Below are positions 1 to 64,000 of a stretch of DNA of 64,000 nucleotides, in pieces. The notes beneath the pieces were generated by a model, which was not told the DNA's origin, searched no databases, and saw only the letters and a list, made by a program, of their open reading frames with translations. Positions within the stretch are counted from its first letter, which is position 1. The number at the start of each line of letters is the position of its first letter. Both the position numbers and the translations under genes were made by a program. The DNA is from Desulfoplanes formicivorans. GTDB lineage: Bacteria; Desulfobacterota; Desulfovibrionia; Desulfovibrionales; Desulfomicrobiaceae. The DNA is taken from assembly GCF_001748225.1 (NCBI RefSeq), contig NZ_BDFE01000015.1, forward strand, positions 124,001 through 188,000, in the 5' to 3' direction.

Positions 1-506
1 ACCACGGCTTCACCCCTGGCCACCAACTTCCCGTTGACCAGGATCTCCAGGGGCTCCCCGGCCAGTTTGTTCAGCTCGATGACCGAACCCTGACCAAGCT
101 GGAGCAGCTCGTTGATCAGAAGCTGGGTGCTTCCGAGCTGAGCACTGACGTTGAGAGGAATATCCAGGATGAAATCTAGGTCCCGTTTGGTCTTTTCCCC
201 TTGGTTTACCTTGGCGTCAGCTGTCAAATTTTTGAATTCATAGTCATGTCCCTGTCGGCTCATGCCTTCCCTACCCCGCTCCTGGGTGAGCTTGTCATGT
301 TCTTCCTGGGCCAGGGCCGCGGCCCACTCATCAGCCAAATCATCCTTCTCAGCCTTGGGTTTATCCGCACTCGGATCCTCTTTGAGAGCTGCCGACCACT
401 GTGCGGCCAGGGCCTCCTCATCCTGACCACTTTCTGCGTCGCCATCCTTTTCCAATGCCTTTGCCCATTCTTCAGCAAGTTTGTCCTGATTGTCCTTATC
501 CGCCAT
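1..506 (-). CDS. fliN: Flagellar motor switch protein FliN (C-terminus beyond window)
   Basis: Part of the flagellar C-ring that binds CheY-P and sets rotation direction. 168 codons are visible; the 3' end lies outside the window. The C-terminal half shows the FliN/SpoA fold sequence (DFILDIPLNVSAQLG, then INELLQLGQGSVIELNKLAGEPLEI). The N-terminal ~70 residues are acidic and hold three related short units (LAEEWAKALE, LAAQWSAALK, LADEWAAALA), an extension not needed for the SpoA fold. The ATG at 506 is preceded by GGAGA. It lies 131 bp downstream of fliM on the same strand, as expected of a flagellar operon. Confidence 0.93.
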   Translation of the reverse strand, partial: MADKDNQDKLAEEWAKALEKDGDAESGQDEEALAAQWSAALKEDPSADKPKAEKDDLADEWAAALAQEEHDKLTQERGREGMSRQGHDYEFKNLTADAKVNQGEKTKRDLDFILDIPLNVSAQLGSTQLLINELLQLGQGSVIELNKLAGEPLEILVNGKLVARGEAV

Positions 507-637
507 ATTTTCTCCTTGGATGAACCATCTCAGCGACTGGTCCACGCCCATACCTTGTCCGGCACGTCATGAGTTCACAGGGATCTACACAGTCTTTCGA
601 AGACAACCCCACTCCTGTGCAATTCGTCAGGTTGCCC

Positions 638-1615
638 CTAAAAATGGGTTTCCTCTTCCTTGAAAATCTGAAAGGCCTTGTTACCTTTGACCACTCCCGG
701 TCTTCCATAAAACTTGAGCACCCCCTGAATCTCTGCCTTGAGCAAATCATCTTCATCCGCATCCAGAAGGATAATGTCCCCCACATCCAGGTTAAGCAAT
801 TGACGACCACTGAGTTGGCAGGTCCCCAAGGTGACATCCATGGTCACCGGAGTTTCCATGAGCCGGTCTTTGAACCTTGAAATCCATGCGTGATCGACCT
901 CAAGTCGTTCCGACTGAAAAGCAGCGTATAATTTGGCCCGAATGGGTTCGATGGTCGCATAGGGCAGGGCAATGAGCATGGACCCAATGGAATTTTCCAA
1001 TTCCACTTCAAAAGAAATAACAACAACCACATCACTGGGGGGGACAATAGTTGCGAATTGAGGATTGATCTCCGATCGTACCAGCTCAATATTCACTTCA
1101 TGCACTGGGCGCCAGGAATCCTCCAGGTTGGTCAGCATAACCTTGACCACAGTGTCAATGATGCGCTGTTCAATAGGGGTGAAATCTCGCCCTTCCACCT
1201 TTGGCTGCGAACCCGCGCCCCCGAAAAAATTTTCCACCAGGGCAAAAACCAGTCTGGTATCCACAATCAAAATGGCGTTTCCCCGCAGGGGCTCAATTTT
1301 GAAAATATTGATGCTGGTGGGCACGGGCAGTGACCGCATAAAGTCCCCGAACTTGGACATGTCAATAGACACGGGATTCACGTCAACCCGCTTGCGTACG
1401 GAATTGGCCAATGCGTTGGAAGCCAAACGCGAAAAGCGATCATTGATGATCTCCAGAACCGGCATGCGCCCACGAATGATGCGATCCTGGTTGGCCAGGT
1501 CAAAGGCGACGATGTCCCCTTCATCCACAGCAATGTCGTCATCAACTTCTATTTCACCGCCTGATAACCCCCGCAACAGGGCATCGACTTCATCCTGGTT
1601 CAGAATCTTGTTCAT
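638..1615 (-). CDS. fliM: Flagellar motor switch protein FliM
   Basis: C-ring protein linking CheY-P binding to the rotor; 325 aa, usual FliM length. The N-terminus has the CheY-binding type peptide (ILNQDEVDALL), followed by the CheC-like middle domain and a C-terminal SpoA domain (VTLGTCQLSGRQLLNLDVGDIILLD). The start is supported by GAGG five bases before ATG. It sits between fliL and fliN in one strand-uniform flagellar block. Confidence 0.95.
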   Translation of the reverse strand: MNKILNQDEVDALLRGLSGGEIEVDDDIAVDEGDIVAFDLANQDRIIRGRMPVLEIINDRFSRLASNALANSVRKRVDVNPVSIDMSKFGDFMRSLPVPTSINIFKIEPLRGNAILIVDTRLVFALVENFFGGAGSQPKVEGRDFTPIEQRIIDTVVKVMLTNLEDSWRPVHEVNIELVRSEINPQFATIVPPSDVVVVISFEVELENSIGSMLIALPYATIEPIRAKLYAAFQSERLEVDHAWISRFKDRLMETPVTMDVTLGTCQLSGRQLLNLDVGDIILLDADEDDLLKAEIQGVLKFYGRPGVVKGNKAFQIFKEEETHF

Positions 1616-1772
1616 ACCGCCTCACAAGGCTTTGGGACGAATCATCAAAAAGGTGCTGGCCGGCTTTTTCATAACGAGATGACAAGGGTGCACAAGCACT
1701 CACACGCTACCGAACATTTCCGGTCACCTCCGGGAACACCACAAGGTGTTCCCCAAGAGCTCGGCCTGCCAC

Positions 1773-2315
1773 CTACTGTATGATAAACTCCGTGAAATAG
1801 ACATTGGACACATTGCCGTTGCCCACGATCTGCCCCAACCGAGAAATGATTTCATTCTTCAGGGCGATCTTGTTTTCCATGGAGGCAAGATCTGAATAGG
1901 ACTTGCTGGAAAGCAACAGCAACAAAGCGTCCTTAATCCGGGGCATGGCCTTTTCCGTTTTTTCAAGAACACTCTTGTTCTTGACCTCTATTTCCAAGGA
2001 CAGCTTGAGATACCGTCGTCCCAACGGATCCGCCAAATTTACAACAAAGGGAGGCATGGAAAAAAGCTGAGGCTGGGAACCGACCTCTTCTGGCGCCTGC
2101 GTGGATGCGGGATCACTTCCATCGGGCACAGCGCTCTGGTCCGCAGGATTTCCCACAGGCATTCCGACAAAATGCTGGTAGGCGAAAAAGCCTCCGGCAC
2201 CCACACCAAGCAACAGCAATAAAAGAATCAGCCACTTCAGAAGACCTGATTTCTTTTTCACTGGAGCCTCGACTTCCTTGTTTATCATATCTGCCACGAC
2301 TCTATCCTTGTTCAT
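1773..2315 (-). CDS. fliL: Flagellar basal body protein FliL
   Basis: Inner-membrane protein that associates with the stator. About 180 aa: a short lysine-rich cytoplasmic tail, one hydrophobic helix (LLKWLILLLLLLGVGAGG), then a periplasmic FliL domain with the family motif SLEIEV and terminal sequence YFTEFIIQ. The start is uncertain: ATG at 2315 is chosen, ATG at 2288 and TTG at 2351 are alternatives, and none has a clear ribosome site. It lies between a MotB-type gene and fliM. Confidence 0.88.
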   Translation of the reverse strand: MNKDRVVADMINKEVEAPVKKKSGLLKWLILLLLLLGVGAGGFFAYQHFVGMPVGNPADQSAVPDGSDPASTQAPEEVGSQPQLFSMPPFVVNLADPLGRRYLKLSLEIEVKNKSVLEKTEKAMPRIKDALLLLLSSKSYSDLASMENKIALKNEIISRLGQIVGNGNVSNVYFTEFIIQ

Positions 2316-2375
2316 GGTATAAGGGAATGCACATGCCGGATATGCCAGCAACAGGCTTCCAGCCTGAGATCCCTG

Positions 2376-3107
2376 CTAAAGATAGGTAAATGAACCGGTC
2401 TTGATCAGAATTTCAATACGTCTGTTTTGGGCACGCCCCTCGGGGGTTGCGTTATCAGCAAGGGGAAAATGCGGGCCGTATCCTGACACGGAAAACCGTT
2501 TGGCCCGCATACCCATGCCCACAAGGGAACGCAAGACTGACATGGCCCGACGTGCCGCGATCTCGTAGTTGTCGATCGTCTTCGCCGGGATGGAATCCGT
2601 ATACCCTGCCAGGTTTACCGAAGCGGTGGTTGTCATCAAAAACCGACCGATTTCATGCACCAGGCTTTCACCTAGCGGCGTAAGAGTGGTCTGGCCCAAA
2701 GGAAACAAAATGCGATCCGTCAAGACAAGTGCCACGCCTTCAGGCCGATTGAGCACCAGCAAATTGTTGTCCAGGGTGCTGCGGGAAATACCCGGCGGCA
2801 GGACCTCGTTGGGAAAAAGGAGATCCTTGATGCGGTCGGGCTTGTTGATGGCGTCGAGGGGATCTTCCAAAAGTTTGCGCAGGATCTCGTACCGGGATTC
2901 GATCCGACCAGCCCCGGGCTCGGTCAACGAACTCACATTGCGCTTAAAAAAGGAGGCCACCTCCATGATAACGGTCTTGTCCATGGACGACATGGACAAA
3001 AGGAGCACAAAAAAGGTCAGCAGCAGGGTCATCAGATCCGAAAAAGTGACCAACCATCCACCGCCGCTGCCTCCCGTGGAGACTCCCCGTTCCCTTTTCC
3101 TCGCCAT
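2376..3107 (-). CDS. OmpA/MotB-family stator-like protein (first copy)
   Basis: 243 aa. N-terminal Gly/Ser-rich tail, then the MotB plug-type helix WLVTFSDLMTLLLTFFVLLLS with the conserved Asp of the ion channel, and a C-terminal OmpA peptidoglycan-binding domain (GYTDSIPAKTIDNYEIAARRA, then GYGPHFPLADNATPEGRAQNRRIEI). ATG at 3107 follows AGGGA. Tandem with a second MotB-type gene just upstream and motA beyond. Pairs of MotB-like proteins next to one MotA are known in delta-proteobacteria; which one is the main stator partner cannot be told here. Confidence 0.9.
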   Translation of the reverse strand: MARKRERGVSTGGSGGGWLVTFSDLMTLLLTFFVLLLSMSSMDKTVIMEVASFFKRNVSSLTEPGAGRIESRYEILRKLLEDPLDAINKPDRIKDLLFPNEVLPPGISRSTLDNNLLVLNRPEGVALVLTDRILFPLGQTTLTPLGESLVHEIGRFLMTTTASVNLAGYTDSIPAKTIDNYEIAARRAMSVLRSLVGMGMRAKRFSVSGYGPHFPLADNATPEGRAQNRRIEILIKTGSFTYL

Positions 3108-3159
3108 TACTGTTCCCTAAGGTGCCGACAACAACCAGCGAACCGCCTGTCAATCACAC

Positions 3160-3996
3160 TCATTTGGCTTGCGTTGCGTTGAAGGTAAAGATGAAATCAT
3201 TATACATGAACCGACCCTCCTGGTGCTGACCGTCACTACCGGCCTTGCGGGCCATCTCATGGCTCCAGTCAGTATTGCGGCGATCCAGGACAAACTCAAC
3301 CCGTCTGTTGGCCCGTCGGCCCTCGGGTGTGGTGTTGGTCGCTCGGGGCCTGAACCTGCCAAAGGCTTCCATGCGAAGTTTTTCAGGCTGGATACCACGG
3401 GCAACAAGGGTTCGGTACACATTTAAAACCCGCTGCAACGAAAGATTCCACGAAAGGTCAACGCCCTTGTCGCTTTGGCCAGCCACATACGCCGAGGAGA
3501 GTTCTGATCGCAGCGATGCCGTGTGTCCTGTTATAAGCAGCGGATATTTCACCTTACGCACAACCGGCACTATCCGCCCAAGGATTTCCAGCCCTCTGGA
3601 CGAAAGATTGCTGCTGCCCGGATCAAAAAGCACTTCGGTATCAACGGAAAAAACCTGGATGAACCGATTGGACTGGAAATCAAAATCCTGGCCGTCATCC
3701 TCCCAGATCAGCTCGCGCAACGGCTCCAGATCTTCGGCAGGTAAATTTTCCAGCGGACCGGACTCCTTGACGGAACCGGCCGCCTTGGTGGTCAAGGGTT
3801 GCACACTACCCGCGCTCGGGCCAAAAGAGCCCATGATGGAACCGATTGATGTCTTGGTCTTACGTTCATCCATGAGTGAGGCCAAGCTGAGCAACAACAC
3901 AAAAAAGGTCAGCAGCAGGGTCATCAGATCCGAAAAGGTGATCAACCATGCGGGGGATCCGTCATCCGACTGAGTGGTAGTACGTTTTCTGCCCAT
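3160..3996 (-). CDS. motB: MotB-family stator protein (second copy, adjacent to motA)
   Basis: 278 aa from ATG 3996, which has AAGG about ten bases upstream. A GTG at 4053 overlaps the motA stop as GTGA and is an alternative, but the family usually begins at MGRKR. The membrane helix WLITFSDLMTLLLTFFVLLLS has the channel Asp. The OmpA domain is less standard than in the neighbouring copy: GHTASLRSE replaces the usual TD pair and there is an inserted stretch before WNLSLQRVLNVYRTL. The end (NRRVEFVLDRRN) is followed by a tail of about 45 residues. Proton- or sodium-driven torque with MotA is inferred. Confidence 0.9.
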   Translation of the reverse strand: MGRKRTTTQSDDGSPAWLITFSDLMTLLLTFFVLLLSLASLMDERKTKTSIGSIMGSFGPSAGSVQPLTTKAAGSVKESGPLENLPAEDLEPLRELIWEDDGQDFDFQSNRFIQVFSVDTEVLFDPGSSNLSSRGLEILGRIVPVVRKVKYPLLITGHTASLRSELSSAYVAGQSDKGVDLSWNLSLQRVLNVYRTLVARGIQPEKLRMEAFGRFRPRATNTTPEGRRANRRVEFVLDRRNTDWSHEMARKAGSDGQHQEGRFMYNDFIFTFNATQAK

Positions 3997-4049
3997 GCAA
4001 AGGTCGCCTTGGCTCCCGTTTTGATATTCGGTCGATGGTTGCCAACCCG

Positions 4050-4805
4050 TCACTCGTTGATGGTACGGCTCTTGGGAGGCAGGTAACTATTGAGCTTTTC
4101 TTGAATTATCCTGGGATTTTCACCTTTAGAAATGGACAAGACACCCTCGAGGATCATTTCACGAATCAGGACTTCTTCCTTGCTCCGCAGCCTCAATTTC
4201 CCGGCCAGGGGGTTGAACACCAAATTCGAGAGGACAGCCCCGTAAAACGTGGTGATCAGGGCAACGGCCATGGAAGGCCCTATGGTGCTTGGATCGTTCA
4301 TGGTCTGGAGCATGAGAATGAGGCCGATGACCGTGCCAATCATGCCCAGAGCCGGGGCAAAGGCCCCCATGACCGAGACCACTTCAGCGCCGTTGCCATG
4401 GCGTTCTTCCAGGTAGGCGATTTCCGTTTCCAATATGTCCCGGATGATCTCCGGCTCCAAACCATCCACCGTGAGCTGAAGTCCCTTTTTGAGATACTCG
4501 TCATCAATCTCCTTGATCACCGGTTCCAGAGAAAGGATGCCTTCTCTGCGGGCACGCTTGGCGTAATCCATGAACTGCTCGATGATTTCGGCCGGGGATT
4601 CAAGTTTGCTGAATATCGTATTCTTGATCACCCCCATCACCCCAAGGACATGGCCCAGAGGATAGTTGATCAGGGTGGCACCAATAGTTCCTCCAACCAC
4701 GATGAGCAGTGAAGGGATGTTGAAAAAAAGGAGAATGCTTTTGCCAATGGCGCCCAGGACAAGACCAAAGGCCAGCAAGATCCCAATTATTGTTGCAAGA
4801 TCCAT
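4050..4805 (-). CDS. motA: Flagellar motor stator protein MotA
   Basis: 251 aa, four predicted membrane segments, with the MotA/TolQ/ExbB domain (GAFAPALGMIGTVIGLILML, then STIGPSMAVALITTFYGAVLSNL). It couples ion flow to rotor torque together with MotB. It is the first gene of the minus-strand flagellar block in this window; its stop lies at the start of the downstream motB region. The C-terminus (SYLPPKSRTINE) is of normal length. Confidence 0.95.
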   Translation of the reverse strand: MDLATIIGILLAFGLVLGAIGKSILLFFNIPSLLIVVGGTIGATLINYPLGHVLGVMGVIKNTIFSKLESPAEIIEQFMDYAKRARREGILSLEPVIKEIDDEYLKKGLQLTVDGLEPEIIRDILETEIAYLEERHGNGAEVVSVMGAFAPALGMIGTVIGLILMLQTMNDPSTIGPSMAVALITTFYGAVLSNLVFNPLAGKLRLRSKEEVLIREMILEGVLSISKGENPRIIQEKLNSYLPPKSRTINE

Positions 4806-4878
4806 GAACCGCTCTGCATGTTAAATTATTGACATTCCCGAAGACCTCAAAAGCAAGAATCAAACCAAACCTAAGGAA

Positions 4879-5802
4879 CTATCCCAATCCCAATCCGGTC
4901 AGAAACTGACGATCTTCGGTCCACCGCGATTTCACCTTGACCCAGAGCTCCAGAAAAACCTTGGAGCCCACAAGCTCAACAATCTCGGGCCGGGCCATGG
5001 ACCCGATTCTTTTCAGGGTGCGCCCGCCCTTGCCGATGATCATGCCCTTGTAACCGGCCTTGGAAACATAAATGGTTGCCACAATGGTGAGCAATCCCGT
5101 TTCCGGATCCTGTTCCCACGCATCAATGTCCACGGCAACATTATAGGGCAGTTCCTCCTGCAGGGTCAGAAACAGTTTTTCCCGGATGATTTCCGTAACC
5201 ATGAACCGCAGGGGAAGGGTGGAAAGCTGATCCTTGTCATACAAGGGCATGCCCTGGGGAAGGGTTGCCACAATCATGTCCATCAGCCGATCCACATTGG
5301 TTCCCTTGACCGCGGATACAGGAAAGACATCCGTGCCCGGCCACTGCTCCTGGCACCGGGCCAGCAAGGAAAAAATCTTTTCCTTGGAAGAGATCTTGTC
5401 GATCTTGTTCAGAACCACGAACAGAGGAAGGCCGGACTTGGCCAGATTTGTGGCCACGGAAGCCAGATCCCTGTCCCATTGTTCGGGTCGCGTGGCATAA
5501 CGCCAGCCATCAAGCATGAGGATGACCATGTCGGCCCCATAAAGGGCCTTCCAGGCCGCATCGACCATGCACCGGTTCAGCCGCAACCGGCTCCGGTGGA
5601 TGCCCGGGGTATCCAGAAACACGATCTGGGCGTCATCCCGGGTATGGATGCCGCTTATCTGGTTTCTCGTGGTCTGGGGCTTGGGGCTGACAATGGCCAC
5701 CTTCTCGCCGATGATGGTATTGAGCAGGGTCGATTTGCCCGCATTGGGGGGGCCGATCAGGGCAACGACACCTGATTTGAACGGTTGTTGATTCTGTTCC
5801 AT
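4879..5802 (-). CDS. era: GTPase Era
   Basis: Ras-like GTPase needed for 30S ribosome assembly and 16S rRNA 3' end maturation. 307 aa. G1 GPPNAGKST, switch region TTRNQISG, G3 DTPG, G4 NKID, and a C-terminal KH domain (IGKGGRTLKRIG). ATG 5802 is preferred over GTG 5808 because AAGGA lies nine bases before it. It is divergent from topA with 137 bp between starts. Confidence 0.96.
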   Translation of the reverse strand: MEQNQQPFKSGVVALIGPPNAGKSTLLNTIIGEKVAIVSPKPQTTRNQISGIHTRDDAQIVFLDTPGIHRSRLRLNRCMVDAAWKALYGADMVILMLDGWRYATRPEQWDRDLASVATNLAKSGLPLFVVLNKIDKISSKEKIFSLLARCQEQWPGTDVFPVSAVKGTNVDRLMDMIVATLPQGMPLYDKDQLSTLPLRFMVTEIIREKLFLTLQEELPYNVAVDIDAWEQDPETGLLTIVATIYVSKAGYKGMIIGKGGRTLKRIGSMARPEIVELVGSKVFLELWVKVKSRWTEDRQFLTGLGLG

Positions 5803-5939
5803 GCACACTGTCCTTGGGTTGTGGGGTCACGGCCGAACGGTCATACCGCTGCCATGGGGATCTGCGCGGTAGCAAGGCAACCCCCTGCCGGGAATTTTTC
5901 CTTGCCCTCGCGCTGGTCCATAGCTATACGCCCCCCATT

Positions 5940-8210
5940 ATGGGAAAAGATTTAATCATAGTCGAGTCACCTGCAAAGGTGAAGACGATCAAAAAGTTTT
6001 TGGGCAAGGGTTATGCTGTAGAAGCCTCTGTGGGACACATCCGCGACCTGCCGACCAAGGTTCTCGGAGTGGACGAGGAACACGATTTTGCGCCGGATTA
6101 TCAGATTATCCCGAGCAAGAAAAAGGTGGTCAGCACATTGCGGGCCGCGGCCAAAAAGGCGGAAACCGTGTATCTCGCCCCGGACCCGGATCGCGAAGGT
6201 GAGGCCATTGCCTGGCACATTGCCGAGGTCATCAAAAAGCAGAACAGCAATCTAAAAAGAATCAGCTTCAACGAGATCACTGCCCGGGCCGTGAAACAGG
6301 CCCTGGCCTCCTCCTCCGAGCTGAACAAACACCTTTTCGACTCCCAGCAGGCCCGACGTATACTCGATCGCATCGTGGGGTACAAGATATCTCCCCTGCT
6401 CTGGAAAAAGGTCAAGCGGGGCATCTCTGCCGGCCGGGTCCAGTCCGTGGCCCTCAGGCTCATTGTAGATCGAGAAAAGGAACGCCAGGCTTTTAAGCCC
6501 GAGGAATTCTGGGTTTTTTCCGTGCTTCTCGAAGGACCCACACCACCGCCTTTTGAATGCCAGCTGTGGAAAGTCGACGGAGCCACCCCCCAAATCGGGT
6601 CGGCCCAACAGGCGCAGGCGCTTGAGCAAGCCATTGCCCAGGCTGATTTCAGCGTCCACAAGGTCGTTGAAAAGGAACGCAAGCGCCAGCCCCGCCCCCC
6701 CTTCATCACTTCCACCCTGCAGCAGGAGGCCAGCAACCGCTTGGGTTTTTCCGCCAAACGAACCATGATGGTCGCCCAGAAGCTCTACGAAGGGGTAGAC
6801 CTGGGGGACCGGGGAACCACGGCCCTTATCACCTACATGCGTACCGACTCCGTGCGCATTTCCGACGAGGCCATGGAAACGGCCAAGTCATGGATCACCC
6901 AAACCCTTGGCCCGGAATATTATCCCGACAAGCCCCGAAGGTTCAAGACCAAGGGCAGCGCCCAGGACGCCCATGAGGCCATCCGGCCCGTTGATCCCCT
7001 GCTCACGCCCCAGGAGGTGGAGCATTTTGTCTCCAGGGAGCAGGCCCGGTTGTACAGCCTCATCTGGGAGCGGTTCATGGCGTCCCAGATGGCTGCCGCC
7101 CGATTCTGGGACACCACGGTCACGGTCAAGGCAGGGGACACCTTGTGGAGAACCAAGGGCGAACGGCTCATCTTTCCCGGGTTTCTCAAGATCATGCACA
7201 AGCCTGCCAGCGAAACAACAGCAGCCGCCAACATCGAACTTCCCCGCCTGGAACAGGGCATGGCCCTTACCATGCGCAAGCTGAACAAGGAGCAGAAGTT
7301 CACCCAGCCCCCGCCGCGGTTTTCCGAGGCATCGCTGGTGCGCAATCTGGAAAAGCTGGGTATTGGCCGCCCATCCACCTACGCGACCATCATTTCCACC
7401 CTCAAGGACCGGGAATACGTGGCCGTAAGCCAGGGCCATTTCGTGCCCACGGACCTGGGCACGGTGGTCAGCGACCTTCTGGTCACCCATTTTGCCCAGC
7501 TCATGGACGTGGACTTTACCGCCCACATGGAAGAGGACCTGGACAAAGTGGCTGAAGGCGGTCGGGACTGGGTGGCCCTGCTTAAGGACTTTGCCAAAGA
7601 TTTCTACCCCACCCTGGACAAGGCCACCAAGGAAATGGCTGCCATCAAGGCGGGACTGGAAACCGATATTCCCTGTCCCAAATGCGCCAAACCCCTGGTC
7701 ATCAAATTCGGCAAAAACGGTCCCTTTCTGGCCTGTTCCGCCTATCCTTCCTGCAATTTCACCAGCAATTATTCCCGAGACGAAAAGGGAACCATCCACA
7801 TTGAAACCGACAAGGACGCCGGCAAAAAAATGGGCACATGCCCCCAGTGCGGCGGCGATCTCATCCTCAAGAAGGCCCGCACAGGAAGCAGGTTCATTGC
7901 CTGCAGCAAGTACCCCGACTGCCGGTACACCCAATCTTTTTCCACGGGTGTTCCCTGCCCCAGAGAGGATTGCAACGGCGAGCTGGTGGAAAAAAGCTCT
8001 CGCAGGGGCAAGGTCTTTTACGCCTGCAACCAGTATCCCAAGTGCGACTATGCCGTCTGGGACTGGCCCGTAGCCGAGACCTGTCCGGATTGCGGATCCA
8101 AGATCCTTGTTCGCAAGACAACCAAATCGCGGGGGCTTCATCTCGCCTGCCCGGAAAAGGGGTGCAAGTACTGGCGCCAGCTTGAAGACCAGGCTGAAGA
8201 TCAGGAGTGA
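5940..8210 (+). CDS. topA: DNA topoisomerase I
   Basis: Type IA topoisomerase relaxing negative supercoils; 756 aa. N-terminal Toprim domain (LIIVESPAKVKTIKKFLG, with DPDREGEAIAWHI), the active-site Tyr in ITYMRTDSVRIS, and four C-terminal zinc-ribbon units, each starting CPKC, CPQC, CPREDC or CPDC. ATG 5940 (MGKDLIIVESPAK) is the family start; the upstream in-frame stretch is not conserved-looking. The next gene starts ten bases after its stop. Confidence 0.97.
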   Translation: MGKDLIIVESPAKVKTIKKFLGKGYAVEASVGHIRDLPTKVLGVDEEHDFAPDYQIIPSKKKVVSTLRAAAKKAETVYLAPDPDREGEAIAWHIAEVIKKQNSNLKRISFNEITARAVKQALASSSELNKHLFDSQQARRILDRIVGYKISPLLWKKVKRGISAGRVQSVALRLIVDREKERQAFKPEEFWVFSVLLEGPTPPPFECQLWKVDGATPQIGSAQQAQALEQAIAQADFSVHKVVEKERKRQPRPPFITSTLQQEASNRLGFSAKRTMMVAQKLYEGVDLGDRGTTALITYMRTDSVRISDEAMETAKSWITQTLGPEYYPDKPRRFKTKGSAQDAHEAIRPVDPLLTPQEVEHFVSREQARLYSLIWERFMASQMAAARFWDTTVTVKAGDTLWRTKGERLIFPGFLKIMHKPASETTAAANIELPRLEQGMALTMRKLNKEQKFTQPPPRFSEASLVRNLEKLGIGRPSTYATIISTLKDREYVAVSQGHFVPTDLGTVVSDLLVTHFAQLMDVDFTAHMEEDLDKVAEGGRDWVALLKDFAKDFYPTLDKATKEMAAIKAGLETDIPCPKCAKPLVIKFGKNGPFLACSAYPSCNFTSNYSRDEKGTIHIETDKDAGKKMGTCPQCGGDLILKKARTGSRFIACSKYPDCRYTQSFSTGVPCPREDCNGELVEKSSRRGKVFYACNQYPKCDYAVWDWPVAETCPDCGSKILVRKTTKSRGLHLACPEKGCKYWRQLEDQAEDQE

Positions 8211-8220
8211 TGTTCATCCC

Positions 8221-9411
8221 ATGCAGGCCGAATTCACACAACGACGCAATCTGCCCGATCCAACCGTGTTGGAACGGTATGCGCGAACCCCGGATATTGG
8301 CCCGAAAATCCTCTTTTTTTCAGGCGGATCTGCCTTGCAGGGCCTTTGCCGGGAGCTTGTCACCTACACCCACAATTCCATTCACCTCATCACCCCGTTC
8401 GACTCGGGCGGGAGCTCGGCTGTGCTGCGCAAAGAATTCGACATGCCCGCCATCGGCGACATCCGCAGCCGGCTCATGGCCCTGGCCGATCGGTCCATGC
8501 GTGGCAATCCCCAGATCAGGGCACTGTTCTCCCACCGACTGCCCAAAAACAGCTCCCAGGGAGCACTTGAGCGCGAAATCCATAAGATGATCTTCGGAGA
8601 TCATCCCATGGTCCGGATCATACCGCGCCCCATGCAAACCATTATCCGGCGCTATATCCGCCGCTTTTACGACAATATGGATCGTTTTTTCGATCTGCGG
8701 GGCGCCAATATCGGCAATCTTGTGCTTACGGGCGGGTTTCTTGCCAATGACCGGGATCTCGAGTCCATTTTGTTCGTGGTTTCCAACCTCATCAAGGTGC
8801 GGGGCCATGTCACGACCATTGTTGACGCCAACCTGCATCTTGGTGCCCGCCTTGCCGATGGCTCACTCGTCCTGGGACAGCATGCCCTCACCGGTAAGGA
8901 AGTCCCCCCCATTGCCAGCCCCATTGCCGATATTTTTTTCTGTTCAAGCCTGGATCATCCCGACAGGGTGACCTGCTCCCTTTCAGACCGGGTGAGCGAT
9001 TTGATCCAAACGGCCGATTTGATCTGTTTTCCCATGGGCAGCTTCTATACCAGCCTGGTGGCCAATCTTCTTCCCCAGGGCGTGGGCAGGGCCATTGGTG
9101 CAGCCACCTGCCCCAAGGTATATATCCCCAGCACCGGGACAGATCCTGAATGCCTGGGCATGAGTGTGGCCGATCAGGTTCGCACCCTGATCCGTTATTT
9201 GTGTCAGGACGATCCCGCCACCATCACCCCCAAGGATGTGTTGGACTTTGTGCTTGTCCATTCGGATCCCCGGGTCTATCCTGGCGGGCTTGACCTAGCC
9301 TTGCTGCACAACCTGCCCCTGCACATTCTGTCCACCCAGCTGGTGAACCCGGACAAGGGGGCAGCCATCAATGCCGCCACGCTGGCCGACATCCTGGTAT
9401 CCATGGCATGA
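8221..9411 (+). CDS. CofD-like protein of the GAK type
   Basis: 396 aa, CofD/YvcK-like 2-phospho-L-lactate transferase fold: N-terminal ILFFSGGSALQGLCREL, then TPFDSGGSSAVLR, and later LVLTGGF and FPMGSFYTSLVANLLP. It resembles the CofD-like member of the so-called GAK gene set of delta-proteobacteria, whose chemistry is not established. The other members of that set (ATP-grasp, kinase) are not in this window. ATG 8221 is the first in-frame ATG after the topA stop; AGGAG at 8203-8207 is thirteen bases away, so translation may be partly coupled to topA. Confidence 0.82.
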   Translation: MQAEFTQRRNLPDPTVLERYARTPDIGPKILFFSGGSALQGLCRELVTYTHNSIHLITPFDSGGSSAVLRKEFDMPAIGDIRSRLMALADRSMRGNPQIRALFSHRLPKNSSQGALEREIHKMIFGDHPMVRIIPRPMQTIIRRYIRRFYDNMDRFFDLRGANIGNLVLTGGFLANDRDLESILFVVSNLIKVRGHVTTIVDANLHLGARLADGSLVLGQHALTGKEVPPIASPIADIFFCSSLDHPDRVTCSLSDRVSDLIQTADLICFPMGSFYTSLVANLLPQGVGRAIGAATCPKVYIPSTGTDPECLGMSVADQVRTLIRYLCQDDPATITPKDVLDFVLVHSDPRVYPGGLDLALLHNLPLHILSTQLVNPDKGAAINAATLADILVSMA

Positions 9412-9433
9412 GGCCATGGCTGCAGCACCTCCT

Positions 9434-10273
9434 TTAGAGGATCGCGTGCACGAACCGATCCCTGCCTCCCAGATCCTTGTACACGGTGCACTCAGCCCAG
9501 TTGCCAAAAAGTCTGCTGACCAACCCGCCCTGTTTCCATCCCATTTCCGCCCACAAGCTCCCTTGTGGCTTGAGAACGGTTCGCGCCTGGGCCTCGATAC
9601 GACGCAGGCAATCCATGCCGTCCGGGCCAGCCACAAGGGCCTTTTGGGGCTCGAACTCCGCAACTTCGCGACTGAGATCGGCATATTCCGCATCACTGAC
9701 ATACGGGGGGTTGGTGACCACAAGATCCAGAGACAAGGGAAGCAGAGATGTTGCCAGGTCACCACGTACCATCATGAGTCTTTCAAGAACACCGTGTTTC
9801 CGGGCATTGTGACGGGCCACGTCAAGGGCTCCTGCATCAATATCCACGGCAACACCCCGGGCACGAGGAAAAAGGTGCGCCAGGGTCACGGCAAGGGCCC
9901 CGCTCCCCGTGCCCACGTCGGCAAAAACAAAAGCGGCATCAGGATCAAGGGTCGTGTGAAGATGCTCCACCAGCTCTTCTGTTTCCGGCCGGGGAATGAG
10001 CACCCGGTGATCGACCATGAAATCAAGCCCATAGAATTCCTTGTGCCCCACGAGATAGGCAACAGGTTCTCCACGGGACCGTCTGGTCACCAGACGGTCA
10101 AAAACCTTGCGCTGGAGGGAACTGACCTCTTGCAAAGGCTCAAGCATAAGGTCCAAACGTGAAAGGCCCAGAACCTTGGCAAGAAGGATCTGGGCTGAAA
10201 GACGCGGACTATCGACTGCGTGGTGGGCAAGCAGGGCTTCGGCCTGACGGAGGATTTCCAGAACGTGGGGCAT
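9434..10273 (-). CDS. prmC: Release factor glutamine methyltransferase PrmC
   Basis: SAM-dependent methyltransferase that methylates the GGQ glutamine of release factors. 279 aa: N-terminal helical domain, SAM motif (FADVGTGSGALAVTLA) and catalytic NPPYVS. It lies seven bases after prfA, whose product is its substrate, so co-transcription is very likely. No strong ribosome site is seen; coupling to prfA is inferred. Confidence 0.96.
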   Translation of the reverse strand: MPHVLEILRQAEALLAHHAVDSPRLSAQILLAKVLGLSRLDLMLEPLQEVSSLQRKVFDRLVTRRSRGEPVAYLVGHKEFYGLDFMVDHRVLIPRPETEELVEHLHTTLDPDAAFVFADVGTGSGALAVTLAHLFPRARGVAVDIDAGALDVARHNARKHGVLERLMMVRGDLATSLLPLSLDLVVTNPPYVSDAEYADLSREVAEFEPQKALVAGPDGMDCLRRIEAQARTVLKPQGSLWAEMGWKQGGLVSRLFGNWAECTVYKDLGGRDRFVHAIL

Positions 10274-10280
10274 ATCCCGG

Positions 10281-11351
10281 CTACGGCTGAACGTCCTGCT
10301 GCATGGCTTGGGTTTGGTGGTGCCGGATCAGGGGTTCGACAACATCATCAAGATGCCCCTGCATGACATGGTCAAGATTGTACAGGGTCAGGTTGATGCG
10401 ATGATCCGTAACCCGGCCTTGGGGAAAATTGTAGGTCCGGATGCGTTCGGAACGGTCGCCACTACCCACTTGGGATTTGCGCTGGGCATTGTACTCGCTT
10501 TGCTGCTCGTCCTGGGCTTTCTGGAAAAGCCGGGCACGCAGCACGGTCATGGCCTTGGCCTTGTTCTTGATCTGGGATTTCTGATCCTGGCAGGTCACCA
10601 CCAGTCCCGTGGGAATGTGCGTGATGCGCACAGCCGAATCCGTGGTGTTGACACACTGACCACCCGGACCCGACGCCCGGTACACATCAATGCGCAGATC
10701 TTCCTGACGGATATTCACTTCCACTTCTTCGGCTTCGGGAAGAACCGCAACAGTCACGGCCGAGGTATGCACACGTCCCTGGGATTCCGTGGCCGGCACC
10801 CGCTGCACCCGATGGGTTCCTGATTCAAACTTGAGGCGACTGTAAACCTGTTTGCCCGTGATGGAGGCAACAACCTCCTTGAACCCGCCTGTACCGGTCT
10901 CGTTGGCGTCCATGAGTTCCACCTTCCAACCCATGATTTCCGCGTACCGGTTGTACATCCGGAACAGATCCGCGGCAAACAGGGCCGCTTCCTCGCCACC
11001 GGTACCGGCCCGGATTTCAAGGATGATATTCTTGGAATCCAGGGGGTCCTTGGGAGTGAGCAAAACCTGAAGCTTTGCGTCCAGTGCCTGTATCTGTTCT
11101 TCCAGCTCGCTGCGCTCCATGGCGGCCAGCTCTCTGATTTCGGGGTCGGCATCCTTGAGCATCTCGTCATTTTCAGCAAGCTGCGTGTGGATGGATTTGT
11201 ACTCCTCGAACACGGCCACGATTTCGGAAAGTTCGGCATGTCGCTTGGTCAGCTTGGCATACCGTTCCTTGTCGTTGAACACTTCAGGCGAGCTGAGTTC
11301 CCGCTCGATTTCCCTGAATTTCCGTTCTATGTCTTCAAGCTTTCCGAACAT
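10281..11351 (-). CDS. prfA: Peptide chain release factor 1
   Basis: Recognises UAA and UAG. 356 aa, full length. It has the catalytic GGQ motif ([17 protein letters not shown]) and the RF1 N-terminal helical region. AGGA lies eight bases before the ATG at 11351. It sits between rpmE and prmC in a three-gene translation cluster. A 12-bp inverted repeat lies between rpmE and this gene. Confidence 0.97.
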
Positions 11352-11377
11352 GGTTCATCCTGCATCGTATCCAGACA

Positions 11378-11417
11378 GCAAGTCCAGGGTCCTTTCAAAG
11401 GGAATCCCTGGACTTGC
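11378..11417 (-). promoter_or_regulatory. 12-bp inverted repeat between rpmE and prfA
   Basis: GCAAGTCCAGGG (11378-11389) and CCCTGGACTTGC (11406-11417) are perfect complements with a 16-base loop. There is no U-tract on either side, so a simple terminator is not clear. It could be an RNA processing or stability element between the ribosomal protein gene and prfA. Confidence 0.5.
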
Positions 11418-11492
11418 CATACTGCCAACGTGTTAATCATTGACCTTCCCCACTGCAGGCTTGCATGCACTGCGCAAGGCCAGAAAAATCAC

Positions 11493-11714
11493 CTACTTGT
11501 TACCTTCTTTGACAAACTTTGCATATTTCTTGCGGAATCTGTCGATACGGCCAGCCGTATCAATGAACTTCTGCTCGCCGGTGAAAAAGGGATGGCAATG
11601 GGAACAGATTTCAACTTCAATGGTTTCACCCACAGTAGACTGGGTGTCGAATTCAAAGCCGCAATGGCAGCGTACCTTTGTATTATACGTCTTGGGATGA
11701 ATTTTTTCTTTCAT
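11493..11714 (-). CDS. rpmE: 50S ribosomal protein L31
   Basis: 73 aa. Zinc-binding form of L31: CHC near residue 16 and CSHCHPF further on supply the Cys ligands, followed by the family end [24 protein letters not shown] 11714 has GGAGG five bases upstream, which rules against the longer in-frame start at 11753. First gene of the rpmE-prfA-prmC cluster. Confidence 0.97.
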
Positions 11715-11841
11715 GTCTACCTCCGTTATTCTAGGAAACGGATTGGCTAGCACTCAAAAACAAAAATAGCAAGCGCAAAAATGCGCCTGCCTGCAAAGCG
11801 TCCTGGCATTGTATCGGGAAAAAGGAAATGTTGTTGAACCG

Positions 11842-12486
11842 CTAGAAAAGGCCTTTGGAAAGATTCAGGGAGATATTGAAGGCCACGGAAAACAGATGGT
11901 GGATAAAATCAACATATTCCACGGCAACATTTTCCGGCACATCAATGCGTACCGGAGCAAAATTCACGATCCCCTTGACGCCCGCTTCAACCAGATAATT
12001 GGCAGCCCGCTGGGCCCGCTTGGGCGGCGTGGTGATGACCCCGATTTCAACGTTGAGCTCCTGGGCAAGCTCCTGCAACCGCTTGGAGCTGTACACTTCA
12101 AGCCCTGCGATTTCTTCACCGATCTTGAACGGATCACAATCAAAGGCCCCCACGACCATGAACCCGCGTTTGCGCAGAATCTTGTGCCGCAACAGGGCCC
12201 TGCCAAGGTTGCCAACCCCCACGAGAGCCACATTCCAGATCCGGTCAATCCCCAGGGACTGTTTGATGGCCGTGAGCAGATCCTGGACATAGTATCCGAC
12301 ACCACGGACTCCAAATTCGCCAAAATAGGCAAGATCCTTGCGGATCTGTGAAGGATTGACTCCGCAAGCCCTTGCCAGTCCCTCGGAAGAAATAACCTTT
12401 TCCCCTTCCTGGCTCAAGGTCTCCAGGATCTGGACATAGGCGGCCAAACGCTGGATGGTAGCTCGTGGTATGCGTGTGCTCTTCAC
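11842..12486 (-). CDS. rex: Redox-sensing transcriptional repressor Rex
   Basis: 214 aa. N-terminal winged helix (SQIRKDLAYFGEFGVRGVGY) and C-terminal Rossmann domain with LVGVGNLGRALL binding NADH. Rex represses energy-metabolism genes when NADH/NAD+ is low; in sulfate reducers its targets include sulfate-reduction and ATP synthase genes. It is next to the F0 ATP synthase cluster, on the same strand but after a terminator-like hairpin, so it probably has its own promoter. Confidence 0.95.
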   Translation of the reverse strand: MKSTRIPRATIQRLAAYVQILETLSQEGEKVISSEGLARACGVNPSQIRKDLAYFGEFGVRGVGYYVQDLLTAIKQSLGIDRIWNVALVGVGNLGRALLRHKILRKRGFMVVGAFDCDPFKIGEEIAGLEVYSSKRLQELAQELNVEIGVITTPPKRAQRAANYLVEAGVKGIVNFAPVRIDVPENVAVEYVDFIHHLFSVAFNISLNLSKGLF

Positions 12487-12511
12487 CGAATGTACCTGCT
12501 ATCTACGTATT

Positions 12512-12529
12512 ACGTGAAATTTTGAACAA
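12512..12529. promoter_or_regulatory. Possible Rex operator upstream of rex
   Basis: ACGTGAAATTTTGAACAA, 25 bases before the rex start. On the minus strand it reads TTGTTCAAAATTTCACGT, resembling the Rex consensus TTGTGAA-N4-TTCACAA with several mismatches. Suggests self-regulation; similarity is only partial. Confidence 0.35.
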
Positions 12530-12542
12530 ACACCAAGACATG

Positions 12543-12571
12543 AAAGGGAGGCTCGCGAAAAGCCTCCCTTT
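12543..12571 (-). terminator. Terminator-like hairpin after atpE
   Basis: AAAGGGAGGCT (12543-12553) pairs with AGCCTCCCTTT (12561-12571), an 11-bp perfect stem with a seven-base loop. It lies 20 bases beyond the atpE stop, so it probably ends the F0 transcript. The U-run is short (three). Confidence 0.7.
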
Positions 12572-12591
12572 CCGGAAAACAAGCGATCAGT

Positions 12592-12936
<345 letters not shown>

Positions 12937-12972
12937 TTATATAGTTGTGGTCGAACGACCATTTCCCCGATA

Positions 12973-13683
12973 TTAGTGGGCTTCGGAAAAGGCACCCTGC
13001 AGATAGACCAGGCTGAGCATGAAGAAGACAAATGCCTGGATGCAGTCGGCCAAGAGGAACAGGAAACACATGGGCAGAGTGGAGACCACCGGAGCCAGGA
13101 TGAAGAGCAAGGCCAAGACGATGTCTTCACCCATGATATTTCCGAAAAGCCTGAGGGTCAGCGAAAGAGGACGGGCAAAGTGACTGATGATCTCAATGGG
13201 GAACATCAGCGGAGCCAGCCACCAGAAGGGGCCCATGAAGTGCTTGATGTACTTGAGCCCGTGCAGCTTGAAGCCCCAGAAATTGTAGTACAGGAAGACA
13301 AATACGGCCATGGCCGCGTTGGTGTTCACGTTGGCCGTGGGGGCATCACCGCCGGGAAGCATGCCAAAGAGGTTGCTGCACAGGATGAAGATGAACAGGG
13401 TACACAACACCGGAAACACCTTCCGGCCGTTCTCACCCATGTTGGCCACGACAAAATCTTCCAGGGATCCGATCAAAAACTCGAAGAAGTTCTGAAATCC
13501 GCCGGGAACCATTGAAATTTTCTTGCTGGCCATCCAGCCGACAATAAAAAGCCCGGCCATGATTGTCCACGCATACAGAACATTGTTGGGGATCAACAAG
13601 TGCCCGTGTGCATCCACGAGAAAGGGTGCAACAAGTTTGACCGCTTCTTCCACGAGAAAGATCGGGTGCAGATTAGCCGCCAT
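12973..13683 (-). CDS. atpB: ATP synthase F0 subunit a
   Basis: 236 aa membrane protein forming the ion half-channels beside the c ring. The essential Arg is in RPLSLTLRLFGNIMGE, and the end QAFVFFMLSLVYLQGA is typical. It lies five bases after atpI and 57 bases before atpE. The F1 genes are not in the window, consistent with the split F0/F1 operons of Desulfovibrionales. Confidence 0.96.
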   Translation of the reverse strand: MAANLHPIFLVEEAVKLVAPFLVDAHGHLLIPNNVLYAWTIMAGLFIVGWMASKKISMVPGGFQNFFEFLIGSLEDFVVANMGENGRKVFPVLCTLFIFILCSNLFGMLPGGDAPTANVNTNAAMAVFVFLYYNFWGFKLHGLKYIKHFMGPFWWLAPLMFPIEIISHFARPLSLTLRLFGNIMGEDIVLALLFILAPVVSTLPMCFLFLLADCIQAFVFFMLSLVYLQGAFSEAH

Positions 13684-13687
13684 CGTC

Positions 13688-14104
13688 CTAAGCCTCCTTC
13701 AATTTTTGCCCTACGAAATATTTCGCGCCATACATCAAGATATTGACCAACACCAGTGACAGGCCCGCCAGCAACGCCACCACCGAGGCCCCGCACCAGA
13801 CGATAAGTACGTACAATGCCACACCGGTCAAGCCAAGACGGGTGTAAAAGCCGAACAGCAAGAGAGACACTGACCCCTGATGAAGAAAGATCAACCCCTG
13901 AATCACCTTGGCCAGAGCATAAAAATTCAGGGTTCCGATCAACCCGCCGGCAACAACATCAAGGGGCCAGGCAACCAGCAGGCCGGCAGGCAGAAGGACC
14001 AGCAGGACCAGCGTCAGAACAATCTGGTTGCGAACAAGCCAGCGCACTTCTTCATTCCTGAAACCGTGCCTGAAAAGGTAACGATCAATGGCCGTTGTTG
14101 CCAT
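13688..14104 (-). CDS. atpI: ATP synthase subunit I (AtpI family)
   Basis: 138 aa with four hydrophobic segments, matching the AtpI-type proteins thought to help assemble the c ring. ATG 14104 lies inside the 3' end of the upstream atpZ-like gene (20-base overlap), suggesting coupled translation. Assignment rests on size, topology and position before atpB; sequence motifs are weak in this family. Confidence 0.8.
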   Translation of the reverse strand: MATTAIDRYLFRHGFRNEEVRWLVRNQIVLTLVLLVLLPAGLLVAWPLDVVAGGLIGTLNFYALAKVIQGLIFLHQGSVSLLLFGFYTRLGLTGVALYVLIVWCGASVVALLAGLSLVLVNILMYGAKYFVGQKLKEA

Positions 14105-14354
14105 GTGTACCCCTGCCCCCATCCTGTTCCTGAAGCTTCTTGACTTCCAGATACATATTCTTGAACCCTGCGGCGATTCCGAAAACCAGAAAGATGAGCA
14201 GACACCAGGGTTTGGTTCCGAGCCATTTGTCCAGAAAATACCCCATGGCCAGCCCGACAAAGGTGCAGGTCACAAGATTGATCCCGACAACGCTCATGTT
14301 GCCCAGCGTCGCGAAATAGTTTCGATCTTTCCTATTCTTCTTTTGAAAGAACAT
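14085..14354 (-). CDS. atpZ: AtpZ/AtpI-family membrane protein
   Basis: 89 aa, two membrane helices around GYFLDKWLGTKP, the signature of the AtpZ/AtpI (F1F0 gene 1) family, then GIAAGFKNMYLEVKKL. ATG 14354 starts MFFQKKNRKDRN; the ribosome site is weak. First gene of the F0 cluster, divergent from the Lon-like gene. Confidence 0.82.
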   Translation of the reverse strand: MFFQKKNRKDRNYFATLGNMSVVGINLVTCTFVGLAMGYFLDKWLGTKPWCLLIFLVFGIAAGFKNMYLEVKKLQEQDGGRGTHGNNGH

Positions 14355-14706
14355 GGTTTTCACTCGGGGGTTCCCAAAAAGACTGGTCTGCACGGAGATC
14401 GCGCAAACATTCACAAGATGCGCAGAGCTACCACAGAGACCTTGGCCAAGTCAACGCATGAATCGTGTTTTTTATCCTTTTTTTCCTGCTGTCCCGGGTG
14501 ACACAGCCCTTCCCGGCCCCGAACAAACGGGATTTTCTGCCGCCCCGGCCCAACGACCGAAGCTTGCTTCCCGTCGGGGCACTCCTTATAAGCCAACGAG
14601 CTTCGCACGGGCTCTGGTCCGGCAAGCTCTTTTTGCGACGGCCTTTTTTCCCCCGAAAAGGCGTCCTGTCAAGCAATCTTCGGGGACCTCATCATCTGGA
14701 AAACGC
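14355..14706. other. Intergenic region between atpZ and the Lon-like gene
   Basis: 352 bp between divergent genes; must hold both promoters. It is open in the frame of the protease, but the translation has no family-like sequence before MSKRTCRLKANQLTT. No clear -10/-35 or operator was recognised. Confidence 0.5.
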
Positions 14707-17187
14707 ATGTCAAAACGAACCTGCCGACTCAAGGCCAACCAGCTCACAACCCGACTCAATCCGCGCAAGGTGCCCGCACGCGCCCCAAGGCCCGAGGGGC
14801 TGCGTCCCTTCCAACCCCGCGCCCTGCAGGCCCTCAAGCTCGCACTCAACATCAGAACCGTTGAATACAACATCTATCTTGCCGGAGAACCGGGACTGGG
14901 ACGCAGTTATCTGGTGAAAAATTTTCTCGCCCCCCTGGCCGCACAAGAACCCGTCCCTTCGGACTGGATATATACCTTTAATTTCAAGGATCCGGATCGC
15001 CCCCGGGTCATCGCCCTGGACCCAGGCCAGGGGAGAAAACTCAAGCAGGAGCTCGCCAAGGCGATCCGGAACATTCGCCACGACCTTCCTGCCCGATATG
15101 AACACGAATCCTATGTCACAAGGCATGACGCCCTCATCAATGCCTACAATCTCAAGAGGGACAAACTTCTCGAAACCATGGAAGCCCGGGCCAATGCCAG
15201 GGGCTTCAGCCTCCATGCCGACGAAGACGGCTCCTTGTCCCTGTACCCCCTGGTGGAAGGCAAGGTACTTGCCCCCGACGAATACGAACGTCTGGACCGT
15301 ACCCTGCGCCAGGATCTCAAGCAGCAGAGTTCCGCCATCATGGACGAGGTCATAGATCTTTCCAGACAGATCAACAAGGAAGAACAAGTCTTCAGGGATC
15401 AGGAACGGGAACTGGAACGGGAAGTGGCCCGGTCAGTGGCTACAAGCGATCTGGAGGAGCTGGCAAGGGAGTTTGCCGCCAACGGAGAAGTCACTACGTA
15501 TCTCAAGGATCTGATCAGGGATATCGAGGAACATCTGGACAAATTCCGGGAACGGGAAAAACCCGGCTCGCCCGAAGGAACCCAGGATTTTCCCCCGGAC
15601 ATGGCCAACTTTTTTCAACGCTACGACATCAACCTGTTTGTGGACAACGGGGATCAGCAGGGTGCACCTGTCATTTTCGAGACCAACCCGGGATTTTTCA
15701 ATCTTCTCGGCTGTATCGAACGGGAAACCGAATGGGGAACCTACTACACGGACTACACGCTCATCAAGGCGGGCAGCATCCATCGGGCCAATGGGGGGTA
15801 TCTGATTTTGTATGTCAATGATCTTCTGGCCCATCCCGTGGCCTGGGAAGGGCTGTTGCGCTGTCTCAGGTCGGCCCGTTTGCGCGTGGAAGACCCCACT
15901 GACCACTATGATCTCATCCGGACCAAAACCATTGAGCCCGAACCCATCCCCATGGACCTGAAGATCGTTCTCATCGGTGATGACGAGATGTACGAAATGC
16001 TCCTGGAGCAGGAGGAACGGTTCAGAAAATATTTCAAGATCAAGGCCCATATCCAGGAAACCGTATTCCGGACCCCCGAGACCGTGGCCGCCTATGTGGG
16101 TGCATTGCGTCACATTATCACGGAAAACGGATTGCACCCCTTTACCAAGGAGGCCCTGGCCCGGCTTGTGGATCACTCGTCGCGACTGGCCCAGGATCAG
16201 GAACGGTTGTCCCTGCTCTTTTCCCGCATGCGGGAAATCATGATCGAGGCCGATGCCCTGCGTACAATGCGTTCCCAATCCACGGTCACCGTGGACCTGG
16301 TCAACGAAACCCTCAGGGCGGGCGAGTACCGGCTCAATCTGTATGAAGAGGAGTTCCTGCACGAGTACGACCGGACCGTGATCAAGGTGCGTACCCAGGG
16401 GGAGGAAGTCGGACGGGCCAATGGATTGTCCGTGAGCCAGATAGGCGACTATGTCCTGGGTCTGCCCCACGAGATTTCGTGTACCGTGGGTGTCGGTCAC
16501 GGCGGCATCCTGGATCTGGAACGAGAAGCCGAACTGGGTGGCCCCATTCACACCAAGGGGATGATGATCCTCAAAAGCTATCTTCTGGATCTCTTTGCCC
16601 AGGACAAGCCCCTGGTGCTCACCGGAAGCCTGTGTTTTGAACAGAGCTACGCCCATGTGGACGGGGATTCGGCCTCGGGCGCGGAACTGGCAGCCCTGCT
16701 CTCTGCTCTGGCCAATGTGCCCATCCGACTCAACTTGGCCTTTACCGGGGCCATTTCCCAATCAGGGGCCATCCTGGCCGTGGGCGAGGTTACCCGCAAG
16801 ATCGAAGGCTTTTTCAATGTCTGCAAACGTCGGGGCCTTACCGGCGACCAGGGCGTGCTCATTCCCTGGGACAACAAGCCCCAGCTCATGCTCGGGGACG
16901 AGGTGGTCAAGGCCGTGGAACAGGGCATGTTTCACATCTACGCGGTCAGGACCATTGAAGAGGCCATGGAAATCCTGACGGGCGTCAAACCCGGCAGACG
17001 CCTCAAGCACGGGGGCTTTTCCAAGGGCTCCCTTTACGAGGCCGTTGACGAAAGATTGGCCGAACTGGCAGAATTGGCGGACATGAACCGCCCCCGAAGA
17101 CGTCGCCGCAAACAGACGCGGCCCGAGCCCAAAGAGACTCAGGCCGTGTCAGACAAAGACTCCACAGCAGGCAGACCGACAGCATAA
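14707..17187 (+). CDS. LonB-like ATP-dependent protease
   Basis: 826 aa, AAA ATPase fused to a Lon-type serine protease, a cytoplasmic protein-quality enzyme. The P-loop reads GEPGLGRSYL, with Arg in place of Lys as in this AAA_32/LonB-like family. A long coiled insert with many charged residues (about 200-300) follows. The protease domain has the nucleophile in VDGDSASGAEL and the catalytic Lys in GEVTRKIEGFF. The C-terminal ~35 residues are Arg/Lys-rich and not part of the fold. The real substrate is unknown. Confidence 0.9.
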   Translation: MSKRTCRLKANQLTTRLNPRKVPARAPRPEGLRPFQPRALQALKLALNIRTVEYNIYLAGEPGLGRSYLVKNFLAPLAAQEPVPSDWIYTFNFKDPDRPRVIALDPGQGRKLKQELAKAIRNIRHDLPARYEHESYVTRHDALINAYNLKRDKLLETMEARANARGFSLHADEDGSLSLYPLVEGKVLAPDEYERLDRTLRQDLKQQSSAIMDEVIDLSRQINKEEQVFRDQERELEREVARSVATSDLEELAREFAANGEVTTYLKDLIRDIEEHLDKFREREKPGSPEGTQDFPPDMANFFQRYDINLFVDNGDQQGAPVIFETNPGFFNLLGCIERETEWGTYYTDYTLIKAGSIHRANGGYLILYVNDLLAHPVAWEGLLRCLRSARLRVEDPTDHYDLIRTKTIEPEPIPMDLKIVLIGDDEMYEMLLEQEERFRKYFKIKAHIQETVFRTPETVAAYVGALRHIITENGLHPFTKEALARLVDHSSRLAQDQERLSLLFSRMREIMIEADALRTMRSQSTVTVDLVNETLRAGEYRLNLYEEEFLHEYDRTVIKVRTQGEEVGRANGLSVSQIGDYVLGLPHEISCTVGVGHGGILDLEREAELGGPIHTKGMMILKSYLLDLFAQDKPLVLTGSLCFEQSYAHVDGDSASGAELAALLSALANVPIRLNLAFTGAISQSGAILAVGEVTRKIEGFFNVCKRRGLTGDQGVLIPWDNKPQLMLGDEVVKAVEQGMFHIYAVRTIEEAMEILTGVKPGRRLKHGGFSKGSLYEAVDERLAELAELADMNRPRRRRRKQTRPEPKETQAVSDKDSTAGRPTA

Positions 17188-17420
17188 ACGGATCAGGAGC
17201 AGACGCCCGGGGGCAGAGCAACCCTTTTCAGGCATCAGGAATCCTGACATGACAGGGGGTACAGACACCATATCCCTGAGGACTATCCCTTTTGTCCCGG
17301 GGCATCCGGGGGATGCCCGCACCCCGACACCGGATCATGTTCAGCAAACAGTCCCGGCCATGTGTCGATCAACCTTGATGTTTCATGCGTTTTACCTTCA
17401 CCCGCCAACAGGACCAGACC

Positions 17421-19826
17421 ATGCACTCCCTTCAACGTCCCGGTTTTCGATTCTGGCTGACAGCCCTTTTCCTGACTCTGCTGGCCATTGCAGGGCGTAT
17501 CCCCGGATACGCCCTTGCCCAGGACACACCGTCCAAACATGACCTGGAAACCACGGCCACCGAGGAGGCCAGGATTGCCACCTATTTTGACGCAACCCTT
17601 GGTGAAATCCAGGAATTCATTGATGCCCGCGCAGAGACCTCAGCCCAGGTCCGGAAAACACTTGCCAACCTGGCAACCACCCAGCTCCGACTCGAACAGG
17701 AACTCCGCCAGATCAAGGGCATGGCCAGGATCGTCCAGGGAAAACCGTATGAAACCAGGGGCATTCTTCAGGACCTGAAAAGCCTGCGCAAGGAGATACG
17801 GGAAACACGCGGCCCGGCTGAAAACCTGTTCCATGAATTGAGCGCCCGCCAGAACAAGATCGGCCTGTTGGCCATGGAAACTGATCAGCCCTGGACCAGG
17901 GAACTGCCTTCTTCCCTGCAGAGCAAGCTGGCAGACCTCAAACGCGCCCTGACTCAAAGCGAAAAGGAAATCAAGCAGCACCAGGTCAGACTGGGCAAGG
18001 CACTGGAAGCCATCAAGGCACTGGATGACCGGGCCCAGGAAACCCTTGTCTCCATAGAAAAGGTCCTTCCGGGGTTCTGGAAACGGCTGCTCTTCTCGCC
18101 CAGGGACAATCTGCTGGACAGAAAATCGTGGCAGGACGCGCCTTCCGAACTGAAAGCCTGGATCGCCGAACTCCCCACCCTGCTGCGGATCCAGCTGCCC
18201 GGCTCCAGCGGGGAGTGGATCGACTGGGTCGGCAAGGTGCTTGTCTACTGGATTCTGATCCTGACGGCCCTGTTTCTGGGATTGCGCCGAACAGTCATCT
18301 GGCAGCGCATGATCAAGGCCCGGTCGGCAAGTCACATCCACATTCCCTGGATATGGGGTTCCCTGGCCCTTGCCCTGTTGAGCGCCTTTTTCACGGCAGG
18401 CTACCGCCAGACCACATTGCAACTGGGCCTCATCTATCTGACCCTGTTCTATGCCATCATGCGCGCGGCCTGGACCGGCAGGATGTTCGAACAGGCCGTG
18501 GGCTACATGTCGCCCTTGCGCCCGGTGTTTCTCCTGTTTGCCGGAGCCACCATCCTGCAGCTGCTGGATCTGCCTCAGGTTCTGGCCTCGCTGGTCTGGC
18601 TGTTTGTACTGGGCGCGGCCATGGCCCTGGCGCGCAGACTCCAGGCCCCCTTTTTCCTGGAAAGGGCCATAGCCGGAATCACGCCGACCATCTGTCTGAT
18701 CCTTCTTGTTCTGGCCCTGTTCGGCCTTTTGCAGCTTTCCCTGCTTCTGGCCCAGATAGGGGCACTGACCTGCCTGTTCCTGCAGGTCGTCATCGTGGTC
18801 ACCAGCTGGCTCAGGATCAGTGTTGAACGGCTTCCAGCCACCCTGACCATGACCATTGTCAAAAGCCTTGTGGTCGGGTTTGGCTCCCCCCTGATCTGGA
18901 TTCTTGGTATCTCGGCCATCCTGGGCTGGCTGACCATGCACATGGGCAGTGATTTCGTGTTCCAGCGCATTTCCACCATGAATCTGAGCTGGGGCGAATA
19001 CTCCCTGAACTTTTTTCGTTTCGCCGTGATCATTGTCCTGTTCTATCTGACCCATGCCTTTGGAAACATCTGGGGACAGATTCTGGACCAGAAATACTTC
19101 CGCTGGTCCAGGATTGATCCCGGCATCATCGCATCCCTGCGAACCACAGGGGGTTATGCCATCTGGATCATCAGCGGGATCATTGCCGTGAACATCATGG
19201 GCATCAGGCTGACCTCCCTGGCGGTCATTGCAGGTGGTCTTTCCGTGGGTATCGGTTTCGGTCTACAGAACCTGACCAACAACTTTATCAGCGGACTGAT
19301 CCTGCTGTTCGGACGAACCATCCAGGCCGGGGATGTCATTCAGATCGACCAGCTCTGGGGCAGCGTCCTCAAAATCAACATCCGCAACACGGAAATCCGG
19401 ACATTTGACAATTCCATCATTTTTGTTCCCAATTCCGAGCTCATCTCCGGCCGGTTGACCAATTGGACCCATCGCGGAGACTGCCGGCTGCGCCGGGACC
19501 TGCAGGTGGGCGTGGCCTATGGATCGGATATCGAGCTGGTCAAAACAACGCTGCTCCGCGTGGCCAAGGAGCATGCCCACGTTCTTGCCGACCCAGCGCC
19601 CGCGGTCCTGTTCAAGGCATTTGGAGCCAGCTCCCTGGACTTTGTCCTCAGGGTCTGGGTGGATCACATTGATTTTTCCCTGTCCACCCTTTCGGATCTG
19701 CACGAGGCCGTGAACCATGCCTTTGCCCAGGCGGGTATCGAAATCTCCTTCCCCCAGATGGACGTCCATCTCCGGGACACGGTCCCGTTCCATGTCACCT
19801 TCCGGGAAGACACTTCCAGTTCATGA
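17421..19826 (+). CDS. Large MscS-type mechanosensitive channel
   Basis: 801 aa. Signal peptide (residues 1-34, ending GYALAQD), a periplasmic coiled-coil-rich domain of about 240 residues (DUF3772-like), multiple membrane helices, and a C-terminal MscS core with AGGLSVGIGFGLQNLTNN and ISGLILLFGRTIQAGDVIQI. It protects against osmotic downshock. ATG 17421 is chosen over 17385 since AGGA lies seven bases upstream. It stands alone, convergent with argO. Confidence 0.9.
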   Translation: MHSLQRPGFRFWLTALFLTLLAIAGRIPGYALAQDTPSKHDLETTATEEARIATYFDATLGEIQEFIDARAETSAQVRKTLANLATTQLRLEQELRQIKGMARIVQGKPYETRGILQDLKSLRKEIRETRGPAENLFHELSARQNKIGLLAMETDQPWTRELPSSLQSKLADLKRALTQSEKEIKQHQVRLGKALEAIKALDDRAQETLVSIEKVLPGFWKRLLFSPRDNLLDRKSWQDAPSELKAWIAELPTLLRIQLPGSSGEWIDWVGKVLVYWILILTALFLGLRRTVIWQRMIKARSASHIHIPWIWGSLALALLSAFFTAGYRQTTLQLGLIYLTLFYAIMRAAWTGRMFEQAVGYMSPLRPVFLLFAGATILQLLDLPQVLASLVWLFVLGAAMALARRLQAPFFLERAIAGITPTICLILLVLALFGLLQLSLLLAQIGALTCLFLQVVIVVTSWLRISVERLPATLTMTIVKSLVVGFGSPLIWILGISAILGWLTMHMGSDFVFQRISTMNLSWGEYSLNFFRFAVIIVLFYLTHAFGNIWGQILDQKYFRWSRIDPGIIASLRTTGGYAIWIISGIIAVNIMGIRLTSLAVIAGGLSVGIGFGLQNLTNNFISGLILLFGRTIQAGDVIQIDQLWGSVLKINIRNTEIRTFDNSIIFVPNSELISGRLTNWTHRGDCRLRRDLQVGVAYGSDIELVKTTLLRVAKEHAHVLADPAPAVLFKAFGASSLDFVLRVWVDHIDFSLSTLSDLHEAVNHAFAQAGIEISFPQMDVHLRDTVPFHVTFREDTSSS

Positions 19827-19868
19827 CCTGATACCGATCCCTGGACAAAAGGCGCGGGCTCATCCCGA

Positions 19869-20498
19869 TCAGTGCGCGGACAGGGAAGGCATCAGCTGAC
19901 GAAGGACCATGGTGACGGCGATCCCCCACATGGTCAGGCAGACAAACCCGTCGAGAAACCGCCAGGTAAGGGGCTTTTTGAACAGGGGAGCCAGAAACTG
20001 GCCGCCAAAACTCAGGCTGAAAAACCAGCAAAACGAGGCAGTGGCCGCTCCCAGACCGAACAGGTATCGTCCGGTTCCAGCGAACTGCGTGCTGATCCCT
20101 CCCAGAAAAAGGATGGTATCCAGATAGACATGGGGATTGAGCAGAGTCACGGCAAGGGTGGTTACCACCGCCCCTTTCATGGTCAGACGCCCCGCCTCGG
20201 CCATGTCCAACTGCCCGCCGCGCAGGGCCGACATCAGAGCGCGCCAACCGCACCAGAACAGGAACAGGCTTCCCAGCCATCCCAGCCAGCTCACCAGACC
20301 GGGACGGGCCAGGGCTGCGGCTCCGACACCCACAACACCGAGACTGATGAACAGGACATCAAACACGAAACAGATTCCAGCGACCAGATAGTGGAAGTTG
20401 CGGCGCACCCCCTGGGTGAGAACAAAGGCGTTTTGCGCGCCAATGGCCACAATCAGGCCACCGCCCACGCCAAACCCTTCCCAAAAAGCAGAATGCAT
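19869..20498 (-). CDS. argO: LysE/ArgO-family amino acid exporter
   Basis: 209 aa with six hydrophobic segments. N-terminus has the LysE/ArgO motif VAIGAQNAFVLTQGVRR, and LLNPHVYLDTILFLGG is typical of arginine exporters. ATG 20498 is preceded by AAGGAG. It faces an ArgP-type regulator across 147 bp, the standard arrangement for this exporter. Confidence 0.93.
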   Translation of the reverse strand: MHSAFWEGFGVGGGLIVAIGAQNAFVLTQGVRRNFHYLVAGICFVFDVLFISLGVVGVGAAALARPGLVSWLGWLGSLFLFWCGWRALMSALRGGQLDMAEAGRLTMKGAVVTTLAVTLLNPHVYLDTILFLGGISTQFAGTGRYLFGLGAATASFCWFFSLSFGGQFLAPLFKKPLTWRFLDGFVCLTMWGIAVTMVLRQLMPSLSAH

Positions 20499-20645
20499 AT
20501 GATCTCCTTGGTTTGTACACAGAATCCGGCAACCATAGCCTGTTCCCGGACAAGGAGACAGCAAATCTTTTGCAAGGCGATCAAAATTTTTTCATGACCA
20601 GCACCATCCCACATTGCACTCACACTTCCAACCCGGCATACCATC
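20499..20645. promoter_or_regulatory. argO-argP divergent promoter region
   Basis: 147 bp between divergent starts; by analogy with other argO/argP pairs it should hold the regulator's binding sites. No exact operator is picked out. Confidence 0.5.
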
Positions 20646-21542
20646 ATGCTTGATTACAAACTGCTTGAGGCCCTGGCAGCCGTTGTCCAGGAAGAAGGCT
20701 TTGACAAGGCCGCAACCACCCTGCACCTGACCCAGTCCGCAATCTCCCACCGCATCAGGACCCTGGAGGAACAGACCGGGCAGACGCTGCTCATCCGGGG
20801 AGCCCCTCCCCGGCCGACCCCGGCCGGACAAAAGGTGCTCAAGCATTTCCGCATGGTCCAAAGCCTGGAAAGCGACCTTGAAGACGTTTTCCTGCTCCGC
20901 CCCCGGGACGGATTCATCTCCCTGGTCCTCGGGATCAATGCCGACAGCCTGGCCACCTGGTTTCTCCCTGCCATCCGCCCGTTTCTGGACCGGGAGCACG
21001 TTCTGCTGGACCTGCTCGTCAAGGACCAGGACATCACCCACCAACTCCTTGCCAACGGCGATGTCATCGGATGCATCAGTTCCAAGGCCGAGCCCCCGGC
21101 AGGATGCACGGCCCACCCCCTGGGCGTCATGACCTACAGGCTCATGGCCACGCCAGACTTTATGGCGACCTGGTTTCCCAACGGATTGACCCGGGAAGCG
21201 GCAACCCGTGCTCCGGCCGTAATCTTCAACCGCAGGGACGGGCTGCACCACGCCATGCTCTGCTCCCTGTTTCCGGAATTTTCCCATGCCTTTCCGGCCC
21301 ATTACATCCCGTCTTCCGAACAATTCGTCCGGGTCATCATGCAGGGACATGGGTACGGACTCATCCCTGATCTGCAGATGAAGAAACTCCGGGAAGCGGA
21401 CAGCCTTGCGGAGTGCGCCCCGGGGAAGGCCATGCCCATCCCGCTGTTCTGGCACACCTGGAGCCGCCAATCGGATCTTCTTGCCCGATTCACCTCGGCC
21501 CTGGTACAAGGCGGGGCAGACGTTCTTGAGCCCATGACCTGA
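20646..21542 (+). CDS. argP: LysR-family regulator ArgP/LysG
   Basis: 298 aa. N-terminal helix-turn-helix (DKAATTLHLTQSAISHRIRTLEEQ) then a substrate-binding domain. Length, the LLIRGAPPRPTPAGQKVL segment and the divergent exporter match ArgP (IciA), which senses arginine and lysine. Control of the neighbouring exporter is inferred from the layout. Confidence 0.9.
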   Translation: MLDYKLLEALAAVVQEEGFDKAATTLHLTQSAISHRIRTLEEQTGQTLLIRGAPPRPTPAGQKVLKHFRMVQSLESDLEDVFLLRPRDGFISLVLGINADSLATWFLPAIRPFLDREHVLLDLLVKDQDITHQLLANGDVIGCISSKAEPPAGCTAHPLGVMTYRLMATPDFMATWFPNGLTREAATRAPAVIFNRRDGLHHAMLCSLFPEFSHAFPAHYIPSSEQFVRVIMQGHGYGLIPDLQMKKLREADSLAECAPGKAMPIPLFWHTWSRQSDLLARFTSALVQGGADVLEPMT

Positions 21543-21684
21543 AAACGGCGGAAGCCCCATCCCTTCTTCCGTCATGACCCATCGCGCCTGACAATCCAGG
21601 AAATGACCACGCAGCCGCCTGATCCCGGCCCCCTAGTGCCCGTCACGGGCTTGGTCCACAAAGCTCGGGAACCTTTTTTCCCAA

Positions 21685-21711
21685 TAAAAAAGCCGTCTTG
21701 CGACGGCTTCT
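21685..21711 (-). terminator. Rho-independent terminator of the signalling cluster
   Basis: AAAAAAGCCGTC-TTGC-GACGGCTTCTT. On the minus strand the stem GCCGTC/GACGGC is followed by six T residues. It lies 30 bases beyond the stop of the last receiver gene at 21741. Confidence 0.85.
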
Positions 21712-21740
21712 TGGAAACAGAGTCTAAGGGAAAATACCCA

Positions 21741-22172
21741 TCACCACCCCTTGGATTCCAGAATTTCATTGATCTTTTTTTCGTTCTTCTTCTGGACGAT
21801 GAGCATCTTTTTTTCCTTGGCCGCTGCGATCTTTTCCGTCAGGGCTTTGAGGTCAGCCGGTTTTTCCAAAAAATCCGTGGCCCCGATCTTCATGGCCTCG
21901 ATCCCTTTTTCCACCGTGGCATGACCCGTGAGCAGAATGATCTGGGCCTCGGGATGGCTGGCCTTGATCGCCTTCAAGGTTTCCAATCCATCAATATCCG
22001 GTAGCTGAAGATCAAGCACAATGGCATCATAGGAATCCGTCCCCACCATCTCAAGGGCCTGCTGCCCGGTGGTTGCCGTGGCCACGTCCATGCCACGCAC
22101 CTGCATCCTTTCAGCCAAGGCACTCAAAAAATCCTTTTCGTCATCAACAAGCAATACCTTTTCCCTGGACAT
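21741..22172 (-). CDS. Single-domain response regulator
   Basis: 143 aa receiver protein with DDEKD acidic pair, phospho-acceptor in IVLDLQLPDIDG, Thr in LLTGHA and Lys in EKPADL. A Lys-rich tail follows (KKMLIVQKKNEKKIN). No output domain, so it must act through a partner. Last gene of the seven-gene minus-strand cluster; a terminator follows. Confidence 0.92.
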   Translation of the reverse strand: MSREKVLLVDDEKDFLSALAERMQVRGMDVATATTGQQALEMVGTDSYDAIVLDLQLPDIDGLETLKAIKASHPEAQIILLTGHATVEKGIEAMKIGATDFLEKPADLKALTEKIAAAKEKKMLIVQKKNEKKINEILESKGW

Positions 22173-22280
22173 AGTCTCTCCTTTTTTCGTCTTCCTCGTT
22201 CACGTTGACCATGAACCGTGTTCAGGCAAGGCCATTTACTTTCCTGGCCGGGATACGACGTGGTGCGCAGCCCTTGAGTT

Positions 22281-22928
22281 TCAAACACTCCGAAAACGCA
22301 GCCTGGTTGCCGCCTTGTCTCCACCGTCCTCCCGCTCGACAACAGCGCCGACAGCAACGGCAAGAGACTGAATGGCAACAGGAGTATGCTCCAAACCGGG
22401 CCTGATTGCAATAATCGGCCCCTGGTCGTCCTGGACAACCTGCAAGGCAATGGTTTCCCCGGAAGCAACCACAGACAGGAGATGTTCGAGACAGGTCACC
22501 AGCAAGTGCATGACCAGAAACGGCTGGGCCTTGATGACAACAGGTGCATCCGCCTCACAGGTCATCACAACGCCCCGATTGGTGGCAAACCGTCTGCACA
22601 GCTCAAGGACATAGGCACACAACTCCCCGAGATCAATGCGTTCCTCCACATGATCAGGGCTGTGGGCAAACCGGTTCAGCCGTTTGACAATACAGTCCAT
22701 GCGCTGCACCTGCTCGCCAATGGTCTGGTTGATCCGCAGAACCCGCTCCACGGGCAGTTCCCGCCCCTGCTGCTGCAGCATGAGCAGATCTTCATGCAAT
22801 CCGTTTTGTTCGTTGATCACCGCCAGGCAGTTCTTGATCTCGTGGGAAATGCTGGCGCACATCCGGCCGAAAAAAGCAAGCTCGTCCTTCTGGTGGCACG
22901 CGTGGTTTGCAACCTCAGAGGTGGTCAT
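22281..22928 (-). CDS. Histidine kinase-like protein with degenerate ATPase region
   Basis: 215 aa. HisKA-like dimerisation segment with H in SISHEIKNCLAVI, then a region where the HATPase should be. Its N box (VTCLEHLL) and G boxes are not recognisable, so it may be a phosphotransfer or phosphatase partner instead of an active kinase. Start overlaps the preceding receiver gene by four bases (22925-22928), indicating coupled translation. Confidence 0.75.
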   Translation of the reverse strand: MTTSEVANHACHQKDELAFFGRMCASISHEIKNCLAVINEQNGLHEDLLMLQQQGRELPVERVLRINQTIGEQVQRMDCIVKRLNRFAHSPDHVEERIDLGELCAYVLELCRRFATNRGVVMTCEADAPVVIKAQPFLVMHLLVTCLEHLLSVVASGETIALQVVQDDQGPIIAIRPGLEHTPVAIQSLAVAVGAVVEREDGGDKAATRLRFRSV

Positions 22929-23311
22929 GACAGATGGTCTCCTTGATCCTGCGTCTTCCCGGCCATGGTCTTTTCCAGGGTATCCACCAGGACCTCCAGT
23001 TTCAGGGGTTTCATGAGATAGAACGAGGCCCCGCTTTCGCGCCCCTGCCGAAAATCCGATTCCGAACCATGGCCGGTCACAAAGATGAACCGCAGCCCAG
23101 GAGACTTTTCCTTGAGCATACCCATGAGTTCAAGCCCGCTGGTCTTGGGCATTTTCACATCCAACACCGCGATATCAAAATCCTTTTCCTGCACAAGCTC
23201 AAGGGCCTTTTCCCCGGAGGTGGCCCACTCGGCGCGTATGCCCCGAAACCCCAGACGCTCGGCCAGGGTACTTACCAATTCCTCTTCATCATCAACTAAC
23301 AGTATATGCAC
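22925..23311 (-). CDS. Single-domain response regulator
   Basis: 128 aa receiver with VDDEEEL, acceptor Asp in IAVLDVKMPKTSG, FVTGHG and MKPLKL. GTG start at 23311, preceded by a G-rich ribosome site (GGGGAG). No output domain. Overlaps the downstream kinase-like gene. Confidence 0.9.
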   Translation of the reverse strand: MHILLVDDEEELVSTLAERLGFRGIRAEWATSGEKALELVQEKDFDIAVLDVKMPKTSGLELMGMLKEKSPGLRFIFVTGHGSESDFRQGRESGASFYLMKPLKLEVLVDTLEKTMAGKTQDQGDHLS

Positions 23312-23390
23312 GTCTTCTTACTCCCCCCGGGACCCGAAACGCGGTCCCCTGGTATTGAATCCTTTGGTCTCTTTTGCCTGAATCCGGCGG

Positions 23391-25100
23391 CTATCGCTTG
23401 ATGGGCAGTTCGATAGTAAATGTTGTGCCCTTGCCCGGTTCACTTTCCACATGAATGGTCCCCCCGAGTTTTTCCACCAGCCCATAGGTGATGGAAAGAC
23501 CTAGCCCGGTCCCCCCCTGGCTGGTCTTGGTGGAAAAAAAGGGCTCGAAAATGCGTTTGATGTTTTCCGGACTGATCCCCTTGCCGTTGTCGGCAATCAT
23601 CACGGCCACGCGGTTGGTGTCGATCTTTTGCAGTTCGATATTGATCCAGCCGCCATCATCCACCGCGGCAAAGGCATTGTTGACAATATTCAGGAAAACC
23701 TGCTGGAGCTGCCCCCGGTCACTCTGGATTTCAGGCAGATCCTCATCCGCGTGAAGACCAATATGGATATCCCTGTATTCGGCCTCCTTTTTCAAAAATC
23801 CGAGCACTTCTTCCATAAGGGACGTCAGATCAAGGGACTCCACCCGCACATCAATGTGCCGGGCAAATCCGAGCAACCGATGGGTAATGGTGCTGCACCG
23901 TTCCACCGACTCGATCACGGAATCAATGAGGCCTATCAATCGGGAATCCGCCTTGTACTCCTTGGAGTAGGTCAGCAGATCCTTGATGAGACCGCTTTTC
24001 TCGTTGATGATGGCCAGGGGATTGTTGATTTCGTGGGCCACGCCAGCAGCCAGTCTGCCGATGGACGCCATTTTCCCGGTGTGTTCGATGCGCCGCATGG
24101 CAGCGGCCCTGGTCTTGTCGGCCATGTAAATACGGTTGACCAGAAAGGTGACCACCCCGAGGATGACAAAGAAAATAAGAACAACACTGGCCCCAAGGAT
24201 GATGAGCACCTGGGTGCGCAGCTTATCCCAGCCGTCGGCCTCGCCGCCCTGCTCCCGAAGCAGCATGAAAACGAACGGAGTGTCCGGAATATAGGCATAC
24301 CCGGTAACCCAGTCCGTAGTCTGAATGATCTGGGTGGTTGTGGAATACGGGGGCACCTGAACCCCGCTGGGTTCCAGCACCTTGCCGTGGATGCGCGAGG
24401 GCGTCTGGAGCACGCCTTGCTTGTTGACGATAAAGGCGTCCCAGCCGGGCCGGATATCCAGGTGTTCCACCAGATCATAAAACTCACTGGTATCAATGGT
24501 GGCCCTGAGGATGAAAAAAGAACCATCATCCTGCTGGTGTTTCACGGCGATGATAAAATGGGGAACGTCCCGGAATCCCCTGAACACGTCACTGATATAG
24601 ATGCCCCGGACAATGACCTCACCAAACCAGCTCTGATCCTTGTAATTTTTGTCCTGCAGGGGATAGGGGCCCACATAGGCCCGCTGGACCCCATGGACAT
24701 CAATGACCCCCAGGTCGATGAATCCGCCAAAGGATTCTTTCAGATGGACAAAAAGCTTACAGAGATGACGATTATCCGTCAGCTGTTCAAAGGAATTGTC
24801 TTCCACCAGAAAAGTCAGGGCCGAACGGCGCTCCTCAAGGAAAAAGGAGACGCTTCGTTTGACATTGGAGACAAGCCTGGACACGGGATAGACCATCTCC
24901 GAATAGATGGTCTTCTGATACTGATTGAGGTTCATGACCGTCAGCAAAAGCAAAGGAAGGATGGAAACCGTGGTCGTACTGATGATGACCCACCACCAGA
25001 CACGACGATAACTGAAAAGAGAGGGGGTGCTTTTACCGGGCTCGGTCTCCCTCCAGAACGGGGGCAGCAGCCTGTACAGGAATGCGGGGATGTTTTTCAT
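23391..25100 (-). CDS. Membrane sensor histidine kinase with Cache-type domain
   Basis: 569 aa. Two membrane helices (about 33-55 and 292-315) bracket a periplasmic Cache-like sensor (GGFIDLGVIDVHGVQRAYVGPY, DVFRGFRDVPHFIIAVK). Cytoplasmic HisKA with H in VAHEINNPLAIINE, and a complete ATPase: N box NIVNNAFAAVD, G1 DNGKGIS, G2 GGTGLGLSI. Same family as zinc- or stress-type PAS-less kinases. Next to two receiver proteins, its likely phosphoacceptors. Confidence 0.93.
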   Translation of the reverse strand: MKNIPAFLYRLLPPFWRETEPGKSTPSLFSYRRVWWWVIISTTTVSILPLLLLTVMNLNQYQKTIYSEMVYPVSRLVSNVKRSVSFFLEERRSALTFLVEDNSFEQLTDNRHLCKLFVHLKESFGGFIDLGVIDVHGVQRAYVGPYPLQDKNYKDQSWFGEVIVRGIYISDVFRGFRDVPHFIIAVKHQQDDGSFFILRATIDTSEFYDLVEHLDIRPGWDAFIVNKQGVLQTPSRIHGKVLEPSGVQVPPYSTTTQIIQTTDWVTGYAYIPDTPFVFMLLREQGGEADGWDKLRTQVLIILGASVVLIFFVILGVVTFLVNRIYMADKTRAAAMRRIEHTGKMASIGRLAAGVAHEINNPLAIINEKSGLIKDLLTYSKEYKADSRLIGLIDSVIESVERCSTITHRLLGFARHIDVRVESLDLTSLMEEVLGFLKKEAEYRDIHIGLHADEDLPEIQSDRGQLQQVFLNIVNNAFAAVDDGGWINIELQKIDTNRVAVMIADNGKGISPENIKRIFEPFFSTKTSQGGTGLGLSITYGLVEKLGGTIHVESEPGKGTTFTIELPIKR

Positions 25101-25206
25101 GGTCCGAACCCATAACCTGAGGTAGAGGTCTTGTGCGTGCGCGTCCGGTCAGCCCGGTCCCGAACCTTCTTACCGATGGCCCGGGACCGGGGTGCATCCA
25201 TTTTGC

Positions 25207-26412
25207 CTAGGACTGGGCGTACTTGGCCTTGGCGGCTTTAAGGGTTTCAGCCAGCTTGTCGATATTGACAGGTTTTTCCAGATAGGCAAAAGCGCCCATC
25301 TCCATACACTTGGCCCGGTCTGCTTCGGAACCATGTCCGGTGAGGATGATCACCTCCACCCGGGGATGCTCTTTCTTGATCCGACGCAGCACCTCATAAC
25401 CGTCCACGCCGGGCATGCGCAGATCCAGGACCATGACCTCGGGTTCTTCTTCCTGAACAAAATCCAGGGCCTCTTTGCCATCATAAACAACATGGGAACC
25501 CATGTCCCGCATGAGCATGCGTTCGGACAGGGTTTCCACGAATTCCCGCTCATCATCCACAAGCAACACCTTGGTGGGTGTCTCGAAATCGTACCGCCTG
25601 TAGACATCATTGCGATAAAAATTGGGACCCACCTTGGTGTAAACGGCCTTCACCCCTTCCACCTCCGATGCGATCTGCTTGAGCTCGTCTTCAAGGCGGG
25701 AAAGCATGATCACGTTCTTCTCGATGACAATGGTCACGTCGCCCTGATCCGCGGTCACCTTCATGCTGTGGCCGGACTTGGCCAGAGCCAGTTCCACCTT
25801 GGCAGCCAGCACGAAATCGGCAACCGCCTGGCGACTTTTCTCGGTGGACCTTAAAATCTCGTTATTGACCGATTTCACGATGATGTCCACACATTCGGCA
25901 CGTTCCTTCTTGTCCGTGGGAATGATGATATCATACAAGGACGCGTCCCAGGGCTCCTTGTGGAAAAGATGGTCTGTCCAGTAGGCACAACTTTCATCAT
26001 GCCTGAGAATGGCCTTTTGAGCCTCTTTCTCGCTCAGTCCCGTGGCCTGGGCCACTTCGAGACGTGCTTTGCGGTCGGCAATGAGACACACCTTGAGCAC
26101 ATGGGAGACGGATTCCGGAATCAGATGTCCCAAAAAACCGTAGTACACGACGTTTTCCCTGGCCAAATCGCTGGCCATGACGGATTTGAGGTAGGCCACG
26201 CAGCGGGCCTTTTCGTGGGTAAAGGAATCAAAGGCCGAGGGTTTTTCGTACACGGCCCGGGTGATCTTGTTGGCGGCGATATTGAAACGTTCGCTGGCCT
26301 TGGTAATGAGATCCTGATCATACACCAGTTCGTAGCCAAGGACGTCGGCCACGGTGGTGCCGATTTCCTTGGAATGAACGAAATTGCCGTGGAATATCGA
26401 TATCGAAGGCAT
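25207..26412 (-). CDS. Cytidylate kinase-like / BON-like / receiver fusion protein
   Basis: 401 aa in three parts: residues 1-200 resemble the cytidylate kinase-like family (GYELVYDQDLITKASERF; later DASLYDIIIPTDK); residues ~205-265 resemble a BON domain; residues ~275-401 are a complete receiver (VDDEREF, LDLRMPGVDGYE, LTGHG, EKPVNI). The glycine-rich P-loop of the kinase part is replaced by FHGNFVHSKE, so catalysis is doubtful and a sensing role is possible. ATG 26412 fits the AGGAGG six bases upstream, rejecting the in-frame ATG at 26418. Sits between SulP and a sensor kinase. Confidence 0.85.
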   Translation of the reverse strand: MPSISIFHGNFVHSKEIGTTVADVLGYELVYDQDLITKASERFNIAANKITRAVYEKPSAFDSFTHEKARCVAYLKSVMASDLARENVVYYGFLGHLIPESVSHVLKVCLIADRKARLEVAQATGLSEKEAQKAILRHDESCAYWTDHLFHKEPWDASLYDIIIPTDKKERAECVDIIVKSVNNEILRSTEKSRQAVADFVLAAKVELALAKSGHSMKVTADQGDVTIVIEKNVIMLSRLEDELKQIASEVEGVKAVYTKVGPNFYRNDVYRRYDFETPTKVLLVDDEREFVETLSERMLMRDMGSHVVYDGKEALDFVQEEEPEVMVLDLRMPGVDGYEVLRRIKKEHPRVEVIILTGHGSEADRAKCMEMGAFAYLEKPVNIDKLAETLKAAKAKYAQS

Positions 26413-26524
26413 GAGCATCCTCCTTTGGAAGAATGGGGTTGCACGACGCTGCAAGGGTCCTTGGCACGAACCCCCTGCAGGCCGCGGCTTTATCATGGGA
26501 TGACACGAGTTATCTTCAATCCGG

Positions 26525-28696
26525 TCAGGCCGGCTGTTTGGTCTGACGATCCCCGTTTCTGGGGATGTAGCTCACCAGGGGACAGGCACAACCGTCCTCA
26601 TCGTGGGGATGAACCGAGTTGTACAGGCCTTTGATGGCTCCTTCAAGGGTCGAATAGATATTTTCCTCGCCGATCTTTTCCAGAAGATGGGTCCGTTTCA
26701 TGACGTCAAGAACCCGTTCCTTGACCCCGGAAAAGGAGATGCCCCTGCCCGTGCTTCGGACACGTTCCACCAGAAGGGACAGGGCTTCTTCACCTGATGC
26801 GTCCATTTCGTTGATTCCGCTGGCCGATATGTGAATATGCCGAAGATGGGGCATGGAACGCATGATTTCCGTGACCTGATCTTCAAGATAGCTGGCATTG
26901 GCAAAAAACAGCGGTCCATCAAACCGGATGGTGGCGATGTATTTGCATTCGTCAAGAACCGAAGTGTCCACGCATTGCAGGGAGGAATCCTTGCCCATGG
27001 CCAGCTTGGCCACCTTGGGCCGCATGCTCTTGTACAGGAACACGCCAAGGGAAAGGATCACCCCGATCATGATGCCCTTGTCCAGATGGGGGGCAAAAAC
27101 CAGGGTGCACACAAAGGTGAAAATGGAGATGGCCCCGTCATACCACTGGGCCTTCCAGGCATGAATGAAACCGGAAACATTGATCAGGCCAATGACCGCC
27201 ATCATGATGACTGCAGCCAGCACGGCCTGGGGGAGATGGTAGAGAAGCGGGGTGAAAAAGAGCAGGGCGATGACAACGGTCAGGCTGGTGACAACGCTTG
27301 AAAATCCGGTCACGGCCCCGGCCTGGAGATTGACGGCCGAACGGGAAAAAGATCCGGAAACCGGATAGCTTTTGCCAAAGGCGCCGATGATGTTGGCCAG
27401 GCCCTGACCAATGAGTTCCTGGTTGGGGTCCAGACGCTGACCTGTTTTGGCGGCCATGGCCTTGGCAATGGAAATGGCCTCCATGAACCCGAGCAGGGAG
27501 ATGATGGCAGCAAACGGAAGCAGGGTCAGGATGGTGCCCAGGGAAATGGAGGGGATGCTCATGGTCGGCAGCCCGCGGGGAACAACACCCACAACCGCGC
27601 CCCCCCCCATGAACCGGATGGCATCATCGTCGAGCAGGGCATTGCCGACCTTGACCCTCCAGGTCCGGCCATCGTCCTGCATCCCGGCCGGGACCTGGTC
27701 CCGGAGATAGAAAAGCAGGGAGCCTTCGGGCTGTTTTACCCCGGCGAACAACGCATTGCGAATCTGTTCCCGATACAAATGGGCCTGGGATTTGGCCTTT
27801 TCGATTTGGGCGCTCACAATGTCGATCTCATGCTGCTTGTCCAGATAGTCAATGGATCGAACGCCGCTCTGTTCCTTGATGGCAACGAGCTCCGCCGTAA
27901 GCTGGGCCCGCTTTTTGCCGTATGCAGCATTGGCTGCAACAGCCTGATTAAAGGCATCAATATGGGTTCGCACCTCCGGAGCCATGATCTGATCCACGCG
28001 TCCCGTGTAATCATGCTGAAACCCGAGCATCCAGGAAAGCAGGGTGGTCACCACTACGGCCACCAGCACGTTGGGGATTCTGGGATTGATTTTCTTGAGA
28101 CCGTACATGATCCCGAAAGCCAGCACGGCCATGGCCAGGGTGGGCCAATGGGTGTAATGGACAGCAGCCTTGCAGACCCGCCAAATGGTTTCATAATGAT
28201 GCGAGGCCTTGTCCACGTACACGCCAAACAGTTTGGAAAACTGGGATGTGGCAATGATGATGGCCGCAGCATTGGTAAACCCGTTGACAACCGGATGCGA
28301 AAGAAAATTGACCACCAACCCCAAACGGAGCACGCCCAGAAGCAGCTGGAAAAGCCCCACGCTTAAAGCCAGTAAAATGGCGTAGGCAATGAACGCCTCG
28401 CTTCCGGCCGTGGCCAGGGGTTCCAGGGAAGCGGCCGTCATCAGGGATACAACCGCCACCGGTCCTGTTGCCAGCTGACGACTTGATCCGAACAGGGCCG
28501 CGATCATGGGGGGTAAAAAGGATGCATACAAACCATAATATGCGGGCATCCCGGCCAGCTGGGCATAGGCCATTGACTGAGGGATAAGAACCAGGGCCAC
28601 GGTCAGGCCTGCGACCATGTCCAGCTTGAACTTGCCCATGGAATATCCCTTGAACCAATTCACACAGGGAAAGACCTTGGATACGACAGCAATCAT
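26525..28696 (-). CDS. SulP-family anion transporter with STAS domain
   Basis: 723 aa, SLC26/SulP transporter, probably for sulfate, bicarbonate or another anion. N-terminal LIPQSMAYAQLAGMPAYYGLYAS, ten or more helices, and GVVPRGLPTMSIP. C-terminal STAS domain (IRFDGPLFFANASYLEDQV, MDASGEEAL). Between about residues 230 and 365 there is a charged, helix-rich insert that ordinary SulP proteins lack. ATG 28696 overlaps the tetR stop (ATGA). Final stretch carries CACP. Confidence 0.9.
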   Translation of the reverse strand: MIAVVSKVFPCVNWFKGYSMGKFKLDMVAGLTVALVLIPQSMAYAQLAGMPAYYGLYASFLPPMIAALFGSSRQLATGPVAVVSLMTAASLEPLATAGSEAFIAYAILLALSVGLFQLLLGVLRLGLVVNFLSHPVVNGFTNAAAIIIATSQFSKLFGVYVDKASHHYETIWRVCKAAVHYTHWPTLAMAVLAFGIMYGLKKINPRIPNVLVAVVVTTLLSWMLGFQHDYTGRVDQIMAPEVRTHIDAFNQAVAANAAYGKKRAQLTAELVAIKEQSGVRSIDYLDKQHEIDIVSAQIEKAKSQAHLYREQIRNALFAGVKQPEGSLLFYLRDQVPAGMQDDGRTWRVKVGNALLDDDAIRFMGGGAVVGVVPRGLPTMSIPSISLGTILTLLPFAAIISLLGFMEAISIAKAMAAKTGQRLDPNQELIGQGLANIIGAFGKSYPVSGSFSRSAVNLQAGAVTGFSSVVTSLTVVIALLFFTPLLYHLPQAVLAAVIMMAVIGLINVSGFIHAWKAQWYDGAISIFTFVCTLVFAPHLDKGIMIGVILSLGVFLYKSMRPKVAKLAMGKDSSLQCVDTSVLDECKYIATIRFDGPLFFANASYLEDQVTEIMRSMPHLRHIHISASGINEMDASGEEALSLLVERVRSTGRGISFSGVKERVLDVMKRTHLLEKIGEENIYSTLEGAIKGLYNSVHPHDEDGCACPLVSYIPRNGDRQTKQPA

Positions 28697-29292
28697 ACCT
28701 GCACCTCGTCACAACTGTTGGCTAGAATTTTCTTGCACGCCTGTAAAATGTCAAAATACAGGGAATGCACAGGGAAAATGTTCTCCGCATTGAATCGCAA
28801 CAAGCCGTTGAGCATCCCGAAAATAATGACCGCAGTCTTGGATGGAGCAACATCACCAATGGATCCGTCTTGCTTGCCGATGATGATTCCCTCGCTTATT
28901 GCATTCAAGAAACAATTGTAAATGGTTTCAATGGTTGTCCGACAGGCATCGTTCACCGAAGCCAATTCGTACGAATGACTGCGATGAAGCAGGGCAAGTT
29001 CCATCCCCCATGCTTCGGACAGGTAAAAATACACATTGATGACAGCCTCGACCATTTCCAGACCTGTATCGAACTGCCTGTTGTTGATCTTATCATCCAC
29101 TTCATTGATGATAAGTCCCTTGGCCCTGTTCAGGGCACACAAAAAAACATCCTCCTTGTTTTTGAAATGGTGAAAGATAGTTCCTTCCGCAGCCCCGGAA
29201 TGCCGGGAGATTGCCGAAATGGATGTATTTTTGAATCCGTTGGTGGCAAAAAGCCGGGTCGCGGATTCCAAAATGTTTTGCTTGAGTGACAT
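28693..29292 (-). CDS. TetR-family transcriptional regulator
   Basis: 199 aa. Standard N-terminal TetR helix-turn-helix (ILESATRLFATNGFKNTSISAISRHSGAAEGTIFHHFKNKEDVF). AAGGAGA is placed correctly before ATG 29292. Overlaps sulP by four bases, so it most likely controls its own operon. A GAGCGCTC palindrome 25 bases upstream is a candidate operator. Confidence 0.93.
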   Translation of the reverse strand: MSLKQNILESATRLFATNGFKNTSISAISRHSGAAEGTIFHHFKNKEDVFLCALNRAKGLIINEVDDKINNRQFDTGLEMVEAVINVYFYLSEAWGMELALLHRSHSYELASVNDACRTTIETIYNCFLNAISEGIIIGKQDGSIGDVAPSKTAVIIFGMLNGLLRFNAENIFPVHSLYFDILQACKKILANSCDEVQV

Positions 29293-29311
29293 GGTTTCTC
29301 CTTCCAATTCC

Positions 29312-29330
29312 CGAGTGAGCGCTCGGTCGC
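29312..29330. promoter_or_regulatory. Candidate TetR operator
   Basis: CGAGTGAGCGCTCGGTCG with central palindrome GAGCGCTC at 29317-29324, of the TGAGCGCTCA type found at many TetR sites, right before the tetR start. Binding by this protein is inferred. Confidence 0.55.
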
Positions 29331-29589
29331 TTTTTTCCCTTGTGCGAAAATGGACAAGCGTGTCAAGCATTTTTTTCGGATTCCCATGCCCATTTGCAAA
29401 GCTCCGGACGGTTCGGGAAATCCGTTTGCAAAAAAAGAAAAAACATTTTAGGAAAATGCAGCAAGATGAGCTTGTTGAAGACCAGAAACGCACAACGGCC
29501 TGCCGCAAACACCTCTTGACAAGATCATGGCATCGGCACACAGAGCGTAACGATTCCGTTGTTTACCGATCACAGCACGCGAGGAAGGT

Positions 29590-29973
29590 ATGCCCCCAGA
29601 ACGGATCAGCCCCATCAAGGCCATCCGCAAGACATGTCTGTTATGCCAGGGTGGTAGCAGAAAATTCGTGGCCGAGTGTCCGGACAGGACCTGCCCCCTG
29701 TATCCCTATCGTTTTGGAACCCGCCCGCAAGGGACACGTGCCAACCTGCTCAAGGTGATCAGAAAGTACTGTCTGCGCTGCGCGGGATCGGCAAGGGGAG
29801 CCGATGCATGCACGGCATCCACCCACGTGGGAAACATGGATCCATGCTGGCTTCATCCCTACAGAAAAGGCAGAGTGGCGGTGAAAAAGCAAAGGCACCG
29901 CAAACCATCCCGGCAACCAGCACGCAGCCGGCCAAGGCCCCCCGAACGCGAACTGGCTCTGCCCTTGCAATGA
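29590..29973 (+). CDS. Small Cys-rich (zinc-binding type) protein
   Basis: 127 aa with two related units: IRKTCLLCQGGSRKFVAECPD with CPLYPYRFG, and IRKYCLRCAGSARGADAC with CWLHPYRKG. This CxxC...CPLYPYR pattern occurs in small proteins of phages and delta-proteobacterial genomes of unknown role. The tail is Arg/Lys/Pro-rich. GAGGAAGGT precedes ATG. Divergent from tetR; a strong terminator follows. Confidence 0.75.
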   Translation: MPPERISPIKAIRKTCLLCQGGSRKFVAECPDRTCPLYPYRFGTRPQGTRANLLKVIRKYCLRCAGSARGADACTASTHVGNMDPCWLHPYRKGRVAVKKQRHRKPSRQPARSRPRPPERELALPLQ

Positions 29974-30018
29974 CACACCTGCGCCCATGCGATAGAAACT
30001 TCATACCATTTCCATAAC

Positions 30019-30047
30019 AAAAAAGCCCCGATATACGGGGCTTTTTT
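30019..30047. terminator. Bidirectional terminator
   Basis: AAAAAAGCCCCG-ATATA-CGGGGCTTTTTT: a seven-base GC stem flanked by A6 and T6, serving the Cys-rich gene on the plus strand and probably the gene at 30107 on the minus strand. Confidence 0.92.
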
Positions 30048-30106
30048 GCAGGAAAAAACGTTTTATCCTCTAAGCGGGGTCAGGATGCACGCTCCCTGTC
30101 AGCACG

Positions 30107-30436
30107 TCAGAAATCATCCGGACAGGCCGTGATATATCGGGCCAGGGCCGCGCTGGTCACGGGTTCGTCCATGGTACAACACCAGCGGACAAAGCTGGCG
30201 GCATCCACATCCACCTTGCACGTCCTTATGCCGGCGCGATGGATGGACGCCAGGCTGGATTTGGCCTCCCTGCGCCATTGACCGTAGGGCATGTGGAACC
30301 TTGGGTCGCCACTGTGCTGTCCCAATACAAGCCATTGGGACCGGGAAAACCAGGGGACCCTGACCACCAGATCATCCAGGGTGGAAGATGCAGGCCCATC
30401 ATTGCCTGGCACGGGGGAGGTCGGTTTTCTAGTCAT
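30107..30436 (-). CDS. Hypothetical small protein
   Basis: 109 aa, no recognised family. The middle (VPWFSRSQWLVLGQHSGDPRFHMPYGQWRREAKSSL) is rich in aromatic residues. The ATG at 30436 overlaps the stop of the upstream receiver/HD gene (GATGACTAG), which supports its being real and coupled. A role tied to that regulator is only suggested by position. Confidence 0.6.
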   Translation of the reverse strand: MTRKPTSPVPGNDGPASSTLDDLVVRVPWFSRSQWLVLGQHSGDPRFHMPYGQWRREAKSSLASIHRAGIRTCKVDVDAASFVRWCCTMDEPVTSAALARYITACPDDF

Positions 30437-31559
30437 CGCTGAAAAGCGGGGGATATACCGAGACGTACCGGTCGCCAAGGGAATAGGTCTCCGAAAGAAT
30501 CTTCAAGCGGTACAAGGTGGCCTGGCTGACCACATGCCCCTTGGCAATGAGCAGATGTCCCCCGCCCTTGACGGCCAGGTCCTCGGCAAAAATCCAACCT
30601 TCCTGCAGATCCTTGAGCTTGTGGGAACGGACCCCCTGCTTGCGGGACGTGGTCACCAGACGGCAAAAACGCTCAAGCACCTCGGGGTGGTAGAGTCCGG
30701 CATTCTTGAGCATGAAATCAACGGCATCCGCAGTGAGCATTTCCTGCTGTTTCAGGGCATCGAAATCCAGACAGACCCTGAGCATATAGGCGCCAATGGG
30801 AATATTCTGATCCGGCTGAAAATCCGCCTTTTGCAATCGGATCATGTCTATGACCTTTTCAAGGCGCGGGATATCCGAAAGCAGCCAGGCCGCGGCCTCG
30901 GGATGCTTTTCCACGGCCACGGCCACCTCGGGAGCCATGTCCTGATCATCCATGTGCGAGTCAGGCCCAAGCGAGGTCACCGAAACCCAGCCGATCTGGG
31001 AAAGCAATGCCGCCAATTCGTATTGCCAGACCCCGTGCAGCCCGAGTTCCCGGGCCAGGGTGATCATCTGTCCCCGAATGCGCTCTCCCCTGCCAAAGGC
31101 GGCTGGATTGACCAGGGAAAGGATGTTGGAAAGCACACGGATGGTTCCCCGCAAGGTTCCCTTGAGAACCTCTTTTTCGGCCCGTATCAGCCGATACTGG
31201 GCCACCCCGGCCTCCAGGTTGGCAATCAGGGTTTCCTTGGGACAGGGCTTGTTCATGAACCTGAAAATCTGCCCCCGGTTCACGGCCTCTATGGCCGAGT
31301 CAAGGTCCCCGTATCCGGTCAGCAGCATGCGCACGGTCTCGTCGGAAATCTTTCGCACCTGTTCCAGAAAATCAATGCCATCGGCCCCAGGCATTTTCAG
31401 GTCCGAGATGACCACGGCGTAGGGGCCGTCACTTTTGAATTTCTTCAATCCATTGAGGGGACCTTCAGCAATATCCACGGTGAATTTTTTCCGCAGTACC
31501 AGCTTGATTCCGCGCAACAGATTGGGTTCGTCATCGACAAAGAGAATTTTTTCTTTCAT
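30429..31559 (-). CDS. Response regulator with HD/HDOD-like output domain
   Basis: 376 aa. N-terminal receiver (LFVDDEPNLLRGI, VISDLKMPGADGIDFLEQV, LLTGYG, NKPCPKETL), then a helical region with partial HD-domain features (HPEAAAWLLSDIPRLEKVIDMIRLQK). The full HD-GYP motif is absent, so c-di-GMP hydrolysis cannot be claimed. ATG 31559 (MKEKILFVDDE) is the natural receiver start, with only a weak ribosome site. Divergent from the Hdr operon. Confidence 0.85.
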   Translation of the reverse strand: MKEKILFVDDEPNLLRGIKLVLRKKFTVDIAEGPLNGLKKFKSDGPYAVVISDLKMPGADGIDFLEQVRKISDETVRMLLTGYGDLDSAIEAVNRGQIFRFMNKPCPKETLIANLEAGVAQYRLIRAEKEVLKGTLRGTIRVLSNILSLVNPAAFGRGERIRGQMITLARELGLHGVWQYELAALLSQIGWVSVTSLGPDSHMDDQDMAPEVAVAVEKHPEAAAWLLSDIPRLEKVIDMIRLQKADFQPDQNIPIGAYMLRVCLDFDALKQQEMLTADAVDFMLKNAGLYHPEVLERFCRLVTTSRKQGVRSHKLKDLQEGWIFAEDLAVKGGGHLLIAKGHVVSQATLYRLKILSETYSLGDRYVSVYPPLFSDD

Positions 31560-31769
31560 GATAGCACCAATGCCGTTCAGCATGAGTTGCGGTATCGGTT
31601 TTGTGTCCGGCATCCTGCCATTAAGCCTTTTGATAAACGTTAGCAAGCCGAGTACAACTTGCCGGGCAAGACCCCTTTGGACGGGATGTGAAATTTTTCT
31701 TTTTCTAGACGCATTTTTTCTTGCCCTTTATCCGACAATGGCTTTATTTTAGCAGAGGAGCCCTTGCGC

Positions 31770-33539
31770 ATGACCCTTTCGACACTTTTCTGGATCGCGT
31801 TTGCCCTGTTCATCGTGGGCCTTGGCGTCACTGTTTCCCGCTGGTTCATTCCCTCCGTCCTGGGGACTCCATCTCCCTACGGGGCCGGAAGCCGTGTACG
31901 CGCCGTGCTCAAGGGAATGCTCGGCTCCCTTGTCCCTTGCAGACTCTTTGCCCTGGGCAGGGCGTTGGTGGTGGACATCCTGTTTCTGCGCCCCCTTTTC
32001 AGGGCCAGCAAACTGCGGTGGGTCGCCCATCAGCTCATCTTCCTTCCCTTTGTTCTTCTCCTCATCTTTCACGCCCTGGCCGGTGTGGTCACGGAACATC
32101 TTTTTCCCGACTACCAGTCAACCCTGAACCCCTTTTTCATGGGCCGGGAAATCCTGGGGATCATGATCCTTGCCGGGGTCGTTCTGGCCGTCTTTCGGCG
32201 ATACATCATCCGGGAACACCTGCTTCTTTCCAATGGTCAGGATCTTTTTGCCCTGGTCCTCCTGGGGGTGATCATGCTTTCGGGGATCGCCCTGGAAGGC
32301 ATGAAAATGACTTCCCAGACGGTTTTCATGGACATGGTGGAAGAGTATGCCGCCATTGACACCGAGGACGACCCTTCGGAACTGGAAGCCCTCACGGCCT
32401 ATTGGAGCGAGGAGTTTGCCCTGGTTGCCCATGGACCGGTCACCATGTCCGACGCCGCCCTCACCCAGGGCAAGGCTCTGCACGAAGAATATTGTGCCTC
32501 CTGCCATGACGCCAACACCTCGGCATTTGCCGGATACGCCGCAGCCAGGGCCATGGCGCCCATCGCACCGGTTCTGGATCGCATGGGCATGGTTTCCCTG
32601 CTCTGGTATATCCATGTGCTTTCCTGTCTCCTCGGTCTGGCAACCCTTCCCTTGACCAAATTCCTGCATATCCTGACCACGCCCCTGAGCCTGCTGACCA
32701 GGTCGGTCATGGGTCCCCAGAGCCATCCGGCAGCCCTGGCCGTCCGCCAGGCCATGGGGCCTTTTGCCTGTACCCATTGCGGCGTCTGCAGTCAGCATTG
32801 TTCGGCCATGGTGGCGGCCAGGACTCTGGACAATCCCCTTATTCTGCCCGGTGAAAAAATGCAGTACATCAAGGGGCGTTCTCCCTCCAGACCCATCCCG
32901 CCTACAGCACGCAAACAGCTTGCCCAGGGCATTTTCGTCTGCACCAGTTGCGCCCGCTGTTTTGAGGTCTGTCCCTCGGGAATCGATATGGCCACCCTGT
33001 GGATGGACCTGCGCAAACATCTCCTTGAGGCCGGAGACGTTCCCCTGGCGCTCCTGTCCCCCCTGGCCAGTGTCCCGGCCCTGACCAGGGATACAACCCT
33101 GCACCAGTACATGGACAAGGCGACCAGCCAGGGCCTTGCCCGGGTTCAGGACAATTTTGAATCCCTCATGGACCCGCAGGCCCCCCTGCTCCTTCAGGAA
33201 CGCGAAGATCCTGATGCAGCCAGCCTGTCCAGAAACAAAACCTTTTCCTATTGTTTTGTCTGCCAGAACTGCACCACCATCTGTCCGGTGGTGGCGTTGT
33301 ATGAGCACCCCCAAAAGGAGCTGGGCATGCTCCCCCACCAGATCATGTGCTCCCTGGGGCTGGGGCTTACGGAAATGTGTTCCAAGTCGGCCATGATCTG
33401 GAAATGCACCACCTGCTATCAATGCCAGGAACATTGTCCCCAGGATGTACGTATTGTGGACCTGTTCTACCGTCTCAAGCATGCGGCCGTGAAAAATGCC
33501 GAATCCGTCCACAAACCGGATCGGATCAGGCTGGATTGA
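31770..33539 (+). CDS. Membrane HdrC/HdrD-like Fe-S protein with NarI-type helices and a c-heme motif
   Basis: 589 aa. Hydrophobic N-terminal half with about six helices (residues 5-25, 85-108, 127-143, 158-175, 274-296) resembling NarI/DsrM cytochrome b subunits. A heme c motif CASCH (242-246) lies in a loop between helices. The C-terminal half has four CxxCxxC..CP motifs (334, 391, 495 and 546), i.e. two HdrC-like double [4Fe-4S] modules. GAGGAG at 31755-31760 fixes ATG 31770. First gene of an operon with hdrB and hdrA. It likely links quinone or periplasmic c-type electrons to the cytoplasmic HdrAB part. Confidence 0.82.
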   Translation: MTLSTLFWIAFALFIVGLGVTVSRWFIPSVLGTPSPYGAGSRVRAVLKGMLGSLVPCRLFALGRALVVDILFLRPLFRASKLRWVAHQLIFLPFVLLLIFHALAGVVTEHLFPDYQSTLNPFFMGREILGIMILAGVVLAVFRRYIIREHLLLSNGQDLFALVLLGVIMLSGIALEGMKMTSQTVFMDMVEEYAAIDTEDDPSELEALTAYWSEEFALVAHGPVTMSDAALTQGKALHEEYCASCHDANTSAFAGYAAARAMAPIAPVLDRMGMVSLLWYIHVLSCLLGLATLPLTKFLHILTTPLSLLTRSVMGPQSHPAALAVRQAMGPFACTHCGVCSQHCSAMVAARTLDNPLILPGEKMQYIKGRSPSRPIPPTARKQLAQGIFVCTSCARCFEVCPSGIDMATLWMDLRKHLLEAGDVPLALLSPLASVPALTRDTTLHQYMDKATSQGLARVQDNFESLMDPQAPLLLQEREDPDAASLSRNKTFSYCFVCQNCTTICPVVALYEHPQKELGMLPHQIMCSLGLGLTEMCSKSAMIWKCTTCYQCQEHCPQDVRIVDLFYRLKHAAVKNAESVHKPDRIRLD

Positions 33540-33699
33540 GACCTCCACGGCCATTCCCGCGGACCAGAACGTGGTCTACCCATGACCGAACCGTCCCGTT
33601 TGCACCAGGGGACCCTGTTGTCGGGACACAACCACCTGCGCACGGTGTACAGCCACACAACCATTGACCACCTTGCCTATTTCTGCAGGATATATTGCC

Positions 33700-34548
33700 A
33701 TGAACCAATACGCGCTTTTTCTCGGATGTCAGATCCCTGCCCGGGTTCAGGGCTATGAACGTTCGGTCCGTACGGTGCTGCACAAGCTCGGGCTGACCAT
33801 TCTGGACATCCCCGAGTTTACCTGTTGCGGCTACCCGATGCGCAATCTGAACAGAATCGCCTTTCTGGCCTCGGCTGCCCGGAATCTGGCCCTGGCCGAG
33901 GCCAGGGGGCGCGATGTCCTTACCTTGTGCATGTGCTGTTTCGGCACCCTGAAAAAGGCTGAACAATTCATGCAGGAAGATGCCGAGCTCAAGGAACGGG
34001 TCAATGCAGTGCTGGCCGAGGAAGGGCTGCACTATGCGGGAAAGACACGCATCCGTCACCTGTTCAATGTTCTCTACCAGGAAGTGGGCTTGCAAACCCT
34101 GAATCAGGCAGTGTGCGCACCCATCAAGGGCGCCCGCCTGGCCATCCATTACGGATGCCATGCCCTGCGCCCCAGCGACATCACGCTGTTTGACGATGCC
34201 ATTGCCCCCTCCATCCTGGAAGAAATGCTTGAAATCACCGGCGGAACGCCTCTTAAATGGGATACCAAATACGATTGCTGCGGAGCGCCCCTGCTCGGCA
34301 TTGACAACGATCTTTCCCTTGGCCTGGCTCGCAGGAAACTGGCCCTGGCCCATCAGCACGGAGCCGACTATCTGTGCACCGGATGCCCCTATTGCCACCT
34401 CCAGTTCAGCAATCTGACCCCGGACCAGGAAACTCCCTTGGTCCGTCCCATCCTGTTGACCCAGATCATGGGATTGGCCATGGGGGCGCGGCCCGAGGAA
34501 CTCGGCCTTGAACCGGGATTCACCCTGGTTTCGACCGACCAGACCTGA
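33700..34548 (+). CDS. hdrB: Heterodisulfide reductase-like subunit HdrB
   Basis: 282 aa with two CCG domains: GCQIP, CCGYPMR, LCMCCFG, and YGCHALRP, CCGAPLLG, CTGCPYCHLQF. These Cys bind the noncubane [4Fe-4S] clusters of HdrB, the site where disulfide substrates are reduced in methanogens. AGGA precedes ATG 33700. In a bacterium without coenzyme M/B the real substrate is unknown. Middle gene of the Hdr operon. Confidence 0.9.
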   Translation: MNQYALFLGCQIPARVQGYERSVRTVLHKLGLTILDIPEFTCCGYPMRNLNRIAFLASAARNLALAEARGRDVLTLCMCCFGTLKKAEQFMQEDAELKERVNAVLAEEGLHYAGKTRIRHLFNVLYQEVGLQTLNQAVCAPIKGARLAIHYGCHALRPSDITLFDDAIAPSILEEMLEITGGTPLKWDTKYDCCGAPLLGIDNDLSLGLARRKLALAHQHGADYLCTGCPYCHLQFSNLTPDQETPLVRPILLTQIMGLAMGARPEELGLEPGFTLVSTDQT

Positions 34549-34718
34549 AGGACAGGTTGAAGCGTTCAGGGCCCCGGAACCCGAAATTCCAGGAGACGCC
34601 CCGGCAACTGACGGATTTTATCACAACATAACCTCATAACATCACGCATGAGCCCCTGTCTGCAGACGCAATACATGAGCTGCATACAGCAAGCACTCTA
34701 CATAATCGGAGTTTTCCC

Positions 34719-37700
34719 ATGGCGGACAACATGATCGGCGCGGTAGTGGTCGTTGGTGGCGGGATCACCGGCATGCAGGCCTCCCTGGATCTGGCAGATG
34801 CCGGATATTACGTGTACCTGGTGGAGCGATCCAGTTCCATTGGCGGGATGATGTCCCAGTTGGACAAGACCTTCCCGACCAATGACTGTGCCATGTGAAT
34901 AATCTCACCCAAACTGGTCGAGGTCGGCCGGCACATCAACATCGAACTTCTGACCCTTTCGGAAGTCACTGCGGTTACAGGCAAAGAAGGCAATTTCACG
35001 GTCAGCATACTTCAGCATCCCAGGTATGTGGACCCGGACAAGTGCATTGCCTGCGGACTGTGCGCGGAAAAATGTCCCAAAAAGGTTCCGGATGAATACG
35101 ATGGCGGGCTGTCCAAGCGCAAAGCCATCTATCTCAAGTACGCCCAGGCCGTTCCCCTCAAGTACGCCATTGACGAGACCCAGTGCATCTACCTGACCCG
35201 GGGGAAATGCGGCAATTGCGCCAAAATCTGTCCCCAGCATGCCATTGACTACACCCAGACCGCCACAACCATCGAACTCAACGTGGGCGCTGTGGTTTTG
35301 GCCGAGGGGTGCGTGTCTTTTGATCCGGGCAAACAGGATATCTACGGGTACACCCGTTCGCCAAACATCCTGACAAACCTGGAATTCGAACGCATCCTGT
35401 CGGCTTCAGGGCCCACCAACGGGCATCTTGTCCGCCCTTCGGACGGAAAGACCCCCAAAAAGATCGCCTGGCTCCAATGCGTGGGCTCCAGAGACCGGCA
35501 CAAGGGGGCCAACGGGTACTGCTCGGCGGTCTGTTGCACAGCGGCCATCAAGGAGGCCATGCTGGCCAAGGAGCACTGCACGGATTTTCTGGATGCGGCC
35601 ATTTTCTATCTGGACATCCGGGCCAATGGGAAAAACTTTGAACAGTATTTCAACCGGGCCAAGGATGAAGCCGGTGTCCGGTTCATCAAATCCAAGATTT
35701 CCGAGATCTCGCCCCTGGATGCCACCGGCCGCCACGCCATCCGGTATGTGGACGAGGCCGGTGAGATCGCCGAGGAACATTTCGACATGGTGGTCCTGTC
35801 CGTGGGCCTGAGCGCCAATGCCAAAAACGCGGACCTGGCCCAAAAGATGGGTCTTGATCTGAACCATTACCGGTTCGTGACCACATCATCCTTTGCCCCG
35901 GTGCAGACATCCCGTCCGGGCATTTACGTATGCGGATCCTTTCAGGCTCCCAAGGATATCCCATCCTCGGTCATTGATTCCAGTGCGGCTGCTGGCGCCG
36001 TGGGCAGCAGGCTCGCGCCGGCCCGGTTCACCCGAAGCAAGACCCGGGAAGAACCACCCCTGCGCGAAACCCGGGGAGAGCCCGTGCGCATCGGGGTCTT
36101 CTTGTGCCGCTGCGGAACCAACATCGCCGGTGTGGTGGACATGGACCGCCTTGACCAGGCGGTTCAATCCCTGCCCGGGGTGGTGTATGTGGGCACCAAC
36201 ATGTTTTCCTGCTCCCAGGACACCCAGGAAAACATCTCTCAGGTGATCCGGGAAAAAGGGATCAACCGGGTGGTAGTGGCCGCATGTACTCCCAAAACCC
36301 ATGAGCCCCTGTTTCAGGAAACCCTCATCAACGCGGGCATCAACAAGTATCTCTTTGAAATGGCCAATATCCGCAACCAGTGCTCCTGGGTGCACAAGGC
36401 TGATCCCCGGGCTGCAACAGACAAGGCCATTGACCTTGTGCGCATGGCCATTTCCAAGGTCGCCCTGCAGGAACCCCTGGAGGAACCGCGGCTGACCATT
36501 GCCCAATCCGCCCTGGTCATTGGCGGGGGCGTGGCCGGCCTGGAAGCGGCCAAAAACCTCGGGGACCAGGGATATACCACCTATCTGGTGGAGCGTTCCG
36601 ACCGTTTGGGGGGCAAGGCCTGGTTTCTCCAAAGAACCTGGCGCAAGGAAGACGTGCACGCCTATCTCCGGGCGACCATCCAGGCCGTGGAAAACCATCC
36701 CAACATCACGGTGCTCAAAAACACGCAGATCACCAATGCCTCGGGATTTGTGGGCAATTTCGTCACCACCATCAATACCGCCGGCGCTGTCAGTGAACTG
36801 CACCACGGGGTGACCATCATTGCCACCGGGGCCGAAGAGCTCAAACCGGACATGTACCTGTACGGCAAGGACCCCAGGGTGCTTACGCGTCTGGATCTGC
36901 ACAAGAAATTCATCGACGATGAAGAATCCCTGGCCAAAACCGATACGGCCGTACTCATCCAATGCGTGGGTTCGCGCATCCCTTCACGCCCCTATTGCTC
37001 CAAGCTCTGCTGCACCCAGACCATCAAAAGCGCCCTGCGCCTGCGGGAACTCAACCCGGACATGAACATCTACGTTCTGTACCGGGACATGCGGCCCTAC
37101 GGCTTTCAGGAGGACATTTTCCGCCAGGCCCGGGAAAGCGGGGTACACTTCATCCGCTACTGCTTTGAAAAACCCCTTTCCGTCACCCGGACAGCCACAA
37201 CCCTGCAGATCGATTTCAATGATTGCGTGCTCCGGCGCAAACTGCGCATCCAGCCGGATCTTCTGGTCCTGGCCACGGCCATTGTGCCGGAAAAGAAAAA
37301 CGCCCTGGCCAACATGTACAAGGTCAGCCAGGACGAATACGGGTTCTTTTCCGAGGCCCATGTGAAACTGCGGCCCGTTGATTTTGCCACCCAGGGCGTG
37401 TTTGTCTGCGGCCTGGCCCATGCCCCCAAGCCCATTGATGAATCCATTGCCCAGGCCCAGGCTGCGGCCGCACGGGCCGTCACCCTGCTCGCGGCCCGGG
37501 AAATCCACAGCTCGGGAAGCGTGGCCCAGGTCAATCCCGGGTATTGTGTCAGCTGTGGCGTGTGCGTAACCGTCTGCCCCTATGGTGCGCCCATGTTCGA
37601 CGCCCAAACGGGCAAGGCCACCATCCAGCCCTCCTTGTGCAAGGGATGCGGTCTGTGCACGGCGGCCTGCCGGTCCGGCGCCATCCAGCTCAAGGGATTC

Positions 37701-37748
37701 ACCGCCCCGGAGATCATGGCCGAGATCAACGCCTTCATGGATCATTGA
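34719..37748 (+). CDS. hdrA: Selenocysteine-containing HdrA-like flavoprotein (double HdrA)
   Basis: 1009 aa if the UGA at 34896-34898 (codon 60) is read as selenocysteine. The reading frame is open on both sides of it, and the context [19 protein letters not shown] matches HdrA, where Cys is usual. GGAG lies seven bases before ATG 34719. First half: FAD motif [15 protein letters not shown], then ferredoxin-type Cys ([12 protein letters not shown] and CGNCAKICP). Second half: HdrA-type [15 protein letters not shown], a second FAD motif ([15 protein letters not shown]), and C-terminal ferredoxin [14 protein letters not shown] and [12 protein letters not shown]. Presumed electron-bifurcating or relay subunit with HdrB and the membrane HdrC-like protein. 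Confidence 0.9.
34914..34931 (+). promoter_or_regulatory. Candidate bacterial SECIS hairpin in hdrA
   Basis: CTGGTC (34914-34919) can pair fully with GGCCGG (34926-34931), counting two G-U pairs, around the six-base loop GAGGTC. The stem starts 15 bases after the UGA and the loop is about 24 bases from it, within the range used by SelB. It is inside the coding sequence, as for bacterial SECIS elements. Not tested by folding software. Confidence 0.6.
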
Positions 37749-37787
37749 CCGGATTGCCGGGCAGGGGCTTTTGAGCGCCGGTGTTCA

Positions 37788-38708
37788 TCATCCGGTCGTT
37801 GTATCAAGCTGGCCCCGAAAATCATCCCATGAATCAAGACCCATTTTCCGGGCTGTTTTCCGCATTTTCTCAGCCAAAGAAAAGGCAAACCCCGTCCCAG
37901 TAAACGAACCCGTTCCCACCTGCACGGCATGGGCTCCCACCAGAATGAACTCCAGGGCGTCCTCGGCACACATGATCCCCCCCAGGCCCATAACAGGAAT
38001 GGAAACAGCCCTGCAGGTCTCATACACCATGCGCAGGGCCACAGGATGAATGGCCGGGCCGGACAATCCTCCGGTCACATTGCCCAGAAGAGGTTTTCTG
38101 GTCCGGATATCAACAGCCATGCCCGTAAGGGTATTGATCAGGGAGAGCCCGTGAGCCCCGGCATCCTCAACAGCCCGGGCAATAACCGTAATGTCCGTGA
38201 CATTGGGGCTCAATTTGACAATGACCGGTTTGTTCCCGGCCCGCTGACACACCGCCCTGGTCACCCGTGCCGCCTGCACCGGATCCTGACCAAAGGCGGC
38301 TCCGCCTTCCCGCACATTGGGACAGGAGATGTTCACCTCAAAGGCTGCAATGCCCTGTTCTCCCGCCATCATGTCGGTCAACTCCCCGAATTCCTCACAG
38401 CTGTGAGCATACAGGTTGGCGATGACCGGTGTCTTTTGCCAGGGCAAAAGGGGCAGTTTGTCACGCAAAAACGACTCCACACCAATATTTTGCAAACCAA
38501 CGGCATTGAGCATCCCGCACGGGGTCTCGGCCACACGGGGAGAAGGATTGCCTTTTCTGGGGGCCAAGGAAAGCCCCTTGACCACAATCCCTCCCAGTTG
38601 CGACAGATCCCCGAACTGCTGCAGTTCGACACCATAGCCAAAGGTTCCGGATGCCGTGATCACGGGGTTCTTGAGATGCAACCCGGCAAACTCAACAGAA
38701 AGATCCAT
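37788..38708 (-). CDS. pyrD: Dihydroorotate dehydrogenase (class 1B catalytic subunit)
   Basis: 306 aa FMN enzyme of pyrimidine synthesis. Start LSVEFAGLHLKNPVITASGTFGYG; catalytic Cys in VNISCPNVREGG; LINTLTGMAVD and GGLSGPAIHPVAL are typical of PyrDB. ATG 38708 has AAGGA seven bases upstream. The NAD-side subunit pyrK is not adjacent here. Convergent with hdrA. Confidence 0.93.
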   Translation of the reverse strand: MDLSVEFAGLHLKNPVITASGTFGYGVELQQFGDLSQLGGIVVKGLSLAPRKGNPSPRVAETPCGMLNAVGLQNIGVESFLRDKLPLLPWQKTPVIANLYAHSCEEFGELTDMMAGEQGIAAFEVNISCPNVREGGAAFGQDPVQAARVTRAVCQRAGNKPVIVKLSPNVTDITVIARAVEDAGAHGLSLINTLTGMAVDIRTRKPLLGNVTGGLSGPAIHPVALRMVYETCRAVSIPVMGLGGIMCAEDALEFILVGAHAVQVGTGSFTGTGFAFSLAEKMRKTARKMGLDSWDDFRGQLDTTTG

Positions 38709-38803
38709 ACTATATCCTTGCTCCACTGCATGGCACACCAGGCAACGTGCCCAGTCCCATCACCATGTCAAAAAAAATCATGATCAAGTGACCGCATAGA
38801 TTG

Positions 38804-39070
38804 TTATTTTTTCCCGAACAAGACCTCGCTTTCATCGGGATGGATCATGCCCATGGCGGTCATGCGGACACGCACAAATCGGTAGTCCCTGATGAGGGGG
38901 TAGACCATGACCATGCGCAAAAGCACCAGCCACAAGGGTTTGCCCAGGACCGAAGCAAACCGACCTTCCCACCATTGGTTGTTCACACCGAAATGACGCG
39001 TTCGCAGGACAAGATGGACCCCGATCCGCCAATGGGCCAGGGCAAAGCGCAGTTTTCTGTCATCAATCAT
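38804..39070 (-). CDS. Hypothetical small protein
   Basis: 88 aa from ATG 39070 (GAGAG five bases before). Basic and aromatic, with a short hydrophobic stretch (GKPLWLVLLRMVMVYPLI). No family recognised. Lies between pyrD and recN on the same strand. The start is uncertain; longer in-frame starts at 39100 and 39112 exist. Confidence 0.5.
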   Translation of the reverse strand: MIDDRKLRFALAHWRIGVHLVLRTRHFGVNNQWWEGRFASVLGKPLWLVLLRMVMVYPLIRDYRFVRVRMTAMGMIHPDESEVLFGKK

Positions 39071-39135
39071 GCGTGCTCTCGTAGGCAAAGGTTGGGGCAT
39101 GACTAGAGCCACAACCCCCGTTGTTTGTGATCCAT

Positions 39136-40740
39136 CTATCCAGTTTTTCCTACCAACTCCCTGGCCAGCATCATCCCCTTGTCGCCGCCCCCGGCCATGC
39201 GGGCCAGCTCGGCAACAATCTCCTTATCCTTGAGGCGGGAACACAGGGTAAAGGTCTTGCCGTCCCGGACCTGTTTCTGGATATGAAAGTGCCGCTCGGC
39301 CATGGCCGCCAGTTGAGGCCAATGGGTGATCAAAATGACCTGCTGGCGCCGGGCCAGATCCTGAATGCTTGCGGCCACCTTGTTCAGAGTGATCCCGCCG
39401 ATGCCCGAATCCACCTCATCAAAAAGAAGTGTGGGCATATCCCTTTCCGCCCGCAGACCGACAACAGCCAGCAGAAAACGCGACAACTCCCCTCCTGAAG
39501 CGATTTTATCCAGGGGCTGGGGGGGCTGACCCGGGTTGGGCACCCAGAAAATGCGCGGACGTTCTTCAAAAATGTCGGGATGAATCTCTTTGCGCTCGAT
39601 TTCAAAAACAAGTTCAAGCTTGTCTGAAAAGCCCAGATCCTTGAGACGGTCTTCCAAACGCTCCTTCAAAACCTTGGCAGCCTGTGACCGGGCCGTGTTC
39701 AGCTGCTGGGTCAGGGTGGCAAGGTCCTGGGCCAGATCCATGCGCTTGCGTTCCAACTGCGTCAGCTGCAGATTGCTTTGGTCAAGAAAGGCGATGTTGT
39801 CTTGGATCTCCTGCTCAAGCTCCAGAATCCGGTCCAGGGAACGTTTGAGGCGACGCTGGAGCTGGGCCAGTTTCCATAATCTGGACTCAATGGCCTCCAA
39901 CCGGGCCTGATGCTCAAAGTCCATGGGTTCACTGCGCAGCTCGCGGTCCAGTTCCAGAACGGACTGTCGAGCATCCTCCATGTGCGAGGCATATTCTGCA
40001 TACCGCTCGTCAAGATCGGCCAATGCCTGCACATGGCTTTGCAAAACCCCCAGCCCTTCAAGCAGGGAAAACTCCTGGCCGTTGATCACTTCAAGGGATT
40101 GATGGATCATTTCCCGGGAATCCGCCTGGGCCTGAATGATCTTCTTTTCAGCCAGCAGGGCTTCTTCCTCTCCGGGCTTGGGAGCAACCTTCTGAATCTC
40201 GGCCTGCTGGTATTCCAGAAAATCCCGCTTTTCCTCCAGTCCTCTGACCCGATCCCTGATTTCCTGCTCCTGGGCCAGAATCTGGGCCATTTCCCGGACC
40301 ATCTCCCTGTGTCGGACAAGGAGGCCGGGATCATCGAGAAAACCGTCCACAATGTGTACGTGATAGGCGGGCCGAAGAAGTTTTTGCTGACCGTGCTGAC
40401 TGGTATGAATGAGCAGACTGGGCCCAAGGGCCTGAACCTTTTCCTGGGAGCCCAGTTTGTCGTTGATATAGATGCGGCTGCGCCCGGTCTCGGCCAGGAT
40501 CTCCCGCCGAAGGATCACCTCCTGGCCATCAAGGACAAAAATGGCCTCCACCTGGGCCTTTTCACACCCCGACCGGATCATGGACGAGGAAATCCTTTCG
40601 CCGAGAATAAAATCAAGGGCACTGAGGATAAAAGATTTGCCGGCCCCGGATTCGCCGGTAAGCACGTTCAATCCGGCCACAAAATCCATTTCCACATCCT
40701 CGATGAGAGCGAGGTTTCTGATACGTAGGAATTCGAGCAT
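39136..40740 (-). CDS. recN: DNA repair protein RecN
   Basis: 534 aa SMC-like ATPase acting in double-strand break repair. N-terminal Walker A TGESGAGKSF preceded by LRIRNLALIEDVEMDF, a long coiled-coil middle, and C-terminal signature ASGGELSRFLLAV with Walker B LLFDEVDSGIGG. AAGG precedes ATG 40740. Confidence 0.96.
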   Translation of the reverse strand: MLEFLRIRNLALIEDVEMDFVAGLNVLTGESGAGKSFILSALDFILGERISSSMIRSGCEKAQVEAIFVLDGQEVILRREILAETGRSRIYINDKLGSQEKVQALGPSLLIHTSQHGQQKLLRPAYHVHIVDGFLDDPGLLVRHREMVREMAQILAQEQEIRDRVRGLEEKRDFLEYQQAEIQKVAPKPGEEEALLAEKKIIQAQADSREMIHQSLEVINGQEFSLLEGLGVLQSHVQALADLDERYAEYASHMEDARQSVLELDRELRSEPMDFEHQARLEAIESRLWKLAQLQRRLKRSLDRILELEQEIQDNIAFLDQSNLQLTQLERKRMDLAQDLATLTQQLNTARSQAAKVLKERLEDRLKDLGFSDKLELVFEIERKEIHPDIFEERPRIFWVPNPGQPPQPLDKIASGGELSRFLLAVVGLRAERDMPTLLFDEVDSGIGGITLNKVAASIQDLARRQQVILITHWPQLAAMAERHFHIQKQVRDGKTFTLCSRLKDKEIVAELARMAGGGDKGMMLARELVGKTG

Positions 40741-40785
40741 GATTTACCTTGGAGACACTATCCGTTGAAAGTACTGCATCATTCT

Positions 40786-42426
40786 TCAGAATTTCGCGGC
40801 CATGGAACTGACCCACAGTTCCATCATGCCACTGGGATCCATACGTTTGATCGTACGCATGAAACGATCCCTTTGTCCCTGACTCACGGCCAGATCATGG
40901 GCAACCACGAGTTCTTCCAAACCCTGACGTTTACGGAACACCCGCAAGTTGTTCAAGGCGAGCTCGCATCCCATCCGCCAATCGTTTCGAGCGCGTAGGC
41001 TGAGGAAGGACAGAGTACGCAGTCGAGAGCCCTCAAGCCCCCTTTGCAACCCGAAAAGCCCGGAGATCTCGCGTACAAGCTCCGGGTTGTCCGGATCATG
41101 GGACTCGGCAACGAGCAGACATTCAAGAGCAGTTTCCGGGAGGGACTTTTTAGGGTTGAACGACAGCCCTATGCGGAAAATGCGTTTTTCCTTGAGGAGA
41201 ATGCGTGACCAGCTCCGGGAAATACTCACCGGATCGGAATCACCCGGGTTCTCTCGGAGGCGGCAGGTAACTATGTGACGCAGCAGAAATTGCTTGGCCA
41301 AAGCCGTTTGACCATAATGCAACGCAGCCATGGACGCGCTCAGATTCACCCCGAGATGATGGGCATACTGACCCTGCTGGAGAATGGGAAGGATGAGATC
41401 ACGAAGATTTTCCCAGGAACCCGTGGCATGAACGATGCGGATCAATGTCGCCAGACCGTCGGGAGTACACGGGATTGAGAGCAGGATATCTCTGACCGGG
41501 ATGAGATCAATGACAATGCGATCTGCGTCGTGGAAGATCCATTGCGTCATGGCCAGAGCCACAATGCTGTCGATTCCCCTGGATGCCGTCGGTGGAGAGG
41601 ATTCGCACAATGCAAGAAGGCGTTTTGCCCGGTGCACGGGGAGATGCTCGTCAAGCACACGCTCGCGCCCGGCCAACGCAACCATGCGAGCCTGCTGCGT
41701 GTTCTTGCGATAATAGGCGATCTTGGATTCCAGCTCCAGGACATGATCGAAGGTATCCATCTCTCGCCCTGGCTCGAAGAGTTCCTCGAGCCCGTTGTCG
41801 AAACGCTGGTTGATGACCAGGCACCCGCAGGAGGCAGCCTCGAAAGAGCGGAAATTGACCTCGGCCATGATGGATTCATTGGGAGCGATACGGGAATCAG
41901 CGTACAGGGATTTCATGGCTGCAAAGCTGATATTCTGCTCAAACATGGCATTGAAGGTTGAGCACAGAAAATCCACCAAGTTCTTTCGGGGCATGCGATG
42001 ACCGGTAACCCGACCCACGAAACACACCTCATGCGCCCTTCGCTCCCAAGGCGTCCAGGAATGCTCGAATCCGTACCAGGGAAGCCAGGCAACATGGGGC
42101 AGCCCCTGCAGCTTCAGCTTATCCACCCAATCCTTCTGGGTCGTCAGTACAAGATCGAAAAGTCTGCCGTACGCAACCTGCCAAAAGGCATTCAGATGGG
42201 TGTCAATGGACCAGAACGCCTTGCAACATGACCATGCATCCAAATCGATCAGAATTTTACGCGGCCCCAGGGTTTCCTGCTGAACGATGATGTCGGGTTT
42301 GAAATCCGCCTGTTCCAGGAGAGGGGAGAGTCGCGAGTAGCCAGAGGGTGGGTGGAGGGCGAGACAGGTATGCCCCAGTGACTCAAGGGCGGGAACAAGA
42401 GAGCAGTCGATGCAGGCAATGTTCAT
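40786..42426 (-). CDS. CgeB-like glycosyltransferase
   Basis: 546 aa. Glycosyltransferase family with a GT-B-like fold: HEVCFVGRVTGHRMPRKNLV then NFRSFEAASCGCLVINQRFDNGLEELFEPGREM, the nucleotide-sugar region seen in CgeB/spore-maturation-like proteins. A helical C-terminal half of about 250 residues has no clear match. Starts two bases after the oppC stop, so it is coupled to the permease genes. Acceptor unknown. Confidence 0.75.
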   Translation of the reverse strand: MNIACIDCSLVPALESLGHTCLALHPPSGYSRLSPLLEQADFKPDIIVQQETLGPRKILIDLDAWSCCKAFWSIDTHLNAFWQVAYGRLFDLVLTTQKDWVDKLKLQGLPHVAWLPWYGFEHSWTPWERRAHEVCFVGRVTGHRMPRKNLVDFLCSTFNAMFEQNISFAAMKSLYADSRIAPNESIMAEVNFRSFEAASCGCLVINQRFDNGLEELFEPGREMDTFDHVLELESKIAYYRKNTQQARMVALAGRERVLDEHLPVHRAKRLLALCESSPPTASRGIDSIVALAMTQWIFHDADRIVIDLIPVRDILLSIPCTPDGLATLIRIVHATGSWENLRDLILPILQQGQYAHHLGVNLSASMAALHYGQTALAKQFLLRHIVTCRLRENPGDSDPVSISRSWSRILLKEKRIFRIGLSFNPKKSLPETALECLLVAESHDPDNPELVREISGLFGLQRGLEGSRLRTLSFLSLRARNDWRMGCELALNNLRVFRKRQGLEELVVAHDLAVSQGQRDRFMRTIKRMDPSGMMELWVSSMAAKF

Positions 42427-42428
42427 GA

Positions 42429-43268
42429 TCAGCGCTGCTTGAGACGGGGATCAAGCAGATCCCGCAGGGTTTCGCCCAGAAGATTGTAACCGAGCACAGT
42501 GAACAGGATGGACAGCCCCGGGAACACGGAAAGCCAGGGAGCAATCTCCATGACATCCTTGCCCTCCATGAGCATGTTGCCCCAGCTGGGTACCGGCGGC
42601 TGAACGCCAAGGCCCAGAAAACTGAGGGCCGACTCCGTGAGGATGGCCGCAGCAATGCCCAGGGTGGCGGAAACCAGAACCGGGGTCATGGCGTTGGGCA
42701 GAACATGGCGCGCCAGAATGCGGACCACGCCGGCCCCGGAAATGCGGGCCGCCTTGATGAAATCACGTTCCTTGAGGCTCAGGGTTTCAGCCCGCACAAG
42801 GCGGGCCACGCCCATCCACGAGGTCAGGCCGATGACGATCATGATATTGTTCAGACTGGGCTCAAGAAAGGCAATGACCGCAAGGATGAGAAAAAACGAG
42901 GGAAAGCAGAGCATCACATCCACCCCGCGCATGATGATCTCATCGATCAGTCCGCCGAAATACCCGGCAATGAGGCCCAGAACCATGCCGATGGATGCGG
43001 AAATGCCCACGGCCACAAATCCCACCCACAGGGAAACCCGGGCACCATAAACCAGGCGGGTAAAGACATCCCGTCCCAGGGCATCCGTGCCCAACAGGTG
43101 GTCGGGACCAGGCGGAAGCAGCATGGCATGAACGTTCACCCCATTGGGATCATAGGGACAGATGACCGGCGCCAACAAGGCCAGCCCGGCCATGAATCCC
43201 ACCAGGATGAGGCCCAGGACAAACAGCCCGTATCTGGAAACAGCCATTCGTGTTTGTATGGAAATCAT
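42429..43268 (-). CDS. ABC transporter permease, OppC/DppC family
   Basis: About 279 aa, multiple helices. It has the signature EAA loop (AETLSLKERDFIKAARISGAG) and HLLGTDALGRDVFTRLVYG, typical of oligopeptide/nickel-type permeases. The start is not certain: ATG 43268 is used, but its AGGAG lies some 13 bases away. Next to the OppB-type permease; no substrate-binding protein or ATPase of the set is visible nearby. Confidence 0.9.
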   Translation of the reverse strand: MISIQTRMAVSRYGLFVLGLILVGFMAGLALLAPVICPYDPNGVNVHAMLLPPGPDHLLGTDALGRDVFTRLVYGARVSLWVGFVAVGISASIGMVLGLIAGYFGGLIDEIIMRGVDVMLCFPSFFLILAVIAFLEPSLNNIMIVIGLTSWMGVARLVRAETLSLKERDFIKAARISGAGVVRILARHVLPNAMTPVLVSATLGIAAAILTESALSFLGLGVQPPVPSWGNMLMEGKDVMEIAPWLSVFPGLSILFTVLGYNLLGETLRDLLDPRLKQR

Positions 43269-43511
43269 GAAACAGCAGGGTCTCCTGAAAAAATGAAACA
43301 ATGGACGCACCGGATGCATGTTCGCCAGGGCCGCTCGTATGAACGGAAAAAATTGTTTCCCATACGTTCAGAACAAGCTGCCATGTCGTGCATTGGGCAT
43401 CTTGCATGTAAAACATGCCGATTCCTGCAAAAAATGGTCACCGGATTTTTCCTCTCCCCAAAGGCCTTTTCCTGCGCCCTGCGTACTGCTCACTTCGCCT
43501 CTGTTCTTGCC

Positions 43512-44510
43512 TCATGTGTCCTGCTTTCCCGATCTGATGCGCGGATCAGCCAGGGAATACCCCAAATCAGCCAGCATGTTACCGGCCAGAGTCAGCACGG
43601 CTCCCAGAACCAGATTACCCATAATCAGAGGATAATCCCTGGCCATGACACCCTGGTAAAACAGCTGGCCCAGTCCGGGCAAGGCAAAGATGGATTCGAT
43701 GATGACACTTCCGCCGATGAGCCCGGGTACGGACAAGCCGAGCAAGGTGATCACCGGCAGCAGGGCGTTGCGCAATCCATGACGAAAGATGACCGTTCGC
43801 GCAGGTAGCCCCTTGGCCCGGGCCGTCAGGATATAATCCTGGCGAAGCACTTCGAGCATGGACGAACGCATGAACCGGGACATGCCGGCAAGCCCGGTAA
43901 CGGTATAGACAAGGATCGGCAGGGTCAGATGTCGGGCCAGGTCCAGAAACTTGTCCCACCAGGACAGGGACGCAAAATCCAGGGAAGTCAATCCCGAGAT
44001 GGGAAACAAAGGATAGGCTATGCCCAGAAGGAGCATGAGCAAAAGGGCCAGCCAGAACCCGGGCATGGCAAAGCCGATGAATACCAGCACCGTTGTCAGA
44101 CGATCAAACCAGCCCCCCTGATAGTAGGCCGAAAGCACCCCAATGGGAATGGAGATGCCCAGGATAAGGATCAGGGCAATGATGTTGAGACTCAGGGTCA
44201 GGGGCAAACGCTCCCTGATCTTGTCCCACACCGGGCGGTGATCCCCGCTCATGGACCGGCCGAAATCACAACGCACGATCCGGCTCAACCAGTTCATGTA
44301 CTGAATGTAAATGGGCTTATCCAGCCCATACAATTGTTCCAGCCGTTCCCTGGCTGCTTCGCCGGCCATGGGATTGAGGGTGGTCTGGAGATCCGTGGGT
44401 GATCCCGGAGCCAGATGGATGACCCAGAAACTGAGCACGGTAATGCCCAGAAAAACCACACCCAGCCACAATATCTTGACGAGCACGTGTTTGAACAGGG
44501 GAGGGATCAT
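43512..44510 (-). CDS. ABC transporter permease, OppB/DppB family
   Basis: 332 aa. N-terminal FWVIHLAPGSPTD and RLEQLYGLDKPIYIQYMNWL, EAA loop (MLEVLRQDYILTARAKGLP), and SVIIESIFALPGLGQL. ATG 44510 has AGG upstream. Pairs with the OppC-type gene downstream to form a peptide-type permease. Confidence 0.92.
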   Translation of the reverse strand: MIPPLFKHVLVKILWLGVVFLGITVLSFWVIHLAPGSPTDLQTTLNPMAGEAARERLEQLYGLDKPIYIQYMNWLSRIVRCDFGRSMSGDHRPVWDKIRERLPLTLSLNIIALILILGISIPIGVLSAYYQGGWFDRLTTVLVFIGFAMPGFWLALLLMLLLGIAYPLFPISGLTSLDFASLSWWDKFLDLARHLTLPILVYTVTGLAGMSRFMRSSMLEVLRQDYILTARAKGLPARTVIFRHGLRNALLPVITLLGLSVPGLIGGSVIIESIFALPGLGQLFYQGVMARDYPLIMGNLVLGAVLTLAGNMLADLGYSLADPRIRSGKQDT

Positions 44511-44695
44511 GCAACTACCTGGAAAAAGATCAAAACGAACCTGGGAGAACACTTCATGACGCATGGAGTTCATTGCCCATTTCCAAGGAAGAATCAAGAC
44601 AGGGAATGGCTGGGAAAACACCCAAAGGATTGCCATGCATTGGAAGGTGACACCATGGCGGGATCCTGTTGCCCCTTTTGTGTCAAAAACCAGGT

Positions 44696-46207
44696 TCAGG
44701 ATCCCCTTTGATTCAACGGGCCACACCGGACTATCCGGCCCTGGTCCAGAACCAGTTCATGGGACACCAGGCCTTCCAGTTGATCCAGATGGTGGGTGAC
44801 CAGGATGATCCTGGTTCCCTGGTTGCGACAGATCATGAGAAGATGGCGAATCTCTTCCCGCCATCCGGCTTCCACACCGGCAAAGGGTTCATCCAGCAAG
44901 AGGATGCCTGGAGAGTGAATCATGGCCCGGGCAATGAGCAGTTTGCGCATCTGGCCATATGACAGGGATTGCACCATGCGATCAAGAAGGGTGGTGATGT
45001 TCAGGCATGCGGCCACCTCGTTGCAACGATCCATTTCATGTCTGGTGGGGGTCTCATGCATTCCCTGGGAACTGTAAAAACCGGACAAAAGCACCTGGCG
45101 ACCCGTGGCATTTTCCGGATATTCGGTCTGCTGAGCACAGGAAACAAAACCCATGTACCTGCGCATGGCGCGCACATTGTCGGCATCTCCGGCAAACAAC
45201 CGCTCCACCTGACCGCCGGCAAGGGGATACACGGCCCCGTAGATCAACTTGAGCAAAGTTGTCTTGCCTGCGCCATTGGGCCCGACAATGGCCCAATCCT
45301 GTGCCGAGGTCATGGTCCAGGAAATATGGTGCAGAATATCCCGCCCGTGCAGGCGTACGGTTGCGTTGGCAATCCGGATCAACACACCCTCGCCCGGAGC
45401 GCGTACAGGTACCTGCATGAGGGGAGAACAGGAAGACAGGGATATGCCGGCAGAACCGGAGGAGGGAACTTCCGGGAGGCAAGGCTTCTTCCGGGTGATC
45501 CCATGGATCGTGCCTGCCTTGATGGCCGCAACATGGGTGATACACCGGGGCAGTTCTTCGTGACGATGGGAGGTGGCCACCACATGGAGGTGATCTTGGG
45601 CCGCAATCATGTCCACCATGCCCAGAAAATCCTTGCGGCTTTGGGGATCAAGGCCCAGACAGCATTCATCCAGCAAAAGCAACCTGGGGTTTTTGACCAT
45701 GGCCCGAGCCAGCAACACCCGTTTGGCTTCTCCGGTGGACAATTGGAGCATCCCGCGAGAAGCAAGATGGGCAATGCCGAATCGTTCACATACCTCCAGA
45801 CAATGATCTTTTTGGGCACGGGAAAGGGGTTCGTACACAAACGGCGTATCAAAATACCCGGTTTCAACCACCGTGCGCACGGGCAGATTCCAGGATCGTT
45901 TCCAGTAGAGATCCTGCATCTCGCAGGACACCAGGGAAACCAGCCGCCGCATTGCAACCGGAGAAATCCGTGTCTTCCCGTTGAGCAGGTAGACCCGTTC
46001 TCCCTTGAACTGCCTGGGCCAGAGCATGCCGTGAACCAGTTTGAGCAGCGTTGATTTCCCGGCGCCATTACCCCCGAGAACAGCCCAATGCTCTCCCTGA
46101 CGCAGGTGCCAGTTCACATCACGCAACACCGGGATGCCCCCGAGATGTACATCAAGGTCCCTTAAAACAACTTCAACCCATGCCTGTGCCCCGGTCTCCA
46201 TGCTCAC
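44696..46207 (-). CDS. ModF-like tandem ABC ATPase
   Basis: 503 aa with two nucleotide-binding domains. First: GGNGAGKST, LSTGEAKRVLLARA, LLLLDECCLGLD. Second: GPNGAGKTT, LSYGQMRKLLIARA, ILLLDEPFAGVE. No membrane helices. It resembles ModF of molybdate-linked clusters, role unsettled. GTG at 46207 has an AAGGGG six to seven bases upstream; ATG 46201 is an alternative. Confidence 0.87.
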   Translation of the reverse strand: MSMETGAQAWVEVVLRDLDVHLGGIPVLRDVNWHLRQGEHWAVLGGNGAGKSTLLKLVHGMLWPRQFKGERVYLLNGKTRISPVAMRRLVSLVSCEMQDLYWKRSWNLPVRTVVETGYFDTPFVYEPLSRAQKDHCLEVCERFGIAHLASRGMLQLSTGEAKRVLLARAMVKNPRLLLLDECCLGLDPQSRKDFLGMVDMIAAQDHLHVVATSHRHEELPRCITHVAAIKAGTIHGITRKKPCLPEVPSSGSAGISLSSCSPLMQVPVRAPGEGVLIRIANATVRLHGRDILHHISWTMTSAQDWAIVGPNGAGKTTLLKLIYGAVYPLAGGQVERLFAGDADNVRAMRRYMGFVSCAQQTEYPENATGRQVLLSGFYSSQGMHETPTRHEMDRCNEVAACLNITTLLDRMVQSLSYGQMRKLLIARAMIHSPGILLLDEPFAGVEAGWREEIRHLLMICRNQGTRIILVTHHLDQLEGLVSHELVLDQGRIVRCGPLNQRGS

Positions 46208-46322
46208 GGCTCACCCCTTGGATCACTCAAAAATACGTTCTCACCACCAACGGGGTTATTCCTACATCGGCCGTGGCCAATCGGCAAATCTTCAAAAAAA
46301 TGCTTTTCGGGCGAAATTTTAG

Positions 46323-46350
46323 TTGACAAACGTCACGATTTCTATAGAAA
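46323..46350 (+). promoter_or_regulatory. Probable promoter of tRNA-Ala
   Basis: TTGACA (46323-46328) with TAGAAA (46345-46350), spacer 16. The start would lie about eight bases before the tRNA 5' end. The -10 is a weak match. Confidence 0.5.
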
Positions 46351-46364
46351 CCGTTTTCGCGTTT

Positions 46365-46518
<154 letters not shown>

Positions 46519-46519
46519 A

Positions 46520-46539
46520 TGTACCAATTATGTACCAAC
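46520..46539. repeat. Candidate integrase arm site, left
   Basis: TGTACCAATTATGTACCAAC, two TGTACCAA units. Differs by one base from 52488-52507 at the other island end. Confidence 0.55.
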
Positions 46540-46594
46540 GCACTTTTTTAATCGTTTGAACTTATTGGGTTTGTTAAATGGCCCAAAATCATGC

Positions 46595-47704
46595 CTACCA
46601 TCCATAATGCTCCGCCAAACGGTTTTGGACATGTTCTTTCCTGAGTGCTGACAAATGGGTATACCGATCCGTGCTTCGAATATCCCGGTGACCCAACATC
46701 TCTTTGACATCCTTCAGATCCCCACCCGAAGTAATGATATTGCTGGCAAACGTGTGCCGGAGATCATGAAAATGAAAATCCTTGAGCTCGGCAATCAGAC
46801 ACGCCTTGCGCCAAGCATTGCGAAAATCTTTTCGGCGGGTTCCGTCGACATGCCCAAACACCAGCGAGGCATCAATATTCACAAGATTTCGCCGTTTACG
46901 AAGATGAGCTAAATGTTTTTGCCATTTGAGCAGGGCTTTTTTCATTCTTGGCATCATCTTCATGGTTCGCTCCATGCCGTTTTTCGTTCTGTAAAACGTT
47001 ATCAGGTTATTTTCCAAATCAATGTCATCCCAGCGCAAATCAAGAATTTCCTGCTTTGAACAGCCATGTTCAGCACCGAGCAAAACCATGGCGGGCAGAT
47101 AATGCTTGCCATAAGTCCTGCCGCATGCCGAGAGGAGCTTGTTAAGTTGTTGCGGACTGAGATACTTGTTTCGTTTATGTTTGGATTCATTCAAATACCT
47201 GATTGAAGCGGCGGGGTCTTCGGGAATGGCCCCTTCTTTTAGCGCCCTTGCGAAAACCTGCTTGCATACAAAAAGCCGCCGATTGGAAGTAATAACGGTC
47301 TGCTCCATGGCCACATCTGTTCGATATTCAAGAATTTTTTCGGTGGCGATATCCATCAAAATCATATTCCCGAAAACCTTGTTAAGTTGTTTCAGAATGA
47401 TTTTGTATCCATCAACAGTCACTGTCTGAATCTCTCCCACACGGACTCGCTGATCCCATTCTTCACAAAGAAGTTTACCGACATCGCTGAAAGTCAAGAG
47501 CTGATGCTTTTTTTTGATCTTGGCCATTTCAGCGTATTCACGGCCATCTATCATTACCCGGAGCCTTGCTGCTTCGGCAACGGCATCTCTTTTCGTTTTG
47601 AATGTCTTGTAATACTTACGTTTTCCACTGAGTGGATCGCGAAAATAAACCACAAACGATTTATCATTTTTGTTCACACGCTCGCTAATCAGAACTGTTG
47701 CCAT
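46595..47704 (-). CDS. int: Tyrosine recombinase/integrase of the island
   Basis: 369 aa. N-terminal arm-binding domain, core-binding domain and a catalytic domain. The usual first Arg motif (GLRxxE) reads GCSKQE here, so the Arg is replaced by Ser; the following RW and KNGMERTM regions are normal. HDLRHTFASN, LGHRD and the nucleophile in STDRYTHLS are intact. Similar substitutions may characterise this subfamily. Reads towards attL; start overlaps the excisionase-like gene. Confidence 0.93.
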   Translation of the reverse strand: MATVLISERVNKNDKSFVVYFRDPLSGKRKYYKTFKTKRDAVAEAARLRVMIDGREYAEMAKIKKKHQLLTFSDVGKLLCEEWDQRVRVGEIQTVTVDGYKIILKQLNKVFGNMILMDIATEKILEYRTDVAMEQTVITSNRRLFVCKQVFARALKEGAIPEDPAASIRYLNESKHKRNKYLSPQQLNKLLSACGRTYGKHYLPAMVLLGAEHGCSKQEILDLRWDDIDLENNLITFYRTKNGMERTMKMMPRMKKALLKWQKHLAHLRKRRNLVNIDASLVFGHVDGTRRKDFRNAWRKACLIAELKDFHFHDLRHTFASNIITSGGDLKDVKEMLGHRDIRSTDRYTHLSALRKEHVQNRLAEHYGW

Positions 47705-47961
47705 TGGCCGTTCTCCTTAGTCGAGCTTTTCTGAGAACCAGTCTTCGCTATTTGTCTGTCAATGAACAGGGCGATGTCCCGTCTGGCGACTCGCTTGGTT
47801 CCCCTTACCAAAAAATATGGCAATGTGCCATCACTAAGAAGCCTCGAAATCGTCGAGCGATGGACAGAAAAAAGATCTGCCAACTGCTTCATACTATAAA
47901 ACGGTCGATCAAGTTCAATTTCATACGGGTTGGTTTCAAATATTTCCTTTTTTACACTCAT
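47689..47961 (-). CDS. AlpA/excisionase-like DNA-binding protein
   Basis: 90 aa with a MerR-type helix-turn-helix (YSMKQLADLFSVHRSTISRLLSDGTLPYFLVRGTKRVARRDI), as in excisionases and AlpA activators. ATG 47961 follows GGAG by eight bases; the longer start at 47973 lacks one. Overlaps int by 16 bases, so they are probably co-expressed. Confidence 0.85.
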   Translation of the reverse strand: MSVKKEIFETNPYEIELDRPFYSMKQLADLFSVHRSTISRLLSDGTLPYFLVRGTKRVARRDIALFIDRQIAKTGSQKSSTKENGQWQQF

Positions 47962-48316
47962 ACAAAACTCCATGGTTGCGTTTTAAACCATTATAGAGTT
48001 TTGTTTTTACAATCCAAAATTTCAAAAAATTTCATCATTCAATAGTTAAATATATTCCTATCGATCCATCATAATAATGACTCAAGTGACAAAATTGCAT
48101 CTATCAAAAGGTCACCCCTTGATATAAAATGAATAAAACATTTGAAATACCATTGATTTATTATATGAAATCAATATGTTAAAAGATAAATGCAATCAGA
48201 ATCAAAAGTACTCTGCAAAAATCCAAATTGACATGAAAAAATATTATTTTTTTTCCCAAAAAAATTATGGTATAATTGAGATTTTTTTATTTCTGACTCA
48301 TTTCCTTTCATATTGA
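47962..48316. other. AT-rich intergenic stretch in the island
   Basis: 355 bp, very AT-rich. No gene seen. An extended -10-like TGGTATAAT at about 48269-48277 points towards the recombinase at 48317 in the opposite sense; possibly a short antisense transcript. Confidence 0.4.
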
Positions 48317-49318
48317 TCATGGTCTGAAATCAACATCGTTACTTGCTAGCTGTTCCCCAAACGGGCTTGAAGGTAGTTCCCTGAGTGCATGACTACATTG
48401 GACATCTTCTATATGCGTATTTCCCCGGGCCTGTCTGCTGGTCCCATATTTTTTCTTTGAGAGAGTTGATCTGTGCCCCAAAATCATCGAAATTTTGGGA
48501 GGCAGGCATCCCTCTCCCTTCAAATCTGCTGATAGCTGATGCCTGTAGCAGTACGGTGAAATATGATTTTTTCTCCGTGGCCAGATTTTCTGAGAAAGTC
48601 TACGTACATAGTCATTCAATCTTTTGGCTTTTGCTCTAATGACAACACGTCCGGAATCCGCGACACAGCTCAACAGGTAATCTACGGGTGAGCCATCATA
48701 GACAAGACCACGCATATTGATAAAAATTCTTCGTTCGGGCTGCCCATTCTGTTTTGCCTTGCCTACCTTTGAACCTTTGATGACAAATTCTAAAAATTCC
48801 GAGTTCTCATCTCCAATCACGGTTACACCCCGTTCGATTTCGCTCGGCCTGGCCCCTGTGAGGTGAAGAACGGCAAGCGCACCCTTGTAATCATAATTGC
48901 TGCACCGGTCCCACATCATTTCACGCCAGTTTGTGGGCATTCCCCGCAACGCTTTCCTTTTAGATTTTCCAGGGCTTTTTGTTTTCACTGGACAATTTCC
49001 AGTATTTCGACCGTGTTCTTGGTATAACTTGATGAGATAGAGTAACATCCTTTTATTTTTTTGGAGATTACTTTCATCCAGAGAATTTGAATTCATTTTC
49101 CTGAGATACAACACCATATATTGCTTTATACAATACCGCAAAGCAGCCTTCTTCTTGTAATAGTAGCTTTTTGAACCTTCATATAAAAAACCATCTTTAT
49201 CCTTTGTTATTTGTTTGAATATTTTCATGTATTCATTTTTCGTTTTATCTTCTAATTTTTTTTCTCCAATTTCTTGCATTATTTTTTGTGCAGTTTCAAT
49301 AATATTTTTTACTTTCAT
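48317..49318 (-). CDS. Second tyrosine recombinase-like protein
   Basis: 333 aa, AT-rich coding. N-terminal helical Lys-rich domain; catalytic region with Arg in LTGARPSEIERG, Lys in KGSKVGKAK, then SPYCYRHQLSADLK (first His replaced by Tyr), LGHRST and Tyr in KKKYGTSRQ. Resembles the HQ-type integrases found in integrative elements. Codon use differs sharply from the flanking chromosome. Confidence 0.8.
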   Translation of the reverse strand: MKVKNIIETAQKIMQEIGEKKLEDKTKNEYMKIFKQITKDKDGFLYEGSKSYYYKKKAALRYCIKQYMVLYLRKMNSNSLDESNLQKNKRMLLYLIKLYQEHGRNTGNCPVKTKSPGKSKRKALRGMPTNWREMMWDRCSNYDYKGALAVLHLTGARPSEIERGVTVIGDENSEFLEFVIKGSKVGKAKQNGQPERRIFINMRGLVYDGSPVDYLLSCVADSGRVVIRAKAKRLNDYVRRLSQKIWPRRKNHISPYCYRHQLSADLKGEGCLPPKISMILGHRSTLSKKKYGTSRQARGNTHIEDVQCSHALRELPSSPFGEQLASNDVDFRP

Positions 49319-49454
49319 TTTATCAATCTCCGTATTTTACATTCAACAACAATTATAATACGAAGAAATCAAAATGCAAGCTTCAGTGGTATGTATAAGC
49401 ATCTCACTGAATCGACTATATTCGATCTATTTGATTTACTGAGTATGGATTGCA

Positions 49455-49699
49455 TTTTTTTTGGGTAAACCAATGTAGGGATACCCAATGCCCGCTCGAA
49501 TTAATGTAATGGACAATGTGCAGTATAATATGTGTATTTTATACAGTAAAACGTTGCATCATGCTCGAGCGGGCATATTCTTCCGCATTTTTTGAATGCG
49601 GAAGAATATGCGTGTGGGATGCGGAAGAATATTAGAAAAGATGTCGGCGACGCTGCCGAGGGGAAGGGGGGTATCCTAGTGGGTGGGTTTACCAAAAAA
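49455..49699. repeat. Imperfect inverted-repeat element, MITE-like
   Basis: Left end TTTTTTGGGTAAACC with GGGATACCC nearby (to 49486); right end, on the other strand, TTTTTTGGTAAACCC with GGATACC (49670-49697). Length about 245 bp. Inside are a second inverted pair ATGCCCGCTCGA (49488-49499) / TCGAGCGGGCAT (49565-49576) and a hairpin. No transposase. Confidence 0.5.
49574..49610. repeat. 16-bp perfect hairpin with extra direct copy
   Basis: CATATTCTTCCGCATT (49574-49589), loop TTTTG, AATGCGGAAGAATATG (49595-49610). A further ATGCGGAAGAATAT lies at 49619-49632. Function unknown: could be a protein site, origin-like iteron or RNA hairpin. Confidence 0.6.
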
Positions 49700-50033
49700 T
49701 TTTGGGAATCCAAGAATTATGGCGGGCAAGAGTAAAGCGAGGATAGCCTTGGCGAAAATCATCCTCTCGGGATTATCACAAAATTAGAAAATTTTTTTGC
49801 CATTTTTTTCAAAAAAATCTTAACGAGGGGGGTTGTGTCATACAAATACGTGATGCTATATGGGCAAACCACTAAAAGGTGATGTCTGGCAAAAAATTGT
49901 CATGTTATTTGAGGAGCACCTGAATCTTTAGAGATATTGCTCACCCATTTTCTTGGTTGATTATCAGGAACTGGCTTAACTGGGTCTCCACTAAACTGTT
50001 GCAGGATCAACCTTATTATACAAGAGGGAAGTA

Positions 50034-50864
50034 ATGCCTCGATTATCACCTAAATTGGAAACTTTAAGAGCGCTTTTTGCTCGCTCCGGCAACCAGTGCG
50101 CGTTTCCAGGCTGTACTCACCCTCTGGTAAATGGTGACAACCTTTTTATCGCACAGGTTTGTCATATCGAAGCGGCGAGCAGCGGCGGAGAGCGATTCAA
50201 CCCTGACAGTGACGATGAGTACCGTCGAAGCTATGAGAACCTGATTCTGCTGTGTTACCCCCATCATATCGAAACAGATGACGTTGACCGATATCCGGTG
50301 GAAAAACTCAAAGAAATGAAGCTGAATCATGAGCAACTATTTGAGAAGTCCAACTTTAAAATCGATGAAGCCGTCCTTTATAAGCTCAAAGATCAAATGG
50401 ACGAGTATTGGGAAAAAATCGAGCGCACCAACAAGCTGGAACATGTTTTCCAAGATTCTGGTTTGGCTATGGAGGTCAACGGCAAGGCTAGTTTTTTTGA
50501 AGTAATGCAAAGCGCGCATGATGCGATTGCGGGCATCGAGCATTTGCTTGAGTCATTCCATAAAAGCGACGAAAGTTTGCTTGAGGATTTGCGGGCTATA
50601 CTCGAAAAGTGCGGTTTGGATGCCACTGTAATTGACGCGATTCCCTACTACGAAAACCCTTTTTTCAATCGGAACTGGGAATATCACAACCTAGGATCAG
50701 CAAATTGGCTGCAGCGCATAAGCATTGATCTAGTGCATCTCGAAGTGAAGTACCTAGAGGAGTACTTGATCACCAATAGCGATGACCTTAAAGCCAAGAA
50801 GAGGCTGGAGGAGCTGATGCCCGTTCTAGAGGAGTATGCAAGCAATGCGATGCATGTCGACTGA
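50034..50864 (+). CDS. HNH endonuclease-family protein
   Basis: 276 aa. N-terminal HNH domain: C22 and C27 (CAFPGC), H44 in CHIEAASSGG, N69 in ENLILLCYPHH, giving the zinc and catalytic residues. The remaining ~190 residues are mostly helical and acidic with no family recognised; they may sense or bind a partner. AGGGA is five bases before ATG. AT-richer than the core genes. Followed 95 bp later by a membrane-protein gene, which may be its partner. Confidence 0.85.
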   Translation: MPRLSPKLETLRALFARSGNQCAFPGCTHPLVNGDNLFIAQVCHIEAASSGGERFNPDSDDEYRRSYENLILLCYPHHIETDDVDRYPVEKLKEMKLNHEQLFEKSNFKIDEAVLYKLKDQMDEYWEKIERTNKLEHVFQDSGLAMEVNGKASFFEVMQSAHDAIAGIEHLLESFHKSDESLLEDLRAILEKCGLDATVIDAIPYYENPFFNRNWEYHNLGSANWLQRISIDLVHLEVKYLEEYLITNSDDLKAKKRLEELMPVLEEYASNAMHVD

Positions 50865-50959
50865 TCTGTATAACAAGTTGCTGCACGCGGATAAATTACT
50901 CGCTGTGCTCCTAATTTACCGGTGAGCAAAGCATTAGACAAATTTTAAGGGATACTAAT

Positions 50960-51289
50960 ATGGATGATACATTTAGAAAAAAAGCTAAAGATACATTACA
51001 CAATGAAGACAAACTTAAGTATTTCGCAGAACTTAATAGACTATCAATTGATGCTGCACGGGCACTGCTGGAAAGATTGTTAAGAGAGCCAGATATTTCA
51101 GAACAAGCCAAGGAATATATTTTTTCCAAGGAACGTAGTGATGATTTCAAAGGTTATCAAGCAGGTGAAGAAATAGGTTACAAGAAAGGCCATGAAGCTG
51201 GCTTCGCAAAAGGGGCAGCACTTGGTGCCTTAAGTGTTATAGGTACTCTCACTGTTGCTGGGTTAGCATTTCTTTTAAATAAAGATTGA
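50960..51289 (+). CDS. Small glycine-zipper membrane protein
   Basis: 109 aa. Residues 1-60 are charged and helical. Glycines at 65, 69, 73, 77, 81, 85 and 89 are spaced exactly four apart (GYQAGEEIGYKKGHEAGFAKG), leading into one membrane helix (about 86-106) with further glycines at 95 and 101. Glycine zippers of this kind pack helices in membranes. AGGGAT precedes ATG. No known family recognised. Position suggests a module with the HNH gene. Confidence 0.7.
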   Translation: MDDTFRKKAKDTLHNEDKLKYFAELNRLSIDAARALLERLLREPDISEQAKEYIFSKERSDDFKGYQAGEEIGYKKGHEAGFAKGAALGALSVIGTLTVAGLAFLLNKD

Positions 51290-51374
51290 GCCTCTCAAAA
51301 AAAACTATGATTGCAGTTATAAATGCCTAACAATAAAATTGTGTCGGACCGCCTTCCGCAATTCCTTTGCCAAT

Positions 51375-51416
51375 AAAAATGGCAGGCATTCAAACAAGAA
51401 TGCCTGCCATTTTTTT
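51375..51416. terminator. Strong bidirectional terminator-like hairpin
   Basis: AAAAATGGCAGGCATT (51375-51390) pairs with AATGCCTGCCATTTTT (51399-51414). T-run follows. It ends the HNH/membrane pair and directly abuts the CRISPR array. Confidence 0.85.
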
Positions 51417-51597
51417 GTCTCAATCCCCTCAAGTCGGGGCAATGTTTCAGACTGGTGTGGCCAGCTTGTAAACAACAGCTCGTTCGGTGAGTCTCAATCC
51501 CCTCAAGTCGGGGCAATGTTTCAGACAAAGAAAGAACTCCCGAACGGCAAAGTCATTTCGGGTCTCAATCCCCTCAAGTCGGGGCAATGTTTCAGAC
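51417..51597. CRISPR. Three-repeat CRISPR array without cas genes
   Basis: A 36-bp repeat occurs three times without change at 51417-51452, 51491-51526 and 51562-51597. It begins GTCTCAATCCCC and ends GTTTCAGAC, with a CCCC...GGGG core. Spacers are 38 and 35 bp and unrelated to each other. No cas gene in the window. Located in the island, so acquired by transfer. Direction and type are not settled. Confidence 0.88.
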
Positions 51598-52242
51598 TCT
51601 TACTCCCAAAACCCACGTCTTGCAAGGGTTGAAAACCGTTTTACCATCCACCTCCCCCTTTTTTGGGGTCCGGTAAATTTTTGCAAATGAAAATTTCGAA
51701 TTTTTCATGTTTAACCTACTGTAATAATGACCGATTGGCTCTACCATCCACCCCATCTGATGTAGGGTAAACAAATCAACAAGTTGGCCCATTGCGCCCT
51801 GAAATACCAATCATGGATGGTAGATGAAACAACATGAAACAATTGGTCCCTGGGTAAAAAAGATGCCGTTCCTTCGAGGAGTTGGAAACCCTTTTTGTTC
51901 TTCTTTGGAAAACCCTGTCAGCAACACCTCCAGAAATGATCCTGCTCCAGACTTGAGGAGTTGAAGTTAATCCACTATCCTGACAATCAGCCAAACGGGC
52001 TAGAAATTCCTGCCTTAAAAATTTCAACCGGCATTTTGGCAATAAGAGCGTAAGGATAGCCGCATATTTCCTTTCCAAAAAATCTAGCCTATTTCTAGCC
52101 TTCTCGCCGAGCACCATGCCAATCTATTGATTTTATTCACCGCATGCACGCCCATCACAGCCAGTGAAATGCGCCAGGAATCGGGAATATTTTCCGTTTT
52201 TTCAATTAGTTATAACAATCAAAACAGGCTATAATCGTCTGG

Positions 52243-52386
52243 ATGAATTTCAGAAGAGGCGACAACTTCCCTGACACAGGGGGCTTTGCCGTTCGCCGGG
52301 AAGATATGAGAAAACTGCTTATTGCAACTAGAGGGAAGGTATTCACAGCTAAAACACTGGATAGGCTTGTTAGTGTACGCGGCTAA
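52243..52386 (+). CDS. Possible short protein (47 aa)
   Basis: Codons from ATG 52243 give a basic peptide (MNFRRGDNFPDTGGFAVRRED, then MRKLLIATRGKVFTAKTLDRL). It is untracked by any family I know and has no clear ribosome site. May be a remnant. Confidence 0.25.
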   Translation: MNFRRGDNFPDTGGFAVRREDMRKLLIATRGKVFTAKTLDRLVSVRG

Positions 52387-52487
52387 AAAATTTTAAAGTT
52401 AAATAATGTTAAATAGTTATAAAAACAGTGATAAATACATACTCTGAATTTTTTACTCCGCTACGCCCCGCAAAAAATAATGAATCG

Positions 52488-52507
52488 TGTACCAACTATG
52501 TACCAAC
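52488..52507. repeat. Candidate integrase arm site, right
   Basis: TGTACCAACTATGTACCAAC, 19 of 20 identical to 46520-46539 and 139 bases inside attR. Probably a binding site for the integrase or excisionase. Confidence 0.55.
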
Positions 52508-52646
52508 CCTGGAATCGCTATTTGCCAACATATTGATATTATACACATTATGCACATACATTTTTTTTGACAAACGGCGACGACGGCTCTCAAAAAAGCT
52601 ATTTATTTTAATAGATTATAGACAAAAAGGGTTTAAAATTAAATAA

Positions 52647-52771
52647 GAATGGCATTCAAGAGGTCGTCAGTTCGATCCTGATCAGCTCCACCATTAAACG
52701 CTTATAATGATTCACCAAATCCCTTGAATGCCGCTAAAAGGCCGACTGAAAAGTCGGCCTTTTTTGCGTTT
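52647..52771. repeat. attR: second copy of the 125-bp direct repeat
   Basis: Perfect copy of 46394-46518, right end of the island. It carries only the 3' half of the tRNA, so no second tRNA gene is made, plus a working-looking terminator. Confidence 0.95.
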
Positions 52772-53000
52772 TCTAGCTTATTTCTAGCCTTGGTTGATTC
52801 CCTCTCTGTTCATACTGCACGTCAAGTCGTTGCAGCCAATCCAGATTTCGCCTTTTTCTGGTTCATGTGTGTGACTCACAACTCCCTGATATAGTGCAGG
52901 GGGCCTGCGTTGAAAACAGCTTGTTCCCGGATAAATCACGCAAAAACGCCCCGTTAAAGGGGCGTTTTGGGTTGGAGACGAATAAATGAACAGGCCGTGA
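52772..53000. other. Intergenic region right of attR
   Basis: 229 bp. Begins with TCTAGCTTATTTCTAGCCTT, a near copy of 52083-52102, and ends with the autotransporter's terminator. The part from about 52904 is duplicated at 56880. Confidence 0.5.
52943..52968 (-). terminator. Terminator after the autotransporter gene
   Basis: AAAACGCCCC and GGGGCGTTTT form a 10-bp stem with loop GTTAAA. The same hairpin occurs at 56913-56944. Confidence 0.85.
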
Positions 53001-56000
53001 TCAGAACATGAAGCTGGCCCGGATCAGGCCGGTGTGGGCGGTTGTATCGTCGTTATATTCTCCGGCATAGGTCATTTCCAGGGAGAAATCATCCTGGGTA
53101 AAGGCGACTGTAGCGGAAAGAGTAGCTGTCAGGTCGTCCTGCTCGGAGGTGACTGTAACGGGCGCGCTACCGGGAAGGGACAGGTCAACATCCATGTCAT
53201 CATCGGTAAGCAGATAGCGGACTCCTGCGGCCACGGACGGGGTCACCTCGACCCGACCCACCTGGGTGCTGGTCAGCCAGCGAAGGGAGGCCACCGAATA
53301 GATCTGGTGCTCGTCCAGAGAGGAGTAATGCACGTTCCAGGCATCATTGTCGGCATCCGTTGTGTAGCTCTCCCTGGAGAGCCAGAGATAATTGAATCCC
53401 ACCTCGGGCAGGATACGGTGTTCTCCCAACTCAAACACACGGCCGCCCATCACCTGGGCATTGATCCCCCAGGTGTTGTAGTCGGCGTCTTCGTCCATTT
53501 CCAAATTGGTTCCGGTCAGCCCCTCGTAGTCGTGCATGGCGTAAAATCCGGTCACCCGGCCGCGCAACGTCCACTCATCCATGGCTCCCATGGCGTGCAC
53601 GCCTGCGCTCAAGAGATTCTGATCCTCGGAATTATTCGAGTAGCCTGTCCCCGTGAAATCCAGATCGGTATAAGCGGAACCAAAATGGAAACCAAGCAGT
53701 CGATTGTCGTATTTGAGCTCATAACCGGCCATAAAACCAATGGTATTAGCGTCATACCCCACAGGAGAAGCATCCCGGTCCATATTGGTGTAATAGGGGG
53801 TCATGTAGACGATTCGGGTGGCCCCGGGAGAATACGCCGAAGCGTCGCTCATCACCATGCCGGAATCGGCATAGAGACGGGAGGCAGACTTGTCCGATTG
53901 TGCCAGTCCGGGCTGAAAAAAATGATTGGCCATGTTCTGCCCCACCAGATTTCCGGCAAGGGAGATGGTGCTGGAGAGCTGATTGATCCCGGTCAGAGAA
54001 GGGGACGCCTTGGGCTGATAGGAGAGGGAAACCGTATCGTCCGAACTGTCTTCCGTCCCCCGAGTATGGTACGCCGCAACAACAGCGGGATTCTTGGCCG
54101 TGGTCCCGCTGAAAGATCCATTCACCTTTCCCGTGCCATTGGTCTCGAAAATGGTGTACTCGGTATCCCACTGAAAGTCGTTGCCCACGGCGGTCAGGGA
54201 GAGCAGGGCGTTGTTCAGGTCAAGGGTGGATCCGTAACCGACATAGATGGAGCCGGTGTCTGGATCGCCATCCAGATTCATGTTGTAGGTATCCTTCAGG
54301 GTAACGGTAGGGCTTGAATTGTCTGCCAGATAAACCTCATAGGCCTTATCCCCGAAGGCCCTGATGACGCCCGTGTTGGTCAGGGTGTTCTCGCCTTTTA
54401 AGAAGCAGATGCCAAAGGCATAGCTACTTCCCGTTCCCCCCCCTGTGGCGCTTACGGTGATGTCTCCCGTATTGTACACTTCGCCTTTGGTTACGATGCC
54501 ATAGGCAAATACATCAGCAACGGCAGAGCCACTGTCACTCGTTGCCGTACCCCCTGTGGCCCTCACGGTGATGGCCCCTGTATTGTGCACGTCACCACTA
54601 TAGTAATAAGCATCCATATAGATACCATACGCTCCGGCAGAGGCATCGGCAGAGCCACTGTCACTCGTTGCCGTACCCCCTGTGGCCCTCACGGTGATGG
54701 CCCCCGTGTTGTACACGTCGCCACTATATGTCTTAATAATGCCATAAGCATCGGCATCGGCATCGGCAGAGCCACTGTCACTCGTTGCCGTACCCCCTGT
54801 GGCCCTCACGGTGATGGCCCCTGTGTTGCGCACATCGTATTTGTTAGAGATACCATAAACTTCGGCAGAGGCATCGGCATTGGCAGAGCCACTGGTAATC
54901 GTTACCGTACCCCCTGTGGCCCTCACGGTGAGGGCCCCTGCGTTGTCCACGTTGCCATCGCCTTCATTGAAGATGCCATAGGCTTTGGTAAAAGTATAAA
55001 AACTACCCGAACCATCAAGGGTCGCATTCGCCCCCGTGGCGGTCACGGTAAGATCACCCGTGTTGTAGTACACGTAGTCACCGCCTTCAGTGGAGATGCC
55101 ATAGGCATAGGCATAGGCATCGGCAGAGCCACTGTTACTCGTTGCCGTACCACCCATGGCGGTCACGGTAAGATCTCCATTGTTATACACATCGCCACTA
55201 CCATACATATTAAGGGAAATGCCATAGGCTTCGGCAAAGGCATTGACAGAGCCACTGGTACTCGTTGCCGTACCACCCATGGCCGTCAGGGTGATGGCCC
55301 CCGTGTTATGCACGTCGCCTTTGCTACCAATGCCCCAGGCTGTGGCTTGGGCAGAAGCAGTTTTTGTGCTACTTTCCGCCGTACCCCCTGTGGCCCTCAC
55401 GGTGATGGCCCCTGTGTTGTCCACGTCGCCACCGCTATCAATGCCATAGGCACGGACCTGGACATCGACGTCACTGTTACTCGTTGCCGTACCACCTGTG
55501 ACGATCGTGGTAATGGCCCCTGTATTATCCACGTCGCCACCGCTATCAATACCATAGGCTTCGGCATAGGCATAGGCATAGGCATCGGCAGAGCCACTGT
55601 TACTCGTTGCCGTACCACCCATGGCCGTCAGGGTGATGGGTCCCGTGTTATACACGTCGCCATCGCCTTTATTGAAGATGCCATAGGCTTCGGCAAAGGC
55701 ATCAGCCTGTTTAGTATAATAACCTGTTGCCGTCCCACCTGTGGCAGTCACAAAAATATCTCCAGTATTATATACATAGCTATCTGTATAGAGATATATT
55801 CCTTTGGACATAGCATCGGCAAAGGCACTATAAAAATCAGTAGATGAATCGTCAATAGTCGCATTGCCGCCTATAGCTTTCAAGGTAATATTTCCAGTGT
55901 TATAGATATCATAGCTATTGCTTGTATTATTATCGATATAAACACCATTAGACTCGGCATTAGCAAAAGCATTACTACCACAAGAACTCATATCACCACC

Positions 56001-56282
56001 AGTTGCAGTGAGATCAAAGTTACCACTGTTTTTGATGCTGGCAGCATTTGAATAAATACCTGTGATGCCACTGCCAGTGATGCTTTTGGTGTAACTACCC
56101 GTGTTTACAGAATTATCCCCCTTAGAAACATCAATGATCTCTTCCGCCCAAGCCTCCCGGGCAGGGGCTGCCCCCAAAAATAAAAGGCCTGCGGTCAGGG
56201 CGACCAACATCGTCCAACATGTCCAGAGAGTCCTGCGTCGGATCATGCTGACATGTATGTCAGAACATAACAAGGTACTCAT
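53001..56282 (-). CDS. Repeat-rich autotransporter (type V secretion)
   Basis: 1,093 aa. Signal peptide with an extended N-terminal part (MIRRRTLWTCWTMLVALTAGLLFLG; cut near AWA-EE), passenger of about 14 repeat units of 40-45 aa (NTGAITVRATGGTATSDSGSADADADAYGI type), and a C-terminal beta-barrel of about 280 aa ending in Phe (ASFMF). The repeats suggest a beta-helix. ATG 56282 is chosen for GGAG nine bases upstream. An intact luxR-type regulator lies further upstream on this strand and a truncated copy of this barrel lies between. Confidence 0.9.
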   Translation of the reverse strand: MSTLLCSDIHVSMIRRRTLWTCWTMLVALTAGLLFLGAAPAREAWAEEIIDVSKGDNSVNTGSYTKSITGSGITGIYSNAASIKNSGNFDLTATGGDMSSCGSNAFANAESNGVYIDNNTSNSYDIYNTGNITLKAIGGNATIDDSSTDFYSAFADAMSKGIYLYTDSYVYNTGDIFVTATGGTATGYYTKQADAFAEAYGIFNKGDGDVYNTGPITLTAMGGTATSNSGSADAYAYAYAEAYGIDSGGDVDNTGAITTIVTGGTATSNSDVDVQVRAYGIDSGGDVDNTGAITVRATGGTAESSTKTASAQATAWGIGSKGDVHNTGAITLTAMGGTATSTSGSVNAFAEAYGISLNMYGSGDVYNNGDLTVTAMGGTATSNSGSADAYAYAYGISTEGGDYVYYNTGDLTVTATGANATLDGSGSFYTFTKAYGIFNEGDGNVDNAGALTVRATGGTVTITSGSANADASAEVYGISNKYDVRNTGAITVRATGGTATSDSGSADADADAYGIIKTYSGDVYNTGAITVRATGGTATSDSGSADASAGAYGIYMDAYYYSGDVHNTGAITVRATGGTATSDSGSAVADVFAYGIVTKGEVYNTGDITVSATGGGTGSSYAFGICFLKGENTLTNTGVIRAFGDKAYEVYLADNSSPTVTLKDTYNMNLDGDPDTGSIYVGYGSTLDLNNALLSLTAVGNDFQWDTEYTIFETNGTGKVNGSFSGTTAKNPAVVAAYHTRGTEDSSDDTVSLSYQPKASPSLTGINQLSSTISLAGNLVGQNMANHFFQPGLAQSDKSASRLYADSGMVMSDASAYSPGATRIVYMTPYYTNMDRDASPVGYDANTIGFMAGYELKYDNRLLGFHFGSAYTDLDFTGTGYSNNSEDQNLLSAGVHAMGAMDEWTLRGRVTGFYAMHDYEGLTGTNLEMDEDADYNTWGINAQVMGGRVFELGEHRILPEVGFNYLWLSRESYTTDADNDAWNVHYSSLDEHQIYSVASLRWLTSTQVGRVEVTPSVAAGVRYLLTDDDMDVDLSLPGSAPVTVTSEQDDLTATLSATVAFTQDDFSLEMTYAGEYNDDTTAHTGLIRASFMF
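54410..56030 (-). repeat. Tandem repeats in the autotransporter passenger
   Basis: About 14 units, period roughly 120-135 bp, each coding NTGxITxxAxGGTAT and ending AYGI. Units in the 54,480-54,900 stretch are almost identical in DNA sequence (for example GTACCCCCTGTGGCC recurs), pointing to recent expansion by unequal recombination. Confidence 0.85.
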
Positions 56283-56402
56283 AGCGTATACTCCGTTGGA
56301 TTGAAAATATAGAACAGGCCACATTCTGCTTACAAAAGAAAAACTTGCATATCAGACAACCCGATATTCAGTTTTCTTTATGCGGTTATATGAATTGGCC
56401 GC

Positions 56403-56423
56403 AATATCACCCAGGGTGATATT
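56403..56423. promoter_or_regulatory. 21-bp palindrome upstream of the autotransporter
   Basis: AATATCACCC-A-GGGTGATATT, ten perfect pairs around one base, 121 bases before the autotransporter start. Likely a dimeric regulator site; the nearby LuxR-type protein is one candidate. Confidence 0.55.
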
Positions 56424-56539
56424 CAACAAACAAATCACATTATTTCATAATCTTATAACAAATAAAAAATTTATCCGCTTGCAATCAAGGCCACAACAAA
56501 AACAAGGAGGGCCCCGGAGACAGGACACAAGCGGTCCGG

Positions 56540-56870
56540 TGCAAGGGACTTCCCTTGTTGTCGGCAAGATATGGCATCAGCTGCTTTTGCTAACGCCGAA
56601 CGGGTTGTGCAGGGGGCAAAGGAGTGTTTTACGCCATGCGAGGTCAGACCGGTAGCAACTACCTTTTTTCAGATCATGTCTCTGTCATGGCCTGTTGAAA
56701 GGGATTTTCAAAATAATATCAGAACACGATGCTGTTGCGGGCGGTCTCAAACAAGAAGGGGCAGAATACACCGAAAGCCGTGGCCGTATATTTCGTGGGC
56801 CTTGAGACTTTTCAACTGCGATGAGAAACCGGCAATCCTCACAAAAGACATGTACAGCTTGCGGAGAAAA
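56540..56870 (-). pseudogene. Decayed 3' part of a MalT/LuxR-type regulator gene
   Basis: Aligns by eye with 57536-57895, the 3' end of the intact regulator: both share ACTTCCCTTGTTGTCGGCAAG, the AGACCGGTxGCA stretch, and GGGCCTTGAGACTTTTCA-type segments, with many indels and substitutions. No open frame survives. It lies just upstream of the intact autotransporter, as the full gene lies upstream of the truncated one. Confidence 0.75.
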
Positions 56871-56912
56871 AAGAAACCTGCGTTGAAAACAGCTTGTTGC
56901 CGGATAAATCAA

Positions 56913-56944
56913 CCAAAAACGCCCCGTTAAAGGGGCGTTTTTGG
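56913..56944 (-). terminator. Terminator copy after the truncated autotransporter
   Basis: CCAAAAACGCCCC pairs with GGGGCGTTTTTGG, 13 pairs, the duplicate of the hairpin at 52943. Confidence 0.85.
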
Positions 56945-56974
56945 TTGGAGACGGATAAATGAACGTGTCCGTGA

Positions 56975-57412
56975 TCAGAACATGAAGCTGGCCCGGATCA
57001 GACCGGTGTGGGCGGTTGTATCGTCGTTGTATTCTCCGGCATAGGTCATTTCCAGGGAGAAATCATCCTGGGTAAAGGCGACTGTAGCGGAAAGAGTAGC
57101 TGTCAGGTCGTCCTGCTCGGAGGTGACTGTAACGGGCGCTGCTCCGGGAACAGACAGGTCAACATCCATGTCATCGTCGGTAAGCAGATAACGGACTCCC
57201 GCGGCCACGGACGGAGTCACCTCGACCCGACCCACCTGGGTGCTGGTCAGCCAGCCAAGGGTGGCCACCCAATAGACCTGGTGCTCGTCAAGAGACGAGG
57301 CGTGCATGTCCCAGGCATCATTGTCGGCATCCGTTGTGTAGCTCTCCCTGGAGAGCCAGAGATAATTGCATCCCACCTGGGGCAGGATGCGGTGCTCTCC
57401 CAACGCAAACAC
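56975..57412 (-). pseudogene. Truncated autotransporter barrel (C-terminal fragment)
   Basis: 145-codon frame almost identical to the last 145 residues of the intact autotransporter (for example VGRVEVTPSVAAGVRYLLTDDD). Homology stops abruptly near 57420; no signal peptide, passenger or barrel front remains. A few substitutions (FELGEH to FALGEH, SLPGSAPV to SVPGAAPV). Not expected to insert in a membrane by itself. Confidence 0.85.
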
Positions 57413-57535
57413 ATGGCCGCGCTCTCACCAGGAGAGAGAACGAATAACACACCCTGTTATTTCATGCAGATACATACTATCAGCAGGTATCATCGCCCCT
57501 GAACCAGGGCCATGACAAGGGCACAGAACAGACAA

Positions 57536-60043
57536 CTACAAGGAACTTCCCTTGTTGTCGGCAAGATACTGCATCAGCTGTTCCCTGCTGCTGACGCCGA
57601 GCTTCTTGTACAGGGTGGCAAAGTAGCGTTTGACGGAATTGGGGGCCAGACCGGTGGCAGCGGCTATCTTTTTATAAGTCATGCCTGTCATGGCCAGCTG
57701 GACAAGTTCGCGTTCCCGGGGAGTGAGCAAAAGGGTCTCCTCGCAAAAATATCGGGACACGATGCTGTTGCGGGCTTTCTCAAACGAAAAGGAGAGTTGC
57801 AAAATGCGCCGGATGCCATGGCCGTATGTTTTGTGGGTCTTGAGACTTTTCAGTTGCGGCAAAAAAACAGCAATCGTCACAAAGGGCATGTACAGTCTGT
57901 CGGGCAGAGCCAGATCAAGGGCTGAAAAAAGTGCCGCCTCCGCCTCCGCCCAAAATCCCAGACCGGTATTGCCCGCAGCCATAAACAAGTGCGCATGGAT
58001 GGTGAACAAAAGATTCTTGCTGAACGTTCCTTCCCGCAGCAGCCGGGAAAATCGGCCGACCAGCTCCGCATGTTTTCCGCTCTGCAGCAGGGCACTGCCC
58101 AGTACCAGGTACGAGCACCCTCCGGCAAAGGCATACAGATCATCCTCTCCTTCCTGCAGCAGCCAGGAGGGAATCTTCTCCGGTCGTTGGATGTCAACAT
58201 GCAGTAGACCGGTATAGAGGTCCAACGTCCGCAACAGGGAAAAGGCCCGTGCCGCCTCCACGCGGTGGCGCATGGTTTCCAACTGCTTGATGGCTTTGTC
58301 ATACTGGCCCTGCTGCATATCGAGCCGGGCCAGCAGAAAGCGGGCGCAGATCTCAAGACCGATCTGACCATGCTTTTGCGTCGCAGTCAGAGCCTGGTGA
58401 CAGGCTATGGCTGCAGAACTAAACCTCCCGGCATTGTAACGGGCCTCGGCCAGGATGACGTCTTCCGCACCGGCTCCATGCATGCCGGTCAACGCCGAAT
58501 AATACGGCAGACATCCACGCATCTGGGCAACCGTTTCCTCCAGTGCCCCGCTCTGGCGATAAAACATATACAGCACCGAAGGAGAGCCCAATGTCCACGG
58601 GTCCTGTCCAAAAAGGCGACTTTTCCTGGTTCCGGACCGGTCAAAAAAAACTGCCGCCCGTTTGTGATGAACCGACATGGCCTCGATATCATTGTACTTG
58701 GTAAGAGCGAACAAAAGCTCCAGCTCTCCCCGCCAGCCGTTGGCTTCCCGCCCGTCTTCAGGCAGTGACGCGCAATAGCGCCCCAAACGATCCAGCACGT
58801 CCGAAAAGACCGGCATGTCCCCGGCACAAAGGGCGGCCATGGCATAGCGAAACATCACGTCGGGATACCTTTCCATCAGTGCCGGATCAAATGAACGAAA
58901 AAGGGCCAGCAACAGGCCATTGCCTTCTGTGACCGGCAGACGCTCCACAAACGTGTTCAACAGCTCAAGGGCCTTGGTGGAATCACTGACTCTGCCCAGG
59001 AGCTTGATGGATTTACGTACCTCTTCATGGTCCACCAGCCATTCGGCATGACGCAGGCAGATCGCCTGTTTTTTTCCCACGGGGAGTCTGTCAAACCGCG
59101 CAAGCAGGAATTGCCGGAACATGGCATGAAGCATGTAATGCCCGGTGATGGGATCGTAGCTGACAAAGGCGTTGCGCTGAAAGACATCTCCAAGAACGTT
59201 TTCCGCATTGTCGCAAAACAGCCTGGCCTGGGGAATGGCAAAGCTCTCCAGGGGAGAGAGAACGAGCAGCAGTTCTCGTGTCTCATCCTGAAGCCTGTCA
59301 AAGACCTGGCTCGCCAGCAGATCTGCCACTTCAAAGGGAGGCGCCAGTTGTCCCTGCCGGATGTAATGCAGCAGGGACAGATACAACGCGCTTATCCATC
59401 CGCCAGTGGCCTTGAGCAGATGTGCGGCTTCCGCATCTTTCAACGGTATGCCACAATGCCTGAAATAGGCCGCTATCTCTTCCTTGCTGAAAACAAACAG
59501 CAACGGGTTGATTTCAGCGATCATTCCCTTGAGCAGGGATTCCGCATACTCTTTGCCCGGGGCGTGGCGGGAAATAAAGACAATGGGATGGCCAAAGCCC
59601 TGCCGGATAAGAAGCAGACAGAACCGGAACAATCGCTCTTCCTCGGCATCCGGCAAAAGGTGTACGTCATCAAAAACCAGAACGGTTTCAGCCGGGAACG
59701 CCAGTCGAGCGAACATCCGCCTGGCCGCGTCCATTTTCGAGGGATCAGTGGGGTAGCCGAGCTTTTCCAGATCTTCCAGAACAGCGGTCTCCCGGGGCAG
59801 GGTCCTGCGCAGGACGTGACAAAAATCCTGCCAAAAAGAACATTGATCACGGGTCAATACGGAGACCCAGATGGACCGGGCCTTGTGGGTTTCAAGGTAT
59901 GTCCGCACGGCAACGGTCTTTCCGTACCCCATGGGGGCATGGATGTAGGTGGCCGGACCGGCATGAATGACCGCAAGGGCATCCATCAGTCTTTGACTGA
60001 AATAAAGAACCGAAGTGTCCACCTGGGAAGAGCTCGTATACAT
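57536..60043 (-). CDS. MalT-like LuxR-family transcriptional regulator
   Basis: 835 aa, large ATP-dependent activator. Walker A PMGYGKTVAV and Walker B VLVFDDVHL near the start, a long TPR-like helical middle, and C-terminal LuxR helix-turn-helix (LTPRERELVQLAMTGMTYKKIAAATGLAPNSVKRYFATLYKKLG). ATG 60043 is a reasonable start; ribosome site weak, and TTG 60106 is an alternative. Followed by the truncated autotransporter, so it may once have controlled that gene or now the intact copy. Confidence 0.92.
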   Translation of the reverse strand: MYTSSSQVDTSVLYFSQRLMDALAVIHAGPATYIHAPMGYGKTVAVRTYLETHKARSIWVSVLTRDQCSFWQDFCHVLRRTLPRETAVLEDLEKLGYPTDPSKMDAARRMFARLAFPAETVLVFDDVHLLPDAEEERLFRFCLLLIRQGFGHPIVFISRHAPGKEYAESLLKGMIAEINPLLFVFSKEEIAAYFRHCGIPLKDAEAAHLLKATGGWISALYLSLLHYIRQGQLAPPFEVADLLASQVFDRLQDETRELLLVLSPLESFAIPQARLFCDNAENVLGDVFQRNAFVSYDPITGHYMLHAMFRQFLLARFDRLPVGKKQAICLRHAEWLVDHEEVRKSIKLLGRVSDSTKALELLNTFVERLPVTEGNGLLLALFRSFDPALMERYPDVMFRYAMAALCAGDMPVFSDVLDRLGRYCASLPEDGREANGWRGELELLFALTKYNDIEAMSVHHKRAAVFFDRSGTRKSRLFGQDPWTLGSPSVLYMFYRQSGALEETVAQMRGCLPYYSALTGMHGAGAEDVILAEARYNAGRFSSAAIACHQALTATQKHGQIGLEICARFLLARLDMQQGQYDKAIKQLETMRHRVEAARAFSLLRTLDLYTGLLHVDIQRPEKIPSWLLQEGEDDLYAFAGGCSYLVLGSALLQSGKHAELVGRFSRLLREGTFSKNLLFTIHAHLFMAAGNTGLGFWAEAEAALFSALDLALPDRLYMPFVTIAVFLPQLKSLKTHKTYGHGIRRILQLSFSFEKARNSIVSRYFCEETLLLTPRERELVQLAMTGMTYKKIAAATGLAPNSVKRYFATLYKKLGVSSREQLMQYLADNKGSSL

Positions 60044-60185
60044 GAAGTTGGTGCCGACCGACGAAATGTTAAATGTTAAGTGTAGTACGACATGAATAAA
60101 ATACAAAGTATATATAAAAAAGTCTAGAAGAACCGGCTAATTATAATAATGAAATGCGATTCGGATCCACAAGGGAATGCCGTGA

Positions 60186-60608
60186 TCAGAGGTCCCAGGG
60201 AATCCCGGCGAGCAGGGCGGGCCACGCTTTGACCCAGGCTTCGCCTCCGTGCGCCAATCCCGGCAGTACCTGAATGGTCACCGGTGCACCAGGACCAAGC
60301 CTGGATACAAAGGCATCTGTCACGGCCCGGGTGACGTTACGGTCTGCTTTGCCCACAAAATGAACCTGTGGCAGGGAAGAAAGCCGTGCCGCCTGGTCGG
60401 CAGGATTAAGGGAGTTGTACAAGGGGGTGATGTTGTGCATGGCTGTCCACACAGCATGATCGAGATTGCCGCAGACCGTGATCAGACCAAGCACATCCGT
60501 ACGTTGCTCTGCCAACAATGCGGCCACAGCCCCGCCACCGGAAAAGCAGGCGCATCCTGCTGGATAAAAGAAAAAAGAAGGCCAGGCAATCCATGTTTGC
60601 GGACTCCC
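60186..60608 (-). pseudogene. Truncated alpha/beta hydrolase remnant
   Basis: The open frame carries the nucleophile elbow FSGGGAVAALLAEQR, then GLITVCGNLDHAVWTA and a C-terminal His region (LPGLAHGGEAW). A stop at 60609-60611 limits it on the left and the N-terminal third of the enzyme is missing, with no good start. So it is a remnant, not a working gene. Confidence 0.75.
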
Positions 60609-61030
60609 TCATTTTCATGATTCCTTAAGGATTTTTCTGGCGATATCGCCAAGGGACGCGACCCAAAACAGCACGCACCTGCCGGCACAAGATGCTGACC
60701 AACAACATAGACCATGTACATGGAGTTGATGTTTAAGCATCAAAACAATGGCATCACCATGAATTAACCTTATAACGTTTATGTAACAATCAGTGTATGA
60801 CAACATTTTACTTAATAATGCAGATTATTTTTGCGAATAAAAAATCCAAATGAGACTTATTTTCATGGCTTGTATGTGTCCATGGCAATACACCATGTAA
60901 TTATATATTTTTTGTGTTTACAAAATTTTAAAAACTTGTTTATACTTTGCATCCAAGCATGTCTTTATAATTACTTGGACTGTATTCTTATTGTCCACTC
61001 ACATGAAAACACCTTACCAAGGAGATGCAT
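60609..61030. other. AT-rich intergenic region before the lipoprotein gene
   Basis: 422 bp. Contains TTGATG-TTTAAG-CATCAA (60726-60743), an almost perfect inverted repeat, and the lipoprotein promoter. No gene seen. Confidence 0.5.
60918..60947 (+). promoter_or_regulatory. Sigma-70-type promoter of the lipoprotein gene
   Basis: TTTACA (60918-60923) and TATACT (60942-60947), spacer 18, about 84 bases before ATG 61031. Confidence 0.65.
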
Positions 61031-62173
61031 ATGAAATGGAAACAGATTTTCCTCATGGCCATGGCTGCGGTCTTTCTGACCGCGTGTACGCACAAACAAA
61101 TGCCGCAACAGGTGACGGTCCTCCAGCAGGAACTCGGACAAAAACAGGCCCAGATTGAAAAACTCCAAAAGACTTCTGCCGAAAAAGACGCATCCCTGTC
61201 CAAGTACAAAAAAGAATTAATGCAGAAAGACCAGGCTCTTGCAAAAATGAGTGCCCAGAAGGCCCCGGCCATGGAATCGCAGATGAAGATGATGCCCCCC
61301 GAAGCGGTTCTTCTGCCTCCTCAAGCCAAAGTCGGCGAATGTTACGCCCGGGTCTTTGTGTCGCCTGTTTACACCACCGAAAAGGAACGTGTCCTGAGAA
61401 AGGGAGAATCCGAAACCCTGACGGTCATTCCCGCAAAATACGGGGAAAAGGAAGAACGGGTGCTGGTCAAGGAAGCTTCGGAAAAGTTGACCACCATCCC
61501 GGCTCAATATGAATGGAGAACAGAAAAGGTTCTGGTATCCGAGGCCTCGACACGCCTGGTCACCGTACCTGCTGTTTATGAATGGCAGGAAGAAAGAATT
61601 TTGCTCAAGCCCGCCCACAAGGAATGGAAAAAGGGTCGGGGACCCACGGAAAGGGTCGACAATACCACGGGTGAAATCATGTGTCTGGTGGAAGTTCCAG
61701 CTGTGTACAAAACCGTCAGAAAACAGATCATGGTAACGCCTCCCACAACCAAGGAAGTCACCATCCCGGCCCAGTACAAGACCGTTAAAAAACGCGTGCT
61801 TGTTGCAGAACCCCGGGTTGAACGGGTGGTCATCCCGGCCCAGTACAAGACCGTCAAGGTAAGAACGCTTCTTGAACCGGCGCGAACCGCAGTGACAAAA
61901 GTCCCTGCCGAGTACGCAACCGTGACGCGTACGGTCAAAACAACAGAAGGCCATCTGGAATGGAAGCGCATCCTGTGTGAAACCAACACCACCCCCGATG
62001 TCATTGCCAAAATCCAGAACGCTCTGGCAGCCAAAGGATACGATCCCGGCCCCCTGGACGGCATCTACGGACCCTTGACCAAGAAAAGCATGGTCAAATA
62101 CCAGCAGGATAACAAGCTGGCCACGGGTGCAGTCACGTATGAAACCCTGGAACACCTCGGTCTCATCCGCTAA
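61031..62173 (+). CDS. Lipoprotein with PAxY repeats and peptidoglycan-binding domain
   Basis: 380 aa. Lipobox LTAC (Cys about residue 19), a coiled coil to about residue 75, then a beta-rich part in which (V/I)PAxY recurs seven times about 25-40 residues apart, each after a charged stretch such as VLVKEASEKLTT. The C-terminus is a peptidoglycan-binding domain (IQNALAAKGYDPGPLDGIYGPLTKKSMVKYQ). AGGAG is six bases before ATG 61031, which rejects ATG 61025. Probably anchors the outer membrane or a surface structure to the wall. Confidence 0.88.
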   Translation: MKWKQIFLMAMAAVFLTACTHKQMPQQVTVLQQELGQKQAQIEKLQKTSAEKDASLSKYKKELMQKDQALAKMSAQKAPAMESQMKMMPPEAVLLPPQAKVGECYARVFVSPVYTTEKERVLRKGESETLTVIPAKYGEKEERVLVKEASEKLTTIPAQYEWRTEKVLVSEASTRLVTVPAVYEWQEERILLKPAHKEWKKGRGPTERVDNTTGEIMCLVEVPAVYKTVRKQIMVTPPTTKEVTIPAQYKTVKKRVLVAEPRVERVVIPAQYKTVKVRTLLEPARTAVTKVPAEYATVTRTVKTTEGHLEWKRILCETNTTPDVIAKIQNALAAKGYDPGPLDGIYGPLTKKSMVKYQQDNKLATGAVTYETLEHLGLIR

Positions 62174-62242
62174 AAGACGTACAAGACAACAGATAGACCC
62201 CGGTCTGGATACGCGGTGGACCGGTAACACGACATCCCAACC

Positions 62243-62280
62243 CCAAAGGCCATCCATTGCATGCAATGGATGGCCTTTGG
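62243..62280. repeat. 38-bp perfect palindrome
   Basis: From CCAAAGGCCATCCATTG to CAATGGATGGCCTTTGG with TGCA at the centre; every base pairs. It is about 70 bases after the lipoprotein stop. No T-run on either side, so it is not a standard terminator, though it may still end transcription. Confidence 0.7.
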
Positions 62281-62460
62281 ACGTGGTAAAGAGGGGGGAA
62301 AGGAGCTGAACGAATCCATTTCAGGGGTGCAAAACCCCATGCAGCGCAGCGGACCGCCAGTCGCCTTCGGGCTTCCGATACGTTCCGATGCGTTCGGCCG
62401 GACAGCTTGCAGTTGAAAATGATGTGCAGGATGGCCGCCATGACGGTTTGCACCAGGCGG

Positions 62461-63156
62461 TCAGGTCACAGAACCGGAACGGCTCACCGCTGCGTGGGCG
62501 TGTGTGAGCATGGAGGGATCCCACACCATGCACTGGCAAAGCCCCAGCCCAACCACCTGGATTCCCGGGGCAAGGGTTCCCATGGAGTCTTCATGGTGGT
62601 GCCCATGAAAAATCCATTGAACGCCCCTCCTCCGTGCAAAATGATCAAGAACATCGAATCCGTACGCATGAGAACCCGGTGCTTCATGGGTGAGCAGGAT
62701 GTCCATGGGCTCCCAAGGGGCAGCAAGATCCTCGGGAAAAATGGTTGTCCAGTGTTTCAAGGGAAGCTGGCCTTCAAACAGCTCATGCTTCCCCAAGGAG
62801 GTGCGATCCTGCCAAAGCGCCTTTTCCGGAGGATACCATATGTCTTTGCGGAATATCCCGGACACGCCGCCCATACGCACTCCATCCACGGTGATCACCT
62901 TGTTGTGAAGATGATGGTCCCACATGCCCAGATGATTGCGCAAAAAACGCGGGTGATCCGAATCATGGTTCCCCAGGATAAACCACGTTCTGGCAAGGAG
63001 CTGTGTTCCCAGAGGGGCCAGCTCCTGTTCAAGAGGGCGGTTGGGAGTTTGATCTCCCAGAAAAAAAATGCCCGCAATGGTGTCCGGGGAATACCCTGCA
63101 ACGGTTGCCAGCACTTCCCGGAAATCTCCATGGCAGTCTCCCGCAAGAATGATCAT
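62461..63156 (-). CDS. Metallophosphoesterase
   Basis: 231 aa calcineurin-like phosphoesterase: ILAGDCHGDF, FFLGDQ, ILGNHD, LLTHEAPG and FHGHHH supply the metal ligands. Substrate unknown. Starts ATG 63156; the ribosome site is GGAGG. Stands alone on this strand. Confidence 0.9.
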   Translation of the reverse strand: MIILAGDCHGDFREVLATVAGYSPDTIAGIFFLGDQTPNRPLEQELAPLGTQLLARTWFILGNHDSDHPRFLRNHLGMWDHHLHNKVITVDGVRMGGVSGIFRKDIWYPPEKALWQDRTSLGKHELFEGQLPLKHWTTIFPEDLAAPWEPMDILLTHEAPGSHAYGFDVLDHFARRRGVQWIFHGHHHEDSMGTLAPGIQVVGLGLCQCMVWDPSMLTHAHAAVSRSGSVT

Positions 63157-63346
63157 GTGCCCTCCTTAGGCCAGAAGGAAAATGATCATTATAACCGGCT
63201 CACGATTTCTCGTCAACGCAACCTGCATGGGCCAGGACAAGAGCCGATCCCGGAGCGCACGGCTTCACCGGATCAGGACTCCGCCTGAACAACAGGTCGT
63301 ATCCAAAACGCCCGGTCACGGTATCATTGGTATTCTGGCACCGGCC

Positions 63347-64000
63347 TCATGCTTTGCGCACTGTTACTGCGTAGAAAAATTCCCCCAGGCCTTCCCGGCT
63401 TTTTGTTGCATATTCCCTGACAATGGTCGCATTCCTGTGGCGTTTGCACAATCGAGCAATCTGGTCTTGATTTTCCGCCGGGTTCAACGTGCAGGTTATG
63501 TAGGCAATGACCCCTCCTGTGGGCAGAACGTTCCAGGCGTTCTCCAAGATGGCCTTTTGGGTTGCCATCAATGCGCTGACATCCCTGGGTGTGCGCTTCC
63601 ACTTGCTGTCGGGACGTCTTGCCAGCACGCCCAGACCGGAACAGGGCACGTCCAGGAGAATGGTTCCCGGAGGGGTACGAAAGGGCGGAGTCTCTTTGGC
63701 CGAAGCCCGAAACAGGGGAATACGCCTCCCCGTACGCCTGCATTCCTGTTGCATGCCGGCCAATCGGCCCGTGTGCAGATCACTGGCCCAGACAGGGAAG
63801 CAGCCCTGTTCCAAAAGGGCCATGCTTTTTCCGCCACGACCACAGCAGGCATCCCAAATGGGGGTGGGCCACGACAGGGGTTCAAGGGCACTCAGGGCCA
63901 TCTGCGCGGCATAACTCTGCCGGGAAACCTGCCCCTGACGCAGCAACTCATCCAGATGATCGAAAGATTGTTGCAAGGCAAGGCTCCTGCCGCACCGGGC
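63347..64000 (-). CDS. RsmB/NOL1-type RNA (cytosine-5) methyltransferase (N-terminus beyond window)
   Basis: At least 217 aa visible, open to the window edge. SAM region DACCGRGGKS, then DVPCSGLGVLARRPDSKWKR with the first Cys and YITCTLNPAENQDQ with the catalytic Cys. The family is about 400-430 aa, so about half is missing. 16S rRNA is the likely substrate. Frame continues upstream of a TTG at 63976, so that is not the start. Confidence 0.88.
   Translation of the reverse strand, partial: ARCGRSLALQQSFDHLDELLRQGQVSRQSYAAQMALSALEPLSWPTPIWDACCGRGGKSMALLEQGCFPVWASDLHTGRLAGMQQECRRTGRRIPLFRASAKETPPFRTPPGTILLDVPCSGLGVLARRPDSKWKRTPRDVSALMATQKAILENAWNVLPTGGVIAYITCTLNPAENQDQIARLCKRHRNATIVREYATKSREGLGEFFYAVTVRKA

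Follow-up and report, generated by a model that had tools for sequence, protein, structure and literature searches.

A putative phage-defence nuclease carried as an integron cassette in a tRNA-Ala island of Desulfoplanes formicivorans

The island and its gene content

The window analysed here, a stretch of 64,000 nucleotides of the Desulfoplanes formicivorans genome, contains a genomic island of 6.4 kb that lies inside a tRNA-Ala gene between exact direct repeats of 125 bp (Table 1). With a GC content of 41% against 53-56% on both sides, it holds only recombinase genes, a small HTH gene, an HNH nuclease gene, the gene of a glycine-zipper protein and a CRISPR array. A preliminary description of this DNA had placed an HNH reading frame and one of 109 amino acids in an island beside a CRISPR array; both frames are present at the positions given, with 276 and 109 amino acids, and the setting is borne out by the three-repeat array and by the 125-bp repeats at the tRNA-Ala gene. 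For the first spacer of this array, no exact match was found among viral sequences. One further copy of its repeat lies at the start of contig C3 (G000:C3:2113), and cas1 is on a different contig (C17).

Table 1. Positions of the features in and around the island, numbered from the first base of the window
Feature	Position	Strand	Basis
tRNA-Ala (GGC), attachment gene of the island	46365..46440	+	ARAGORN and Rfam
Left 125-bp direct repeat (att), overlapping the 3' part of the tRNA	46394..46518	+	Exact repeat
Island tyrosine integrase, left end	46595..47704	-	Pfam PF00589, E 3.7e-30
Small HTH protein, excisionase-like, left end	47689..47973	-	Pfam HTH_17, E 1.5e-7
Repeated 1.7-kb element with divergent tyrosine recombinase gene (48317-49318)	48236..49918	-	Genome copies
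Integron gene cassette with the HNH gene	50016..50933	+	Edges of Thiocapsa (L003) match; 5' core TTATAC
HNH gene, 276 aa	50034..50864	+	ORF; family alignment
Cap5-type HNH nuclease domain, residues 4-108	50043..50357	+	Structure and sequence matches
All-helical C-terminal domain, residues 110-276	50361..50864	+	Predicted structure, alignment, sharing with DUF4062 proteins
attC site, folds as bottom strand	50868..50939	+	Likeness to estX attC, covariation, covariance model
109-aa protein with seven-glycine GxxxG run, probably tail-anchored and an independent passenger	50960..51289	+	ORF; Shewanella plasmid likeness
Candidate 5' half of a truncated attC, second cassette (GCCTAACAA...CGGAC)	51325..51360	+	attC 5'-half profile
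Perfect 17-bp hairpin directly before the CRISPR repeats	51375..51414		
Orphan mini-CRISPR, three repeats and two spacers, right part of island	51417..51597	+	Repeat/spacer structure
Right 125-bp direct repeat (att)	52647..52771	+	Exact repeat

Several repeated sequences accompany these genes. The 1.7-kb element (window 48236-49918) has copies elsewhere in the genome at 84% and 70%, its further locations being C16:10861-12533, C20:2904-4340 and C16:3276-3630, and includes a conserved palindrome at 49573-49611; it is possibly a self-moving unit that tends to adjoin cassette arrays. Its recombinase carries a tyrosine where the histidine of the HxxR motif is usual, and as a candidate integron integrase it was ruled out by having no TIGR02249 or IntI match. 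A family of 57-78 bp repeats occurs near attC sites in several arrays of the genome (window 49934-50009 and 51937-51993, the latter inverted; L101 3753-3830, L099 5546-5602, L102 2245-2275), and the two window copies, in inverted orientation, flank the segment that holds the HNH gene, the glycine-zipper gene and the CRISPR repeats. Outside the island, at 53001-56324, the window encodes an autotransporter-like protein of 1107 amino acids with many near-identical repeats (VYNTGAITVRATGGTA).

An integron cassette and its neighbour

The HNH gene forms an integron cassette. Between 50016 and 50936 the DNA is 94.5% identical to a stretch of Thiocapsa imhoffii (L003), and the flanks share nothing. 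The left edge of this match falls exactly on the 5' core TTATAC, which in Thiocapsa comes after the integron core G and which is complementary to the attC box GTATAAC; on the right, the match runs to the core of the attC, whose final six bases (TTAGAC) are part of the following segment. Because the identity stops at the cassette edges, the cassette moves alone, without the glycine-zipper gene. The attC site itself also came to light independently, as the one stretch for which a distant search at the DNA level gave matches in E. coli genomes (244 records). In the records examined, the site is the attC of estX, a resistance cassette, with an identity of up to 86%; intact arrays have aadA1 or a remnant of it next to the site, and one record has intI1/intI2 pseudogenes beside it. 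Folded as bottom strands, eight attC sites from the cassette family and estX adopt one common imperfect hairpin with one-sided bulges, and 17 of the 25 pairs of its stem stay paired through two-sided changes. With a covariance model built from them, the window site reaches 86 bits as bottom strand and only 10 bits as top strand; since the window and Thiocapsa sites were among the eight that built the model, their own scores hold by construction, and it is the homology to estX and the cassette edges that are independent of it.

How widely is this arrangement found? The family alignment comprises 19 full-length sequences, aligned end to end, and 10 of the 18 full-length relatives adjoin an attC site, eight as found by the covariance model (L003, L004, L005, L007, L009, L010, L011 and L015, four of which had contributed sites to it) and a further two by scanning for the attC pattern (L008 and L013). 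These ten come from Gammaproteobacteria, a cyanobacterium and a Nitrospirales MAG; hosts of the family include Shewanella, Photobacterium, Pseudoalteromonas, Vibrio, Ferrimonas, Moritella, a Chroococcus MAG and a Nitrospirales MAG. No attC was seen beside the most diverged members (L018, L021-L023).

The base before the recombination core TT is canonically G. At both ends of the HNH cassette (50015 and 50933) it is A, so that mobility is possibly reduced and the cassette may no longer move well. As no promoter-like site was found upstream of the HNH gene, its expression in the D. formicivorans genome is uncertain; judged from its sequence, the gene appears to be a promoterless cassette inserted into the tRNA-Ala island. 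The locus resembles the CALIN elements, clusters of attC sites that have no integrase and by the usual definition need two attC, in presenting an attC-bounded gene with no functional intI nearby; it differs in having a single complete attC, plus a candidate half site.

The genome as a whole has no complete functional integron at present, as its intI is broken. No intact intI scored above the TIGR02249 cut-off in a search in which XerC/D respond in all controls, so that only the fragment-level comparison was used, and three relics were all that remained. These are related to one another (L099 10057-10838 on C16, L100 5403-6132 on C9 and L103 1449-2196 on C20); two of them score best with the integron-integrase model, and cassette arrays lie beside at least two. 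Other attC sites are found on contigs C2, C9, C10 and C16, where, in distinction to the island, arrays hold several. The three broken intI genes and the scattered attC sites indicate that the host once had a working integron. Its other cassettes encode an AbiTii protein (L101 2701-3690), an nSTAND1 NTPase (L100 4079-5407), an NgoFVII-like PLD nuclease (L101 2103-2552) and a HEPN-like protein (L101 1404-1964). An Mrr-type restriction nuclease gene adjoins an attC in the Thiocapsa array that holds the HNH cassette (L003 3739-4578), and neighbouring cassettes of this and other genomes encode AbiTii, nSTAND1, NgoFVII-like, HEPN and Mrr domains.

The 109-residue protein following the HNH gene has the features first ascribed to it: seven glycines at an exact four-residue spacing from G65, a number reached in none of 100,000 shuffles, lead into a single hydrophobic C-terminal helix at residues 88-106 with a mean hydropathy of 2.13. 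Its only convincing homologue, 45% identical with five glycines in register, is encoded on a Shewanella putrefaciens plasmid, where it lies near parA and repB, away from any HNH gene. Weak matches to FliH and to L068-L070 reflect similarity of the GxxxG repeat only. No further copy was found in 369 genomes of the Shewanella class, in a search that had no positive control. The gene starts 26 bases past the attC core, as in a cassette, and 36 bases past its stop lies the sequence GCCTAACAA...CGGAC, which ranks 8 of 127,956 window positions in a profile of attC 5' halves; a full attC after the gene was not found by the covariance model, even with its filters off. Most probably the gene represents a second cassette, its attC having been cut short close to the hairpin and the CRISPR repeats, the alternative being a resident gene of the island. 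Its product, probably cassette-borne, is a separate membrane protein with a tail anchor.

This comparison gives no support to the proposal that the nuclease and the glycine-zipper protein belong together in a defence or toxin module of two genes, with the latter as a pore-forming partner. The genes are adjacent and in the same orientation within one island; however, an attC site separates them, the HNH cassette moves without its neighbour, and the plasmid homologue has no HNH gene. Joint occurrence outside the window locus was not seen in the data examined: no such protein is encoded beside the 18 full-length HNH relatives, and among 64 loci of the HNH family none yielded a match at E<1, chance matches having E>3. 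We therefore regard a two-gene module as extremely improbable, and pore formation as unsupported. A toxin-antitoxin-like pair that stabilises the island is very improbable, too. The nuclease could serve as a toxin, and cassette arrays often hold toxin-antitoxin pairs; against this, the HNH gene stands alone in at least 10 other arrays, and the presumed partner has a membrane helix, unlike usual antitoxins.

The HNH domain and the helical domain

The preliminary description had recognised an HNH protein with a long, unassigned helical part, a view that is upheld by the near-invariance of the HNH residues in relatives and by the helical C-terminal half in structure prediction. The HNH part, predicted with HNH-only relatives included in the input, superimposes on Pseudomonas syringae Cap5 (8fmf) with a VIA-align Z of 15.6 and 1.7 A over 103 residues, and Foldseek matches it to the same protein with an E of 9e-5. 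Cap5 is the top match in structure and also in sequence, in PADLOC and PDB sequence searches, and is followed among structures by EcoKMcrA (Z 7.9) and ScoMcrA (Z 7.1). Residues C22, C27, H44, N69, C74, H77 and H78 are all present, H44 being nearly invariant and the other six invariant in 30 aligned sequences. The active site thus looks intact and Cap5-like.

The domain also heads many other proteins, with differing tails. The PADLOC candidate PDC-M68A has it in common with the window protein (E 1e-25, residues 9-105), but the match stops short of the C-terminal domain. In Pseudomonas marginalis (L053 8001-8912), the HNH domain is followed by a Shedu-like (DUF4263) tail, as suggested by a PADLOC match to SduA. 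Phage records yielded nothing but the HNH domain, 36% identical, in lysogenic conversion genes of the P2 type, and no glycine-zipper protein; relatives of neither island protein were found in the viral contigs searched.

Is the protein, then, a relative of Cap5 that responds to cyclic-nucleotide signalling from elsewhere in the cell? Cap5 is the closest match to its HNH domain, and the two share the N-terminal position of that domain, its fold and its zinc and catalytic residues. However, SAVED domain and cyclase belong to Cap5, whereas the window protein has an all-helical domain instead: profile and PDB matches, those to Cap5 included, end at about residue 140 at most, nothing SAVED-like was found over residues 141-276, and no CD-NTase (cyclase) gene was found among the island genes. 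We give such a CBASS-type role very little credence.

The C-terminal domain is marked by the motif PYYENPFxNRxWE and by an invariant last residue, Asp276. A fold search returned no clear solved relative, only generic helical bundles with Z of about 7 or less, which are no evidence for a new fold. Its distribution is rare and patchy: among 395 genomes of the D. formicivorans phylum it was found in 2, and among 369 of the Shewanella class in 1. The domain, together with motif and terminal Asp, recurs on DUF4062 proteins of two lineages, one in a genome of the D. formicivorans order (G024; L072/L123) and one on a Sulfuricurvum plasmid (E 7e-13), there encoded between hsdR and an Mrr-type endonuclease gene. 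DUF4062 itself is absent from the window protein in a Pfam search. As the HNH domain occurs with various tails and the same tail occurs on DUF4062, both effector and tail appear to be modular. Neither a Cap5-type HNH domain with this tail nor an exchange of the tail with DUF4062 was found described in the literature searched, which for antiphage cassettes consisted of reviews (PMC12409362 and PMC12444791); within that scope, the family does look undescribed.

A candidate single-protein phage defence

What can be discerned from this architecture about the role of the HNH protein? According to published work, DUF4062 is a TIR-like NADase, and the DUF4062 protein of the Swarozyc antiphage system binds the phage portal protein with its C-terminal auxiliary domain, described as winged-helix (PMC13174449). 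The window protein resembles Swarozyc in its single-protein layout of an effector and a C-terminal auxiliary domain; it differs in having an HNH nuclease where Swarozyc has an NADase, and an all-helical bundle as opposed to the winged-helix domain with which KpSwz binds the portal. Its status as a cassette, together with a tail shared with an NAD-destroying antiphage enzyme domain, makes a suicide nuclease that acts against phages as a single gene the probable reading. We consider it rather likely that the cassette in the tRNA-Ala island encodes a single-protein abortive-infection effector, in which the tail would sense and the HNH domain would cut.

In the mechanism we propose, the helical C-terminal domain would detect a phage product or an infection state, upon which the protein would change its assembly state, activation presumably proceeding by oligomerisation. 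The Cap5-type HNH domain would then cut DNA, and either the infected cell would die or its phage would fail. The 109-residue protein would not be needed for this step. Cap5 offers a precedent, as its HNH domain is inactive until the C-terminal domain is engaged and degrades DNA once activated (PMC8568899). Integron cassettes, moreover, are established reservoirs of antiphage and other defence genes (reviewed in PMC12409362 and PMC12444791).

Against the abortive-infection reading stand a C-terminal domain that has no clear solved fold and whose helical bundle is unlike the winged-helix described for the portal-binding domain of Swarozyc, and a gene before which no promoter-like site was found. 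Most integron cassettes have no known function, which likewise counts against a role in defence. Antiphage integron cassettes are reportedly treated in Darracq 2025, Kieffer 2025 and Getz 2025, which the two reviews cite; the HNH cassette is like these in being a compact single-gene cassette with an attC, spread across unrelated bacteria, and unlike them in lying outside an active integron.

Alternatively, the protein could be a small modification-dependent, type IV-like restriction enzyme, whose tail would recognise modified or foreign DNA and whose HNH domain would cut it directly, with no suicide of the cell. McrA-type HNH enzymes are the next structural matches after Cap5, the Thiocapsa array with the HNH cassette includes an Mrr gene as another of its cassettes, and integrons are reported to contain reduced type IV systems (PMC12409362). 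We nevertheless hold this to be unlikely, as the match to Cap5 is far stronger, no known fold for reading DNA or bases was found in the all-helical tail, and the same tail is carried by a DUF4062 NADase, which needs no DNA reader.

For the HNH protein by itself, its context and the swapping of domains lend good support to a putative role in defence. Of the undescribed defence module suggested at the outset, the putative defence role and the apparent novelty of the family are supported, and the pairing of two genes is not. More tentatively, with the odds falling a little short of even, the helical domain could be a new phage-sensor module that is mounted on different suicide enzymes, an HNH nuclease in one case and a DUF4062 NADase in the other, with the HNH version making up a new abortive-infection system of one gene, packaged as an integron cassette that distant bacteria trade.

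An anonymous HNH reading frame has in this way become a mobile unit whose ends are exactly defined, and a compact construct open to direct tests. Away from Vibrio and the clinic, where integrons are usually studied, the genome of D. formicivorans presents one whose scattered cassettes are rich in defence-like genes although the integrase is dead. If our interpretation is true, a nuclease-type member would be added to the single-protein phage sensors, and one sensor domain would serve two chemically different killing enzymes.
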